A DNA stretch of 64,000 bases from Alligator mississippiensis (Eukaryota; Chordata; Crocodylia; Alligatoridae), in assembly GCF_030867095.1 (NCBI RefSeq), contig NC_081835.1, positions 42,143,892 to 42,207,891 of the forward strand, given 5' to 3'. Below, piece by piece: positions 1 to 64,000 of this stretch (position 1 is its first letter; the number at the start of each line of letters is the position of its first letter). Made by a program: the position numbers and the translations under genes. The notes under the pieces were generated by a model. It saw only the letters and a list, made by a program, of their open reading frames with translations. It ran no database searches and was not told the origin of the DNA.

Positions 1-1120
1 TTTGTCCTGGATTCCTCTAGACACAGTCAACTATCGTCCCGGTATCATATGTGGGGATTCGGGTTTTCTGTTCAACACAGAAAAATGCAGGAAACTGTGG
101 GCTTCCCCTTGCAGGCTGGCAGAGTTCCAGCCTGCAATGGGTTGCTTGGGGCTGGTGGGGAGTAGGACACAGGGGCAACATGCATGTGCATGTGCGCCCA
201 CATGCATGTGGCCAACAATACAGCTAGGCAGTGGTGAAAAGCAGATCCCCCAACTGCCTGCAGGTAAGTCAATAGGGGTGGGGGGACAAAAGGCATAGGA
301 GATGCAGAGGTGGGGGGCAGATTGAGGCCCCCATGGTGAGGGAGAGAGTGGGGCAGGGTTGGTGGCTGGCTCTGGGGCTGGGGGTGCTGCCCAGCCAGAG
401 TGGTGTGTGGTGGGGCCTGGGGCCAGAGTGGGAATGCATAACCATGAGGCCCAGCCAGGGAGCAGGACAGAGCCATGGGCCACTCATCCAGGGGACAGTG
501 GGGGATCTGGCTCCCTGCCACTGTGAGCACTCCTGGGGAGAAAGGCATGAGGGGCACGAACTCCCCCTGATTTGTGCATGGAGCAGGGGTGGATACAGCT
601 TGCCCACTGCAGGCTCAGGGCTCCCTGCCCTGCTGCCCTCCCCGCATGGCCTCTGCTGCCCAGAAGGCAGAACCTAGCATGGGAGGGTGGAGTGGGACAG
701 GGATCAGCTCAATGCTGCCACCACTGCCACCAGGACTCCTGTGTCAGCCATGCCACCATGGCTAGGTGCCCCCTGCCCACTCGGCAGCAGTGGGGGTGGT
801 GGCAGCGGCAGCATGGAGTTGTGCCCCCTGCTGCTGCTGGGTGGGCAAGGGGGAACTTGCTATGGTGATGTGGCTGGCGTGGGGCTCCTGGTGGGCCTCA
901 GCAGCACTGAGCCTCTCTGCTCTCCCATGCTGGTTCCCACCCTCTGGCCCACAGAAGCCCCCAGAGGGAGGGCAGGAGGGTGGGGAGACCCACAGTGGGC
1001 AGTCCACATTCTCTGCCACCCTCTACGGGCTCTGCTCTGGCCATGCCACCTGTATGGATTTGGAGGGGGGGGCAATGCACTTTTGCATTTTCTAAAGGTG
1101 GTCGCCCCACACTGAAGCAC
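1..1120. other. GC-rich stretch, no gene seen
   Basis: G+C-rich sequence with short overlapping open frames on both strands, none of which shows a recognisable domain or a plausible exon structure. CAT/GCATG-rich sequence around 178-215 is low complexity. I see no element ends here. Confidence 0.5.
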
Positions 1121-2653
1121 CCTTGTGCCTCATGTTAATGGCATGTGTACTTCCATATCTTCTTCCCAGGGTGGAACTCCCTATCTTGCAAGTCTGGCCT
1201 GCATTTTTTGTTCCTTGGCTTGGTATTTAGCTGTATTGAAACACAGATTGTCTTCTTGCACCCACATTATATATTATAATACAAAATTTAAAAACTTGAA
1301 AGAAAAAGTTGCTAAATGTAAAATAAAAATGTTATGTCCCCAAAAGGATGAGATGAAATGTTTTAACCTTACTGAAATGCTTTTTTTCACTTTTCCTTTG
1401 AAAAATGAATTTCTACGAGAGGCAACACATTTCAATACAGCATTTTTTTTTTAAGAAACTAGCATTTTCCAACAAGAAACATTTTCGAGAAAATTTCAAA
1501 CTGGCTCTGAAGTCTAATGTAGAATTTCCCCACATTGGAAGGAAAACTTTTTTTTAAATGGAATTATTGATAATTTTTCTAAATAGCAAGGACGCTTGGA
1601 AGTGGCAAACTGATACCCTTGTCCTATATCACTGACATTAAAGTTATGCAGGATAATGTCATTTTTTTCTGACACTTCATGGAAAGGTGCTTCAGGAGCC
1701 AGTCATCCTATTCTCTTGCGTGGTTTGTAGAACATCTTGAGCTATATCTGTTAGAACATTAATCATAAGCATTCAAGATCACTTGCTTCAGAGTTACCAG
1801 TGACTTGGAAACAGGTAATGTCATTTTTTTAACATAAAATTCTACTTTCCCTTCCTTTTTGCCCACTGCCTCCTTTCTAAAAGGGCTACAGCCTATTTTC
1901 CACACACAGTCATGTGAATCATCTCATCAAGTTTCCATAATAGTAGATTGAATTTATGCTTATAAATGAGCAATTCCAATCCTTCTTATTTATTACCCAC
2001 GGTCCCAGCTTTGTGTATAGATACTATGAGAATTTCCTCTCTTTGTATTCTTCCATGCCCTAATTAATTTTGTTGTGATTTTGTGTAATGTGAATCTCAT
2101 TTGTTCCACCTTTTCACCTTCTCTTCTTTTGTTAATAGTTTAACACTCTTCTGAATGCTCTAGCCAGCCTTCTCCCCAAAGGAATGATTTCCTTTCCTAC
2201 TGAGATGAAGGTCATCTGAACTCTGCAGCTCTTTTTCCCCACAGATGGTCGGACAATGTTCCACAAAACCTCTAGCTTACAGCACTTACCTTCTTTCTCT
2301 ACATGTCTGTCTATTCATTTTTCATCACCAGGGTACTTAAATGTTAAAATTTCAACAGGAATTGGCCCATATGGAGCCCTATACTTGTTTCTTCTGGAAA
2401 GAGCTGCATTTAGTCAAAATATCCTTTTACTTGTTTAATGCAAATGTGTAGAGCTGAGCAATTAATTCTCTGCATATCCCACAATCTGTGAAATCTTTGC
2501 TCCTGGAATCTCCTACAGCAAAAGCAATTTTAATTTTCTCATTTAGCCAAGGAATAAATGTTTGAATTTTTACTCCAGGACTTGATTTGGAGCAGGGAAC
2601 TGTGTTGCTCAGAGCAGTTGTCACAGGTCCAGGCTATCTTCCACCAATTTCTC
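1121..2653. other. AT-rich unassigned stretch
   Basis: AT-rich sequence with many homopolymer T runs. There are no convincing coding frames, RNA genes or transposon ends. Confidence 0.5.
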
Positions 2654-3095
2654 AGGGCACATCCCCATGAGCGGGAATGCACGTTCCCCAGGGACAACTA
2701 GCAGTGGCACATATTCGTGCCACTGTTAGTTGTCCCCAGGGAATGCCCCTGCATGTGTGCACCTGGGCTGGCCTCAGCAGTCTTACCTGGGTCCTGGGGA
2801 CCTCCCAGGGCTCCAGTAGCAGCAACTGGGCATGCGGAGCCTGGCTGGCAGCTGGCGCATGGCTCTGGCCAGCCAGGCTCTGGTTTTGGGTGGTGCATGC
2901 TTCCACCATGTGTGCCACCCCGCTTTTTTTTTGGCTCGGGTTTTTTTGACACTGGGATCTCCCAGTGTCCAAAAAATCCATTGCACTGCAAATTAGCAGG
3001 GCAGTGAATGCCTGCATGTGTGACACATACAGTTTCCACTGCCACAGACAGGTCTGTGGTGCTGTAAACTGTACATGCTTGTAAAGATGTGCCCT
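2654..3095. mobile_element. Foldback non-autonomous DNA element (MITE candidate)
   Basis: The ends are a perfect 10 bp inverted pair, AGGGCACATC at 2654-2663 and its complement at 3086-3095. Three internal hairpins are visible: 2684-2743 (27 bp arms, 24 matched, 6 nt loop), 2941-2976 (core GACACTGGGA with a 2 nt loop, flanked by T and A runs) and 3029-3072 (21 bp arms, 17 matched). There is no coding capacity. No target duplication is visible. The AGGGCACATC end is shared with the element at 49673-49972, which suggests a common family. The superfamily is not resolved. Confidence 0.55.
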
Positions 3096-5250
3096 CAGAG
3101 TGTAAGCCCTCCAGATGATAGGCACTGTCTTCACCTCTCCAGAAGTCTCCCATTTTCAGCCTGGGTTCTGGGGTGCAGAACCCTCTTTAATGAATGGGGT
3201 TCCTCAGCAACCCTGACTGGATGGAGCAAGTCTGTGAGACTTCCCTTTGGAGCTGTGACTTATGTGAGCACAGTGACAAAACAGCCCTTTCAAAATCCTG
3301 TTCAGCCTTAACAGCAAGCATCACTTTGGGCAGCACAACAGAAAAGGGATTTGAAAGCAAGAAAAAGTCTGCATGTTGTCCACCATACCTAATGCTCACA
3401 GTGCACTGCCAGAGGCCCCTCTGCTTCGTACCACACCCCCAGCCTGTTCTCATCTCTGTCTGTTTCCTCGCAAGCAGCCCCTGACTCTTTGCTCTTTTAA
3501 CACCCTCAAAATTCCTTGTCTGCTTTGGCTCGCCTGACTCTGTTCAAGCCAGTTTATTCAGCCTCTTCCCAACTGTGATTCCCAGCCATACTAGTGATCT
3601 CAGCTTGGTGGAGTGTCCAAAGAGCTCGATATTTGTATTGTCCCCTAAGATATTGGTTAATGGAAAGCTACTTTTCCCCCTCTTGGCCTATCCATTGTTT
3701 GCTTGGAAGCATGTAATTAATATTAACGTGCCATTTTCTCAAAAAATAAGGGCACCCCCATATCCACCCCAGAAATCACATAAGTTTGCTTTGTTTAGAG
3801 TGGGCAAATTCCCCAGCATTCTCAAGACTGTGTATAGCAAACAGTAAATACATACATTATTCTGGAATTCACTTTTCACCAAAGTGCTGGCAGGTCAAGC
3901 TCACTTTTCTTGAATGCTTGTGGAGACTGGTGTAAATCTACTTCTACCACCATACATACAAACCTGGGACATGCATTCTGAGAACAGGCAAGTCTCTCCC
4001 CCACACACACAAACCTTACAGGGTGTTTATTGGCAATATGAGACAATAGAGAGAGGGCATTCCATTTGTAGGGTAGCACGAGTGGGGGTGATCTGACATG
4101 CAGGGGACTCTTTTGATTGTACAAAGTTCTCCGTGCTCTACGGACCCTTCTCTGTGCTCTATGTTCTCTTCTGTTAAATTGGGATAGTGCTGCAAGGGCC
4201 TCGGATGGATGGTGCCAGGGTTTACTACAGCCTGCTACTCCAGATCTTCCTCCTGCCACGCAGCATGAGTGACCTAGCTGGAAAGTCTTGTTCCCAAACT
4301 ACTCTGTTTGGCTGAGATTGGAGGCAGGATCAGACATGCTCATTAGCCTCACTTCCTGTGCTATTAATGTCCAGGCCCAGCGACTTGCTGGCAGATATAC
4401 AGAGAGGGCTCTATCCAGGTTAATTTCTGCTTGACTTCAAAGCCAGGAGCTGAGATCTTTTGGCCAATGCATGTCACTGAGCTGGACTCAGGCTTGCTGA
4501 CATCATTTGACTGGAAACAACATGAGATCTGCCAGTGAATGGAAGAGGGGCCCTAACAGGTGCCACTACCAAGCTAACAATCTTTAGCATCAGAATGCCT
4601 CCAATCTGATCAACAGGCAGTGAGCAGCAGGCAGATCAGGGGGGAACTGGATAGGTTGTGTGTGCAAACCAAGGGGAGCATGCATGCGCACAACACATGT
4701 GCCTCTGGCTGCTTGGAGACAGAACTGCTCCATCATGTCCTGTAGGATTCAGTCATACAGTTTACAAAACTTGGGTTTTGAACCTTAAGATGAACTTAAG
4801 GTCAGAGGGGTTGAATGGTCCTGAATTTGCAGCAACATCCTGACCTCCAAGGCCTGCTGCTGCTGAATCTTGAAGCTGTCTGGGGCATGAAAGATCTAAG
4901 CGGCAGAATTCCAAAGGGAAGGGATCCTTGGTTTGTATATCACAGTTCTGCTGATGCTATTCACAGTCAAAACTACCTGAAAAAGCCCTTGCCTCATGGT
5001 TGATTTCCCAGACATTACACTCTGCTGCCTGGTTCCCAGTCTGCAGTCAGAGCCAGTGTCAATGGTACAAAAGTATCAAGCGTGCATGTATTTGAGTGTG
5101 CGCACAAATGCTTTGTGTATATATGCACAAATACGGACTGTGGGGGAGCCAACTTGGTGCAGAACACAGAGTCCCTGTGTCATCCACCCACCGCCAGCTC
5201 TTGCCTTCCACAGACTGTGAATGCAGCTCCCATCCCCCATTCCTCATGCT
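3096..5250. other. Unassigned stretch
   Basis: Mixed-composition sequence. I see no exon-like frame, no RNA gene and no recognisable transposon end. The last part (about 5200-5300) may already belong to the Tx1-like LINE that follows. Confidence 0.45.
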
Positions 5251-7908
5251 TCTGGTAGAAGGGCACTGTTCCTGAGCCAGCACCAGCCTCAGCGCTGGAG
5301 TTGCAACTAGGACTGTGCGAAGCTTCAGTTGCAGATTTGATTTGGAGGAGATCTGGCTCAATTAGGTGGACAAATCTCTGAATCGAATTGAATCAAGAGA
5401 TCCATTAATCTCTCCAAATCAAATTGGAAGCCTCTGAATTGATTCAGAGAGATTCAGAGAGATTTGACAACTCAGCTGTAAACACAGCTTTATATGTTTT
5501 TTCTATGTACCTCGAGGTACCAGGTGTGGCTTGTGAATGCTGAGATGGTGGGGCAGATGGAGCATCTTACAGGAACGCAGGGGGCTCCCCCGCGTGCTCA
5601 ACGGTGGACCCGGAAGTGTACCAGACACACCAAGCTCAGTGACTAGTGCCTCCTGGGTCTAGGGGAGCACCCAGGGTCCCCCTGCAGCTGATTGCCAAGC
5701 TGGGAGGCGTGGGGGGTCCGCTGCCAAATGTGTGGGGAACCCCCGCCCTGCGGTTCTGTGGAACGTTTCAGCTGCCCCACCATCCCAGTGTTCACAAGCC
5801 GTGCCTGGTACTTTGCGGTATGTAGAAAAAACATATAAAGCTGTGTCTATGGCCAAATCACTGATTCTCCAAATCAGAATTGAATCGTCAGATTCAGATT
5901 TGGTCAAATCGAACTGTGACAGTGATCTGAATCAACAAATCTAATCACTGTCCCCCAAATCAGGCTGAATCCGAATCAAATACTGCCCGCTTTGCAGACC
6001 CCTAGTTGTGACCGTCCTGTTGCCACAACTGCAGCCTGATACAGCGGTGGTGCGGGAAGTCGTCCCCGGCTGCCTGCTGACTGTTTGCGTTGCCCTAGCG
6101 CAACACCACCTCCTGCTCATCAATGTCTACGCAACCACTGATGGCCAGGAGAGTTGCCTTTTTAGAGACCTTGGCTGCCCTTCTGCATGACACCAGCCAG
6201 AGTGATGACCTGCTCCTTGTGGGCAGGGACTTTAACTGCACCACCAATGCCTCACTCGACTGCATGGGGCCCAAGCCTCACCTGCCCTCAGCCTGCAAGC
6301 TGCAGTCTGCCTTGGAGACCATGGACCTTGTCAATGCCTGGCGAGCCCTCCATACCGATGAGCGCCAGTACACCTGAGTTAGGATGAGCGCCGGCAGTCT
6401 TGCCATGGCCCGCCTTGACTGCCTCTGTGTCACCGGATGTCATCTTCCACTCCTGCACAGCAGCTGCATAGTCCCTTCGGGCCTGTCAGATCACAGCCTG
6501 GCCTGCTATGAACTGAGTCTCTCCGGCAGAACCTGCATACAAGCACCTTACGGGCACTTCAGTGTCAGCCTGCTCCAAGACATACTTTCAGGACTGCTTT
6601 GCCTATTTCTGGTGGGGGCTGGGAGGCCGCAAGAACATGCTACTCCTCCTGGAAACTATGGTGGGACATGGGCAAAGTACAGATCCAGGCCTTTTGCCAG
6701 CAGTACAGTCAGCTGACCACGAGTGAGCTATGCCACTGTGTCCGAGAGCTGGAGGAGGATGTGGCAGAGCTTGAGACTGCCTGGTTGGCCACCAGCAACC
6801 AGCAGGAAATGCCTGCATGACATGGCAGAGAACACGGCCCGTGGAGTGAGAATCTGTGCCTGCTGTGAGGAGCTGGTGGAAACTGATGTCCCAACCCACT
6901 TCTTCTTTGGCCTGGAGTAGTGGTGGGCAGTGGGTAAAGTCTTGGATCACCTCAAGACCCCTGAGAGCCAGGTGATCACGGATCTGGACGAAGTACATGA
7001 GCACGCCGTCACCTTCTATTGTGACCTGTTTGCGGTCAAGCTGCCTTGCCCCAAGGCGACATGGGAGCGTCACAAGAGCCTGCCATGCCTCTGTGTCCTA
7101 GAGACCGGCAAGCTTGAGCGGGAGCTGTCCCTGGAAGAGCTAGTGGCCGCTGCAGCCGGCCTTGCCTCCAGCAAGGTCCCAGGCCTCAACGGGCTACCCA
7201 CCAAATTCTACAAGGTCTTTTGGCCTCTCCTCAGCCCCTGCCTCCTGTGTGTCTTCCAGGAGAGCCTTGCTGACAAGGTCCTACCGGTCAGCTGCCACCA
7301 AGCGGTACTTACACTGCTGCCCAAGAAGGGACCCTTGGCTGCATCAAGAACTGGTGGCTGGTCTCCCTGCTGTGCACAGACTACAAGATTCTGGCTAAGG
7401 TGCTGGTGACCCACATCAGCACCATCATGGCCTTCATCACCGGGCCCAAACAGAGGTACTGCATGCTGGGCAGGACCATTCAAGGCAACCTGTTCTTGCT
7501 GTGCGACCTGCTCACAGCCAGTGAACTCTTTGGCCTGGACATTGGCCTCGTCTCCCTAGACCAGGAGAAGGCCTTTGGCCGGATGGGCCATGCCTATCTC
7601 TTTCAGAACCCTGAGGCCTTTGGCTTCAGGCCGCTCTTCACCGGAGCCTGGCAAGTCTTGTACCAGGGCACCTCCAACCTGCTCAAGGTGAACAGCATGC
7701 TCTGCACCCTGTTCCCCAATGGTAGGGGCATCTGCCAGGGCTGCCCCCTGTCGGGCATGCTTTATGCACTGGCCATCGAACTGCTACTGCACATGCTGCA
7801 GCACTGCCTGAGTGGTGTGGCTCTACCACAGGCTGTGGGCCCATCCATCGGCCCCCACTCTGGCTATTGATGTACGCAGATGACATGGCCATTTTCCTTA
7901 ACACCCAG
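5251..7908 (+). pseudogene. Tx1-like (L1-group) LINE ORF2, 5' part, broken by a hAT element
   Basis: This is the endonuclease and N-terminal reverse-transcriptase part of a Tx1-type LINE. From about 6009 the translation reads like an APE endonuclease, with LLINVYATTDGQE, then LLVGRDFNCTT and a WRALH motif as in the Tx1/L1 'GDFNCT...WR' block; D replaces G in the GDFN motif. Reverse-transcriptase signatures follow: PGLNGLPTKFYKVFWPLL near 7180, LLPKKG near 7318, SLDQEKAFGR near 7553, GICQGCPLSGMLYALAIE near 7730 and MYADDMAIF at 7870-7896, which keeps the catalytic YADD. Reading-frame changes and stops scatter it over several frames, so it is dead. A hAT element (5308-6004) sits between the codons for GVA and TVLL, and a CR1 entered right after the YADD block. 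The Tx1 assignment rests on motif recall, not a search. Confidence 0.75.
5308..6004. mobile_element. Palindromic hAT-type MITE, copy A
   Basis: The ends read TAGGACTGTGCGAAGC and, on the opposite strand, TAGGGGTCTGCAAAGC. They are flanked by GTTGCAAC (5300-5307) and GTTGTGAC (6005-6012), a 6/8 match, which fits a decayed 8 bp hAT target duplication. Subterminal sequence is built from repeated GATTCRAATC-like units. The left inner arm (about 5480-5560) reappears inverted at about 5770-5850, so the element is close to a long palindrome. It has no transposase. It interrupts the Tx1-like endonuclease frame. Confidence 0.75.
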
Positions 7909-8020
7909 GAAGTCATAGATTTCATAGATTTCATAGATTTCATAGACATTAGGGCTGGAAGGGACCTCGGAAGATCATCGAGTCCAGCCCCCCACCCAAA
8001 GGGCAGGACGTCAGCTGGGG

Positions 8021-9340
8021 TCATAGGATCCCAGCAAGATAAGCATCCAGTTTCATCTTGAAGGTGTTCAATGAAGGCGCTTGAACAACCTCCGGCGGCA
8101 GGCTGTTCCAGACCTTGGGGGCTCGGACAGTAAAGAAATTCTTCCTTATGTCCAGCCTGAAACGATCTTGTAGTAGTTTGTGACCATTCGTCCTCGTCAT
8201 CCCTTGGGGCGCTCTGGTGAACAAACGTTCCCCTAGATACTGGTGATCACCCCTGATAAACTTGTAGGTGGCCATCAGATCACCCCTGAGCCTGCGCTTT
8301 TCCAGGCTAAAGAGCCCCAGGGCTCTCAGCCTGTCATCGTAGGGTCTGCTTCCCTGACCCCTGATCATGCGCGTGGCTCTTCTCTGGACTCTCTCAAGCT
8401 TCTCCACATCCTTTTTGAATTGTGGAGCCCAAAACTGGACGCAGTACTCCAGCTGCGGCCTCACTAAGGCCGAGTACAGGGGGAGAATGACGTCCCGGGA
8501 TTTGCTTGAGAAGCATCTATGGATGCAAGCCAGCATTTTGGTCGCTTTACTAGCTGCAGCATCGCATTGCAGGCTCATGTTCATCTTGTGGTCAATGATG
8601 ACCCCCAAGTCTCTTTCTTCCATAGTGCTAACCAACATAGCACTGCCGAGCCTATACGGATGCTGCGGGTTTTTCTTCCCAAGGTGGAGAACCTTGCATT
8701 TATCAGCGTTGAACACCATCAGATTCTCATCCGCCCACTTGCTGAGCCTGTCCAGGTCAGCCTGGATCACCCGCCTGTCTTCTGGCGTGGATGCTTTGCC
8801 CCAAAGTTTGGTGTCATCGGCGAACTTGGCCAGTCCGCTTCTGACTCCAGTGTCCACATCATTAATGAAGATGTTGAACAGTATGGGTCCAAGGACAGAG
8901 CCCTGGGGGACCCCACTGGTCACAGGACACCACGATGAGTGACTTCCATCAATTACTACCCTCTGGGTCCAACCCCGGAGCCAATTTTCCAGCCAGTGGA
9001 TCGTTGGGGACCCAAGGCGACAATTGGCCAGTTTCTCCAAGAGACGATCATGGGACACCAGATCGAAGGCTTTTTTGAAGTCAAGATATATGACATCAAT
9101 CTCATCTCCCTTGTCCAGGTGATAGGTCACCTGGTCGTAGAAGGAAATGAGATTGGTCAAGCAAGACCTACCCGCAACAAACCCGTGCTGGCTATCCCTT
9201 AAGATGTTGGCGTCGGCCAGTCCATTAAGGATGGCCTCCTTAATAAACTTTTCTAAGATCTTCCCCGGGATAGAAGTCAGGCTGATGGGCCTATAGTTAG
9301 CCGGATCCACTTTCCTCCCTTTCTTGAAGATAGGCACCAC
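8021..9340 (-). CDS. CR1 ORF2, reverse transcriptase and C-terminal part (439 aa open frame)
   Basis: The frame is open from the RT finger region to the natural C-terminus. Motifs in order: VPIFKKGRK (residues 2-10), NYRPISLTS (15-23), GFVAGRSCLTNLISFYDQ (about 53-70), YLDFKKAFD (85-93, first catalytic Asp at 87), [10 protein letters not shown] (143-152) and FADDTKLWG (173-181, the catalytic Asp pair). The CR1 C-terminal block follows, with [32 protein letters not shown] and the terminal [14 protein letters not shown] region. All active-site residues are present. It is cut from the upstream half by a TGA at 9353-9355, where CR1 relatives have Trp in DDWK, so it is a relic fragment and not a host gene. 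Confidence 0.85.
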   Translation of the reverse strand: MVPIFKKGRKVDPANYRPISLTSIPGKILEKFIKEAILNGLADANILRDSQHGFVAGRSCLTNLISFYDQVTYHLDKGDEIDVIYLDFKKAFDLVSHDRLLEKLANCRLGSPTIHWLENWLRGWTQRVVIDGSHSSWCPVTSGVPQGSVLGPILFNIFINDVDTGVRSGLAKFADDTKLWGKASTPEDRRVIQADLDRLSKWADENLMVFNADKCKVLHLGKKNPQHPYRLGSAMLVSTMEERDLGVIIDHKMNMSLQCDAAASKATKMLACIHRCFSSKSRDVILPLYSALVRPQLEYCVQFWAPQFKKDVEKLERVQRRATRMIRGQGSRPYDDRLRALGLFSLEKRRLRGDLMATYKFIRGDHQYLGERLFTRAPQGMTRTNGHKLLQDRFRLDIRKNFFTVRAPKVWNSLPPEVVQAPSLNTFKMKLDAYLAGIL

Positions 9341-9352
9341 GTTGGCCTTCTT

Positions 9353-9850
9353 TCAGTCTTCGGGCACTACACCAGAGCGCCAAGAGTTTTCAAAGATCCG
9401 CGCTAGAGGCTGGGCTATGATGCTCGCCAGCTCCTTGAGTACCCTGGGGTGAAGATTGTCAGGGCCGGCTGACTTGAAGGTATCCAGCTTCTCAAGATGT
9501 TCCTTCACAAAGTCAGCATTAATGGAGGGCAGGGGATCACCCTCACCCGGACTTCCCGGCCCTGTAGCAGGCACGGGAGTCCCATGGGGCTGATGAAAGA
9601 CTGACACAAAGTACCTATTTAATAGGTTGGCTTTTTCCTGGGCGTCAGTTGTCAGTTGCCCCATCTGGTTCAGCAGGGGTCCAACGTTGCCCCTGCTTTT
9701 CCTCCGGCTCCCCACATATCTGAAAAAGGACTTTTTATTGTCCTTGATGCTCAAAGCTAGCTGGAGTTCAGTTGCAGCCTTGGCTTTCCTGGTCTGCTCC
9801 CTACAGGACCGGACCAGTGCAGAATAATCCTCCTTGGAGGTGACTTCCAT
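9353..9850 (-). pseudogene. CR1 ORF2 linker between endonuclease and RT
   Basis: The 165-residue frame carries the CR1 inter-domain region: KDNKKSFFRYVGSRRK, GPLLNQMGQLTTD, KANLLNRYFVSVF and FKSAGPDNLHPRVLKEL. It joins the endonuclease frame through a frame change in the 9757-9850 overlap and ends at a TGA that replaces a Trp codon just before the RT frame. It has no independent function. Confidence 0.8.
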
Positions 9851-10809
9851 CCTTTGTAGGCCTTTCTTTTTAGCCTCAGGAGGTCTGCTAGGTCCCTGGA
9901 GAGCCAGGGGGGCTGCTGTGCCCTCTTGCTGCCTTTCCTCCGAGATGGAATAGACTTAGTTTGTGCATTGAGGATCGCTCCCTTGAGGAGCAACCACTCT
10001 TCCTGAACTCCCCTCTCCCTGTGGTCACAGTCCCTTAGGGCCTCACTGACAAGCCTCCTGAGCTTGTCAAAGTCAGCTTTCCTGAAGTCAAGGACTTGCG
10101 TGTTGCTGACCGACTTGCCAGCTTTTCGGCGGATGGTGAAGGTGATCAGCTCGTGGTCGCTGTCACCCAGCTTCCCATCGATCACTAGGTCGCCGACTAG
10201 GTCCTCCCCAGTAGCCAGCACCAGGTCGAGCAGCGCTTTGCCTCTCATTGGCCCATAGACTTCTTGAGTCAGGTAGAGGTCATCCACGCACGAGAGGAAG
10301 CTCTGCGACCGCTCAGATTTTGCTGAGCGATCCTCCCACGAGATGTCTGGGTAATTGAAGTCACCCATGACAACCATGGTCCTGGAGCAAGCTGCCTCAG
10401 CCAGTTCCTGGGCAAACTCCTGGTCTAGCTCAGGACTTTGGGTGGGAGGTCTGTAATAGACTCCCACCATTGTGTCCCCTGTGCTGTGTTCCCCACGGAT
10501 TTTAACCCAGAGGGTCTCCAGCCGTCCACCCTGGTGGCCAATATCGGCTTGCAGGGACGCGTAGCTTTCCTTAACATAGAGAGCTACACCCCCGCCCCTT
10601 TTCTCTACACGATCCCTCCTGTACAGGGTATAGCCATCTATCCCCGTGGTCCAGTCATGGGTGGAGTCCCACCAGGTCTCCGTGATCCCTATGACATCGT
10701 AATTGTTTGCACTGAGCAGGAGGATGAGCTCCTCCTGCTTATTCCCCAAGCTCCTGGCATTTGTGTACAGGCAGGCAAGCGCCCCCTGGGGGGCTCCTTC
10801 CTTGCCCAC
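9757..10809 (-). CDS. CR1 ORF2 N-terminal APE endonuclease (350 aa open frame)
   Basis: This is an apurinic/apyrimidinic-type endonuclease that would nick target DNA to prime reverse transcription. Motifs: TNARSLGNK (residues 16-24, Asn), GITETWWDS (41-49, catalytic Glu 44), VGVYYRPP (about 115-122), VMGDFNYPDISWE (147-159, Asp 150 and Asn 152) and GDSDHELI (215-222, Asp and His). The Met of MGKEGAPQG matches the usual CR1 ORF2 start region shortly after ORF1 ends at 10926. All expected catalytic residues are visible. The last roughly 20 residues (after WKSPPRR) are out-of-frame sequence following a frame change. Confidence 0.85.
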   Translation of the reverse strand: MGKEGAPQGALACLYTNARSLGNKQEELILLLSANNYDVIGITETWWDSTHDWTTGIDGYTLYRRDRVEKRGGGVALYVKESYASLQADIGHQGGRLETLWVKIRGEHSTGDTMVGVYYRPPTQSPELDQEFAQELAEAACSRTMVVMGDFNYPDISWEDRSAKSERSQSFLSCVDDLYLTQEVYGPMRGKALLDLVLATGEDLVGDLVIDGKLGDSDHELITFTIRRKAGKSVSNTQVLDFRKADFDKLRRLVSEALRDCDHRERGVQEEWLLLKGAILNAQTKSIPSRRKGSKRAQQPPWLSRDLADLLRLKRKAYKGWKSPPRRIILHWSGPVGSRPGKPRLQLNSS

Positions 10810-10925
10810 AGATTTTACCAGGGCTGGGGCTGGGGCGGGCTCCCTTGAGTGCCATGATCCGCTGGCTTTGCAAGATTTGCTAAGCGGGCCAGCAGTGGCG
10901 GTCGTGCCCCCGTCCCCCAGCGGGC

Positions 10926-12023
10926 TTAGTTTAAAGCCCGGTGGAGCAGGTCAGCCAGTCTGGCTGAGAAGAGCCTCCTCCCTAGGGGAGAGAGGTGGAG
11001 ACCATCTCTTCCCAGCAGCTCGCTGCCTCTCTCGCCAAAGAGCGGGCTGTGGTCATGAAAGCCAAAGCCTTCCTGACGACACCAGCGCCGCAGTCTTTGG
11101 TTGACCACATAGATCCTCCTGTCCCTTCTCAGCCCATAGCCTGAGACTGGGAGGATCGACGAGAACACCACCTGTGCCCCCAGACCCTTAAGCCCCGCTC
11201 CCAAATCCCTGTAGCGCCTCATGACCTGGCTGGGAGTGCTCCGAGCCGTGTCATTGGTGCCCACATGAATAAGGAGCATGGGATAGCGGTCTGTGGGTTT
11301 GAGGAGCTTGGGGATCCTCTCCGCAATGTCCCGGATGCGGGCCCCTGGGAAGCAGCAGACTTGCCGGGCTAAGGGGTCAGGGTGGCAGATTGGCCCCTCC
11401 GTCCCCCTCAGGAGGGAGTCTCCCACAACAAACACCTTACGTTTTGTCTTGGGGAGAGCAGGGGCGGGAGTTGCAGTTGGGCCCATGTTGCCTGTGGGGG
11501 CCGGCAACTCAGCAGGCTCTGCTGGGGCAGCAAGAGGCGCATACCTGTTGCTCAGTCGTGGCGGGGGTGGGGCCTTGGTGCGGCGGGCCTTAGGGCCCTT
11601 GACCACCTTGGTCCATGCCCCTGGCTGGACACAGCAGGAGGTCCCAGAGTCCTCCTCTGGCCTGGAGGGAGACTGTGATCTACCCTCTGCCTCCCGGGGG
11701 AGAAGGGCCTGGCAGTAGGAGTCTATCTCCTGCTCTCAGTCCCTGATGGCACGCAGTCTGTGGACTGTGGCCTGGAGCTCCTCCAGCTGGCGCGCCAGAG
11801 ACCCCAAAAGGGAGCAGACCCCACAAGGGGAGGTCGCCATGCTCCCAGGCCCCAGAGCCTGAAAAAGGGACAGGCAGCCCCCGCAGCCGAGAGCCAGGGG
11901 CTCCGTCTGCGTGGAGCCCGGAACCAGGGGCTCCGTCTGGGTGGCTGGCTCTGAGGTGCCAGAGGGGGGGGCCGCGGAGCCCGAGGGGACCCTCGGGGTG
12001 CGGCGCGTGCCCATCCGTGTCAT
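10926..12023 (-). pseudogene. CR1 ORF1 with SGNH/GDSL-type esterase domain, one in-frame stop
   Basis: The N-terminal part (11736-12023) has a Cys-containing TQTEPLALGCGGC segment and a short coiled-coil-like stretch, SLARQLEELQATVHRLRAI. A TGA directly after that (AIRD-stop) interrupts a frame that otherwise continues through DSYCQALLPRE into the 226-residue esterase part. There the hydrolase blocks are VVGDSLLRGTE (nucleophile Ser at about residue 64), HVGTNDTA (about 114-121) and DGLHLSPLG (about 201-209, Asp and His). CR1 ORF1 proteins are known to carry such an esterase and to bind RNA. The stop may be a CpG-decay change from Arg (CGA to TGA). ORF2 starts about 120 bp downstream. Confidence 0.8.
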
Positions 12024-12442
12024 GCCTCTGGTAGGCTGGCTACAGCTGGGACTGTCTACCCTGGGGGGTGCGCAGGCAGGGTCTGGCGCCCTCCCGCACG
12101 CCCTCCCACGCGAACTCCGCGCTAACTCACGCGCCGGCAGAGAAGCGCGCCTGTTTGTGCAGCCTGTTCACGCGGCTCCGGTCACGTGGCTCCCTGGGGG
12201 GCTGGGCGAAGTAGGGGCCTGGGCGGGGCTTGACCCGGCCCGGCTCCACTCAGCTGCCGCCTCCCACACACACACTAAGGGGTTAGCCCCTTCTCTCCAC
12301 GGGCCCCGCTTACCCCGGCTGCGCTGGGGGTCAGCGGGGGGCTCCGCGGCTGCTGGAGGGTTTCTGGGGGGCTTCGGGGGAGCGGGGGTGCAGCGAGCTT
12401 TCACCCACGCGTCTCTCGCCGCTCCCACGTCTAACTGAAGTC

Positions 12443-13851
12443 GTGTGGGTCCTGACAGGTTGCCAGTGAACCTACAAGCGCACCTCCTTGGCCTGCATCA
12501 ATTGGGCCAAAAGCAACACTGTGGTGCTCAGCGTGTGGACTCTGCTGGGGGGACTCTGCTCCCCAACTCTGCTGGGGGGCCTTGTCTGGCACCACAAGGG
12601 CCTCAAGTTCCTGTGAGTATTCTTGGGGCTGTTGACTTTCATGGCACACAACTGGGATAGCGTTGAGGATGGGGTAGAGGCCTGCTTGCAATGGTGGCAC
12701 TGGCACCTACCCAACCTCTCCTACATTGGGTGGGTCCTCATCACCAATAACTTGGTGGCGGCAACCCTGTGACACCAGTGCACTGTGCTCGACCCACCGC
12801 TGGACTTGCTTGAGAGACTTCAACACCTCCTGGTGGACGTCTTCTGGGATGGATGCCACTGGCTCCCATGAGTTGTCCTTTACCTACCTGTCCAAGGGGA
12901 GCCAGAGCCTGGTCGACCTGGTGAGCAAGGTGACCACCTTTTGCCTACAAGCCCTCCAGTGACTCCTCTATGGCACAGAGTGCCTGCCCTGGCAACAAGT
13001 GGCATGCCAGTTCCTGTGGAGAGTGGGGGCCCTTGGCTTTGACCGGGAGATCTTCCTGCTAGACCTCACGCTTCTGAAATGGATGGTGATTCTGGCCTTC
13101 TATCACTGGATAGTCCAAGCCTGGCAGGCCGCCTTCCACCTCTGGCCCCAGGCCCAGTGCCTGTGATTCCCACAGCTGTTGAAGAAACCCCTGGTGCACA
13201 ACCCAGCCCTGCAGCACCCTGTGCCGAGCCTGGCCTCTGCCAGCCTCACAGCCACTCACATCCAAGTGGGTCACCTCCTTGACCCCGCTCAGTTGACCTA
13301 GCTCTCACCCAAAGCCCTAGCCACCTGGCTAGACATGAGCTTTGTCCGCAGCATAGGCCGTCTCCTGCGTGACATCCAAACCACCATCCCATCAGAGGCA
13401 GCAGCCACCCTCAATGATCACCTCTGGGCATGCCAGGCCCTCCTCATCATGGACGCCTTGAGCAAAGCCTTCCCCCCTCTCCTGGTTGCCCCAGCTGTAG
13501 CCAGTGAGCTAGATGGCAGACCAGGCACCCTTGCTGATACTCCCCGTGCCTCCCAACAGCAACTCAGGTTGCCTTTTTGCTTCCCTGCCCTTTAGAAACC
13601 TGTATGCCTGCGTGGTCTGTGTCCACTCCTGTCCACTATGCCCAGGTGCTGGCAAGCCTCCCCGATACACCGTGGTGACAGCACCTAGGATTGGCAGCTT
13701 CCCGACTGGCCCACCCAGCTTAGCACACACTGTATAAGCCGCCAACCGCCAAAAAGACTGGTGACTTACAGTGGCAGTTGCTGCATGACATCCTAGCCAC
13801 TGGCACTTTTGCATCCCACTTTGACCCAGCCGCCTTGATGGCCCGCCCCTT
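12443..13851 (+). pseudogene. Tx1-like LINE ORF2, middle-to-3' part
   Basis: Continuation of the Tx1-like LINE past the CR1 insertion. Translation shows the typical thumb and C-terminal phrases: INWAKSNTVVLS near 12500, LSYIGWVLITNNLVAATL near 12720-12770, PPLDLLERLQHLLVDVFWDG near 12795-12850 and LYLPVQGEPEPGRPGEQG near 12880. The frame contains several stops and shifts. It is interrupted again at 13852 by a CR1 tail. Confidence 0.65.
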
Positions 13852-14411
13852 TTCATAGATTCATAGATGTTAGGGTCAGAAGGGACCTCAATAGATCATC
13901 GAGTCCGACCCCCTGCATAGGCAGGAAAGAGTGCTGGGTCTAGATGACCCCAGCTAGATGTCTATCTAACCTCCTCTTGAAGACCCCTAGGGTAGGGGAG
14001 AGCACCACCTCCCTTGGGAGCCCATTCCACACCTTGGCCACTTGAACTGTGAAGAAGTTCTTCTTAATATCTAGTCTAAATCTGCTCTCTGCTAGCTTAT
14101 GGCCATTATTTCTTGTAACCCCCAGGGGCGCCTTGATGAGTAGAGCCTCACCAATTCCCTTCTGTGCCCCCATGATGAACTTATAGGCAGCCACAAGGTT
14201 GCCTTTCAACCTTCTCTTGTGGAGGCTGAAGAGGTCTAGGTGCTGTAGTGTCTCCTCATAGGGCTTGGCCTGCAAGTCCTTTACCATACGAGTGGCCCTT
14301 CTCTGGACCCTCTCCAGGTTATCCACATTCCTCTTGAAGTGCGGTGCCCAAAATTGCACGCAGTATTCCAACTGCAGTCTGAGCAGCACCCAATAGAGGG
14401 GAATTATCACT
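13852..14411 (-). mobile_element. 5'-truncated CR1 3' fragment
   Basis: The 156-residue open frame (13940-14410) is the C-terminal end of CR1 ORF2: [53 protein letters not shown] and FRLDIKKNFFTVQVAKVWNG, ending in HLAGVI. The 3' tail with TTCATAGATTCATAG starts at about 13854. A likely 6 bp target duplication CCTTTT flanks it (before 13855 and again near 14413-14418). It lies inside the Tx1-like LINE, near where that LINE's C-terminal zinc-knuckle region would be expected. Confidence 0.82.
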
Positions 14412-14870
14412 TCCTTTTGTCCTGAGGGTGTCGAGGAGAGCCTCTTTCACGCCTTCCTTGCCTGTCCCCATGTATGACCGCTCTTTACTGCCCTGAAGCC
14501 ATTGCTTCGGGTGTTGGGCAGGGGCCTCTCTGAGAGCTCTTGTGTATACTCCTATCCATACCAGGCAGCTGAGCAGGGTGCCGTATGCTGGGCCAGGCTA
14601 AGATGGCTGTTCTTAAGAGCCACCACAACCAGCTTACTGAGACTGACTTGGACAATGCCCTGTGGCTCTTCTGCCTCCTAGTGCAGGCATGCCTCTCACT
14701 GGAGTTCAAGTACACTGTGCTCTGGAAGGCAGTGTGTGCCTTTGAGGCACGCTGGACCCTTGAGGAGGCACTGTATCACATGGAAGATGGCTGTCTTCAG
14801 CACGTGCTCTTGTTGGCTACAAATGTCCAACTCGGGATCCTTAAAATTCTGGTTTATTAGGCGGATTGAA
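14412..14870 (+). pseudogene. Tx1-like LINE 3' remainder
   Basis: Directly after the CR1 tail the translation resumes as PEGVEESLFHAFLACP, matching the ExxxFHAFLACP block found at the C-terminus of Tx1-type ORF2. The rest is degraded. The LINE body seems to end near 14870, before a CA microsatellite. Confidence 0.55.
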
Positions 14871-14910
14871 ACACTGTAATGAGTTAAATCATAAACCTTG
14901 GGGCTGGTCC

Positions 14911-14912
<2 letters not shown>

Positions 14913-14949
<37 letters not shown>
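14913..14949. repeat. (AC)n microsatellite
   Basis: About 18 uninterrupted AC units. Confidence 0.97.
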
Positions 14950-14952
<3 letters not shown>

Positions 14953-16274
14953 GCAAGCTACAAGAATCAGGTATACCTATCCCACGGGTGCTGGAGTCTG
15001 TCGTTGAAGCTTCTTTCAGCGTGGTGTCATCTTCCAGAAGGGGGTCGCCAGCTGGTCCTTCTGGCTGGACAGGTCAGGTGCTGGTCAAGTTGGAAATCAA
15101 GAGGGCGCCACTGAGGGTCACTTTTCACTGCTTTTTATCTGTCCTTAGCAGACTTTGGTGACTCCCCAGTTTTCAGGTTTGCCCAATCCAGGGGTCATTG
15201 ACCCTCGTGGGACTTCCCCCCTCGGTGGCTACTGGATGGCATCTGTCAGCTCCAGGGGTCATCCGCATGTACGTGCAGGTTTGGGAGTCCATTGATGAAT
15301 TTTGAATAGGGCTCTGGGAGTGGTCAATTTGGAGATATTCAGCCCAAAAGTTGGTCCCCAGTGTTGATTAACTCAGGCCAGGGCTTCTAGCCCTTGATCA
15401 GTGAGGTTTAGAGATTTCCCAGTTGTTACATTGTCTTCTATTGAGTTCTTCCATTGGTTGATCTGCAGTTTTCTTAGGTTTTAATTGCTGCCTGCTACCG
15501 TGTTACACATTCAATCACTGATTCACTCGCTCTTCCAGGGGCCAGCCTGATACAGGGAAGGGCAGTTTGATTCCTGCCCTTGTTAACATTGTTACAATGT
15601 ATAACTTACTTATGAAACTAAACACATTTAGTTGAAAGTCGAAAGGTGAGGAGTATAAAATATAAGCTACAAAAGTAATGCCATGGCACACAAATAGATA
15701 AAAATACCAAAATACAAGGGGAGATACAAAATGCACACATACACATTTCAAAACACAATTCCTTATCTTAAAGTGAAAGAAAGAGGAAGGAAGAAAAGGT
15801 AGAAGAGGAAAAACATATCCAAGGAGGGGAGAGCAACTGCAGGCAAGAGGAAAAGGGGCTTTCTGCTACACTCTGATGGCATAACTGGTCTGGGCAACTG
15901 GGTGGGTGCAATGGTGAACTACTACCCCATGCTCACACCATGCTCGGGGCCCTCACCAGACTGCTTTCTGCTCTTTCTTTTTTCTGCAGGTGTTTGAAAG
16001 TGTTGTCACATGCATTCCTGGGTTGAGCAGGATAGTATGGAAAGCTCCAGTCTGTACGACTACGTGGCCAGGTGTCCCAACTGTGTAATGGTGTGTTAAG
16101 CACAGTGTGTAATACTGCAACAATGTTTGTCACATGTGATGTTATGGTGCAATTGCACAGTGCTTCTGTTTGTTAGTGATCTGTCTGTTTTTACTTTGTT
16201 TATTAGACCTGGATCCCGAAGGGGCCAGCTTTTTGTACCTGAACCCCTGAATAAAGTAGTTAAAAAGTCAAAGT
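14950..16274. other. Unassigned stretch
   Basis: There is no credible coding frame. An AATAAA at 16249-16254 lies shortly upstream of the TTCC repeat and could be the 3' end of a retroposed sequence, but I cannot identify a source. Confidence 0.4.
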
Positions 16275-16297
16275 CCTTCCTTCCTTCCTTCCTTCCC
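16275..16297. repeat. (TTCC)n microsatellite
   Basis: Five to six CTTC/TTCC tetramer units. Confidence 0.9.
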
Positions 16298-18284
16298 TCA
16301 GGATCCTGAACTCAATCATGGATATATAGCAGTAAAACAGCATTCCCCATCAATCTGCATGGGCTCAGGAGTGACCATAGCAGAACAGGGTCCAGAAGTG
16401 GGTAGGGTGCACTGCTGTTCTTCCCTCCATTACTGGAATCATTGATTAATGCAGATTGCCAGGTCCATGAAGGAATCAAACCCTGAGGATGATTCACCCT
16501 CACAAATTTTCCTTTACTTCTTTCCACAACACTAGATGAGAAACCCCTTGAAGTGCTGCCAGTCCCCATCATACCTTTCAGGTAGCAGGAGGGGTACATG
16601 GGCTCCATGGAATGAGCTGGAGCACAGCAACCTCACTGCAAAGCTGGTGTGCCTCTTCACACCGGTGCTAGCTATTCTCTTGGTGGTATGCTACCTGGGA
16701 CTGGATGGATTGGTTCTTGGCCTGCAACTGCTGCACCCAGGCTTCCAATACTTGATGGGCAGAGGCAAGCTGGGTCAACTGGTCTTGCCCAGCCTGTGGT
16801 TCTCTCTGAGTTGTGGCATTCAAGTCAACAAGGTCCAAGGGCACCAGCAGGGGATCGGGTCTCAGCAAACTGTCACACTGGGTCACAGGTGGTCAAGTCT
16901 GGGGCCACTCAAGGATTGAGATGTCTACCAGGGGCAGGAGGAACAAGCAGATTCCCAGAACAAGCCAGGTGGCTAAACCAGGACATCAGTCTAAGAGCAG
17001 GGTCTAGGAACAGGCCAAGTCAGAAAGCTGGGGGATTAGTCAGAGAGTGGAGTCAGAGCACAACCTGGAGGGAACAGTCAGGCAGTCGAGGATCAGGTTC
17101 ACCCTGTTGCCCAGACACTTCCTGTTCCAGATGGGAGGCTTATAAGGGGGAACTGGAAAGTCGGCCAATCCTGGCTGGGTACTCTGGTGCCAGTGAATGG
17201 GCAGACAGCTAGGCTGTGCTTGAGGCTTCAGGACATCCTTGACCAGGCTAGATGACCAGCTGTAGAGTGGCAGGCTGACATGAGCAGCTGTGCTGGTCAG
17301 GCTTAGGCCCCAGCTCCAGGGCCACAGCCTGATATTTTTGGGGTGTTATACACCTTATGGGCAGTCTTAGTTATAACTTTTGAGTATCACATGGACCATC
17401 CCAAGTTGACTGTGCTACAGAAAGCCAAGCTGGAAGTCACTGCTGCACATCAGTGGGTAGCTGTCCTCACAGAGCTGTATATGTTTCTAAATGAGCATTG
17501 GCGAGATAGTGTCCCATATGCATGTTGATTTTGTGATCATCATAGGTATTTAACTGGAGTACATGGTACCCACTACAGGCATTGCTCTGAACTCCCCAGT
17601 CAGCACTGGCAGTGTGAATTGATTAAGACAGGATGCAACCAGCTGGCTCTCACTTATGGGGACTAGGGCATGACTTTCCCAGTACAACCATGACATGCAG
17701 GGGAAAGATATACTTTCTGTGGACCTGCAGAGATGGGAGAATCTGTTTCAGAGACTTTTTCAATAAGAGTACTAGAGTCCAAACATGTACAGCTTCCACT
17801 GTGCTCATCCCAGTCCTTCCACAAAGGACAACCTGCTGACCTGGGAGCTGAAGTTTCTGAAACTAGATCAGGTGGAAGGCCCCACATCCCATCTCCATTC
17901 ATGTCTCAGTGGAGTGGGTGGAAACTCAATTGTAGGCAGTTGCAGACCAACCTACCCTGAAGGAAGAGTTTGTCTTGACCACCAATGTCAGAAGCTTGCT
18001 CACCTCCCTAAGCACAAAGAATTAGACCCCTTTGTCTAATCCTCAGCAGATACCAATCAGCACACAGGATGAGCCCATTAATTCTCAGCAGCTGAGGATC
18101 TAGCCTTTGGATATGTTAACCTCTTTTAATGTCCCAGTTGAGAAGTGGTGCATGGTATATATCCCACCAAACCGGACCTTAAAGGATTGCACCAGGGCTG
18201 TTTTTTCCTCTGTAAGGAGTAGCCAGTCTTGGGACCCAGCAAGATCACTTCCTGCATATTTTAATAACCCTTGCAGCATCAGGA
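16298..18284. other. Unassigned stretch
   Basis: Moderate GC content with short frames on both strands, none with domains. The text between about 16850 and 17200 looks like non-coding retroelement leader sequence, but I cannot name a family. Confidence 0.4.
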
Positions 18285-18503
18285 GACTGACCACTGTTGT
18301 CTCCCTGCTTTACCGGTGGCAGGTTAGGGCGCTGTGCCTTGGAGCTGTGTGATTGGGTTGATTGTACAGTTTTAGTTTTAAGAACAGGTTAGACAAGGAT
18401 TTATATGGAATGGTTTGGATAGGAATGATCCTGCGTCAGGCAGAGGGTTGGACTGAATGACTTCCAGAGGTCCATTCCAGCCCCACATGTTTATGATTCT
18501 GTG
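18285..18503 (+). mobile_element. CR1 3'-UTR fragment
   Basis: The end region contains TTAGACAAGGATTTATATGG, GGTTGGACTGAATGACTTCC and the tail TATGATTCTGTGA, typical of older CR1 3' UTRs. The same upstream phrase (gtggcaggttaggg) occurs in the tail at 50228-50725, so the two are the same subfamily. Confidence 0.75.
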
Positions 18504-18577
18504 ACCACACTCTGCTGCAAAGGGGCATGATCTGAAAACATCACTCACCATGGGGCAGGGCCTCAATGCTAAGGCAA

Positions 18578-18595
18578 CCCCCCCCCCCCCCCCCC
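18578..18595. repeat. Poly-C tract
   Basis: Eighteen consecutive C bases. Confidence 0.95.
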
Positions 18596-18868
18596 GAAAA
18601 CATTGTCACATCTTTTTTTGATGTGAAGTTAGGCTGCACTGATCTTTGCCTTCATAGAGGGTAAGCAGACACGGTTACTTTCATACATATAATACTTGCA
18701 CAATTGTTCATGCACTTATGCTTTTAATTGCCCATTTAATTAGATACTTGAGCTAAGTAAGGAAGTCTCTGCTTTCTGTCAACCAGTGACAGGTGACAGG
18801 AGTATAAGAGAGGACAATACCTCCCTAGCCAAAAAGACAATATTCATTATTGTCAACTGTGTTGACAG

Positions 18869-19823
18869 ACTCTAATACAGCTTTATAATTTCTGTTAGCC
18901 AATTGCCCATCAGGAATGACGGGAGGGGGAGGGGGGGGGCGGCTGGAGAGCGTGCTGGGACGGAGCTCCATACCTCCTACCGCGTCTGGGCTTGCTCCCC
19001 CTTTACCTCCTGCTGCTTGGGGTCCAGGCCTGCTCCCCCACTCCCCGCCGCAGTGGTGGGGGGAGGGGAGGAGTGGGTCTGGGCCCAATGCAGGGGAGGA
19101 CCAGACCTGAGGGTGGGGAGAAGCTGGCCTGCTGTAACGGTGGGAGCAGTGGGCCCAGGCTGACGTGGCGGGGAAATAGGAGGAGTGGGCTTGGAGCCGA
19201 CGGAGGGGGGGAAAGAGTGGGTCCGGGTCTGGGGTGGGGGGTGGGGGTGGAGACTCACTCCTTCTCTCCCCCAGCCACTGCTGTGTTGGGCCATGTTGGG
19301 CCAGGCCTGCTGCTCCCCCATCACCGCCATGGCGGGCCAGCTTCTCCCCCGGCTTAACCTCGGTCCCCCCTCCCCTTCCCCCTGTTGGGCCCAGGTCCAC
19401 TCCTCCTGCCCCCCCCCCCCCAACCATAGCACGCCTTCTATTCCCCCAACCCACGTCAGGCCCACTCCTCTCCCCACCACTACCACCACCATGCTGTCCC
19501 ATGTCAGGCCCTGCAGGCAGCGACAGTGGAAGCGGGGAGGGGCGGGCTAAGGCCACCTCCATCATTGCCACCTACAAGGATCAGGGCAGTTCCACCTGCT
19601 CCGTTGCCCCTGCCTCCAGGGTCCCTTGCCTCCATTCCCCATTCCCTCCATCCCCTGTGTCCCCACCATCATGGCAGTGCTCCATTGTGCCACCAGCTCC
19701 TGTTCGAATGCTTGTTTGCACTCTGATTGGCTATTTGTCAGCCAATCAGAGTACAAATAAAGCATTAGGGATGGACAGACAGACAGACAGACAGATAGAT
19801 TAAGGCTTTTATAATATTAGAGT
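18869..19823. repeat. GC-rich, purine/pyrimidine-skewed repeat block with hairpin
   Basis: The block is bounded by a 9 bp inverted pair, ACTCTAATA (18869-18877) and TATTAGAGT (19815-19823). Inside, related G-rich and C-rich segments face each other, giving long spurious open frames on both strands. A run of five closely spaced G tracts at 19219-19247 fits a G-quadruplex pattern. A hairpin with 18 bp arms (17 matched) spans 19715-19757, followed by an (ACAG)n run at 19773-19799. It may be a non-autonomous DNA element, but the terminal pair is short and no target duplication is seen. Confidence 0.4.
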
Positions 19824-20315
19824 ATTTAACATTTTATATTGTTAAACTACATTTTAACAATGTCTATAAGTATTAGTTACTATGATTTGTGCTTTGCATA
19901 AAGTATTCGGTAGGGGTCTAATTGCACATTGTGAATGTACTACATATGGTAGGTTGTAAATCCAGTATCCACGTTAGTCAAGAGGCAAGCAATGAACAAG
20001 AGTGTTTTTTTGAAAGAGAGGACATAATACCCTTGTACAAGGCACCAATTTGGTGTAGACTGGATCTTTATTTCAATAAAAATTTACATTTGTCCATGCT
20101 TTAGAAAAAGCTGGGCAAAGGAATGGAATATTCTGAAAAAAAATCCTCCTCTAAAGGAGCAATGCTTAGTTTATAATGCATCCTAGGTCATAAGGGTCTT
20201 TTTCACCCCTCCTTTTTCCAGTGAGAAAAAACCTATACTTTTAAAAACACTCAGAGAATTCTTGGAAGATTCTTATTGAAACTGTTTGCTTCTATAAATG
20301 TCTTAAAATGTCCAA

Positions 20316-20940
20316 TAGGCAGACAAGATTCTTTGGTTAGATGTGATATCTTTTATTAGACCAACTGAGTAGTTGGAAAAAAGTTCTTAGCAAGCTATTG
20401 TTTGGTTTCTCCAACATATATTCCATCAGGGCATTTGGTGCACTGCATGAGATATATTACAGTTCTGGAGGTGCATGTGTAAGATCCAGGAATGGTGATG
20501 GTTCTGTTGTGGGATGTAGTCATCGTGAGGGTGGTGGAGATGTGTTGGCAGATTTTGCATTTATTGTCCAGGCATGGTCTGGATCCATTGGGTCATAGGG
20601 AGTTTGCTTCTGGTGATGAGATTAGTGAGGTTTGGTGCTTGTTTAAAAGCTAGGATGAATGGTTCTGGAACAATCTCTTTAAGAATTGCATCTTCTTCTA
20701 GTAAGGGTTGCAGTTGTTTGAGGATTTTCCGTGTAGGTTCCAGGGAAGGGTGATATGTCATAACTAACGGTATGCAATTTGTGAGGATTTTCTTTTTGTA
20801 CTGCAGCAAATCTTCACGTGGTATCTGGGTGGCTCTTTCAAAAATGCAAGAGGATTTGCATTTTTGCAACTCTGAAGGAATGTCCTTGTTGGCTGAAGTC
20901 CCTTTTGAGATTTGTGAGGTGGCAATCATGGGTATTCACG
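20316..20940 (-). mobile_element. Penelope-like retroelement fragment (RT end and GIY-YIG region)
   Basis: The minus-strand frame 20561-20929 reads like the C-terminal part of a Penelope-like RT: IPLVMTYHPSLEPTRKILKQ, LKEIVPEPFILAFKQAPNL and TNLITRSKLP. In such elements this 'VVTYHP...PP.LAFRR..NL.DLLVRAKL' block precedes the GIY-YIG nuclease. Past it, a decayed Cys-rich stretch and NICWRNQTIA resemble 'GIYVGETGQ'. The 3' end contains the phrase tatcttttattagaccaac, also present in the second fragment at 50045-50222. Several stops make it inactive. Confidence 0.72.
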
Positions 20941-21374
20941 GGTTAAATGTCCAAATGATTTACGGTTGAGAAACACTTTACAAAAGACAGGGTAACTGCT
21001 GTCTAATTCCTGTTTCCATTTAATGATGAACATCTTAGTTGTTCCCACACAACCACTTAAGATGATATTAGATAATTTTGTGATGTATGTTTGTGTTTTG
21101 TATGTAAATGCAAGTCCATTATATAGTAAAGACCCAGTACCAATGATATGCAAGTAGCAAGATGTTTTGCATACAAGTATAACAATGCCATTGACTATGA
21201 TAGATTACCCAGTAAGGATCCATTTGAGCATAAACAGTTATGTTAATTGGGTAACTGACTAGTTATCTTGCAGTACTTTGCTATTTCCTTACCAAACTCA
21301 CATTGTGTTTACACTGTAACCACATCCAAGCTAACTTGGGCATTGGTAGCAGTACAGCTGTTGCATCAGGAATC

Positions 21375-22043
21375 TTAGGCTGTTTGTACATGGCACAAAA
21401 TTGGCCTTTAAAGCAGCTTAATGCCCTTTTGCACTGCTTTAATGGTGCAGCTGTTTACACATGTCGGTGGTGTAATGCATGTTAAATGCTTTTGGGACAC
21501 AGCAAAATAAAACATGTCCAGGGTGTTTAAGTTTGCTACCTTATAGCCACAGAGGGAAGCACCGGGCCCTGTGCAGCTCAGGGGCTGTGCAGGCAGCCCA
21601 TGCGTGGCAGCTGATGCAGGCAGGCTCCACTGAAGGGGGAAAAAATAGTGGCAAGCCTGATCTTTTCTTTTTTTTCTCTCTGGAGCCTGCCTGCCTGCCT
21701 GAGCTGTGTGGGGGCCCAGTACTTCCCTCTGCAGCTGCAGTTGCAGTGACCCCCAGGACCTCCAGGGTCAGGTGCCTGTGGGCAGGTGCCGCCTGGGGGT
21801 CGCCGTTGCTGCCACGGAGGGAAGCATCAGCCTCTGCCCCCACAACTCAGGGACTGCTTGGCCTGCCGGCAGCTTGCCCTCCCCGCCGCCAGAGAGGCAG
21901 GCAAGGATTGGGCCCAACCCTTGTGTACATGCCATGCGGGTTTACTTCAGTTTAAATTGAAGTGGGGTTTTTAAAAACCCACTGCTTCAATTCAGGGAGA
22001 ATTAAACCGAAGTAACCCCCTGTGGCATGTACAAATGGCCTTA
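21375..22043. mobile_element. Foldback MITE candidate with 22 bp terminal repeats
   Basis: The ends are TTAGGCTGTTTGTACATGGC... at 21375-21396 and its imperfect complement at 22022-22043 (18/22 matched, core TTTGTACATG). The right third, 21924-22033, is a 110 bp foldback centred on the perfect palindrome GGGTTTTTAAAAACCC at 21965-21980. The interior (21540-21900) is GC-rich and non-coding. No clear target duplication. Confidence 0.55.
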
Positions 22044-22339
22044 AGTGATAAGTTACCTTGGAACTGCAATGTGGGCAGAATCCCATTTCACTTCACATGC
22101 CAAACTACTGACAATTACCCAACCAATAACTGTCATTTTGGGCACTTATATACAGAGCTTGAAATCCTATGTATACAGCTACTGAGCCTATGCAGTAGCC
22201 TTCATGGTGGATTGCAAGTATGTGGCATCATACATTCATGTTGGGTGAGTATGTATCACCAAGTCGTACTTGGCAAAAACTCCACAACAAGCAAGTCTTA
22301 GATGCCAGGGGAAGAAGCACCTTCCCACCTTTAACCCAA

Positions 22340-22474
22340 CAGCTAAGTGACTAGAGCAAGCACTGCCTCAAGAAGCAGGAGACCTAGGTTTTTTCCTCTT
22401 CACCCAAAGGGGATTTAAACCTGTGTCACTATCACTTCCCAGCACAATGGTCAAACCACCAAGCCGCAGCTTAG
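22340..22474. repeat. Inverted tRNA-like (SINE-like) repeat, copy 1
   Basis: Two tRNA-like halves face each other. On the plus strand an A-box-like CAGCTAAGTGACTAGAG (22340) is followed by a B-box-like AGGTTTTTTCC (22386). On the minus strand GGCTTGGTGGTTTGACC is followed by the better B box GGTTTAAATCC. Both halves align with each other over about 55 bases. A second copy lies 270 bp away. Confidence 0.5.
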
Positions 22475-22740
22475 GCATTATCTATGGCTTTATCCAGTAC
22501 TCTTTTTGAACCTGGCACATGAACAACCAACAAATGGAGATCTGTGTGAGACCCAAAGTGTGAACATAAACAAGAAAGTATGGGGCATAGGGACATGGCT
22601 ACTGCTTTGGAAGGAAGTATGCACTAAGGTCTACCCTGAACCCTTGCTTCCAGTTAGGCAGAAGCTTTCTTGCTTTCTTCCATCCAGTTTATCTAATGAT
22701 TATTAAATGTGAGAAGCAATGACTCACCTTTGAGAGAAGA

Positions 22741-22876
22741 GTTGCCTAATGCCTAATCTATGGTCTAGATCTCCATGCTGGGAAGTAAAAGACGTGGCGT
22801 CAAATCCCCTCTAGGTGAGAGGGGCCTAGAACCTGGGTCTCCTGGGCAAGTGCCATAACCACTTAGTTACTGGGCC
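22741..22876. repeat. Inverted tRNA-like (SINE-like) repeat, copy 2
   Basis: Same design as the repeat 270 bp upstream. The plus half ends in GGCGTCAAATCC, and the minus half reads AACTAAGTGGTTATGGCAC followed by the B-box-like GGTTCTAGGCC. It is likely transcriptionally dead and its family name is unknown to me. Confidence 0.5.
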
Positions 22877-22879
22877 AAA

Positions 22880-24538
22880 ACATGAGAGTCTCCTCCTCAT
22901 TTTTGCTGCCCCTAATTTCCAGACTTGGCTCCACATGCATGTACCTGCGCTATGTACCTGCCTGGCCACAGCACAGCCCACTGGACATGCTCAGTACCTA
23001 CATGGAAGCTTAAACCTCTACACTGCACATGGGATAGGATTGCAAACTGTGTGTAAGTGCCAAAAATAGCAATTACATGACTGAATAACTGTCATTTGGC
23101 AGTATAAAGTGAAATAGGATGCCCCATGTGAATAAACTCAGAGATGAGACAACTGTCTCCAAGGATTGATAAGAGGAAGCAACTTTTTTGATAATCATTT
23201 AAGTTAAAAAATAGTTTCAGCACTGAAAGAACAATATAAAAATAACTTCTAGTCTTCTTAGGAACACAAATTCAACTCCAGTTACACTGCTGGGCCTAAG
23301 GGGACATCTCAGAATACAAACTTGATGCAAATAAAAATTTAACTCTCTCTCTCTAACAGATTTCCTGCCACAAAAGATGAAGACAACAGAACTTTGAAGT
23401 TAACGGAAAATTACAACCCTGATGTATTTGCATTAATTTGTATGCCTCCAGGATGATCCCAAGAAGGCACTGAGCCAATGAAAAGTGACACTGGCTGATA
23501 CCTGAATTCAGCCAAGACTCCAAAAGGAAAGTTTCTCTGAAGTGAAACACACACAGGTCCTACATTATAACATACTCTTGCTTCTACTCTTATACACACA
23601 TGCCCTCTTGGTTCAACTTGTTCTGGTCATCTCATCTCAAGACTGATAAACAGAAGAGAACAGACCCAATCTAAAGAAGCAACAGCCTCCCAACACAGAA
23701 CAGCTTCTGTAGCATGATGACAAAGTGAAGACTTCCACACCATTGATGAGATTTGCACTGATGAGATGGGCATGGGATTAGATTGAATGCTCTCAGAATA
23801 ATTCTAAAGGGATCCTAAGCAGGTGCCTACTTAGATGTAAGACAGCTCAGAAAGTATCCATTTTCATGTCCAAATCACTTTTAAGGCAGTTTTATTGTTT
23901 CAGCAAGACAATCTCTCTGTCCGCTGCGGGCCATATTCCAAGAGGCACCTTCCCTTCAGTCCCCTTGCTCTGGGGTCTACTAGAAGGACCCCTCTCCTCC
24001 CTATAGATTTTCTCAGCCCTTTACCAGGATCACTTGACAAATTCCCACTTGAACTTGCTAATTGCATGCCTCCCCCAGAGTCTTCCCTCCAAAGCAAGTT
24101 CTACAGCACATATCCTCAGCAAGAGAGTTGCTAGAGTCTCAGTTCTTCCAGCTCTTGCGAGTCTGCTGCAGACTCCAGCCACTCCCTTCAGCTGGTTGAT
24201 CTCCAGAGTAACTGGTCTCTTATGGAGTGCTCCTTGCAGCCTGTCCCTTTCATCTTCCAGGATTTAGCTGCAAACAAGTTAGGCTGTATCTCCTACCTCT
24301 TTCAGGGCTTGCTGTCTGACTTTTTCCAAAACAGTGAATTTCATGTAGAACATTGCAGTTCAAGAGAGCATTTCTCAAATCCTGTCCTCTCAGTACTATA
24401 TTGGTGCCCTCAATATGGCACCTACGAATAGTACTGCTAAAACCAGAGTTCATTTTCTCTACACTCTCCAGGCTGGAGCTCCTCTCGTGGACATCAGTCA
24501 GAAAAAAAATGGGTGAGGGTGCTTCTGTGCAATAATGC
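22880..24538. other. Unassigned stretch
   Basis: No gene, RNA or element ends recognised. Confidence 0.4.
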
Positions 24539-24603
24539 CAGTTACTATGCAGTCATATAGTACTTGGTTATGCAAGTACTAAATGACTGTGCAGAAACAA
24601 CTG
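24539..24603. repeat. Hairpin of a small MITE-like sequence
   Basis: CAGTTACTATGCAGTCATAT... folds onto ...AATGACTGTGCAGAAACAACTG around a GTTATG loop. The inner 18 bp are nearly perfect apart from a 2-base bulge. No coding capacity. Confidence 0.5.
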
Positions 24604-25328
24604 CGCGGTCCGCCACTTGTGTAGACACGGTCATTGTGTAAGTTCTTAGCTTCTGCCCAGGGAATTATTTTCATTGGTTTGCAGGGCTTCCACTTCCTCC
24701 CACAGACACTAGATCTCTCCCATAGTCATGAATCCTGCATGCCCCCAGAGGCTGGGGGGGCATGGCAACCACCCAGAGGTGGTGGCGGCAGTGTTGACGG
24801 TGGGGGTGTGGTGGCAGCAAGCGGGGAGCTTCTGCAGGCAGCCACAGCGGTGTTGGCGGCTGGGGGGGGTGAGCACGAACCAGCAGTCAGCAACCACCTG
24901 CAGACATCGCCGGCAGCGTTGGCAGCACTTTTTGCAGGGGTTGCACCGCCAAGTTCAGGGGGTGCACATGCACCCATGTGCACCCCCTATGCATTGCCAA
25001 TGTCCATAGTCATCCTTCCTCAAAGAGTGGAAGAATACATGCCCCAGTGATGTATCCCTCTTTTCCATACCTAACAGTCTCAGGCCATCTCCCATCCCTC
25101 CTGTGCTGTTCAAGCTACACCTTCTATGCCTGCCAAGCTGCCCTGTGCATCTCCCACTGACTCTGTTCCCACAAGGGTTGCACAAAGACAGTTGGGCTGT
25201 GCTGTTGCTGCACCAGGTTCCTTCCCATTTTTTATAGAGGAAAACAAAAGCAGGCCATCCAGCAAGCCCCACCAGCTATCGCTTCTGCTACTGGTTGCAG
25301 CTTTCCCATTTTTCTAACCTGCAGATTC
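24604..25328. other. Unassigned GC-rich stretch
   Basis: CGG/GGC-rich low-complexity sequence at 24740-24960 and a CATGTGCACCC-rich patch near 24965-24985. No gene is supported. Confidence 0.4.
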
Positions 25329-26453
25329 TAGGCCTGTGTGAATAGGGAAGTATTCGATCTGGATTTGGATTCGGCTGAATCAGAGGACAGTGATTCGATT
25401 TGAAGATTCGGATCACTGTCCAGAATTGATTTGGCTAAATCAGCTTTAGAAAAAGAATCAGCATTGGATTGGCCGGGGAGAGGCAGGCACAGCTGGGCTG
25501 CTGCAAGTTCTCAAGCGGCTCCTCCAGCTGTGCCTGCCTCTCCCCGGGCAGGGGGAGCTGTGGGAGAAGTCCCCATGGCTGCCCTGCCAGGCACCATCCC
25601 CCGCCCGGCCCCAGCCTAGTCCTGGCACTTAAAAAAACCCAAATAACAAAGCTCCTCACTGGCTGCAGGAGTGGTGACTGGGGTCTCTGGGCGCTCATGG
25701 GCTTCTTCTGTGGCTCCCCCAGCTGTGCCTGCCTCTGTCCTGGTGCAGGGAGCCACAGGGGCTCTGCCCTGCTGCCGCTTGCCCAGCCAGCACCGGGGGT
25801 GGTGGTGGAGCACGTTGTAGGCATGGCTCTCTCTGGGCGGCAGCAGGGCATAGCCCCTGCTCCCAGCGCTGCCATGCCCTCATCAGTACTGGAAGCAGGG
25901 GCTCTGCCCTGCCGCCACTTGCCAGCTGGCATGGGGGGGAATGGGATCTGGGAGTGGCAGTGGTGGGAGTGGGGGCTATGCCCTGCTGCCACTTGCCCTC
26001 TTTTGCCTGGAGCAAGCCATGCCCACATCCCACCCCCCTTGCCCTGGCTGGGCAAGTGGCAGCAGAGCAAAGCTCCCACTCCCAGTGCTGCCATGCCCGC
26101 ATCCCATGGCTCCCCGCCCGCCTCCCCAAGTAATGCGCTCCCCTGCCCTGGCTTGGCAGCTTGTCCCAGCCCCAGCCCCAATCTCTTCCTCCCCCATGCC
26201 CCTTCCCCCCACTCCCCCAACCCCAACAGACTTACCAGTTGGAGGCAGCTGTTAGCTGCCTGTTTAGTCTATGGCCGAATCTCCAAATTGGCCAAATCTT
26301 TTCCAAAGCTTTTCCAAATCAATTCAGATGCTTTGAATCGATTCAGAGCTTTTACTTGATCTCCTGATTCAATCTGGATTCAGAGATTCGGTCCCTGAAT
26401 TGGGCTGAATCCCCTCCAAATTGAATCAGCTACCGAATCTTCGCACAGCCCTA
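25329..26453. mobile_element. Palindromic hAT-type MITE, copy B
   Basis: The left end TAGGCCTGTGTGAA and right end TCGCACAGCCCTA match the ends of copies A, C, D and E. Subterminal GATTCGGATT/AATCGATTCAG arrays are present on both sides. The interior is a GC-rich near-palindrome in which the same CTGTGCCTGCCTCTCC-type phrases recur in both orientations. That produces long but meaningless open frames on both strands (296 aa on +, 263 aa on -). Flanking octamers match at only 4/8, so the target duplication is eroded or wrong. It lies 333 bp from copy C. Confidence 0.7.
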
Positions 26454-26786
26454 CCCATTTCCTCTCAGCTCTAGGAGCCAAGGTCAAGGTCACATTAACC
26501 TATTTCCCCATCTCAGGAGGAATTTATGGCTCCACCCAAGGGCATTTCAAGACATAATTCTAGTCTTCAACAGAACTGCATCTCTTGCCTCTCCAACTCC
26601 CTGCTCCCAGAGACACCCTTTCCTTCCAGGACACTCTCTTCTCCAGTTCCCTCTCAGCCCTGCTCAGGAAATTCCTAATCACCTCCCAGCTAGCCTGCTA
26701 ATTGAAGAGGGCTGGCCAGCCCCGGCCTGGGGCTACCAGGTACAGGAATGTTTATGCTTTTGTGATTTAAGGTACCAGCTGCTTTC

Positions 26787-27586
26787 TAGGGGTGTGTGAA
26801 ATGGGCCGTATTTGATTCAGATTCAGCCTGAGTCAGGGACAGTGATTCAGTTCGTTGATTCGGATCACTGTCCCTGATTCAATTTGGCCAAATCCTAATC
26901 TGAAGATTCGATGCTGATTCAGAGAATCAGCAATTCAGACAGACACAGCTTTAAATGTTTTTTCTACATACCTCGAGATACCAGGCACGGCTCATGAATG
27001 CTGCAGTGGTGGGGTGGATGGAGTATCCCTCAGGAGCCCAGAGGCACCCCTCTTGTGCTCGGCGATGAACTCGGAAGTGGACCAGAAGTACTTCCAGTCC
27101 ACTTCTGGGTCCACTGGGGAGTGTGCTGGGGGCTCCCCATGCTCCCCCCAGCTTGGCAGTCAGCCACGGGGGGAACCCAGGTGGCCCCCCAGACCCAGGA
27201 GGCACCAGTCGCCGAGCTGGGGGGGGCCCTATGCGCTCCCTGGAGGACCCGGAAGCAGACTGGAAGTGCTCCCGGTCCACTTTTGGGTCTGCTGCCAAGC
27301 ACACTGGGGACCCCCCGTGCTCCTGTGGGACGCTCCATCTGCTCCAGCATGGCAGCATTCATGAGCTGCCTGCTACCTAGGGATATGTAGAAGAAACATT
27401 TAAAGCTGTGTCTATGTCCGAATCTCTGAATCTTTCTGAATTTCTCTGAATTGATTTAGAGGGTTATAATTTGATTTGGAGAGCTTAAAGGGTCTCCTGA
27501 TTTGATTCTGATTTGGAGATTTGGGCACCGAATCAGGCCGAATCTCTGCCGAATCGAATCAGGGACCAAAGTTTTGCACAGCCCTA
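26787..27586. mobile_element. Palindromic hAT-type MITE, copy C, with perfect 8 bp target duplication
   Basis: The element starts TAGGGGTGTGTGAA and ends TTTTGCACAGCCCTA. It is flanked by identical octamers CTGCTTTC at 26779-26786 and 27587-27594, which assigns it to a superfamily with 8 bp duplications, hAT by its TAGGG ends. The inner arms (about 26940-27025 and 27340-27415 inverted) match over about 80 bp: ACAGCTTTAAATG, a TCTACATA phrase, CATGAATGCTGC and GATGGAG. Copy A has the same interior. Confidence 0.85.
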
Positions 27587-28315
27587 CTGCTTTCCTTGTT
27601 AAACAGCAGACTGATTAAATTGTTTTCCTGGAGAGACAGTATTAGCTTACTTTGATAAGTAGAAAGAAAGTAGGGGATTTAATTTGAATCTAAGACTATG
27701 ATAGTTGCTTGAATAGAGGTGAGTTAAATAAATGACTATGTTGAATTTCAATCAGATTTCACTGAAATCATTCACTTGTGCCCATTTTTAGTTGGTATGT
27801 ATATATAATAAACCAGTGGTTCCCAAACTCTGACAGGCTGAGTACCACCAATTTAAAATAATATAGCCTTAAGTACTACCAGCAAATTTTTCATACACAT
27901 AACAAACGTAACAGACTATTTATTAAAACAACATCAAAACCTTTAGTAATCATAAAACATTATTTTATCAGTTATGGTAGCCATATAAAACAATTGTAAA
28001 TCGGAAAAAAGTGTAAACCAGGAGTAGGCAACATTTTTGGCCAGAGTGCCAAAAAAACTGCAATGTGTACCCTGTAAGCTGCTGATGTGCTGGCACACCA
28101 GAAAAACAAAACTGGGATGGGGGGTACATGGCAGGACACACTGCATATTAATATAGTTAACAGTCATAAATGTTTCTGCTTCTTTTTTTTTTCTTTTTTT
28201 TTTTGTTTACAGTAAATACCAGGTTTTCTAAAAATTCTAAACCTGGTGACAATAAATAAAACTTCACATACTACCTCCGTTCTTTGTGTATTCTTTTTTG
28301 TTAAGCATGTTGTGA

Positions 28316-28482
28316 TGAGAGGGGGGAAGAGAGAGTGGGGGGGAAAGAGAGAAGAGAGAGAGAGAGAGAAGAGAGGGAGAGGTGAGAGAGAAGAGGGTGA
28401 GAGAGAGAGAAGATAAAGAGAGAGAGGGAGGGAGGGAAGACGGAGAGGGAGAGAAAAGAGAAGGGGCGAGAGGCGTGGAGAG
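28316..28482. repeat. Polypurine (GA/GGA)n tract
   Basis: About 165 bp almost entirely of G and A on the plus strand, with GAGAGA runs. Such mirror-like tracts can form triplex DNA. Confidence 0.9.
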
Positions 28483-29873
28483 AGGAGGTGCTCAGCAGCA
28501 CCAGATGTGGGGCCCGGCTTAGGTCGCACAGCTCCACAGGTGTGAGGCGCAGCTGCCCTTCCAACAGGGGAGTGCTGCCTGACTAGAGCAGGATGCCGGG
28601 CTCAGGGGGCTCCTGGCTCAGCCTGTGTGTGCCAGGTGCAGCACAAGCAAGACAGAGCCCCCCTGGACCACAGCAGAGACTCCCTGGGCTCTGGGAATAG
28701 CTGCCGCAGGCAGCGCTGAGAGCCAAGCTGGCCGAAAGCATGCAGCACAGCACCTGTCCCGGCCCTGGCCATGGCCCCAACCCCAGCCCCTTGAGGGGAG
28801 CTGCGGGTGGACAAGGCCAGGGCTTGGGCAGCTGCGGCAGTTGTTCCCGGGACCTCCCATGGCCAGGCCCTCGCAGTGGGTGTGGCTCCATCCCACTCAC
28901 ACTGTGTCCAGCGTGCAGGGAGGCTGATCCTGGAGCCAACCTCCAAGCCCAGCATCCTGCCTCGGCCAGGCAGTGTCCCCTCATGGAGCTGCATGGTCCC
29001 GGACAGGCCCCACCTCAGGTGTCACTGGGCACCCCCACCCACCTAGCTGCCACGGTCCTTCCTGGGGTGACCTGGGCCTTTCCAGGGGTGCTGGGGGGCT
29101 CCTGCCTCTGTGCACATCCCAGGGTAGGCATGGGAGCCACCTGCTCCCCAGCTTTGTGTGTGGGGTGGAGGTGGCTGCTGCTGCTGCATGCCGGGCTGTG
29201 CACATTGGAAGCTGCACATGATGCCTTCCACCACTGGGCAGCCAGTGCACTGAAAGCCCATGTCATTGCACATGGCCATGAGGCAATGGCAGCCACCTCT
29301 GCCCCATGCACAAACCTGGGGGGCAGGTGCCCCCCGGGCCTACCCCAGCATGTGCACAGTGGTGGGAGCACAGGTGGAGGGAGAAAAAAAAATGGGAGGG
29401 GGGGGTTAGCACTTTATGCGCATGCATGCATGCCTCCCCCAAAGTCTGTGGGGGAAGAAGCGGAAGGGCAGGGAGTGAGGCTGGGGCTGAAACTGGGCAG
29501 GGATCAGGGCTAGGGCCTGTTGCATCCATGCGGCCACCTCTTCCCCTGTGCCAGGGGTCATTGCCCAGCACCAGCGTCTACCACCACATTGGCTACTCTG
29601 CTCCACGTCTCTACAAGAGCCACTGGGCTCTGATTGTCCCATGACCCAGCCAGGGCCCCATTTACTGTGAACCATCACCAGATCCCCATTTACCCAGATG
29701 GGCTGGTCATGCGGCAATCAGAGCCCAGTGTCTTGTCCAGGGGTGTGGCGTGGAGGAGGCAGGGAGAGGGGAACATACCCCTTTCCCCTGCTTCCCCATG
29801 GTGCATGCAGTGGCAAGAGCCACCTGCCCACACCCCTGGACAAGCTGCCAGGCTCCCATTGCCCAGCCTGTCT

Positions 29874-29902
29874 GGGGCCCCATTCCCTGTGAATGGGGCC
29901 CC
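29874..29902. repeat. Perfect 12 bp hairpin
   Basis: GGGGCCCCATTC and its exact complement are separated by the 5-base loop CCTGT, inside the 2.7 kb hAT-type element. Confidence 0.8.
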
Positions 29903-30521
29903 AGCCAGGCCAGATCGCGGGGCAATCCCCACAGTGCGGCAGGGAGTGGGGCAGGGGTGAATGATTCACCCCTGCCCCTACTCCACTCCTTCCTGCACTG
30001 TGGGGGCCTCGATCTGCCTCCCCCAAGCCCAGGCAGTCAAAAGAAACTTACTGGCATTCTGTGCTGGGCTGCCTGTGGTCCCGGTGCACCGTTCCCCCCT
30101 GCTGCAGCAGCCTGCAGCTGGGCTGCCTTGGCATTTGGGAGGGCTGAGCCCCCTTAGCCCCCACTTCCACTGCCTATGAGTGGGAGCCCCCCTTGCAGCC
30201 CTAGACAAGCTGTCTGAGGCTCCCACCATCCCACCCCCTCCGGGGCGCCACTCACCCCTGCCCCTACCTCTGCCCCACTCCCTTCCTCATTGTGGGGGCC
30301 TCAATCTGCACCCCACTCCTTCCTCCCCCCACTCTCCTTCCCCACAACACACCTGCTGGGCACTGCTACACATGTGGCCAGGCTGCGTTCCTGGCCATCT
30401 ATAGCAGGCTGGGCTGGGTGTCTGGCCCTGCCCCTCCCCTTGGCCTTCATGTACCACTCACAGGTTGTCTGCATACCACTGGTGATATACATACCACAGT
30501 TTGGGAACTACTATAACAAAC

Positions 30522-32804
30522 CATATAGGATACACCACTTTTTATTTAAATTTCCTAGCCTATCTGTAACCTGCTTTTGTTAGCTATGATCCTCTAAGTC
30601 GAACTCACTGCTGTTTTGGGGAGTAATATATTTTGTTTTTTGTTTACCTAAAGATGAGCCTTACATATCAGAGAAGACCTGCTAGCTGAGATATAATCCA
30701 AGCTGAAGGCCACTTCCAGAAATATGCATAGAAGAGGCAGTGTCTAAAGTAACCACTATTCCTTGCTCTCTGGTGCTCTGTTTTGTTTTTGTTTAATTTT
30801 CCCTTTTCATTAATAATAAAAGAGCTGTAGTTAATAATTTGGAGCATTTTGCTTCTCACAAACTGTGGTGTCCTGAGGCAGGCTGAGAACTGTGTGCAAC
30901 TAACATAATGAGGATGACATCCCCAAGTTGGTATTAACAGAGACAAGCACTATCCTTTGAAACCCAGGCCCCTCAGGGGCATCTCCACCTGGTTTCCCCA
31001 AACAATCAGTCCCTTGGAAGATCTTAGTATTCAGATCAGAACTAGGGCTGGTGCTGTCTGTCCAGTGTTTGAGGACTAGCTTGAACAGTGGCAGAGTTAG
31101 GGTACTGCAAGGCATGCTACTGCATGGGACCAAGCTGTTCACTGTCTGCCACTGCATATGGTTATGTCTAATCTGTTCATCTAATAAAGGGTAGGAGCCT
31201 GAAGCTGAACCCTTAGGGCCCCAAAAGATAAACTCTGTGCCATTTGAACTGGGAAGACCACCATCACCACAGACAAGTCACTTGTACCCAGGACCTTAAA
31301 GACTCTTCTGTACTTAACTCCCATTGTAACCAGTGAGACCTTAGTGCCTTAACTCTTTAGTGGGAGCCATGAGTCAAGGCTATGCCACCTCTACAGTGAT
31401 CCTGAGATTGTTACCAAGAAATGAGCCCTGCTCATTTGCTCACTGCACGTGCTGCTTGCTAAAGATATTCTGTAGCTGCTTTTTGGTACATGCCCCAGAA
31501 TCTCTCAGAATCACAGCCTCAGGAGTCCCCTGTAAGCAGCACTGTCTGTGCCCATTGCCACTTTAGTGGTGACCACAAGACATTTCTTTGGCCCACAGAA
31601 CATGCAGAATGGGAGTGGGAAACAGCGGGGAAGGGATGGGCACTTGTTTCTCAGTGGCAGACTGAGGATCATGGCAGAGGCAGTCCAACATACTTTAAGA
31701 TCTGGACAGTAGTCTGTGCTTCAGTTTCTAGCCTGTACAATGTGGACAATAGCAGCACCCTATGTAACTGGGAAATGTAATGGTTACTACATTAAGGATT
31801 CTGAGGCTCTCTGATGTCGGGAGCTATGCAAGCATCTGCCCAGAACACAGCAGTGGCAAATATCTCTTTGATTTGTACTTTGAGGCTTGATGCCAGAAGC
31901 TGCAAGACCAGAATGATCCTTTGGGCAAACACACATGCTATTTTGGAATATGAATCGCAGGGATCTTTAGCAGAGATTGTTAATTTCTAAAAATGTAACT
32001 CTGCCATGCCTACCTGCTGCTTCCAGACAGGCGGCCTGTGTTCCAGCTTGTACCGAAGCATTTGATCGGAGTCTAAAAATGGCTTCTCTTTGAATGTTTT
32101 TCCTTATACATATTTTGAAAATGCTTTGACGTCAAGGGACTGGTTCCACCGCTCAAACGCTGAATTGGCACTTTTTAATGGGAACAATTTCACAAGAGTC
32201 TGATTCAGCTGTTCTCTCACTCTCTGGTGGGATATATTTTGAAGTAAAACTGGGACAGTTCAAATATCCAAGTCACAATTGTATTTCATGTGCCAGCCAC
32301 AAAAGAGCTCCAGCCCAAAGGATTTGCTCTATGATTTGATCTCAGGCATCTGCTTTCTCAATAAGGGGGAAAAAATCTAGAGACAAGAGATTTCTTTTCC
32401 ACTGAATTCATAAAATGTACGTGCGCAAGCCTACTGAGAGTGGCTGAGGCGGAGGTGAAGGTACTTTTGAAATATTAAACAAATATCAGAGCTGAGTTGT
32501 TCTTGCAAGTAAATTACCCAGCAAACTTAGCTCATTTCTCTTCTGACAAGCTGACCTTTGATTGCTGCATCGTCAGTCATGCACTCATCATGTGGTCTGG
32601 AGGAATGGTCTTCACAATGGCTGTTTGCTCTGCATTATCCAGATGCTTGGCATGACTGCAGGTCCCTGATGAGGTGTAAGGATCTTTTTAAACAAGAGTC
32701 TCCTGATTTGTATGCATATGTAGGTGTCCATACAAAAAGAAGCTCTGCACCCAATGTGGAGTGTGCAAACTCCATTGGGGAGCAATGGAGCAATACAGCA
32801 GTGC
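30522..32804. other. Unassigned stretch
   Basis: Ordinary-composition sequence with no recognisable exon, RNA gene or element end. Confidence 0.4.
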
Positions 32805-35074
32805 ATAGGCGATCTAGGAAGTTTTTGGAGGGTGTTGGGGGCAACTTCCTGGTACAAGTGTTGGAGAGATCAATGAGGGGCCATGCTCTTCTTGACCTGC
32901 TGCTCACAAACAGGGAAGAATTGGTGGGGGATGCAGAAGTGGATGGCAACTTGGGCAGCAGTGACCATGTGATGATTGAGTTCAGGATCCTGACAAAAGG
33001 AAGGAGAGCAGCAGAGAAGGTCCCTAGACTTCAGGAAAACAGATTTTGACTCACTCAGGGAAATAACTGAGGGGCAGGATCCCCTGGGAGGCCAGTTTGA
33101 GGGGGAAAGGAGTCTAGAAGATCTGGTTGTATGTTAAAGATCAGCTTGGTTTAACAGAGAACTATGCGGTGAGCTTAAACACGCAAAGGAAGCTTACAAG
33201 AAGTGGAAACTTGGACAAACAGTTAGGGAGGAAGATAAGAATATTGCTCAGGCATGCAGGGATGAAGTTGGGAACTCCAAAGCACAATTGGAGTTACAGC
33301 TAGCAAGGGATGTGAAGGGTAACAAGAAGGGTTTCTACAAGTATGTCAGCAACAAGAGGAAGGTTAGGGAAAGTGTGGGTCCCTTGCTGAATGAAGGAGC
33401 CAACCTAATGACTGATGATGAGGAAAAGGCTGAAGTACTCAATGTCTTTTTTACCTTGGTCTACACAGGCAAGGTCAGACTACTGCACCAAGCAGCACTG
33501 TTTGGGAAGAAGGTGAGCAGCCCTTAGTGGTGAAAGAACAGGTTAGGGACTATTTAGAAAAGCTGGACTTGTACAAGTCCATGGGGCTAGATGCAATGCA
33601 TCCAAGGGCGCTGAGGAAGTTGGCTGATGTGATTGCAGAACTGCTGGCTGTTATATTTGAAAACTCATGGAGATTGGGGGAGGTTCTAGATGATTGGAAA
33701 AGGGCAAATACAGTGCCCATCTCTAAGAAAGGGAAGAAGGGGGATCCAGGAAACTACAAACCAGTCAGCCTCACCTCAGTCCCTGAAAAATCATGAAACA
33801 GGTTCTCAAGCAATCCATTTCTAAACACTTGTGAGAAGAAGAAGGTGATTAGGAACAGTCAGCATGGATTCACCAAGGGCAAGTCATCCCTGACCAACCT
33901 GATTGCCTTCTAGGATGAGCTGACTGATTCTGTGGATGTGGGGAAAGCAGTGGACATGATATACCTTGACTTTAGCAAGGATTTTGAGGCCATCTCTCAA
34001 AGCATGCTTTCAAGCAAACTGAGGAAGTATGGGTTGGATGAATGGTCTGTAAGGTGAATAGGAAGTTGGCTTGATTGTCAGGCTCAATGGATAGTGATCA
34101 ATGACTTGAGGTCTTGTTGGTTGCTGGTGCCCCAGGTATCAGTCCCAGGGTCAGTTTTATTCAATATCTTCATTTACAATCTGAAAGATAGGATGGATTG
34201 CACCCTCATCAAGTTCATGGATGATATGCTGGAAGGTAGAACTAGGATTTAGAGTGACCAAGACAAATTGAAGGATTGGGCCAAAAGAAATCTCATGAAG
34301 TTCTACAAGGAAAGTGCAAAGTCCTGCACTTAGGATGGAACAATCCCATGCACCAGTATAGGATTGGGATCAACTGGCTAAGCAGCAGCTCTGCAGAAAA
34401 AGACCTGGGGGCTACAGTGAACAATAAGATGCATATGTATGAACAGCATACCCTTGTTGCCAAGAAGGCTAACAACATACTGGGCTGCATTAGTAGAAGC
34501 ATTGCTAGCAGATCGAAGGAAGTAATTATTCTCCTCTGTTGTGTATTGGTGAGGTCACATCTGGAGTACTGCGCCCAGTTTTTTTTCCCCACTACAGAAA
34601 GGATGTGGACAAGTTAGAGAGAGTCTAGCAGAGGGCAACAAAAATAGTTAGGAGTCTGAGGCACATGACTTATGAGGAGAGGCTGAGGGAACTGGGTTTA
34701 TTTAGGCTGCAGAAGAGAAGACTAAGCAGGGGATTTGAGAGCAGCCTTTAACTACCTGAAAGGTGGTTACAAAGAGGATGGAGCTAGACTGTTCTCAGTG
34801 GTGATAGATGACAACAAGGAGCAATGGTCTCAAGTTGCAGCAAGGGAAGTTTAGGTTGGATACTAGGAAAAAACTCTCTCACTAGGAGCGGGGTGAAGCA
34901 CTGGAATGGGTTACCTAGAGAGGTGGTGGAATCTCCATCCTTGGAGGTTTTTAAGGCCCAGCTCTACAAAGCCCTGGCTGGAATGATCTAGTGGAGATGG
35001 TCCTGCTTTGAGCAGGGGGTTGGACTAGATGACCTCCTGAGGTCCCTTCTGACCTGAATTTTCTATGATTCTAA
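32805..35074 (+). pseudogene. Old CR1 LINE, ORF2 from late endonuclease to 3' tail
   Basis: Recognisable in order: FLVQVLERSMRGHALLDLLL and GSSDHVMIEF (endonuclease end, 32840-32990), LQLARDVKGNKKGFYKYVSN (33290), DLYKSMGLDAMHPRALRKL (33565), NYKPVSLTSVPE (33750), QHGFTKGKSSLTNL (about 33860), a decayed LDFSKDFE block (about 33970), KCKVLHLGWNNPMHQYRIG (34310) and LEYCAQFF (34560). The tail reads GACTAGATGACCTCCTGAGG then TTCTATGATTCTA at 35061-35073. Many stops, indels and losses (including in the FADD motif) show that it is much older than the CR1 copies at 7.9-12.4 and 39.2-45.5 kb and from another subfamily. Confidence 0.85.
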
Positions 35075-35227
35075 GGTTGAGCTCAACAGCAGCTTGCCAT
35101 TCACTATCTAATCAACTGGGGTAACCAGTGAGGCCTAACCACTACAAGCCAGGCTGCCAGACTCCAGAGAGCCCCACCATATGCAGCTACAATCTGAATC
35201 TCTGAGTGAAAGCATGGTGTCCTAAAG

Positions 35228-35583
35228 CAGTGGTTCTCAAGCTTTTTTGTAACAGGACCCATTTTTAAACATTGATTGCCAGTCTCAACCCAGTGCCCCT
35301 CACTCCAGACCCACTGCCCCCCACCCCCAGGCCCTAGCCCCTGGCATGTGGGGCAGGGGGTTGGTGTGTGAGGGGCTTGGGGAGGGGGAGGGACTCAAGC
35401 AGCCACTTGGAGGCTGGAACTCTGACAGCCTGCAAGGGAAAAGCCAGTTTCCTATGTTTTTTTTCCTTTAAAGGAGAATCCATTTTAAAAGTTTGTTGAT
35501 CCATTAAAAACGTTTATTCGTGACCCTTTCATATATTCTTGAGACCCACTTTTGGGTCGTGACCCATGGGTTGAGAAACACTG
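35228..35583. mobile_element. hAT MITE with 7/8 target duplication
   Basis: The ends are CAGTGGTTCTCAAGC and GGGTTGAGAAACACTG. Flanking octamers are TCCTAAAG (35220-35227) and CCCTAAAG (35584-35591). The element is 356 bp with no coding capacity. The phrase GACCCACTTTTGGGTCGTGACCC near the right end is typical of such hAT-derived repeats. Confidence 0.8.
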
Positions 35584-35591
35584 CCCTAAAG

Positions 35592-36178
35592 CGCAGTTGG
35601 GCTACAGCACATGAGAAAAGGCATCTGCCCAATCTGGCATCTGTCAGAGAAAGGTGCTTGAAGCCATATTAATGTGACCTTCTGCCCTTCCTCTGATTTT
35701 TAATGGAAGCACTGCAAAGCCACTTTTGTTGAAGGCTGGTGATGATGGTGTAAACATAGACATCTGCCTTCTTCCTGTTGCTCTAAGGAGATCATTCCCC
35801 AATCTCAGGTCTGGATCACATGTCGGGTAGCAGCCCACCTGGAAAGGGGTGGGGTTCAGGCACTTCTAGCTTGGGACCTGTCTGAGCTGTGGCATGGGCC
35901 TTAGAAGAGATGAACACAGTGACACTGGGAGCTCTGGGCATGGTCAGTCATGTTTTATGCATCATTCCTGATTTTAAAATTTAATCCATGTTAACCACAG
36001 CACTTTCCCTAAATAAAACATTTAAAATTGTTCTGTGTGCAGCTCCTGGAGAGCATGCCTAGAGCCCCCTGCATCTCAGCTTAGTCCCAAGCTGCCCAGA
36101 GAAGTCTCCATTGCATTAGCTTGGCCTATGGATCTTCCACCTCGTCAGTGCTGCCCACACAAAGTGGCTACAGCATGT
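35592..36178. other. Unassigned stretch
   Basis: No gene or element recognised. Confidence 0.4.
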
Positions 36179-36237
36179 CCATAGATTCACAGATTCATAG
36201 ATTGTAAGGGGCTGGAAGGGACTTGGCAAGATCATCA
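36179..36237 (-). mobile_element. CR1 3'-tail stub
   Basis: ATAGATTCACAGATTCATAG followed by a GGCTGGAAGGGACTTGGCAAG phrase is the reverse complement of a CR1 3' end. It is only about 60 bp and adjoins an AC repeat. Confidence 0.7.
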
Positions 36238-36271
36238 CATATATTACACACATATATTAAACACATACAAG

Positions 36272-36278
<7 letters not shown>

Positions 36279-36325
<47 letters not shown>
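36279..36325. repeat. (AC)n microsatellite
   Basis: About 23 uninterrupted AC units. Confidence 0.97.
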
Positions 36326-36326
<1 letters not shown>

Positions 36327-36879
36327 TTTCCTGCACAGCAAACATTATGAAGCATGCTGGAAAGGCAGGTGCCAGGTCTTCTGGTAGGGAAGCAAGAGCG
36401 GGCAGAGGGAGAGCTGCACGTTCCCTCCCCCACCAAACTTAGACACACCCTCTTCCCGAGCAGGCATGAGGCTTCTGCTGCTAGTGGCAGCAAGGAGGTG
36501 GGAGCAGTGTCTGCACCTACCCCACCTCCACTAGCACCAGCAATAATAATAATCCCCAGCACCATCAGCATGACAAGCACAGTGTGACAGTCTCCTCCAC
36601 CCCAATTTCAGTTCCCAGCATGAGCCTCCCAGTGCCAGAGGAGGAGCTGGATCTGGAACCAGGGAGCTCAGTGCGATAGCCAAGGAAATTCTGGGGAAGG
36701 AGTGGGAATCTGTGTTTGTACTCTACATGTCTCAAAATTTCCCTAGAGCCAGGTCTCCTTCTCTGGAAGGCACTGCAGAGGAAGTTTTGGGGACAGGTGG
36801 CTCAGCCTCCCCGTCATTGTACCTCTGCTTGCTGAGGGGTAAGTCAGGATCCGTCCCTGCGCCCCAGAAGCGAGGGGGT

Positions 36880-37990
36880 AGTGTAATGTGGGATCATTTT
36901 GAGGTGGCAGATGATCCTAGATATGCTATCTGCCTGCACTGCTGATGCAAGACCAGCCAGGGCAAGGACAAGAAACACTTTAGCACTATGGGGATGCTGA
37001 TGCATATCAGGATGCACCACCCCCTTGCCCTTGCTCCTCCTCAGCTTGGCACCAGTGGGAGCACGCCTGAAGGGAAGTCCCCCTCTTGCTTCAAAGACTC
37101 CGTCTCCCAGAAGCAGAGGCAAGCCACCCTGGACCAGTGTGGGAAAGGTGGAGACAAAGAGGGGCACGTTCCCAAGGCGAGCAAGGTCGCCCAGAGCACT
37201 GGGGAGATGCTTGTTCTGGATGACCAGCTCTTCTCCTTAGTTGTGCGGCCAGGGTTCAGGCGTCTCATAGTGCTCATGGTCCCATCATACCACATGCCCG
37301 TACACACCACCTTCAGCAGGACGGTTGTGCCCTCCCTGTATGAGGTATGCAGGGAGTACTTGAGGGAGGAGCTGCACAAGGCACTTCATCTCAGACATCT
37401 GGAGCAGCCAGGGTGAAGATCACATCTACCTCTCCTTCACAGGGCACTGGTGCAATCAGTCAGGCTGTTGATGAGCTCCCCTTCAAGTGGAGGTGATGGA
37501 TGAGTCCCACATGGCAATGGAGATCATGGGGGCCATGAACCACATGGTACAGGGGTAGCTTGTTGGGCAGGGCAAGTTGGCATCTGCTGTGTGACACACA
37601 CAAGTTCCACCTTTTAGTCAGGGACACCTTGGAGGGGAACAAGGTTGCCGGTGAGGGTGCCGTCACAACCAGCCAGCTCATTTCAAAATGCAGGAAGGTG
37701 GCAGGCTACTTCCACCAGAGCATCAAGGGGGGCAAGATGCTGTGGGACAAACAGGCAGAGCTGAGCATCCCACAGCACAAAATCATGCAGGATGTAGAGA
37801 CTTGGTGGAACTCCATGTACCTGATGCTCAAGAGGCTGGTCAAGCACAGAAGGCCATCCATGAGATGGAGATTGGAATCAACAGCCCCCTTAACAAAACA
37901 GGGTGGGATACCATCTCCCAGATCTTGGTATGTTGACTTGACACACACCAGATCAACACTCGGGATCCCAATATTGTGCTGTTAGACAGG
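36880..37990 (+). pseudogene. Dead hAT-superfamily transposase with BED zinc finger (ZBED-like)
   Basis: The start shows a BED-finger pattern: VMWDHFEVADDPRYAICLHC (36890-36942) followed, past a stop, by KTSQGKDKKHF and HIRMHHP. This matches the W...F, CxxC and HxxxxH layout. The core follows: MLVLDDQLFSLVVRPGFRRL (about 37209-37267) and FSRTVVPSLYEVCREYLREE, then a decayed HIYLSFTGHW block (about 37420). Further on, QDVETWWNSMYLMLKRLVK (about 37791-37847) corresponds to the conserved 'DV.TRWNSTY.ML.RL' of Ac/ZBED transposases. Frame breaks occur around 36943 and between 37416 and 37560, so it is not a working gene or domesticated ZBED. I could not find its terminal repeats. Confidence 0.75.
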
Positions 37991-38614
37991 AGGGTGTGAT
38001 ACAAAATTACATACACACACACAAACTACACAAACATCACTATGAGTTCATACACACGTGTACACATACACAAACACACACTTCTGCAGCTGTGTGTTAA
38101 CACTAGGAGGCATTTGGGGTAACTGGGGCTCGGGGTTACTTGGGGTCACCTGGTGCTGAGGTGGAAGTGGGGGAAAAACCCAGGGTTTTGGAGGTGGCAG
38201 AGAGGGAGCTGAGATGGCAGAGAGAGACAGAGACAGACAGACAGACAGAATGAAGGTCAGAGGGGCAGACAGCAGAGACTGGAGCAGGGTCAGGAGGTCA
38301 GTAAGACAAAAACCCAACTCAGGGTTCCAAAATACAGTTTTATTAAACAGTCAACACACTACACAGCCCCATGAAGTTACTGGTGCCCACACACACACAC
38401 AATGGTAGCAGGAGAGGAAAGGCTTAATGGAGGGATTTGAGGTCCCGGTATATAGAGACAGAATTCAGGTCCCTTGCTTGAGGGAAGAAGGTGGGTGATA
38501 GCTACCTATCCCAGGCTTAGAGTTAATTCTCGATGGCCACTTGGGGTCTTCTCTAGCAAGGTGTTGTTCAGAGTGGGGGTTGCCAGCAGGGCCCACAACT
38601 ATCCTTCTCTCTCC
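37991..38614. other. Unassigned, microsatellite-rich stretch
   Basis: Contains short AC-rich runs (about 38007-38080 and 38388-38401) and a GACA run near 38230-38250. Nothing else is recognised. Confidence 0.5.
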
Positions 38615-38812
38615 AGGGTCTTACACCCTAAAGGGCTCAAGTGCCACCAATGGGCGTGCCTGGCCCCCATCTTCCTCTTACTAGGGTCTTGCACCCCCAA
38701 ACAGGCTCAGGTACCCCACATGGGTGTGCCTGGCCCCCCTACCCACTTTGGGCTTTGTGCCTCATCAGGCTTAGGTGTCCCACCTGGACATACCTGGCCC
38801 TAACTCCCTCTG
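38615..38812. repeat. Minisatellite, three units of about 67 bp
   Basis: Units start at 38615, 38683 and 38749 with AGGGTCTTACACC, AGGGTCTTGCACC and TGGGCTTTGTGCC. Each carries GGCTCAAGTGCC-like and GCCTGGCCCC-like phrases. The third unit is the most diverged. Confidence 0.7.
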
Positions 38813-39194
38813 ATGTTACTAATGACCCACCACATGGTGGAGGCAGGGGTTAAGGCACCTCAACCTGCCTTTCACTGGGATGGTCCTTGAACCTGGCATT
38901 TGCTGGCCCTGCCCCACCACTGGCAGGACCACCAGACCTCCCTATCCCAGCAGGGTGCAGTTTTAGGTCATGCCCAGGACCAGGAGCCTCCTAGCCACCT
39001 CGTAGCTCCTGCCCTTACCTCCGTGTTGTCCCTGGTGCAGCAGCTCTACCGGGAGATGTTCCTTTCTCAGCACCAGGTAGCAACTGCTGCCTCCAGCCCT
39101 ACTGGCCTGAGTCTTAAAATGGCCGATCGTCAGGACTGGGCTGCACCTTCCTGGTGCCTGGCCCAGTTCTTAAAGTGGCAGAGCACCATGAGTG

Positions 39195-40547
39195 CTCTCA
39201 CCTCTATCCTTGGCAAAGTCTTTGAAAAAATTATCAAGGCTCACATATGCGAGAGCCCGGCAAGAAAAATTATGCTGGGGGGAAACCAGCACGGGTTCGT
39301 GGCAGGCAGATCATGCCTGACCAATCTAGTCTCTTTTTATGACCAGGTTACGAAATGCCTGGACACAGGAGTAGGGGTGGATGTCGTATACTTAGACTTC
39401 AGGAAGGCCTTCAGTACGGTATCCCACCCCATACTGGTGAACAAGTTAAGAGGCTGTGACTTGGATGACTACACAGTCCGGTGGGTGGTGAATTGGCTGG
39501 AGGGTCGCACCCAGAGAGTCGTGGTGGATGGGTCGGCTTCAACCTGGAAGGGTGTGGGCAGTGGGGTCCCGCAGGGCTCGGTCCTTGGACCAATACTTTT
39601 TAATGTCTTCATCAGTGACTTGGACGAAGGAGAGAAATGTACTCTCTCCAAGTTTGCAGATGACACAAAGCTATGGGGAGAAGTGGACATGCCGGAGGGC
39701 AGGGAACAGCTGCAAGCAGACCTGGACAGGTTAGACAAGTGGGCAGAAAACAACAGAATGCAGTTCAACAAGGAGAAATGCAAAGTGCTGCACCTAGGGA
39801 GGAAAAATGTCCAGCACGCCTACTGCCTAGGAAATGACCAGCTGGGTGGCACAGAGGTGGAAAGGGATCTCGGAGTCCTAGTGGACTCTAAGATGAACAT
39901 GAGTCGGCAGTGTGACGAAGCCATCAGAAAAGCCAATGGCACTTTATCGTGCATCAGCAGATGCATGATGAATAGGTCCAAGGAGGTGATACTTCCCCTC
40001 TATCGGGCGCTGGTCAGACCGCAGTTGGAGTACTGTGTGCAATTCTGGGCACTGCAATTCAAGAGGGATGCGGATAACCTGGAGAGGGTCCAGAGAAGGG
40101 CCACTCGTATGGTTAAGGGCCTGCAGACCAAGCCCTACAAGGAGAGACTACAGAAACTGGACCTTTTCAGCCTCCGCAAGAGAAGGTTGAGAGGCGACCT
40201 TGTGGCTGCCTATAAGTTCATCACGGGGGCACAGAAGGGAATTGGTGAGGTTTTACTCACCAAGGCGCCCCCCAGGGGTTACAAGAAATAATGGCCACAA
40301 GCTAGCAGAGAGCAGATTTAGATTGGACATTAGGAAGAACTTCTTTACAGTTCGAGTGGCCAAGGTCTGGAACGGGCTCCCAAGGGAGGTGGTTCTCTCC
40401 CCTACCCTGGGGGTCTTCAAGAGGAGGTTGGATAACCATCTAGCTGGGGTCGTCTAGACCCAGCACTCTTTCCTGCCTATGCAGGGGGTTGGACTCGATG
40501 ATCTATTGAGGTCCCTTCCGGCCCTAACATCTATGAATCTATGAATC
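39195..40547 (+). mobile_element. 5'-truncated young CR1 with an intact RT core
   Basis: The frame is open from LTSILGKVFEKIIKAHI through GNQHGFVAGRSCLTNLVSFY, VYLDFRKAFSTVSH (first catalytic Asp), [20 protein letters not shown] and FADDTKLWGE (catalytic pair) to the C-terminal [13 protein letters not shown] block. A frame change near 40262 (KAPPRG / [11 protein letters not shown]) separates the last 60-odd residues, which end at 40457 in HLAGVV. The 3' tail carries ATCTATGAATCTATGAATC (about 40529-40547). The open frame extends 5' into unrelated sequence to an ATG at 38900, giving 463 codons. The 3' end abuts an older CR1 fragment on the other strand. Confidence 0.88.
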
Positions 40548-40812
40548 AAAGTAGTCACTCAGGAGTTCAGTTTTGTCCTGAGTGTCAGTAACCAGCTGTC
40601 CTGAATTGTTAAGCAATGGTCCCACGCTTCCATTTGTTTTCTTCCATTTCTTCCCCATGCTTCCATTTGTTCCCTACATACATAAAGAAAGACTTCTTAT
40701 TGTTCTTGATTTCCGTTGCTAGTTTAAATTCAGTCACCACCTTAGCCTTTCAAATCTGCTCCCTACAAGTGCAGGCCATTGCTGTATCGTCTTCCTTGTA
40801 GAATGTCCCAAG
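40548..40812 (-). pseudogene. CR1 ORF2 linker fragment
   Basis: Read on the minus strand, the sequence gives AMACTCREQI, KAKVVTEFKLATEIKNNKKS, FFMYVGNKWK and further on QFRTAGY and QDKTELLS. This is the inter-domain region of CR1 ORF2. It looks like the target into which the young CR1 at 39195-40547 inserted, but the matching other half is not visible on the far side. Confidence 0.65.
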
Positions 40813-41625
40813 CTTCGACTGTTTGTATAGCCCGGGTGCACCAGGATAAGTGCTCCCTCCTCAAATGGAAGTGAAATGTAGGCCAGGCAGGAGGGCTATG
40901 AGAGGGATCTGTGAGTACTGGCCAGGTCACTCTTTTCCCTATACAGTCAGGCCAGGACGAGGGATTACTTATGTACAAATGTATTATATATGAGATTTAA
41001 ATAAAAGCAGTATTAATAAACATATTTCCAACATACAATAGTTTTATATTGTTCTATATATATAAAGGCTAGAAGATTATGCCCCCTCAGGGGCTTCACA
41101 CCCAGCACAGGTAAGTGGATAAACTGAAATAGGTAAACAACAGGTTAACACAAACAAACAACAGATAAGTACAGATGAACTACTGGCGAGATTATTGACA
41201 AGGATTTTTACAGGACATCTGCTTATATGAATCAATTAACCAATCAATCACAGTGGGGTTAACAAAATGTAAGGCGCTGGTTTACAAAATTTGAGGCTCA
41301 CAGGAACTGTTGTAAAACTGAACTTATTAAGGGTCCCCAAAGCCCTGTCAGGCCCCAGGGAATAGTGTGGAAAACCCAAATATCCCTTTTGGCCTCTCAC
41401 ACCTTTAGAGAGCCTGTAAACATCGGGGGTGGGGGGGAAGGGGGGTGGCTCTCCCATGGCTCCCACCCCCTGCTAGATATGGAGATTGCCCCTCTGCTGT
41501 GAGGCCCTTTTCACTAGCAACTCACAACTCCGAGGCATTAGATGGTTGGTCTTTGTCTTTCTGCTGCGGGTCCCTCCACATGTGAGGCCCTGGGGATCCT
41601 GGATCCTCCTTGGACCATTGGCTAC

Positions 41626-41941
41626 TGGAGGCCCTGTGCACTGTCCCCATGCACTGTGGGCTCGGCCTTCTGCTAGGGGGTTGGAGGCCCGGGCTGCCTT
41701 GTGTGGCACCAGGGCTCGGTCCAATCCCGGGCCCTCTGTGCAGCATTGCCTGCACTGCGTCTGGGCCCTGGTGGCCCTGTGGACCACCACATGCATCGTG
41801 GGCTCAGCCTTCTGCTAAGGGGTTGGAGGCCCAGGCCACCTTGTGCGGCACCAGGGCTCGGCTCAATCCTGAGCCTTCCGTGCAGATTTGCCTGCACCGC
41901 ATCTGGGCCCTGGTGGCCCTGTACACCTCCATATGCACCGG
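41626..41941. repeat. 142 bp tandem repeat, about 2.2 units
   Basis: Units start at 41658 (GGGCTCGGCCTTCTGCTA) and 41800 (GGGCTCAGCCTTCTGCTA) and stay alignable over their full length, including the shared CTGGGCCCTGGTGGCCCTGT. A partial unit precedes them. The owning element is unknown. Confidence 0.75.
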
Positions 41942-41957
41942 TGGTTCCAGCCTCATG

Positions 41958-42089
41958 CCGGGGGTGCGGACCGGAGCTGTGTCCAACAGCTCCTGAGGTC
42001 TGGGCTCTGTGCACCGATTGTGCACCTGGGTTTCCTGACCTCATTCCAGGGTTGCAGACCTGAGCTGTCTTGGACAGCTCCAAGGGTCT
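41958..42089. repeat. 88 bp tandem repeat, about 1.5 units
   Basis: CCGGGGGTGCGGACCGGAGC... at 41958 recurs as CCAGGGTTGCAGACCTGAGC... at 42046, each with a GAGCTGT...ACAGCTCC foldback. Confidence 0.6.
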
Positions 42090-42355
42090 CACCCCATGTG
42101 CCATGCTGCACTCCAACTGGAGTCGAACCCAGAGCCAACCGTTGCTCTGGTCGGGTCAAGAGGTGTCTTCAAGGGCTCTTCAGGGCATGTGCTCCGCTCT
42201 GCTGGGTACCTCTCCCAGCTCTTCTTAGCCCCACTCTTCTCTCCATCCCCCGATGCATCTGCTGTGTGCTGGGAATGCTGCTCCTTTTATTTGCTCCCAA
42301 GGCTCTGCCCCCAGAGTGCTGCTGGACCTGCAAAGTGCAGGCTTCAATCAGGTTC

Positions 42356-45300
42356 TGGGGGGGCAAGCTGAGGGAGAAAGGAGCACAGGTGGTATTCTCC
42401 TCTGTCCTACCAGTGAGCAGACGTAGAAGACAACATGAGACCTGCATCAGAGAGACCAACTGGTGGCTTCGAGAATGGTGTCCTGAGGCAGGATTTGGCT
42501 TCCTAGACAATGACCCACACATCACGATGAGAGACATGCTCGGGTGGGATGGGCTTCACCTTGCCTCCAAAGGTAAGTGTGTGTTCTCTTCTAGGTTGGC
42601 AGATCTCCTCCGGTGGGCTTTAAACTAGGCTCATTGCGGGACGGGGAAGATGAGGGCGGAAGAAGCCTTGGACCAATAAACCAAGAGACACCCACCAGAA
42701 CAGCCCAGCCTGGACCAACGACGAGCAGAATGAATACCAAGGTAAGCAACTGGGGCCCGGGCAGTACTGAGATTAGGGGGCAAGTGCACACATCTTCAGG
42801 AGGCCTCAAATGCCTCTACACAAATGCTCGTAGTATGGGGAACAAGCAGAAGGAACTTACCCTCCTGCTAGCTGACACCAAGCCAGACATAGTGGGGGGT
42901 CATAGAAACATGGTGGGACCCAACGCACGACTGGGTGGTGAATATCAAGGGCTATAGACTGTACAGGAGGGACAGAACAGGGAGGAAAGGTGGGAGTGTG
43001 GCGCTCTATGTCAAGGAGGAATACACATCCTCATCTAGTAGCACAAGGTCAGATGAGGGGCACACTGAAGTGCTCTGGGTTTGAATACAAGGGAATCGAG
43101 GGGAAAGGGACTTAATGGTGGGGGTCTACTACAGGCCACCCAATCAAGGGGAAGAGCTAGACTGGGAATTCTTAAATCAGCTCACGGAGGTAGTTAGGTC
43201 AAAAGACGTGGCCATCATGGGTGACCTGAACTTTCCAGACATCTGCTGGGAAGAGCAGTCAGCCAGGTCTGAAGGTCTGACCACTCATGTAGGCTCCTAG
43301 CTGAGATACAGGACCTCCATCTAACTCAGGAGGTGCACAGCCCCACCAGGGGAGATGCCTTGTTGGATCTGGTGCTGGCCACAGGCGACGACCTCGTGAG
43401 GGGGCTGCAGGTGCTCGACTACCTGGGCGACAGCAATCATCGCCTGCTGGAATTCACCATCCAGCGCAAGGTGGCAAAAGCCTGCAGCAAGGCAGCAGCC
43501 CTGGACTTCAGAAGGGCGGATTTCAATGACGTAAAAAGAATAGTTGGGGAAGTACTGACGTTCCAGAGGGGAGGGGAGTCGGATGTCCAAGAAGAGTGGT
43601 CACTCCTTAAGGAGATGATCCTCCATGCCCAAAGGGAGGTAATCCCAACAAGGATCAAAGGGGGCAAGAGGGTGCAAAAACCCCCATGGCTCACCAAAAG
43701 TGTACAGGAACGTCTCCTAGCTAAAAGGGAGGCGTACACTCAATGGAAGGGAGGGGCCACCACCAGGGAGGACTATACCTCGGTTGCTTGGGGCTGCAAG
43801 GGGCAGTCAGGAAGGCCAAGGTGGAGATGGAACTGGGACTAGCTACCCGGATCAAGGACAACAAGAAGTTCTTTTTTAAATACATAGGGGGCAAAAAGAA
43901 GGTACCGGGTAATGTGGGGCCTCTGCAAGACACGCTAGGAAATCTGGTTGTTGCACCAGATGACAAGGCTAACCTATTTAACGATTTCTTTGCCTCCATT
44001 TTCCCGAGCAGGGACCAGATCAGCCCGTCTGCCAGGACCCCTTCAGGCCCCGGGGGAGGAGTACCCAGGCCTCGGGTCAGTGAGGATCTAGTCAGGGAAC
44101 TTCTGGAGGGACTGGACGTATTTAAATCAGCTGGTCCTGACGACCTCCACCCCAGAGTGCTGAGGGAATTAGCATAGGTCATAGGTAAGCTTTTTGAGAG
44201 AATTATCCTGGCGCATGTCCGCGAGGGGCCAGCAGGGGAGGTTATGCTTAGGGGCAACAAAACATGGGTTCATTAGAGGCAGGTCCTGTCAGACCAACCT
44301 GGTGGCCTTCTATGACCAGGTCACAAAATCCTTAGATGCAGGGGTAGCAGTGGACGTAGTCTTTCTGGACTTCAGGAAGGCCTTCGACACTGTCTCTCAC
44401 CCCATTCTCATTAAAAAACTAGGGGACTGTGGCATCGACACCTACACAATCAAATGGGTCGCTAACTGGCTGGAGGGCCGCACCCAGAGAGTGGTGGTGG
44501 ATGGGTCATTTTCGACCTGGAGGGATGTGGGCAGTGGGGTCCCCCAGGGCTCGGTCCTCAGACCCACGCTGTTCAACATCTTCATCAGTGACTTGGATGA
44601 GGGGGTAAAAAGCACCCTGTTCAAATTTGCTGAGGACACCAAGATATGGGGGGATGTGAGCATGCTAGAAGGGAGGAATAGGCTGTAATTGGACCTAGAC
44701 CGGTTACAGGGGTGGGCAGATGAGAACAGGATGGGTTTCAACACTGACAAGTGCAAGGTACTGCACCTGGGGAGGAAGAACCAGCAGTATACCTACAGGC
44801 TGGGGAAATCCCTTCTTGTCAGTGCAGAAGCAGAAAAGGATCTTGGAGTCATTATTGATGCCAAAATGAACATGGGCCAACAGTGTGGAGATGCGGTCAG
44901 GAAGGCCAACCATACCTTGTCATGCATCCACAGATGCATCTCAAGCAGGTCCAAGGAGGTGATCCTCCCCCTCTATGAGGCACTAGTCAGGCTGCAGTTG
45001 GAGTACTGCGTCCAGTTTTGGGTGCCGCACTTCAGGAGGGATGTGGACATCATTGAGAGGGTTCAGTGGAGGGCCAGTCGCATGATCAGGGGGCAGCAGG
45101 GCAGGCCCTACGAGGAGAGGCTAAGGGACCTGAACCTGTTCAGCCTACACAAGAGAAGGCTGAGGGGGGATCTAGTGGCCTGTTACAAACTAGCCAGAGG
45201 GGACTAACAGGCATCGGGGGAGTCCCTGTTCCCTCAAGCACTACCAGGAGTGATTAGAAATAATGGTCACAAGCTGGCAGAGGGCAGATTTAGACTAGAC

Positions 45301-45521
45301 ATCAGGAGGCGCTACTTCACAGTCAGGGCAGCTAGGACCTGGAACCAACTTCCAAGTGAAGTGGTGCTCGCTCCTAGCCTGGGGGTCATTAAGAGGAGGT
45401 TAGATAAACACCTTGCTGGGGATGTTTGACCCCAGTACTCTTTCCTGCCATGGCAGGGGGTCAGACTTGATGATCTGCTAAGGTCCCTTCCGATCCCACC
45501 AACTATGAAACTATGAAACTA
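42356..45521 (+). pseudogene. Long CR1 LINE, from late ORF1 to 3' tail
   Basis: It starts inside ORF1 (AKLREKGAQVVFSSVLPVS, then WDGLHLASKGKCVFSSRLAD, ending ALN-stop near 42628). ORF2 follows with LYTNARSMGNKQKELTLLL (42814), VGVYYRPPNQGEELD, IMGDLNFPDICWEE (43218), GDALLDLVLATGDDL (43350), FFKYIGGKKK and VFKSAGPDDLHPRVLREL (to 44174). The RT part has [50 protein letters not shown] and the C-terminal block. An internal deletion near 44177 removes the stretch between HPRVLRELA and GKLFERI. The catalytic FADD is FAED. Several frame changes and stops exist. The tail has CTATGAAACTATGAAA at about 45504-45519. Confidence 0.85.
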
Positions 45522-45713
45522 CAGGTCCGGGGCTCTTTGCACCCTGCTCCCTGCCCCGGGCAGGGGGCAGGGGGCAGGGTAAGCCCCTCCCAGCATTCAC
45601 CTGATTGGTGGATGTGCTCCACCAATCACAACAGAGATTCTCCAAGCCTGGGTGGGCCAGGCTGCATCGGTAAGTCCAACACATTTGTATGCCTCTTTCT
45701 TCTTTTTCAGGCG

Positions 45714-46479
45714 TGTGCGCGCCGGGTCTGACCCCAGGTCGCTTACGTTGCTCTGCACGCGGGCTGTGGCCAGCAGCCCGGGCAGGCCGGATCGGAGAGG
45801 GCGGGCGCCGAGCTAGAATTAGGCACAGACACGTAACGGTTGATTTTAAGATTATTTTACTTACACCGAGATGGTCGTGGTGTAGGCTGAGAACTTGCTT
45901 GAGTTGCGGTTACAACAAAAAACACGAACACACGTGGAGGTTGCAAGGCTCCACGCAGACAGAACACGAACAATCACGTGGAGTTTGCTAGGCTCCACGC
46001 AGACAAACTCCGGATGTCCAGGACAAGCGCGCATTAAACTCGTTGATACGTCTTATAGTAGGCTCCGTTCGAAGACGGGAAGAGGTGGGTGGTGGATCAG
46101 GCCGCCAAACCCCTCTGAGCGACACACAGGGTTTCTATTACCCTGCCGCGCACACCCAGAGTCCCCACGAGATGGATGCGGAGTCCTCTTCGGCTTGGGC
46201 GGAAACTGCTCAAGCCTCTTATACGGCTAGCAGGCCAATTGCTAGCCGCCACGTGTGAATAATTTAGAACTAGCCAATTGCGGGGCAAGAATTTGCATAC
46301 GACGAGCAGGAAACCTTTGCACCGTGCATTTCTGTGCTGCAAAGGAAATGCACCCTGCAAAGATCGCTGCAAAGTGGCGGGAACACTTCTCTGCACGCGG
46401 GTTCTCTGCGCAGCAGAACTCCTCCGTGCAATGAAGCTGTATACCCACGGGGATAATTCTTAGTGCCGAAGCGCGCACA
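45714..46479 (-). mobile_element. Candidate solitary LTR (fossil)
   Basis: A 766 bp CpG-rich segment begins TGTGCGCGC and ends GCGCGCACA, a perfect 9 bp terminal inverted pair of the TG...CA kind. A TATA-like TATAAGAGG on the minus strand (about 46217-46225) suggests minus orientation. A 43 bp direct repeat pair lies at about 45925-46010. No flanking target duplication and no internal retroviral region are visible. The family is not identified. It looks whole as an LTR and moderately young because CpGs are retained. It could also be an unrelated CpG-rich repeat. Confidence 0.35.
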
Positions 46480-46487
46480 CAAAAAAA

Positions 46488-47559
46488 TCAGACCTTTGGG
46501 TCATGACAAGGAGGACCATGATATCCCTATTAAGCCAAGAGGGCTTCCCAGCCCTTCTGCTACCTTTCTTCCACATGGGAATGGACATCTTTTGTTCTTC
46601 GAGGATTGTGTCCTTGAGGAACAACCACTCTTCATGCACTCCTTTCACCTTCAGTCCCTGGTTCTGCAGTGCTTCCCCTACTATTACTCTGAGCCTGTTG
46701 AAATTTGCTTGAAGTCCAAAACTTCAAACCTGATAGCTGATTTTCCTGCCTTGTAATGGACAGTGAACATGATGGTTTTGTGGTAGCTGTCACCCAGGCT
46801 GCCCTCTATATTCAAGTCACTCACCAGATCACCTCCTTTGGTCAAGACCTAGTCTAGGAGAGCATTACCTCTGGTTGGCCTGTGCACTTCCTGAGTCAGG
46901 TACAGCTCTTCAATACAGGTCAGGAAGCAACATGACCGATCCGACTTAGCCAAGTGTTCATCCCAAGAGATGTCTGGGTAATTGAAGTCACCCATGATGA
47001 CCATGTCCTGTGCATGCATGGCCTCTGCCAGTTCTTAAGAGAACTCCAGATCAAGCTCCTCCCCCTGGTTTGGTGGTCTGTCGTATACACCTACAGTTAG
47101 GTCTCTCTCATTGCATCCCCTGCATAGTTTGACCCAGAGGGTTTCGAGCTGCTCATCTTTGGAGCCAATGCTGGCCTCCAAGGAGGTGTACTGCTCCCTC
47201 ACATAGAGAGCTACACTGCCACCTTTCTTCCCTACTTGGTCCCTTCTGTGCAGGGTGTAGCCCTCAATGGCTATGTTCCAAATATGTGAGGAGTCCCACC
47301 AGGTCTCCGTAATCCCTACTAGATCGTAATGCCCAGTGGAGAGTAGGAAGGCTAGCTCCTCCTGCTTGTTCCCCATGCTCCTGGCATTAGTAAACAGGCA
47401 CCTGAGTCCTCCAGTTGAGACCCTCGATTTCCTGTCACACTTTGGGAGAACCACACCCTCAGCTCTTTCAAGAGTGGCTCTTCAGCCCTGCATGTCCTGC
47501 AGCCTGAGATGACCATCTTCCAGGTAGCTCTGGGTGGGTCTTTTCGGCCAGCCTTCTTG
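46488..47559 (-). pseudogene. CR1 ORF2 endonuclease region, truncated
   Basis: Read on the minus strand from 47454: LRCLFTNARSMGNKQEELAF, GITETWWDSSHIWN, VGVYDRPPNQGEELDLEFS (then a stop), VIMGDFNYPDISWDE, GNALLD, GDLVSDLNIEGSLGDSYHKT (SDH decayed to SYH). It ends within the linker (SGCSSRTQS). Several stops are present. It stops abruptly next to the candidate LTR. On the other side it is interrupted by hAT copy D. Confidence 0.8.
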
Positions 47560-47567
47560 TTGGCCAC

Positions 47568-48155
47568 TAGGGCTGTGCAAAGCTTTGGGTGCTGATTCAA
47601 TTCAGAGGAGATTCGGCCTGATTCGGTGGCTGAACCTCTGAATCCAAATCAAATCAGGGGACCAATTAGAAGGTCCGAATCGATTCGAACAGTCCCTGCC
47701 CTCTGTAGCAGGGAGCTGGAGTCGGACTTGGGGCTAGTAAGTAGGGACAGGGGAGGGGGGGCTGGAGGAGGAGGAAGGGGACCATGGCAGGGACCCCTGC
47801 CAGGCCCCATCCCCTGCCTGCTCCCCCAGCCCCCCCATGGCTGCCTTACCCACCCCAGCTCCCAGTGCTTTAAAAAAACAAAACCCTACTCATCAGGTGC
47901 TGCTGGGCAGGAGGGGGCAGTCCCTGCTGCCCTCCACTTCCCCATGCTGCATGGGGGGCTCTGCCACGATCCCTCGAAGCCCCCCTGACTCTCCCAACCA
48001 CCCCATGACTGCCCCGCCCACCCCAGCTCCAGCCCTTTAAGAACTCCCCCCCGCAAAAACCCCGGACTCAGGGTTCCTGCCCACCAGGGGGTGATCCCTG
48101 CTGCCCCCCACTGCCCCGTGCCATATGGGGGGCTCTGCATGACCTCCTGAAGCCC
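47568..48155. mobile_element. hAT-type MITE copy D, right end missing
   Basis: The left end TAGGGCTGTGCAAAGC at 47568 is the clearest terminus of this family. AATCGATTCGAA-type subterminal units and the CCCCATCCCCTGCCTG-type interior match copies B and E. No right terminus is found before CR1 ORF1 5' sequence begins near 48155. Compared with an intact CR1, the esterase part of ORF1 is absent here, so a deletion probably removed it together with the right half of the element. Confidence 0.65.
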
Positions 48156-48324
48156 TGAGGCCGCTGCAGGAGCTGGTGAGTTCTGCAGCCTGGCAGTACC
48201 AATCAATGTAGTCTTTGTGGGCCCTGATGGTGCGTAGCTGATGTACCTCCTCCTCGAGCTCTGGCACCCTGCCCTCCAGAGACTACGCTAGGGAGCACAT
48301 CCCACAAGTGGGGGTGCCCCCTTG
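48101..48324 (+). repeat. Left arm of a 224 bp near-perfect inverted duplication
   Basis: It pairs base for base with 48801-49024 (coordinates sum to 97125), with a single mismatch found over 224 bp. It spans the hAT-D/CR1 junction and the CR1 ORF1 coiled-coil region (EEVHQLRT.RAHKDYIDWY on the minus strand). Confidence 0.93.
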
Positions 48325-48730
48325 CCCAGCTGCCAGCAGCTGTGCTACGCAGCCCCCACAGCCCAGAGCCAGAGGCTGTGTCTGGGTGGAGACCTTGGCG
48401 GTTCTGGGAAGCCTGCAGGCACAATGAGTCTCTACCATGGCTGAGAGCAAGTCCACCCCCCTACCTGGTCCCAGTAGCTTCACTTCAGGCTTAAGGCCTC
48501 AGGCTCCTCACTCAGCCCAGCCCTCTGGGCACCCTCCATATGCCCCTCTGCGCAAACTCCCACACTAACTGCTGGGCCTGAGAAGAGCTGCACCTGTTTG
48601 TGTGCTCTGTTCACGTAGCTCAGGTCACGGGGCTCGCTGGGGGCCTCAGCTAAGTAGGGACCTGTGGGGGGAGGAAGCATCCCCCTCCCTTGTCCCAATC
48701 AGCTGGCGTGTCCTGCCTGGCATGGCCCCC

Positions 48731-48796
48731 ACACTCACACACACGCACATACGCGCACACACTTACACACACTTACACACACACACACACACACAC
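48731..48796. repeat. Imperfect (CA)n microsatellite in CR1 5' UTR
   Basis: ACACTCACACACACGCAC followed by purer AC units. The intact CR1 has a short CCCACACACACAC at the equivalent place, so this is an expansion. Confidence 0.85.
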
Positions 48797-48800
48797 CCCA

Positions 48801-49024
48801 CAAGGGGGCACCCCCACTTGTGGGATGTGCTCCCTAGCGTAGTCTCTGGAGGGCAGGGTGCCAGAGCTCGAGGAGGAGGTACATCAGCTACGCACCAGCA
48901 GGGCCCACAAAGACTACATTGATTGGTACTGCCAGGCTGCAGAACTCACCAGCTCCTGCAGCGGCCTCAGGGCTTCAGGAGGTCATGCAGAGCCCCCCAT
49001 ATGGCACGGGGCAGTGGGGGGCAG
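48801..49024 (-). repeat. Right arm of the 224 bp inverted duplication
   Basis: Reverse complement of 48101-48324 with one mismatch (a G for T in the CACCATCAGG/CACCAGCAGG position). The inner edge is sharp, right after the CA repeat, and the outer edge is sharp at 49024. The arm is out of orientation with the CR1 sequence on both sides, so it is the inserted copy. Confidence 0.93.
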
Positions 49025-49299
49025 CTCAGAGCACCCCTGCGCTTGCCCACCTTCTCCTTGCCCCTGGTTCCCTTAACTCCTGTCTCTGCGCTGGGGGTTC
49101 AGTGGTGTCCAGGTGGTGTCTGGGTCTTCAGCTCCCGGGGGTGCAATGGGTGTTTACCCACGCGTCTCCACCAAGGAGCAGGTCCGAACTGAAAGTAACT
49201 TTCAGTTGGGGCCTAATTTCAAACACAGGGACTTCCAGTGCAAGACAGATGGAGATGCTAATTGGTCTGTACTTCCCATGCATGGCCATGCTAGATGGT

Positions 49300-49655
49300 A
49301 AGGGTCCAGAGGCAAGAAAGATGATAAAGGGCTTGGAAGGCAAGTCACATGAAACGAGACTTAAGGAGCTAGGCATGTTCAGCTTATGGAAAAGGTGCTA
49401 AAGAGGGGACATGACATCAGTCTTCAAGTACCTGAAGTGCTGCCATAAAGAAGAGGGAAAATACCTTTTCTCTCTTGCTGCAGAGAGGAAGACACATACC
49501 AATGGCTTAAAGTTGTAGCAAAGTAAGTTTACATTGGATATTGGGGAAAAAATCCTTTACTGTTAGAATGGTGAAGCAGTAGAATACACTACTAGGGAAG
49601 TGGTGGTTGGATGGCCAGGTTGGAGAGCCACTGGCCGGGGATGATACAGGTGTAA
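49300..49655 (+). pseudogene. Old CR1 ORF2 C-terminus and 3' end
   Basis: KMIKGLEGKSHETRLKELGM and FSLWKRC correspond to the 'RMI.GL...Y..RL..L.LFSL.KRR' block, then GDMTSVFKYLKC and a decayed FTLDIGEKI. Stops are present. It is an older subfamily than the CR1 sequence next to it. Confidence 0.7.
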
Positions 49656-49672
49656 CTAAGCCTATGTTCTAC

Positions 49673-49972
49673 TATGGGTGCGCCTGCACATCACTATATG
49701 GTGCTGTTGCTACAGCGCCATGCTTTAGCACTTCCTTTTGGAAGTATTAAACACAATGCAGTACAGGCAGTTACTGTGCCGTGTGCATGGTGCATGGTTA
49801 GATTTCGCCCCTCTGTTGCCGTAGTAGTGCACTATAAGCAGGGAGCATGCTGCTATGGTGACATAGCTGGTGATCATGTGTGGACCTACGTGATCGCTAC
49901 GTTGTCTCAGTGTGCCATACGGTGACATAGCATGTCACTACATCTCTGTAGGTGACGTGTAGATGTGCCCTA
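49673..49972. mobile_element. 300 bp MITE candidate
   Basis: The ends TATGGGTGCGCCTGCACATC... and, inverted, TAGGGCACATCTACACGTC... match with one indel and six transitions. The right end shares AGGGCACATC with the foldback element at 2654-3095. The interior has short palindromes and CATGGTGCATGGT-type repeats. No clear target duplication. Confidence 0.5.
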
Positions 49973-50044
49973 TTGGTATTTCTCATGCTTCGTGCCCCCA
50001 CCAGCTCTCCTGACCACCTCTACACTACGTGTGTCAGGGTATTT

Positions 50045-50222
50045 TTAAGGGGTTTAGGTTGTAGCCGTGTTGGTCTAAGGACATAGGCAGACAAGGTTCC
50101 TTGGGTGAATTTGATATCTTTTATTAGACCAACCCAAATGGTTGGAGAATAGTTATTAAGCAAGCTTTCGGGTTCAAAAACCCTTCGTCAGGCTAAGGAA
50201 GCTTCAGTAGTTGGTGTGTTTT
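50045..50222 (-). mobile_element. Penelope-like element 3' fragment
   Basis: Contains GTAGCCGTGTTGGTCTAAGG, ATATCTTTTATTAGACCAAC and GCTTTCGGGTTCAAAAACCC, a widespread vertebrate repeat tail. The middle phrase is shared with the fragment at 20316-20940, where it lies next to RT-coding sequence. That links both to the same family. Confidence 0.6.
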
Positions 50223-50227
50223 CTTCC

Positions 50228-50725
50228 TGGAGGGTATTTTTAAGACTTCCTCAGAGGTACTGGGTGTTGGCTACAGCCAAGGCTGGGGACTTTGACTGGG
50301 TGTGCCAATGCTCCTGCTGGAATCAAAGCCAGAGGTTCCTGGCTAAAGGATCTTGCCCCTTTGCTCAGGGTCATATTGATCACCATATATAGGGTCAGGA
50401 AGGAATTTTACCTCACGGTCAGATTGGTACAGACTGTGGGGATTTTTGCCTTCATCTGTAGCAGGGGGCACAGCTCTCTACCTGGGATCTCTAGACCATA
50501 TATTGACAACTTATAGTAGAAGCAGAATGTTGGCTGCTGTGGTTCCCCTTGCTTTATTTGTGGCAGGCTAGGGTAGTAGGTCTGTGTTGTGTCCAGGCTG
50601 ACAGCAGTATTATGCAGAGTTCAGATTATGGATTGTATAGGATGGTTTGGATAAGGATGATCTTGAGATGGACTACATGACCTCTGGAGGTCCCTTCCGC
50701 TCCTACTTCTCTATGATTCTACGAT
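50228..50725 (+). mobile_element. CR1/L3-type 3' UTR fragment
   Basis: Carries GGTCAGGAAGGAATTTTACC, CAGATTGG, GGGGATTTTTGCCTTC and the end TGACCTCTGGAGGTCCCTTC with tail CTATGATTCTACGATTG. Homologous to 18285-18503 in its second half. Confidence 0.75.
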
Positions 50726-50874
50726 TGGACAGACCTCCTTTGCCTGGAATAGGCAGACACTCATGGCCAGATTCTATTCCACCTATTCAGTGCGTGAGGC
50801 ACCTCAGTGTGATTCTGTTCCACCCTGTTCAAGTCCTTGAAAAACATTGATTCAAAAGGCAAGTAGATCATAAA

Positions 50875-51040
50875 ATCACAGAATAGAATCATAGAGAAGT
50901 AGGGCTAGAAGTGACCTCTAGAAGTCATCTAGAGTCCAACCTCCTGGTGGAGGCAGGATCATCCCTATACAAACCATTCTGTACAAGTCCTTATCTAACC
51001 TACTCCTAAAACTACACAATCAGCCTTGCTGAGTAACTAC
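50875..51040 (-). mobile_element. CR1 3' fragment
   Basis: Begins ATCACAGAATAGAATCATAG, then AGGGCTAGAAGTGACCTC and AGTCCAACCTCCTGGTGGAG, the reverse complement of a CR1 3' UTR. Confidence 0.75.
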
Positions 51041-51299
51041 AAGGCATATTGCCCAAAGACAGCAAAAGCACACAAACCAGCCACAGGTAAAGCAGGGTTA
51101 TCGGGGCTGTCATTATCCCACTGTTCTAAGGATTGTTAAAATGTACGCAAGAGATTTAAGGAAGAGTGCAATGCCCTGACCCCCACCCTGCCAGAAAGAC
51201 AAAATCCCCCAGCTGGAGAGGGACGTCTGGGCAAAAACACAGGCAGTTCATTCACAGACCTGGAAGGCCAGATGGGCTGAAGGAAGGAGGGCCTGGCAT

Positions 51300-52307
51300 T
51301 AGGCCTATGCAAAGCTGCTAGTATTCGCTTCAGATTTGGATTTGGCCGATTCAGGGGATAGTGATTTGATTCGGTGATTCAAATCACTGTCCCAATTCGA
51401 TTCAGCCAAATTTGATTCGGAGAGCTGCTGAATCTCTGAATCAGCCAGGCGAGACCCATTCCCCGCCCCTCTCCCAGCCCAGCAATGGCTGCCCCATCTC
51501 CCAGCACTTGTAAAAAAAAAAGCCCCAGCTCACGGGGTGCTGCCAGTCAGGGGGGCCATCCCTGCTGCCCTTCACTGCCCCACGTTGTGTGGGGGGCTCT
51601 GCACAAGCCCCCCGACTGCCCCTCTTGCTCCCCCAGCCCCGCCCCCACGGGTGCCCCACCTGGCCCAGCTCTGGCCCTTTAAGAAAAGACAAAAAAACGA
51701 AAAAAACCCAGGACTTACTGCTCCTGCCAGCAGGGGGAGATCCCCACTGCCCCCCACTGCCCTGCACCACATGGCGGGGCTTTTCTTGGGTTTTTTGTTC
51801 TTAGAGGGCCAGAGCTAGCCCGGGCAGGGCACCCGTGAGGGGCCTGGGGAAGGGGGAGAGGTCGGGGGGCTTGTACAGAGCCCCCCATGCAGCGTGGGGC
51901 AGTGGGGGCAGCAGGAATCACACCCCTCCCCAGCACCACCCAGTGAACACCAGGGTTTTCTTTAAAGTACCTAGCTGGGGTGGAGGGGGGAGGAAGCCAT
52001 GGGGGGGGGCTGGGGGAGTGCAGGGGGGTCAGAGGGGCTGACAAGGGTCCTCCCATGGTCCCCTCCCGCCTCATCCAGCCCCTAGTACTTACCAGCTACG
52101 AGTCAGCTGCAGCTCCCTGCTGCAACCACCGGAGACTGCCCGAATCATCAAAGCTTTCCAAATCTTTTCCGAAGATTCGGAGAGCTTTGAATCAATTTGG
52201 ACCTTTAAATTAGTCCCCTGATTCAATTTGGATTTGGAGCTTCAGCCACCGAATCGGGCTGAATCTCCTCCAAATTGAATCACCACCTGAAGCTTTGCAC
52301 AGCCCTA
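51300..52307. mobile_element. Palindromic hAT-type MITE, copy E
   Basis: The left end TAGGCCTATGCAAAGC and right end GCTTTGCACAGCCCTA belong to the same family as copies A-D. Subterminal TTCGATTCAG/AATTGAATC arrays occur on both sides. The interior is GC-rich and near-palindromic: GGCCCTTTAAGAAAAG near 51675 faces TTCTTAGAGGGCC near 51800. Flanking octamers agree at only 4/8. It ends 530 bp downstream of the actin-like gene's stop codon. Confidence 0.75.
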
Positions 52308-52837
52308 TCCAGAATACCTAAGGGGAGAAATCACAGTGAAGGTTGGGGCATAGGGAAGGATAAGTAATGTGAGCCTGAAAATAGCTCGGTGAGGGGGTAC
52401 TGGGAAGGATGGGTAGAGGACCATGGGGGTTAGCCCAGCCAGGGGGGTGCAAATGGGCAACAAATAGGACAAAACGGGCAAGGAGCCCTAGGGATTAGCC
52501 CAGCTGGAAGATACAGCAAGCAAGGTGTCCTGGGGGTAACTGCCCAGCTGTGGGAGCCCACAGCAGGATGGGCCCACAGTAGTCTAGGGACTACCCTGGA
52601 GCTATTGTGCCCCTGCTTATATTAATGGGGCCCAGATCCAATGAATGTGGCCCAGGCACAGACCTTGGGCCCCCTATTCCTCAGCCTGGCTAACTGGCGA
52701 CACATCCCCTCACAAGGCTTGTGGGCAGTGCAGCAGCGACACATCTAATCCAGCCCTCGTTCTTCTCCAAACAGCATTTATAGAGGGGATTTCCCATACC
52801 CACGGCCTAGCAGGCTGTCTCACACTTCTGTGCCCAC
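52308..52837. other. 3' flank of the actin-like gene
   Basis: No coding sequence. It contains a possible variant polyadenylation signal and otherwise ordinary sequence up to MITE copy E. Confidence 0.5.
52777..52782 (-). promoter_or_regulatory. Possible polyadenylation signal variant
   Basis: TATAAA on the minus strand, about 56 nt past the stop codon of the actin-like gene. TATAAA is a known weak variant of AATAAA. No canonical AATAAA was seen nearer. Confidence 0.3.
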
Positions 52838-54034
52838 TCAGAAGGAGTGCCGGTGAACCACAAAAGGCCCCTTGTCACTGTAGTCCTTTTGGCTGATCCA
52901 GACATTCTGGAAGGAGTTGAGAGAGGCCACAATAGAGCCGCCCAGCCAGGCAGCAAAGCTGCGATGGGGGGAAGCCAGGATGGCCACCTGCTCCTTGCCT
53001 GTCATCTCCATCTTCAGCAGCTCCTTCTTGATTCTCTCCGAGAAGCCCCGGATCATGGTGGTGCCACCAGCCAGCACCACATTGGCCAGCAGCTCTGCAC
53101 GGTGTTTCGGCTTGCACTTTCTGATGCTGTTCATGGCATGGATGTGAATACCTGCCTCAGGAAAGCCCAGCACAGCGGGGTTGAAGAGGGCCTCAGGGCC
53201 CCGGAACCGCTCGCTGCCAATGGAAATGACCTGCTGGTCAGGGAGGATGAAGTCCATGAGGTATTTCTTCTCATCTCCATTCAGCTCTGCGTGGAAGTCC
53301 TCAGGGATGTAGCAGCACTTTTCCTTGATGTTGCTCACCAGCTTCAACTCATCTTCTCGGAAGGGGTTGCCACACTCCCCCATCAGCTTGGCCAGGTAGT
53401 CTGTCAGAGCACAGCCTGCCACATCTAGCCGGTAGGTGGCATGGGGTAGGACGTAGCCGTCATGGACAGGGGCCGTGTAGGATGTCCCATAGCCAGAGCC
53501 AATCACCAGCCCTTTGGTGCGTCCATAGGAGTACACAGACAGCAGGGACTGGTGCGCCACAAACATTGCCGGGACCTCAAAGTTCTCAAAGAGCAGCTCA
53601 GCCATCTTCTCCCGGTTGGTGGTTGGGGACAAGGGTGCATCTGTGACCAGCACGGCCAGCTCCTCAGGGCACACACTAAGCTCCGTGTAGAAGATGTGAT
53701 GCCACAGCATCTCTAGGGCATCCCAGTCTGTAACCACGCCATGGGTCATCACGGTGTTGGCAGTCACCTCTGAGCTATTGCTGGGGATGCTTTTCCCAAT
53801 GTAATACAGGGGACTGTCATTGGTCCTGACCTTGGGGACCCCCACACGGCTCGGGACCACAGAGCGTGGCTTCTCATCGCCAGCCAGGCCGCTCTTGGTG
53901 TAGCCAGTGCCAGTGTCTATCACAACAGCACTGTAGTCCTTGTATTTCTCTGCTGCATCTGACGTGGAGACTTCCCGGGATGCAGGCTCATAGCCAGCAG
54001 AACCCGGGCTCTTAGGATTCCTCGGATAGATCAT
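52838..54034 (-). CDS. Intronless actin-like protein (ACTL7/ACTL9-type), 398 aa
   Basis: Full-length actin fold in one exon. Phosphate-1 loop VIDTGTGYTKSG at about 38-49 (Asp40, Lys47); WHHIFYTEL and VCPEELAVLVTDAPLSPTTN at 111-140; PAMFVAHQSLLSVYSYGRT at 155-173 keeps the Gln of actin Q137 (Q162). LPHATYRLDVAG is at about 196-207, LAGGTTMIRGFSERI at 321-335 and a VVHRHSF C-terminus replaces VHRKCF. The phosphate-2 loop is changed: GLVIGSGYGTSYTAP puts Gly179, Tyr182 and Tyr186 where conventional actin has D154, D157 and H161. The D-loop is about four residues shorter and lacks the GVMVGMGQ sequence. An N-terminal extension of about 30 residues is present. These losses and the single exon fit the testis actin-like group (ACTL7A/B, ACTL9, ACTRT). 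Segments recalled from human ACTL7A and ACTL9 match about equally, so no symbol is given. ATG has a purine at -3. A role in the sperm head cytoskeleton is inferred from the family. Confidence 0.93.
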   Translation of the reverse strand: MIYPRNPKSPGSAGYEPASREVSTSDAAEKYKDYSAVVIDTGTGYTKSGLAGDEKPRSVVPSRVGVPKVRTNDSPLYYIGKSIPSNSSEVTANTVMTHGVVTDWDALEMLWHHIFYTELSVCPEELAVLVTDAPLSPTTNREKMAELLFENFEVPAMFVAHQSLLSVYSYGRTKGLVIGSGYGTSYTAPVHDGYVLPHATYRLDVAGCALTDYLAKLMGECGNPFREDELKLVSNIKEKCCYIPEDFHAELNGDEKKYLMDFILPDQQVISIGSERFRGPEALFNPAVLGFPEAGIHIHAMNSIRKCKPKHRAELLANVVLAGGTTMIRGFSERIKKELLKMEMTGKEQVAILASPHRSFAAWLGGSIVASLNSFQNVWISQKDYSDKGPFVVHRHSF

Positions 54035-54126
54035 TTCTTCAGGCCCTCTCTCTCAAACCTTACTGTGATCCCAAGACCCAGCCCAGGAGTACCAGGCTCC
54101 AGGAAAGGATCTAAGATCATGCCAGT

Positions 54127-54140
54127 GCTACCATAGCAAC
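54127..54140 (+). promoter_or_regulatory. RFX X-box match upstream of the actin-like gene
   Basis: GCTACCATAGCAAC fits the X-box consensus RYYNCC-N(1-3)-RGYAAC at every defined position with a 2-base spacer. It ends 93 bp upstream of the ATG at 54034. RFX2 is known to activate spermatid genes through such sites. Use here is inferred. Confidence 0.45.
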
Positions 54141-54164
54141 TGCCTAAATCACAGCTGAAAGCAA

Positions 54165-54172
54165 TGACATCA
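54165..54172 (+). promoter_or_regulatory. CRE-like site upstream of the actin-like gene
   Basis: TGACATCA differs at one base from the palindromic cAMP response element TGACGTCA. It lies 131-138 bp upstream of the ATG and 24 bp from the X-box match. CREM uses CREs in haploid germ-cell promoters. A one-mismatch octamer is weak evidence alone. Confidence 0.3.
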
Positions 54173-55857
54173 TAGTTCCAGCCCATTTACAGAGGTTCTC
54201 AGGAAGGCGCAAAGAATTAACTCCTGCTTGACCAGGAAGCAAAGAGGTGCGAACACAGAGATGCCTGAGGGAAACTGGAGGTGTAGGCTGAGGGGGCAGT
54301 CCGTAGGTCTCTGTTATGCCTGCTGTGGTGAGAGCAGACGGTGCCCTGGAGACAGTCTGGCTAAACGACCTCTCTGATTCCTTCTGGCTCTGAGGAAGCA
54401 GCAGTGCCCTCTGGCATTAGCAAATGTTCTTGGTAGTACCTCTAACCCCAGCGTTTGGGGCTCCTCCTGGAAGTCCTCACATATCCTGGCTGGGATCAAG
54501 TTATCCCCAAATCTGCCTCCTCATGCTCACTGCTCGTTGCTGCTGCCATGGAGGTCTGTCAAGCAGCAGGATGCTCCAGCCGGGCTGGGCAGCTGTGCTG
54601 GCACCAAGGGGTTTTTGCCACAAGGAGCAAACCCTGTGTGAAATCCACTGACCCCCTGATGTGTACACTCTAGGGCAGACAGCCAGGATGCCAAAGGGCT
54701 GGGCTTCCTCAACTCCTACTTGAACTACCTAGATCCACTTGGACACCTAATAGGTGGAATAGACTCTGACCCCTAGCTCACCATCAGTCTTGCCATGCTT
54801 GATAACAGTGGATACTGATTGGTGCAGGCCTTCATTGCTTGACAAAGCCCAAAGCTGGTTGGTTTCCTTGTACTTGGCAGAAGTTGGTAGATGGTGCTTT
54901 TCCTCCTGTGCACTAGTATTTCCCTGTGAAGAGTGGTGGGGGGCCGGGGGGGAAGGAATGTGCTTGTCCATACCCTGCAAAGCAGATAGAAGGGCAGGTT
55001 GCTTGAACCTCCCACGTGCCCATCCCAGGCAGGTGGCACATGGCTGCTCCCAGCACTCGCTGGTATCATGTTCTTTCGGTGCCACTTTCAGAGTTCGGTG
55101 GAACCCCCTCCCCACTACAGCCATGCAGAGCTCAGGAGTTTTTCCTTGGCTTCAGCTGAGATTTCCGGTCTAGCCTTGCCTAGGATCCCAGTAATGACCT
55201 TGCATCTTGCTCACTGCTGCTCCACTCCCATGGTGCCATATGTTCATACCCACCTCATCCAGGGTCCAAACTTCTCCACCCCTGGAGTCAGCCCCTCCTG
55301 GCCCTGATCTGGCTGAAGGTCCCTGGTACGCATATATCAGAGCCACATAGAGCAGGGCTTCCCTTCCTTTTCTGCTGACAGAAATTGGAGGTGTGGGATG
55401 GGCGCAGTTCTGGGTGCAGACAGGCTGCTGCCCCCTGCTCCAAGGGGCACCTCTGGATTGAGGACCCCAGAGTTCAATGTGAGCTCAGGTGGGGTGAATG
55501 GTTTCTCCTCACAGTCCTACAGAGAAAGCATGTCCTGTTCTCAATCTGGTGTCTCTGAATCCCTGCTGAAAATCCACTGGTTCCTTCTGCTGTTGCCTTG
55601 CACTGCTGGAACCAGCCTGTAACCATCATTTGGTGGGTAGAGAGAAGACAAGGGGGCAGACCCCACCTAGCATGCCCACAGTGGGGCAGGCACAAGGAGT
55701 GTTCCCCTGCAGGCAGTGATCAGAACTAAAAGCAGGCAGAATGGGCAGGGAAGAGGGAGCCATGTCCCCATTGATCCTCATTTACAGGTGATATTTATGT
55801 TGGAGACCTGGCTGCCTTCTCCAGTAAAGAAAGACTCAAGTTATATTATCTATTCAC
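54173..55857. other. Unassigned stretch upstream of the actin-like gene
   Basis: No exon, RNA gene or element end is recognised. If the actin-like transcript has an upstream non-coding exon it would lie here, but I see no diagnostic signal. Confidence 0.4.
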
Positions 55858-56205
55858 AGATTCATGGATTGCAAGTCTAGAAGAAACCACTGTGATCATT
55901 TTATCTGAGCTTCTGTATAATACAGACCATGAGAATTTCCTGAATTAATTCTCATTTGAACTACAGCAGAGATTTTAGAACAAATCTGATCTTGCTTTAA
56001 CAGTTTTCAATGATGCAGAATTTACCCCAGCCTTTTGCAAGGTTGTCCGATGGCTATTACTTTCACTGTTCAAAATTTACACCATATATTTTGTCTAAAG
56101 GTGTTAGGCTTCATTTTCCATCTGTTGAATCCGGTTACACTTTTGCCTGCTACTCTGAAAAGCATCCTGTTACTAAACACCTGCTTCTTGTGGGACTATG
56201 TAGAC
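55858..56205 (-). mobile_element. L3/CR1-type LINE 3' end
   Basis: CACAGATTCATGGATTGCAA, AGAAGAAACCACTGTGATCA, TAATACAGACCATGAGAATT and TTTTCAATGATGCAGAATTT follow the reverse-complement order of the widespread amniote L3/CR1 3' end, continuing to about 56205. Right after it, CCAGGGGTGGGCAATTATTT at about 56208 resembles a hAT terminus without a detectable partner. Confidence 0.7.
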
Positions 56206-59200
56206 CAGGGGTGGGCAATTATTTCAGCTAGAGGGCCACTGAACAACTTTTGATGAGCGACTGAGGGCTGCACGGGTAGCCTGGCTCCTTAACAGATGCC
56301 CCACCCCCTGATCACTATACTGGAACTGGAAATCCCACCCCCTAGCCCCTGACCTTTGCTACTGGAAGTCGCCCCCCTTGTCTTTTGGGAGGAGTGTTTG
56401 CCATCTTGGAACCTGAAATGTTGCAAACTCTGGCAATGAGCCTCTCCCTCCAGTGAACCATTCTGCAGAACCAGCAGCTAGACTTGGGGGTGAAGCACTT
56501 AGCGCTACCAGTGATGGGGCCCCAAGGATAGCTCCAGACACTGAAGGTGTGCTCTGCATGCCTTGGCTCCGTCAGCACCAGAGCCGGGATTGGACAGCTC
56601 TCCTTGAGTAGCTGGTCACCTTCTCTGAGGAGCGGCTCAAGAGAAGATTTGGACCTGGCACTGTGAGTACTGCAGGATGTGACAGGCCTTGGAGTGGGAG
56701 GACCGCAAGGACCATGGAGGGCACCACACCTTCCTGCAGAGGCAGGTGGAAGCCCAGGAGGGCCAGCGTGACATGGTGCTCCTGGCAGCAGCCACTGGTG
56801 AGGAGGACAGACACGTTGTTGATGTGGTGCTGGCCGCCAGTGCTGCAGTGTCTATCACTACGCCCGGCATCTATGCCCTGGTCCTGGCTCTGGCCGGCTC
56901 CTGGCAACCAACTGTGAACCTGCTTCAGGCCCCCCAGTGGGGATGGCAGTAGGTGCAGTGCCACCTGCAGTGGGCAGGGCCCCCTACCCCTGCTCCAGAT
57001 GTTGGCCCCCTGGTGCTGGGGCTCCCTGCTTTGCCCCCCATCCACTGCTTGCCCCAGCTCCATGAGGGCCATGAGTGGGAGCTGCCCATGGCAGGTCTAG
57101 CTCCTCATGCAGGCCCTGCTGGCCCCAGCTCTGTGGAGGAGGAGGGGGATTGCTGCCATCCTTGTCCAATCCTTGGCCTGCTCCACAGAACAGCTGGCCA
57201 GAAGTCTGCCATCAAAGGAAAAACTGGGTGGTTTCTTACAGTGGAAAACTGACATTTTGACAAGAAATTCCCCAAGATTCCTATGCAATTTCTTTTAATT
57301 TAAATGGAAGAGGTTTGCTTTCACAATTTTTTAAAGAGGAAAAGTCCCATCTCCAACCAGCCCTGCAGCTGTGTTAACTACAGGAAATGCCTGTGGGTGA
57401 GATGTGTGAGATAAGAGTGAGCTGGTGATGTTTTCCCAAAGCCTGTATCTGACAAAGGATTCAACCACTCAAAATAGTACTGAAGTCTTCATGACACAAA
57501 GTGTCACAAGGCTTGTTTACACTGCTGCAGAGGTTGGTCTCTGCACTACAGCATGTCCAAACCCTGCCTAATCATGCTCCAGTCCATTAAGAACACTAGT
57601 GAGTATAATCAGGGCTTATCTCTGGCATGCTTTCCATGTTTTCACTCCCTCAGAGAGCAAGTGCAGGTGATGAACCTGCAGTGGCCTCTCTGGGGACCTT
57701 CCACATTTGGAGTGTGTCCCCAGGCATGGATGAACAGAGCACGGAAAGGCCAGGCCCAGGCCTCTGGTGCCAGGACTTGCCACCATAGCAATGCTAACAA
57801 GGGCAAATGGCTCCCAGACCCCAACTGAACCTACTATGTCAGCAGAATCCTTTGGTGAGGGGTTGTTAACCTGGGCATTTTCTTTAACAGCAGGCAAAGC
57901 TGGCAGCCTTGGTTCTGGTCTTGCTCAAGAGCTCAACCAGAGGTTTGGTCAAGATGATGTGCATTCCAGTAATGCTCATAAACCTTGTCTGAGATCAGGG
58001 ATCCACTGGGCTGTACAGACATATAGAACAAAGGACTGGAGGGGACTGCAGGGGGAGGGCGGGGAAGATCACTGAGTCCAGATTCCAGCATTCACAGGCA
58101 ACCATGGCCTGTCAAGGCCAAAGGGTGTGCAAGAACAAAGTAAGGGATTGTCCCTAATAACATAAGCAGACAGAGGTCTCACCAACACTACAGAGCTTTG
58201 CTGGCAGAATTCTAGTTCTGGATGTGTTCAGATCTGAAGCTCCTTTGCGGCAGCACAATCCTTTTGTCTGCTGAAAGATTAATCCTGCCTCTGCCAATGT
58301 GGCATTTGTACAGGTCTAGCTACGTTCATCCTTCTGACTTAGGCATGAGCCTGGGAAGCTGAAGAGCTGGGTTCCATTCCTACCTGTGCCCCATGCACTT
58401 TGTTTGCCCTGTGGTTCTTACTGTGAATGCTTCGATGGCTCTTTCAGTTTGGGCATAGACACCACTGGGGCCAGATGGGCCCCACCCTGAGTAGGGGCCT
58501 CCGCATGCTACTAGAACACAAATAACTACCTTTACAGCTTTTCTCAAGTGACTGCTCCTCATCCCTAGATGCTGCAAGGTGGGCTTGATGTCAGTCTCCA
58601 GAGGGACAGCAGGGCGGGGCAGTGGCACTGCCTGATCCTTCATGGTGAACCCCAGCTTGCTGTTAAGCAGATGACAGGACTCATGGTGCTCAGAGGGCTT
58701 CTTTCTGGACTCTGTAATTCATTTCAGCCCCTCTGCTGGAGGGAAATCCACTCTGCACTCTGGAGTCAATACCTGCAGGAGAAAGGAGATGGGGCTCTCA
58801 GGGGAGCTGTGTGGTGAGCTTGGGGTAAATCATGCCAGGTACAGCAAACAGTGGAACTAGGGGTCATAGCATCAGGGCAGTAACCAGCACATTGACCTCT
58901 GTGTTATAGCTGGCCTGTTACTTTAAACCTAGGGTGCAGGCTGTTACTTTAAAATTTGCTTCATGCCTTTGGCAGTATAATTAGGGCAGCATCAACGTGT
59001 ATTAGCATGAAATCTGTCATCTCTGAGAGCAAATTTAAAGGGAAAAGGAAGTCAAAAGCAAAAGAACTGATATAATACACTTAATGGTAATTACTTTATC
59101 TCTCTTAAAATAATTAGAGTCCCAGCTGTTTAATCCCCTAGAAATTAACATTAAAAATTATGGGCAGCTAGGCTCCCACTCCCCCAACAGACACACCTCT

Positions 59201-60540
59201 TGGCCTAGCACAGAGAAGGGGGAAGGCACAGGGAAAATGAGTAGGAGGCAGATGACAACTCACATGGAGGTGCCATGGACAAAGCTGAGCTGGTGTGTGT
59301 ATATGATGTCATCATCAGGGTGTCTCAGCTTCTCAAACAGATTCACTTTGAACACCCCTGAGCAGGCAGTGGTATTTTCCCTGTTACAGAGCTGTTCATC
59401 TGGGTCAATGACCCACATCTGTTTTCATCTCTGAAGTGACAAAACGGCACTCAGGCACCCAAGTGCAGTCCTATTCCTGCCCCCCGCCCCACCCCACCCC
59501 TGCACCAAGTCCTAAAACACCATTAATGGGTCAACTGCTTTAACATGCCTTCATCTGGGCAATTGTACACCCATCCTATCCCTACACAGGACTCAGAGCA
59601 AAGGAGACAGGGCCCAATTTCAACCGTCTCTGAGGATACTGCTTTGTAGTGGAGGGAGGGTAGGCAGCAGGGTGATCAAGATGCCCACTTTGTGCTGCCC
59701 CCTTGCTCCCCAGTGTTGTAGCAGCCAGTTTAAACACCCCTTTGCCTAGGTGGATCCATAGGGAAGGCAGCAGACAGCACTGGCAGCAGTGCTGCTGAAG
59801 TGGCCCAGTGTTGTGTCAGGCCAGCCTATCCTAGGCAAGGAGAGCACCTGGGCATAGTTTTCTTGAAGCCAGCAAGAGACCCCCTCTTTCCTGTTTAGAG
59901 CTCAGCAGCATAGACCCCTGCTCAGAGGAGGGGCACTGCTACATGGCATCAGGTGGCCACAGCAGAGGCAATTCTGCCTTAGCTCTGGCATCAGCTGCCT
60001 TCAGAAAACCCTGAGCTACGTGCTCAGGTCTAAGGTCTTGCTACTGGCAGGCTCCGCTGCAGGGATGCCTCCAGCACTGAGTGACTACATTCCCTTCAGT
60101 GCCTTGGGTCTCCCCAGTACAGCATGGGCCTTGTTCTCATGGGCAGCAGTGGTATGCCTGCTGCCAGAGGGGGGCACATGAGCTGCTGAGAATGACCCTG
60201 TGAGCTCAGGCACCATGGTGCTGTAGTCATAAGGGATAACTCCCTTTTTGAGGTCTGACATGATGACATCAAGAGGAAGCTGTCAGCTATCTATGTGTGT
60301 TAGTTGTTGCAGTAAAACCCTTTTGAGAGCAAGAAGTCTCCCTGCCTTTTCCTGAGCTATGAGATAGCATATGTGTCAGAAGTGGCTGAATCCTGCCACG
60401 AATAGGACCACAAGCATCAGTCAGCATTTGAGTGATTCCCAAATGACAGACCAAGCTCCAGTAGCAGCTCAGAGCAGAGGCTGGCTGCAGAGACAAAGCA
60501 GGTAGTTACAGTTACACTACCGGAACAGTTTGATTTCCCA
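56206..60540. other. Unassigned stretch
   Basis: A GC-rich part at 56560-57250 has competing open frames on both strands without a known domain. A short CR1 3'-like sequence is possible at about 58020-58090 (AGAACAAAGGACTGGAGGGG then GATCACTGAGTCCAG). The rest is plain non-coding sequence. Confidence 0.4.
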
Positions 60541-60559
60541 TCCTCTGGAATGTGACCTA

Positions 60560-62628
60560 GATCAGACATTTTAGCCACTTCAGGGAAATATCAGCTCTGG
60601 ACAAAAACTCTAAATCTTACCAATTGAGTACTTTCATCTACCCAATGGGGGATCAGGCCGATGAAATTCTGATGGCACTGCCTCTTACAAATGTAGAGAA
60701 AAAGTAATATCCTGATCTGTTAGAGGCATTAGCTGAACATTTTTGGGTAAAAGAAATGTGATTTAAGAATAAACTAGATTCAGTTTCCAGAACTAGAGCC
60801 TTCAGAACCTGTAAATAGCTTTATTACATCTTTGCATACATTGGCTGAATCTTGCCACTATGGGGATCTCAAGGAAGAACTAATTAGGGACTGCTTTAGT
60901 TGTGGGTCCTCATGATGAATAGCTCTCACGAAGACCACAGTTGGACCCTGATTTACTCCAGGAGGCTGTAACACAAGCCCATTAATCAGAGTTAGTTAAG
61001 CAGCAACAAAGGAAATAAGATGCAATGCACATTGTCAAGAAACTATAATAAAAAATAAATAGAATTGACATGCACAATGAACAAAGGAAGTGGTCCCACC
61101 AGCACCCACAGCAACAACCAAGTGGGAAAGGGGTCAATGCTGCCAATTTGGTAAAATCCCTGGACATGGCTATGCTAGATGTCCTGCTAAGGAAGAGATA
61201 TATCAACAATGTAAAAAGAAAGGTCACTACACTTTAGTTTGTTGCTCAACCACAGGAGTCCATGAAGTCATAGAACAAGAATGAGGATTTTATTGTGTTA
61301 TTAGAAGAACCACAGAGTCTTCATCAGACCCAGGAATCTGGATGACAGAAATACAGCTAAATGGACAGCCAATTCCATTTAAAATTGATACAGGAGTGAC
61401 AGTTTCAGCTATACCTGATACTTATTACAGCCAACATAGGGATGGGATCCTCCTTTCTCCTACTAAAAGATGAGGAGGACCAGGTGAAATTCCCTTTAAA
61501 GTACTGTGCCAAAAAAGACATATTCTTCCTTCAGTGAAACACACCTTGGCTTAACTTGCAGGAGCCGAGATCTTCACAAAATTGGATGCTAAGGCAGGAT
61601 TCTGGCAGATTACCCTAGCTGTTGAATCATCCAAGCTGACAACTTTTATTACTCTATTTGAACAATTGCAATGGTTACCTTTCGGTATCTCATCAGCTTC
61701 TGTATTATTTCAACTTTGGATGTCACAGATACTGGACGGCCTAGAAGGTGTTCGTCATGCCAATGACATTTTGGTTTTTGGGAGTACCAAGACACAACAT
61801 GATAAAAGATTGGATGCAACACAGAAAACTCCCAAAAGCCAGAGTTAAACTTAATGAAAAGTACACTTTTGCTACCTCTCAACTCATGTTTGTGGGACAC
61901 TGGATTACACCACAAAGAATCCAACCAGATCCAGCAAAAGTTGCAGCTATTAAGGGGTTACCAGAGCCCAAAGATGTCCCAGAATTACACAGATTTTTAG
62001 GAATGGCCACATACTTGGGCCTTTTTGTGCCAGACCTGGCAAAAATAACAAAACCTTTAAAAGACCTTTTAAGTGACAAGAACTTATGGCTCTGGGGTAT
62101 ACTACAACAGTCAGCCCTCAGTGAGATCAAATCAATACTCAGCTCATCCCTGATGCTAGCCCAAATGATTCTGCATGAGAAACATGAAGCAGATGCTTCA
62201 TCCTGTGGACTTGGAGCAGTGTTACAACACTGTCAAGAAGCTGGCCATTGGGGCCCTATTGCCTTTGTGTCAAGAGCACTTGTTCCACCTGGAACTCAAT
62301 ATACATAAATAGAAAAAGAAGCACTAGCAGTTACAGGGACATGCGAGTGACTCAGAACTTTCCTCGTCGGCCTAACTTTTACTTTACAAATGAATCATAA
62401 GCCACTTGTACCCCTGCTAGGAGACAAACTTCTCAATAAACTCCCACTGAGAATCCATAGATTTCACCTCAGGATGCTGTGCTTCACCTACAATATTGTA
62501 CACATTCCTGGAAAAGAGATACAGACAGCTGATACTCTTTCTAGGGCACCATTACAGACACCACTGTTTCTGCAAGAACTCTTCCAAAAGCAAGATTTTG
62601 CTGTTTAGGTGGACCTATTGCAGAGGGG
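60560..62628 (+). mobile_element. Ty3/gypsy LTR-retrotransposon internal region (fossil)
   Basis: Parts recognisable in order are a gag remnant with a CCHC zinc-knuckle region (about 61090-61290), an aspartic protease remnant (about 61370-61440), reverse transcriptase (about 61580-61860) and RNase H (about 62170-62560). The order protease, RT, RNase H is that of Ty3/gypsy pol. The copy is heavily broken, with many interruptions. No integrase or flanking LTRs were recognised. It is old. A hAT element lies at its right edge. Confidence 0.8.
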
Positions 62629-62636
62629 ATACCCAT

Positions 62637-63028
62637 TAGGTATGTGTGAAATTTTGCCAGCTGTTTAGTTTTGACACTGTTTTGACTCATTTTGAGGTTG
62701 AAAGAGCAAAATTGAAATGAAACAAAGGGCGTTGAAATGGCCTCGAAACAAAACGAGGCTAGTCAAAACGCTTCGACCATAGCGCTGGGGATGGGAAGTC
62801 AGTCCAGCTATGGTGACTTGCCATCCCTGGTGCTAGATCACTGGACTGACTCCCCATACCCGGCTGATCTAGCAAAACATTGAAAAAGAGTTGAAACAGC
62901 CTTACTGTTTCAACGAAGCAAAACGGAACAGCTGTTTCGAACTGAAATGAGGTTCAATATGAAATGCTGTTCTGTCCAAACCTCGAAACTCAAGGCAAAA
63001 TGGAACAGTGCCATTTTGCACAGCCTTA
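62637..63028. mobile_element. 392 bp hAT MITE (GTTTCG-rich type) with 7/8 target duplication
   Basis: It starts TAGGTATGTGTGAAATTTTG and ends CATTTTGCACAGCCTTA, inverted ends of the same general TAGGG..TGTG..CCCTA class as copies A-E but with a different body (CAAAACG/GTTTCGA subterminal motifs). Flanks ATACCCAT (62629-62636) and ATATCCAT (63029-63036) agree at 7/8. Confidence 0.82.
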
Positions 63029-63054
63029 ATATCCATATCTGTTTCATTATAGAC

Positions 63055-64000
63055 TGGGAATGCCTGGTTGCCAAAAAGGTGGCGTACACCTGGTGGAAGG
63101 GGGGGCTATCTCCAAAGAGGAGTATACCTCCACTGCTCGGGCCTGTAGGGGGGCTGTTAGGAAAGCTAAGGTGGACATAGAGCTAGGACTAGCGTCCAAG
63201 ATCAAAGATAATAAAAAGTCCTTTTTCAAATATATAGGGAGGATGAAGAAGGCACTGGGAAACGTGGGGCCCCTGCAAGACACGCTGGGAAATCTGGTGG
63301 TTGCGCCAGAGGAGAAAGCAGACCTCTTTAACAAATTCTTCACCTCCATTTTCTTGTGCAGAGACCGGGACTCCCCCACCGGGATTCAAGATGGACTCGA
63401 AGGGAACGCCTCCAGACTTAAGGTTGAGGAGGACCAGGTTAGAGTGCTTCTGGAGGGGCTGGACGTGTTCAAGTCAGCAGGTCCAGATACTCTCCACCCC
63501 AGGGTGTTGAGGGAGCTAGCAGGGGTTATTGCAGGGCCCTTGACACAGCTTTATGAGTGCTCGTGGTGCTTGGGCCAGGTGCCAGATGATTGGAAGATAG
63601 CCAATGTGGTCCCCATCTTTAAAAAAGGGAGGAGGGAGGACCCGGGCAACTATAGGCCCGTCAGTCTTACCTCAATCCTGGGGAAACTCTGAGAAGATCA
63701 TCAAGGAGCACATCTGTGATGGGCCGGCATCGGGGATGATGCTCAAGGGCAACCAGCACGGTTTCATTAGGGGCAGGTCATGTCAGACCAACCTGATTGC
63801 CTTTTACGATCAGGTCACAAAAGCATTGGATGCAGGTGTCGCCATGGATGTAGTCTTTCTGGACTTCAGCAAGGCCTTTGACACTGTCGACCACCCCATC
63901 CTCATTAAAAAACTAGGCGACTGTGGCATTGATGCCTACACAGTCAGATGGATTGCTAATTGGCTGAAGGGTCGTACTCAGAGGGTGGTGGTGGATAGAT
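63055..64000 (+). pseudogene. CR1 LINE, ORF2 linker and RT, cut by the window end
   Basis: Opens in the linker: KVAYTWWKGGAISKEEYTST, IKDNKKSFFKYIGRMKKALG, GNLVVAPEEKADLFNKFF, VFKSAGPDTLHPRVLRELAG and DDWKIANVVPIFKKGRREDP, up to NYRPVSLTSILGKL. A frame change at about 63690 precedes [37 protein letters not shown] and VVFLDFSKAFDTVDHP (first catalytic Asp present). It continues beyond base 64000. Its subfamily matches the long copy at 42356-45521 and supplies the segment deleted there. Confidence 0.85.

Follow-up and report, generated by a model that had tools for sequence, protein, structure and literature searches.

A 225-nt inverted duplication in an old LINE of Alligator mississippiensis, probably a templated inverted insertion beside a (CA)n tract

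The window analysed here, a whole stretch of 64,000 nt, carries on its minus strand an element that we take, as to family name, to be a CR1-type LINE. The endonuclease part of ORF2 of this CR1 was found at 47035..47481 (minus strand; Pfam PF03372, E 1.2e-05), and a colinear diverged copy of the same element is present in the window at ~9353-12478. The CR1 is interrupted by a non-CR1 insertion (47568..48187, putative hAT copy D), the last 88 nt of which belong to the left arm of the inverted pair described below. The border between both sequences was located at ~48187/48188, with the CR1 match restarting at 48187-48191 in 20 copies fetched from the genome, and the junction of the inserted element with CR1 is inside the left arm, as the initial annotation had claimed. 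About 40 nt of CR1 that the copies normally carry at ~48187/48188 are absent from this CR1. The CR1 part of the left arm is labelled ORF1, presumably correctly, from its position. The host CR1 is an old, dead element, and the arms sit in broken repeat sequence; as both of them do so, no function is indicated, and the pair is probably without one.

Other features were detected around this element. A region at 49398-49606 (plus strand) shows 67% resemblance to 34722-34929 and presumably represents a CR1 3′ end of opposite orientation, this element and the host CR1 lying head to head. Some 3.8 kb away from the right arm, at 52838-54052 (minus strand), a 404-aa frame between stops has a match to actin (PF00022, E 1.7e-104) and looks like an intronless actin-like gene. 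The fragment at 61745-62308 (plus strand), perhaps left over from an LTR-type element, contains an RNase H-like reverse-transcriptase domain (PF17919). Another inverted pair, 13852-14416 / 39980-40545, has units of 566 bp with 90.8% identity, 25.6 kb apart. The second unit partly overlaps a reverse-transcriptase frame at 38891-40291 (PF00078), and therefore these are probably two LINE copies.

When the window was compared with itself by BLAST, the arms 48100-48324 and 48801-49025 were found to be reverse complements at 224 of 225 positions (one mismatch). The BLAST E value of the pair in the 64-kb window was 8e-120, so it is no chance match. The left arm (48100..48324, plus strand) consists of 88 nt of non-CR1 sequence followed by 137 nt of the CR1 5′ part, in which CR1 is on the minus strand. 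It is followed by a spacer of 476 nt (48325..48800) made of CR1 5′ region, oriented like the CR1 of the left arm, near the end of which lies a (CA)n tract (48730..48796, plus strand). The right arm (48801..49025, minus strand) is the inverted copy of the left arm, and beyond it the CR1 5′ region continues at 49025..49223 (minus strand), base 49025 being assignable to either part. The only mismatch is an A at 48227 of the left arm, where the right-arm counterpart has a C, read on the left-arm strand. The pair, its single mismatch, the 476-bp spacer and the sharp ends of pairing had all been proposed previously and were confirmed here, the identity between the arms dropping to background on either side; the extent had to be corrected by one base, from 48101-48324 / 48801-49024 with 223/224 matches.

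No further similarity was found between the inner flanks of the arms (null fraction 0.71). The outer flanks resemble each other at 8 of 13 positions (null 0.6%, or 3.4% by local score), a likeness that was sought post hoc. An extension of the arms to 237 nt, which amounts to 9 matching bases of the 13 beyond the 224-nt arms, was not adopted and is taken as weak evidence only.

For a background comparison, the window and 20 sampled stretches of 10 kb, drawn from nine contigs, were each compared with themselves (BLAST, E 1e-4). Among the inverted pairs in 262,779 non-N bases, only the arm pair reached both 40 bp and 95% identity; none with at least 95% identity appeared in the 198,779 sampled bases outside the window, a sample too small for calling such pairs rare. 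The nearest pair in the background (L039:2790-3024 / 4245-4480) has units of 236 bp with 91.5% identity and 1,220 nt between them.

The assembly (2.35 Gb, 195 contigs) was then searched with the arm. Among the 40 matches scored, of 1678 candidates, two were full-length, the arms themselves, and the other 38 (83-89% identity) were confined to the CR1 portion of the arm (positions ~87-224). Therefore, the left arm begins with 88 nt of a different sequence. Twenty of these 38 CR1 copies were fetched and compared with the flanks of the right arm by blastn on one strand. Both flanks were matched in eight of them (L010, L014, L015, L017, L018, L019, L021 and L028), with 0-71 nt between the matches, whereas 12 of the 20 gave no far-side match at E 1e-3 within the fetched stretch and are silent on the empty site; for one of these 12 (L009), the longer version L003 shows that 1,333 nt separate the CR1 portion of the arm from the far flank. 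The copy at 11707-12478 of the window also matches both flanks, its right-flank score being 83.5, compared with 30.0 when the right flank was reversed and no more than 47.5 over 200 base shuffles. The empty sites defined in this way are paralogous CR1 copies, not orthologous loci. As these copies run from flank to flank, the right arm is a clean insertion into the CR1 5′ region, and the CR1 continues in register on either side of it, which bears out the earlier description of an arm inverted relative to the CR1 around it.

With seven further loci obtained by a search with the right flank, both strands of 33 CR1 loci (L003-L028 and L050-L056; 25 distinct places) were examined, which left the conclusions as they were. 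Thirty-one of the 33 had the CR1 portion of the arm exactly once, and L050 and L054 lacked it. In none of the 33 loci (25 places) did the arm occur in two orientations, nor was there any match at E 1e-3 to the 88 non-CR1 nt.

A separate feature of these copies is that the CR1 5′ region forms head-to-tail repeats, offset by ~370-485 nt, in six of eight loci examined (five places): L028 (C4:203718720-203720520), L050, L052, L053, L054 and L056, with none in L051 or L055. Eleven of the 40 matches of the right-flank search fell within five head-to-tail clusters. The arrangement resembles that of the arrayed monomers in mouse L1 promoters, and no paper on it was found among the titles listed in a literature search.

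At the insertion site, the copies show a CA-rich stretch followed by roughly CACCC-TCTGAGCACCCC, whereas this CR1 has CACACCCCA, the arm and then CTCAGAGCACCCC. Therefore, ~2-5 nt were lost on insertion. A possible microhomology of 2 nt (CA) at entry and 1 nt (C) at exit can be proposed, the pre-insertion bases being assumed from diverged copies. AAGGGG, present in the diverged in-window copy, was rejected as entry microhomology, being missing from closer aligned copies. When the junctions of the right arm were read directly, no target-site duplication or poly(A) was recognised. The motif CACCCC does occur to either side of the arm; in the right flank, however, it sits several nt in, at a place where a number of other copies have it natively. 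The right arm had been placed exactly at the end of the CA repeat; it is indeed near, but the (CA)n tract ends at 48796, four bases before the arm.

The mismatch allowed the direction of copying to be read. Position 48227 is A in 20 of 21 CR1 copies, G in one and C in none. As the CR1 copies carry the left-arm base, the left arm served as template and the right arm, which has the derived base here, was copied from it. Over 135 columns, ten differences from the family majority were common to both arms, one was found in the right arm only and none in the left arm only. The host CR1 had therefore gathered most of its substitutions before the copying.

What lies at the locus is thus a copy, made in the left-to-right direction and inserted cleanly into continuous CR1, with no recognisable target-site duplication or poly(A). 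We consider it likely, with a probability of roughly 0.87, that the right arm arose as a templated inverted insertion next to the (CA)n tract, through synthesis involving fold-back or a template switch. The paralogous empty sites and the polarised mismatch support this origin, which the initial annotation had already put forward.

Close inverted repeats can undergo gene conversion, and an old inverted duplication might have been kept alike by conversion from arm to arm, a history that would be compatible with a templated origin. The arms diverge by 0.4% from each other versus 7-8% from the family majority, from which the 20 fetched copies diverge by 8-14%. However, with a single mismatch neither a converted patch nor a gradient can be seen, and conversion is not needed: at the rate used for crocodilian endogenous retroviruses, given as 3.9e-10 substitutions per site per year (PMC4299795), one difference in 225 corresponds to an age of 5.7 My (Poisson range 0.14-32 My). 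Therefore, the near-identity of the arms requires no special maintenance, and we regard conversion as unlikely. The near-identity had been attributed to a recent event, to conversion or to an artefact; the event may instead be millions of years old, the second is unneeded and the third, as argued below, is improbable.

It is also quite improbable that the right arm is an RNA-templated patch, in which a transcript of the left arm was reverse-transcribed to fill a break, as in class 2 templated sequence insertions. Such insertions are described with no target-site duplication or poly(A) and with microdeletion and microhomology (PMC5110952), much as here, where the microhomology is a possible one. 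The donor, however, is only ~700 nt from the insertion site on the same chromosome, whereas class 2 donors are described in that source as distant, and the copy bears no sign of RNA processing. Retroposition by a LINE (class 1) was discarded, as neither poly(A) nor target-site duplication was seen.

An artefact of assembly or library preparation, by which a chimeric molecule would have put an inverted copy in the contig, is very improbable. Near-identical inverted neighbours are a known class of artefact, but a fold-back read retraces its own strand and is not expected to re-enter the far side. Here, the CR1 is re-entered in register within a few bases beyond the right arm, as at the empty sites, resuming at 49025, which makes an assembly fold-back unlikely; in addition, the right arm has one substitution of its own. 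Transposition, with the pair as a fold-back element or the right arm as a separate transposed copy, can practically be dismissed: the long inverted arms are superficially like such elements, but older sequence runs on unbroken from either end of the left arm, no target-site duplication was seen at the right arm, and no further full-length match was found among the 40 scored.

Under the preferred reading, a break or a stalled fork in the CR1 5′ region, next to the (CA)n tract, would have left a 3′ end that annealed in inverse orientation to sequence close by. The ~225 nt copied from there would comprise part of the CR1 and of the older insertion it carries, and the copied strand would then have been rejoined to the far side with the loss of a few bases. 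A break or fork stall is the presumed start of the insertion, and the (CA)n tract, which ends four bases short of the right arm, is a plausible place for it. The 3′ end may have folded back, with the 476-nt spacer as the loop, or may have switched to the sister strand, the mechanism being inferred from the product.

Mutations of this kind are known, and one example has little weight by itself; yet template, copy, direction and empty site can all be read from this one, for a class of mutation described mainly from primates, yeast and tumours in the literature cited here. It also illustrates that near-identical inverted arms within an old repeat need not imply conversion or artefact where the substitution rate is low. 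It is conceivable, though doubtful, that local inverted templated insertions are longer in this germline (225 nt versus at most 128 nt in great apes), possibly as slow-evolving reptile genomes keep them recognisable for many My; if true, the length and distance spectrum of such insertions would be readable far deeper in time.

Compared with known systems, the insertion differs from the class 2 templated sequence insertion polymorphisms described in PMC5110952 in that its donor is local and inverted, although the features of the junctions are compatible. In the search for MMBIR templated insertions reported in PMC8421209, templates were taken at 100 bp or less and inserts were limited to the read length. 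In yeast, Pol delta primes fold-back inversions that end joining then closes, and their length goes up to ~150 bp according to PMC11724301, so that the 225 nt found here are longer, and the units of small inverted triplications average 148-160 bp, as given in PMC13334657. The human fold-back inverted duplications with a disomic spacer described in PMC3907307 share with this case a spacer in normal copy number and possibly a short inverted microhomology (2-8 bp there) at the spacer edge, but they are far larger, their spacers measuring 766-70,466 bp, whereas the present one is interstitial, of 225 bp and with a spacer of 476 nt. With the short-range template switches of the four-point model (PMC7954356), the locus shares the insertion of a nearby inverted copy with little other change at the site; the gold-standard events reported there for great apes have a median of 12 nt and a maximum of 128 nt, compared to 225 nt copied over ~700 nt from donor to site in the alligator.
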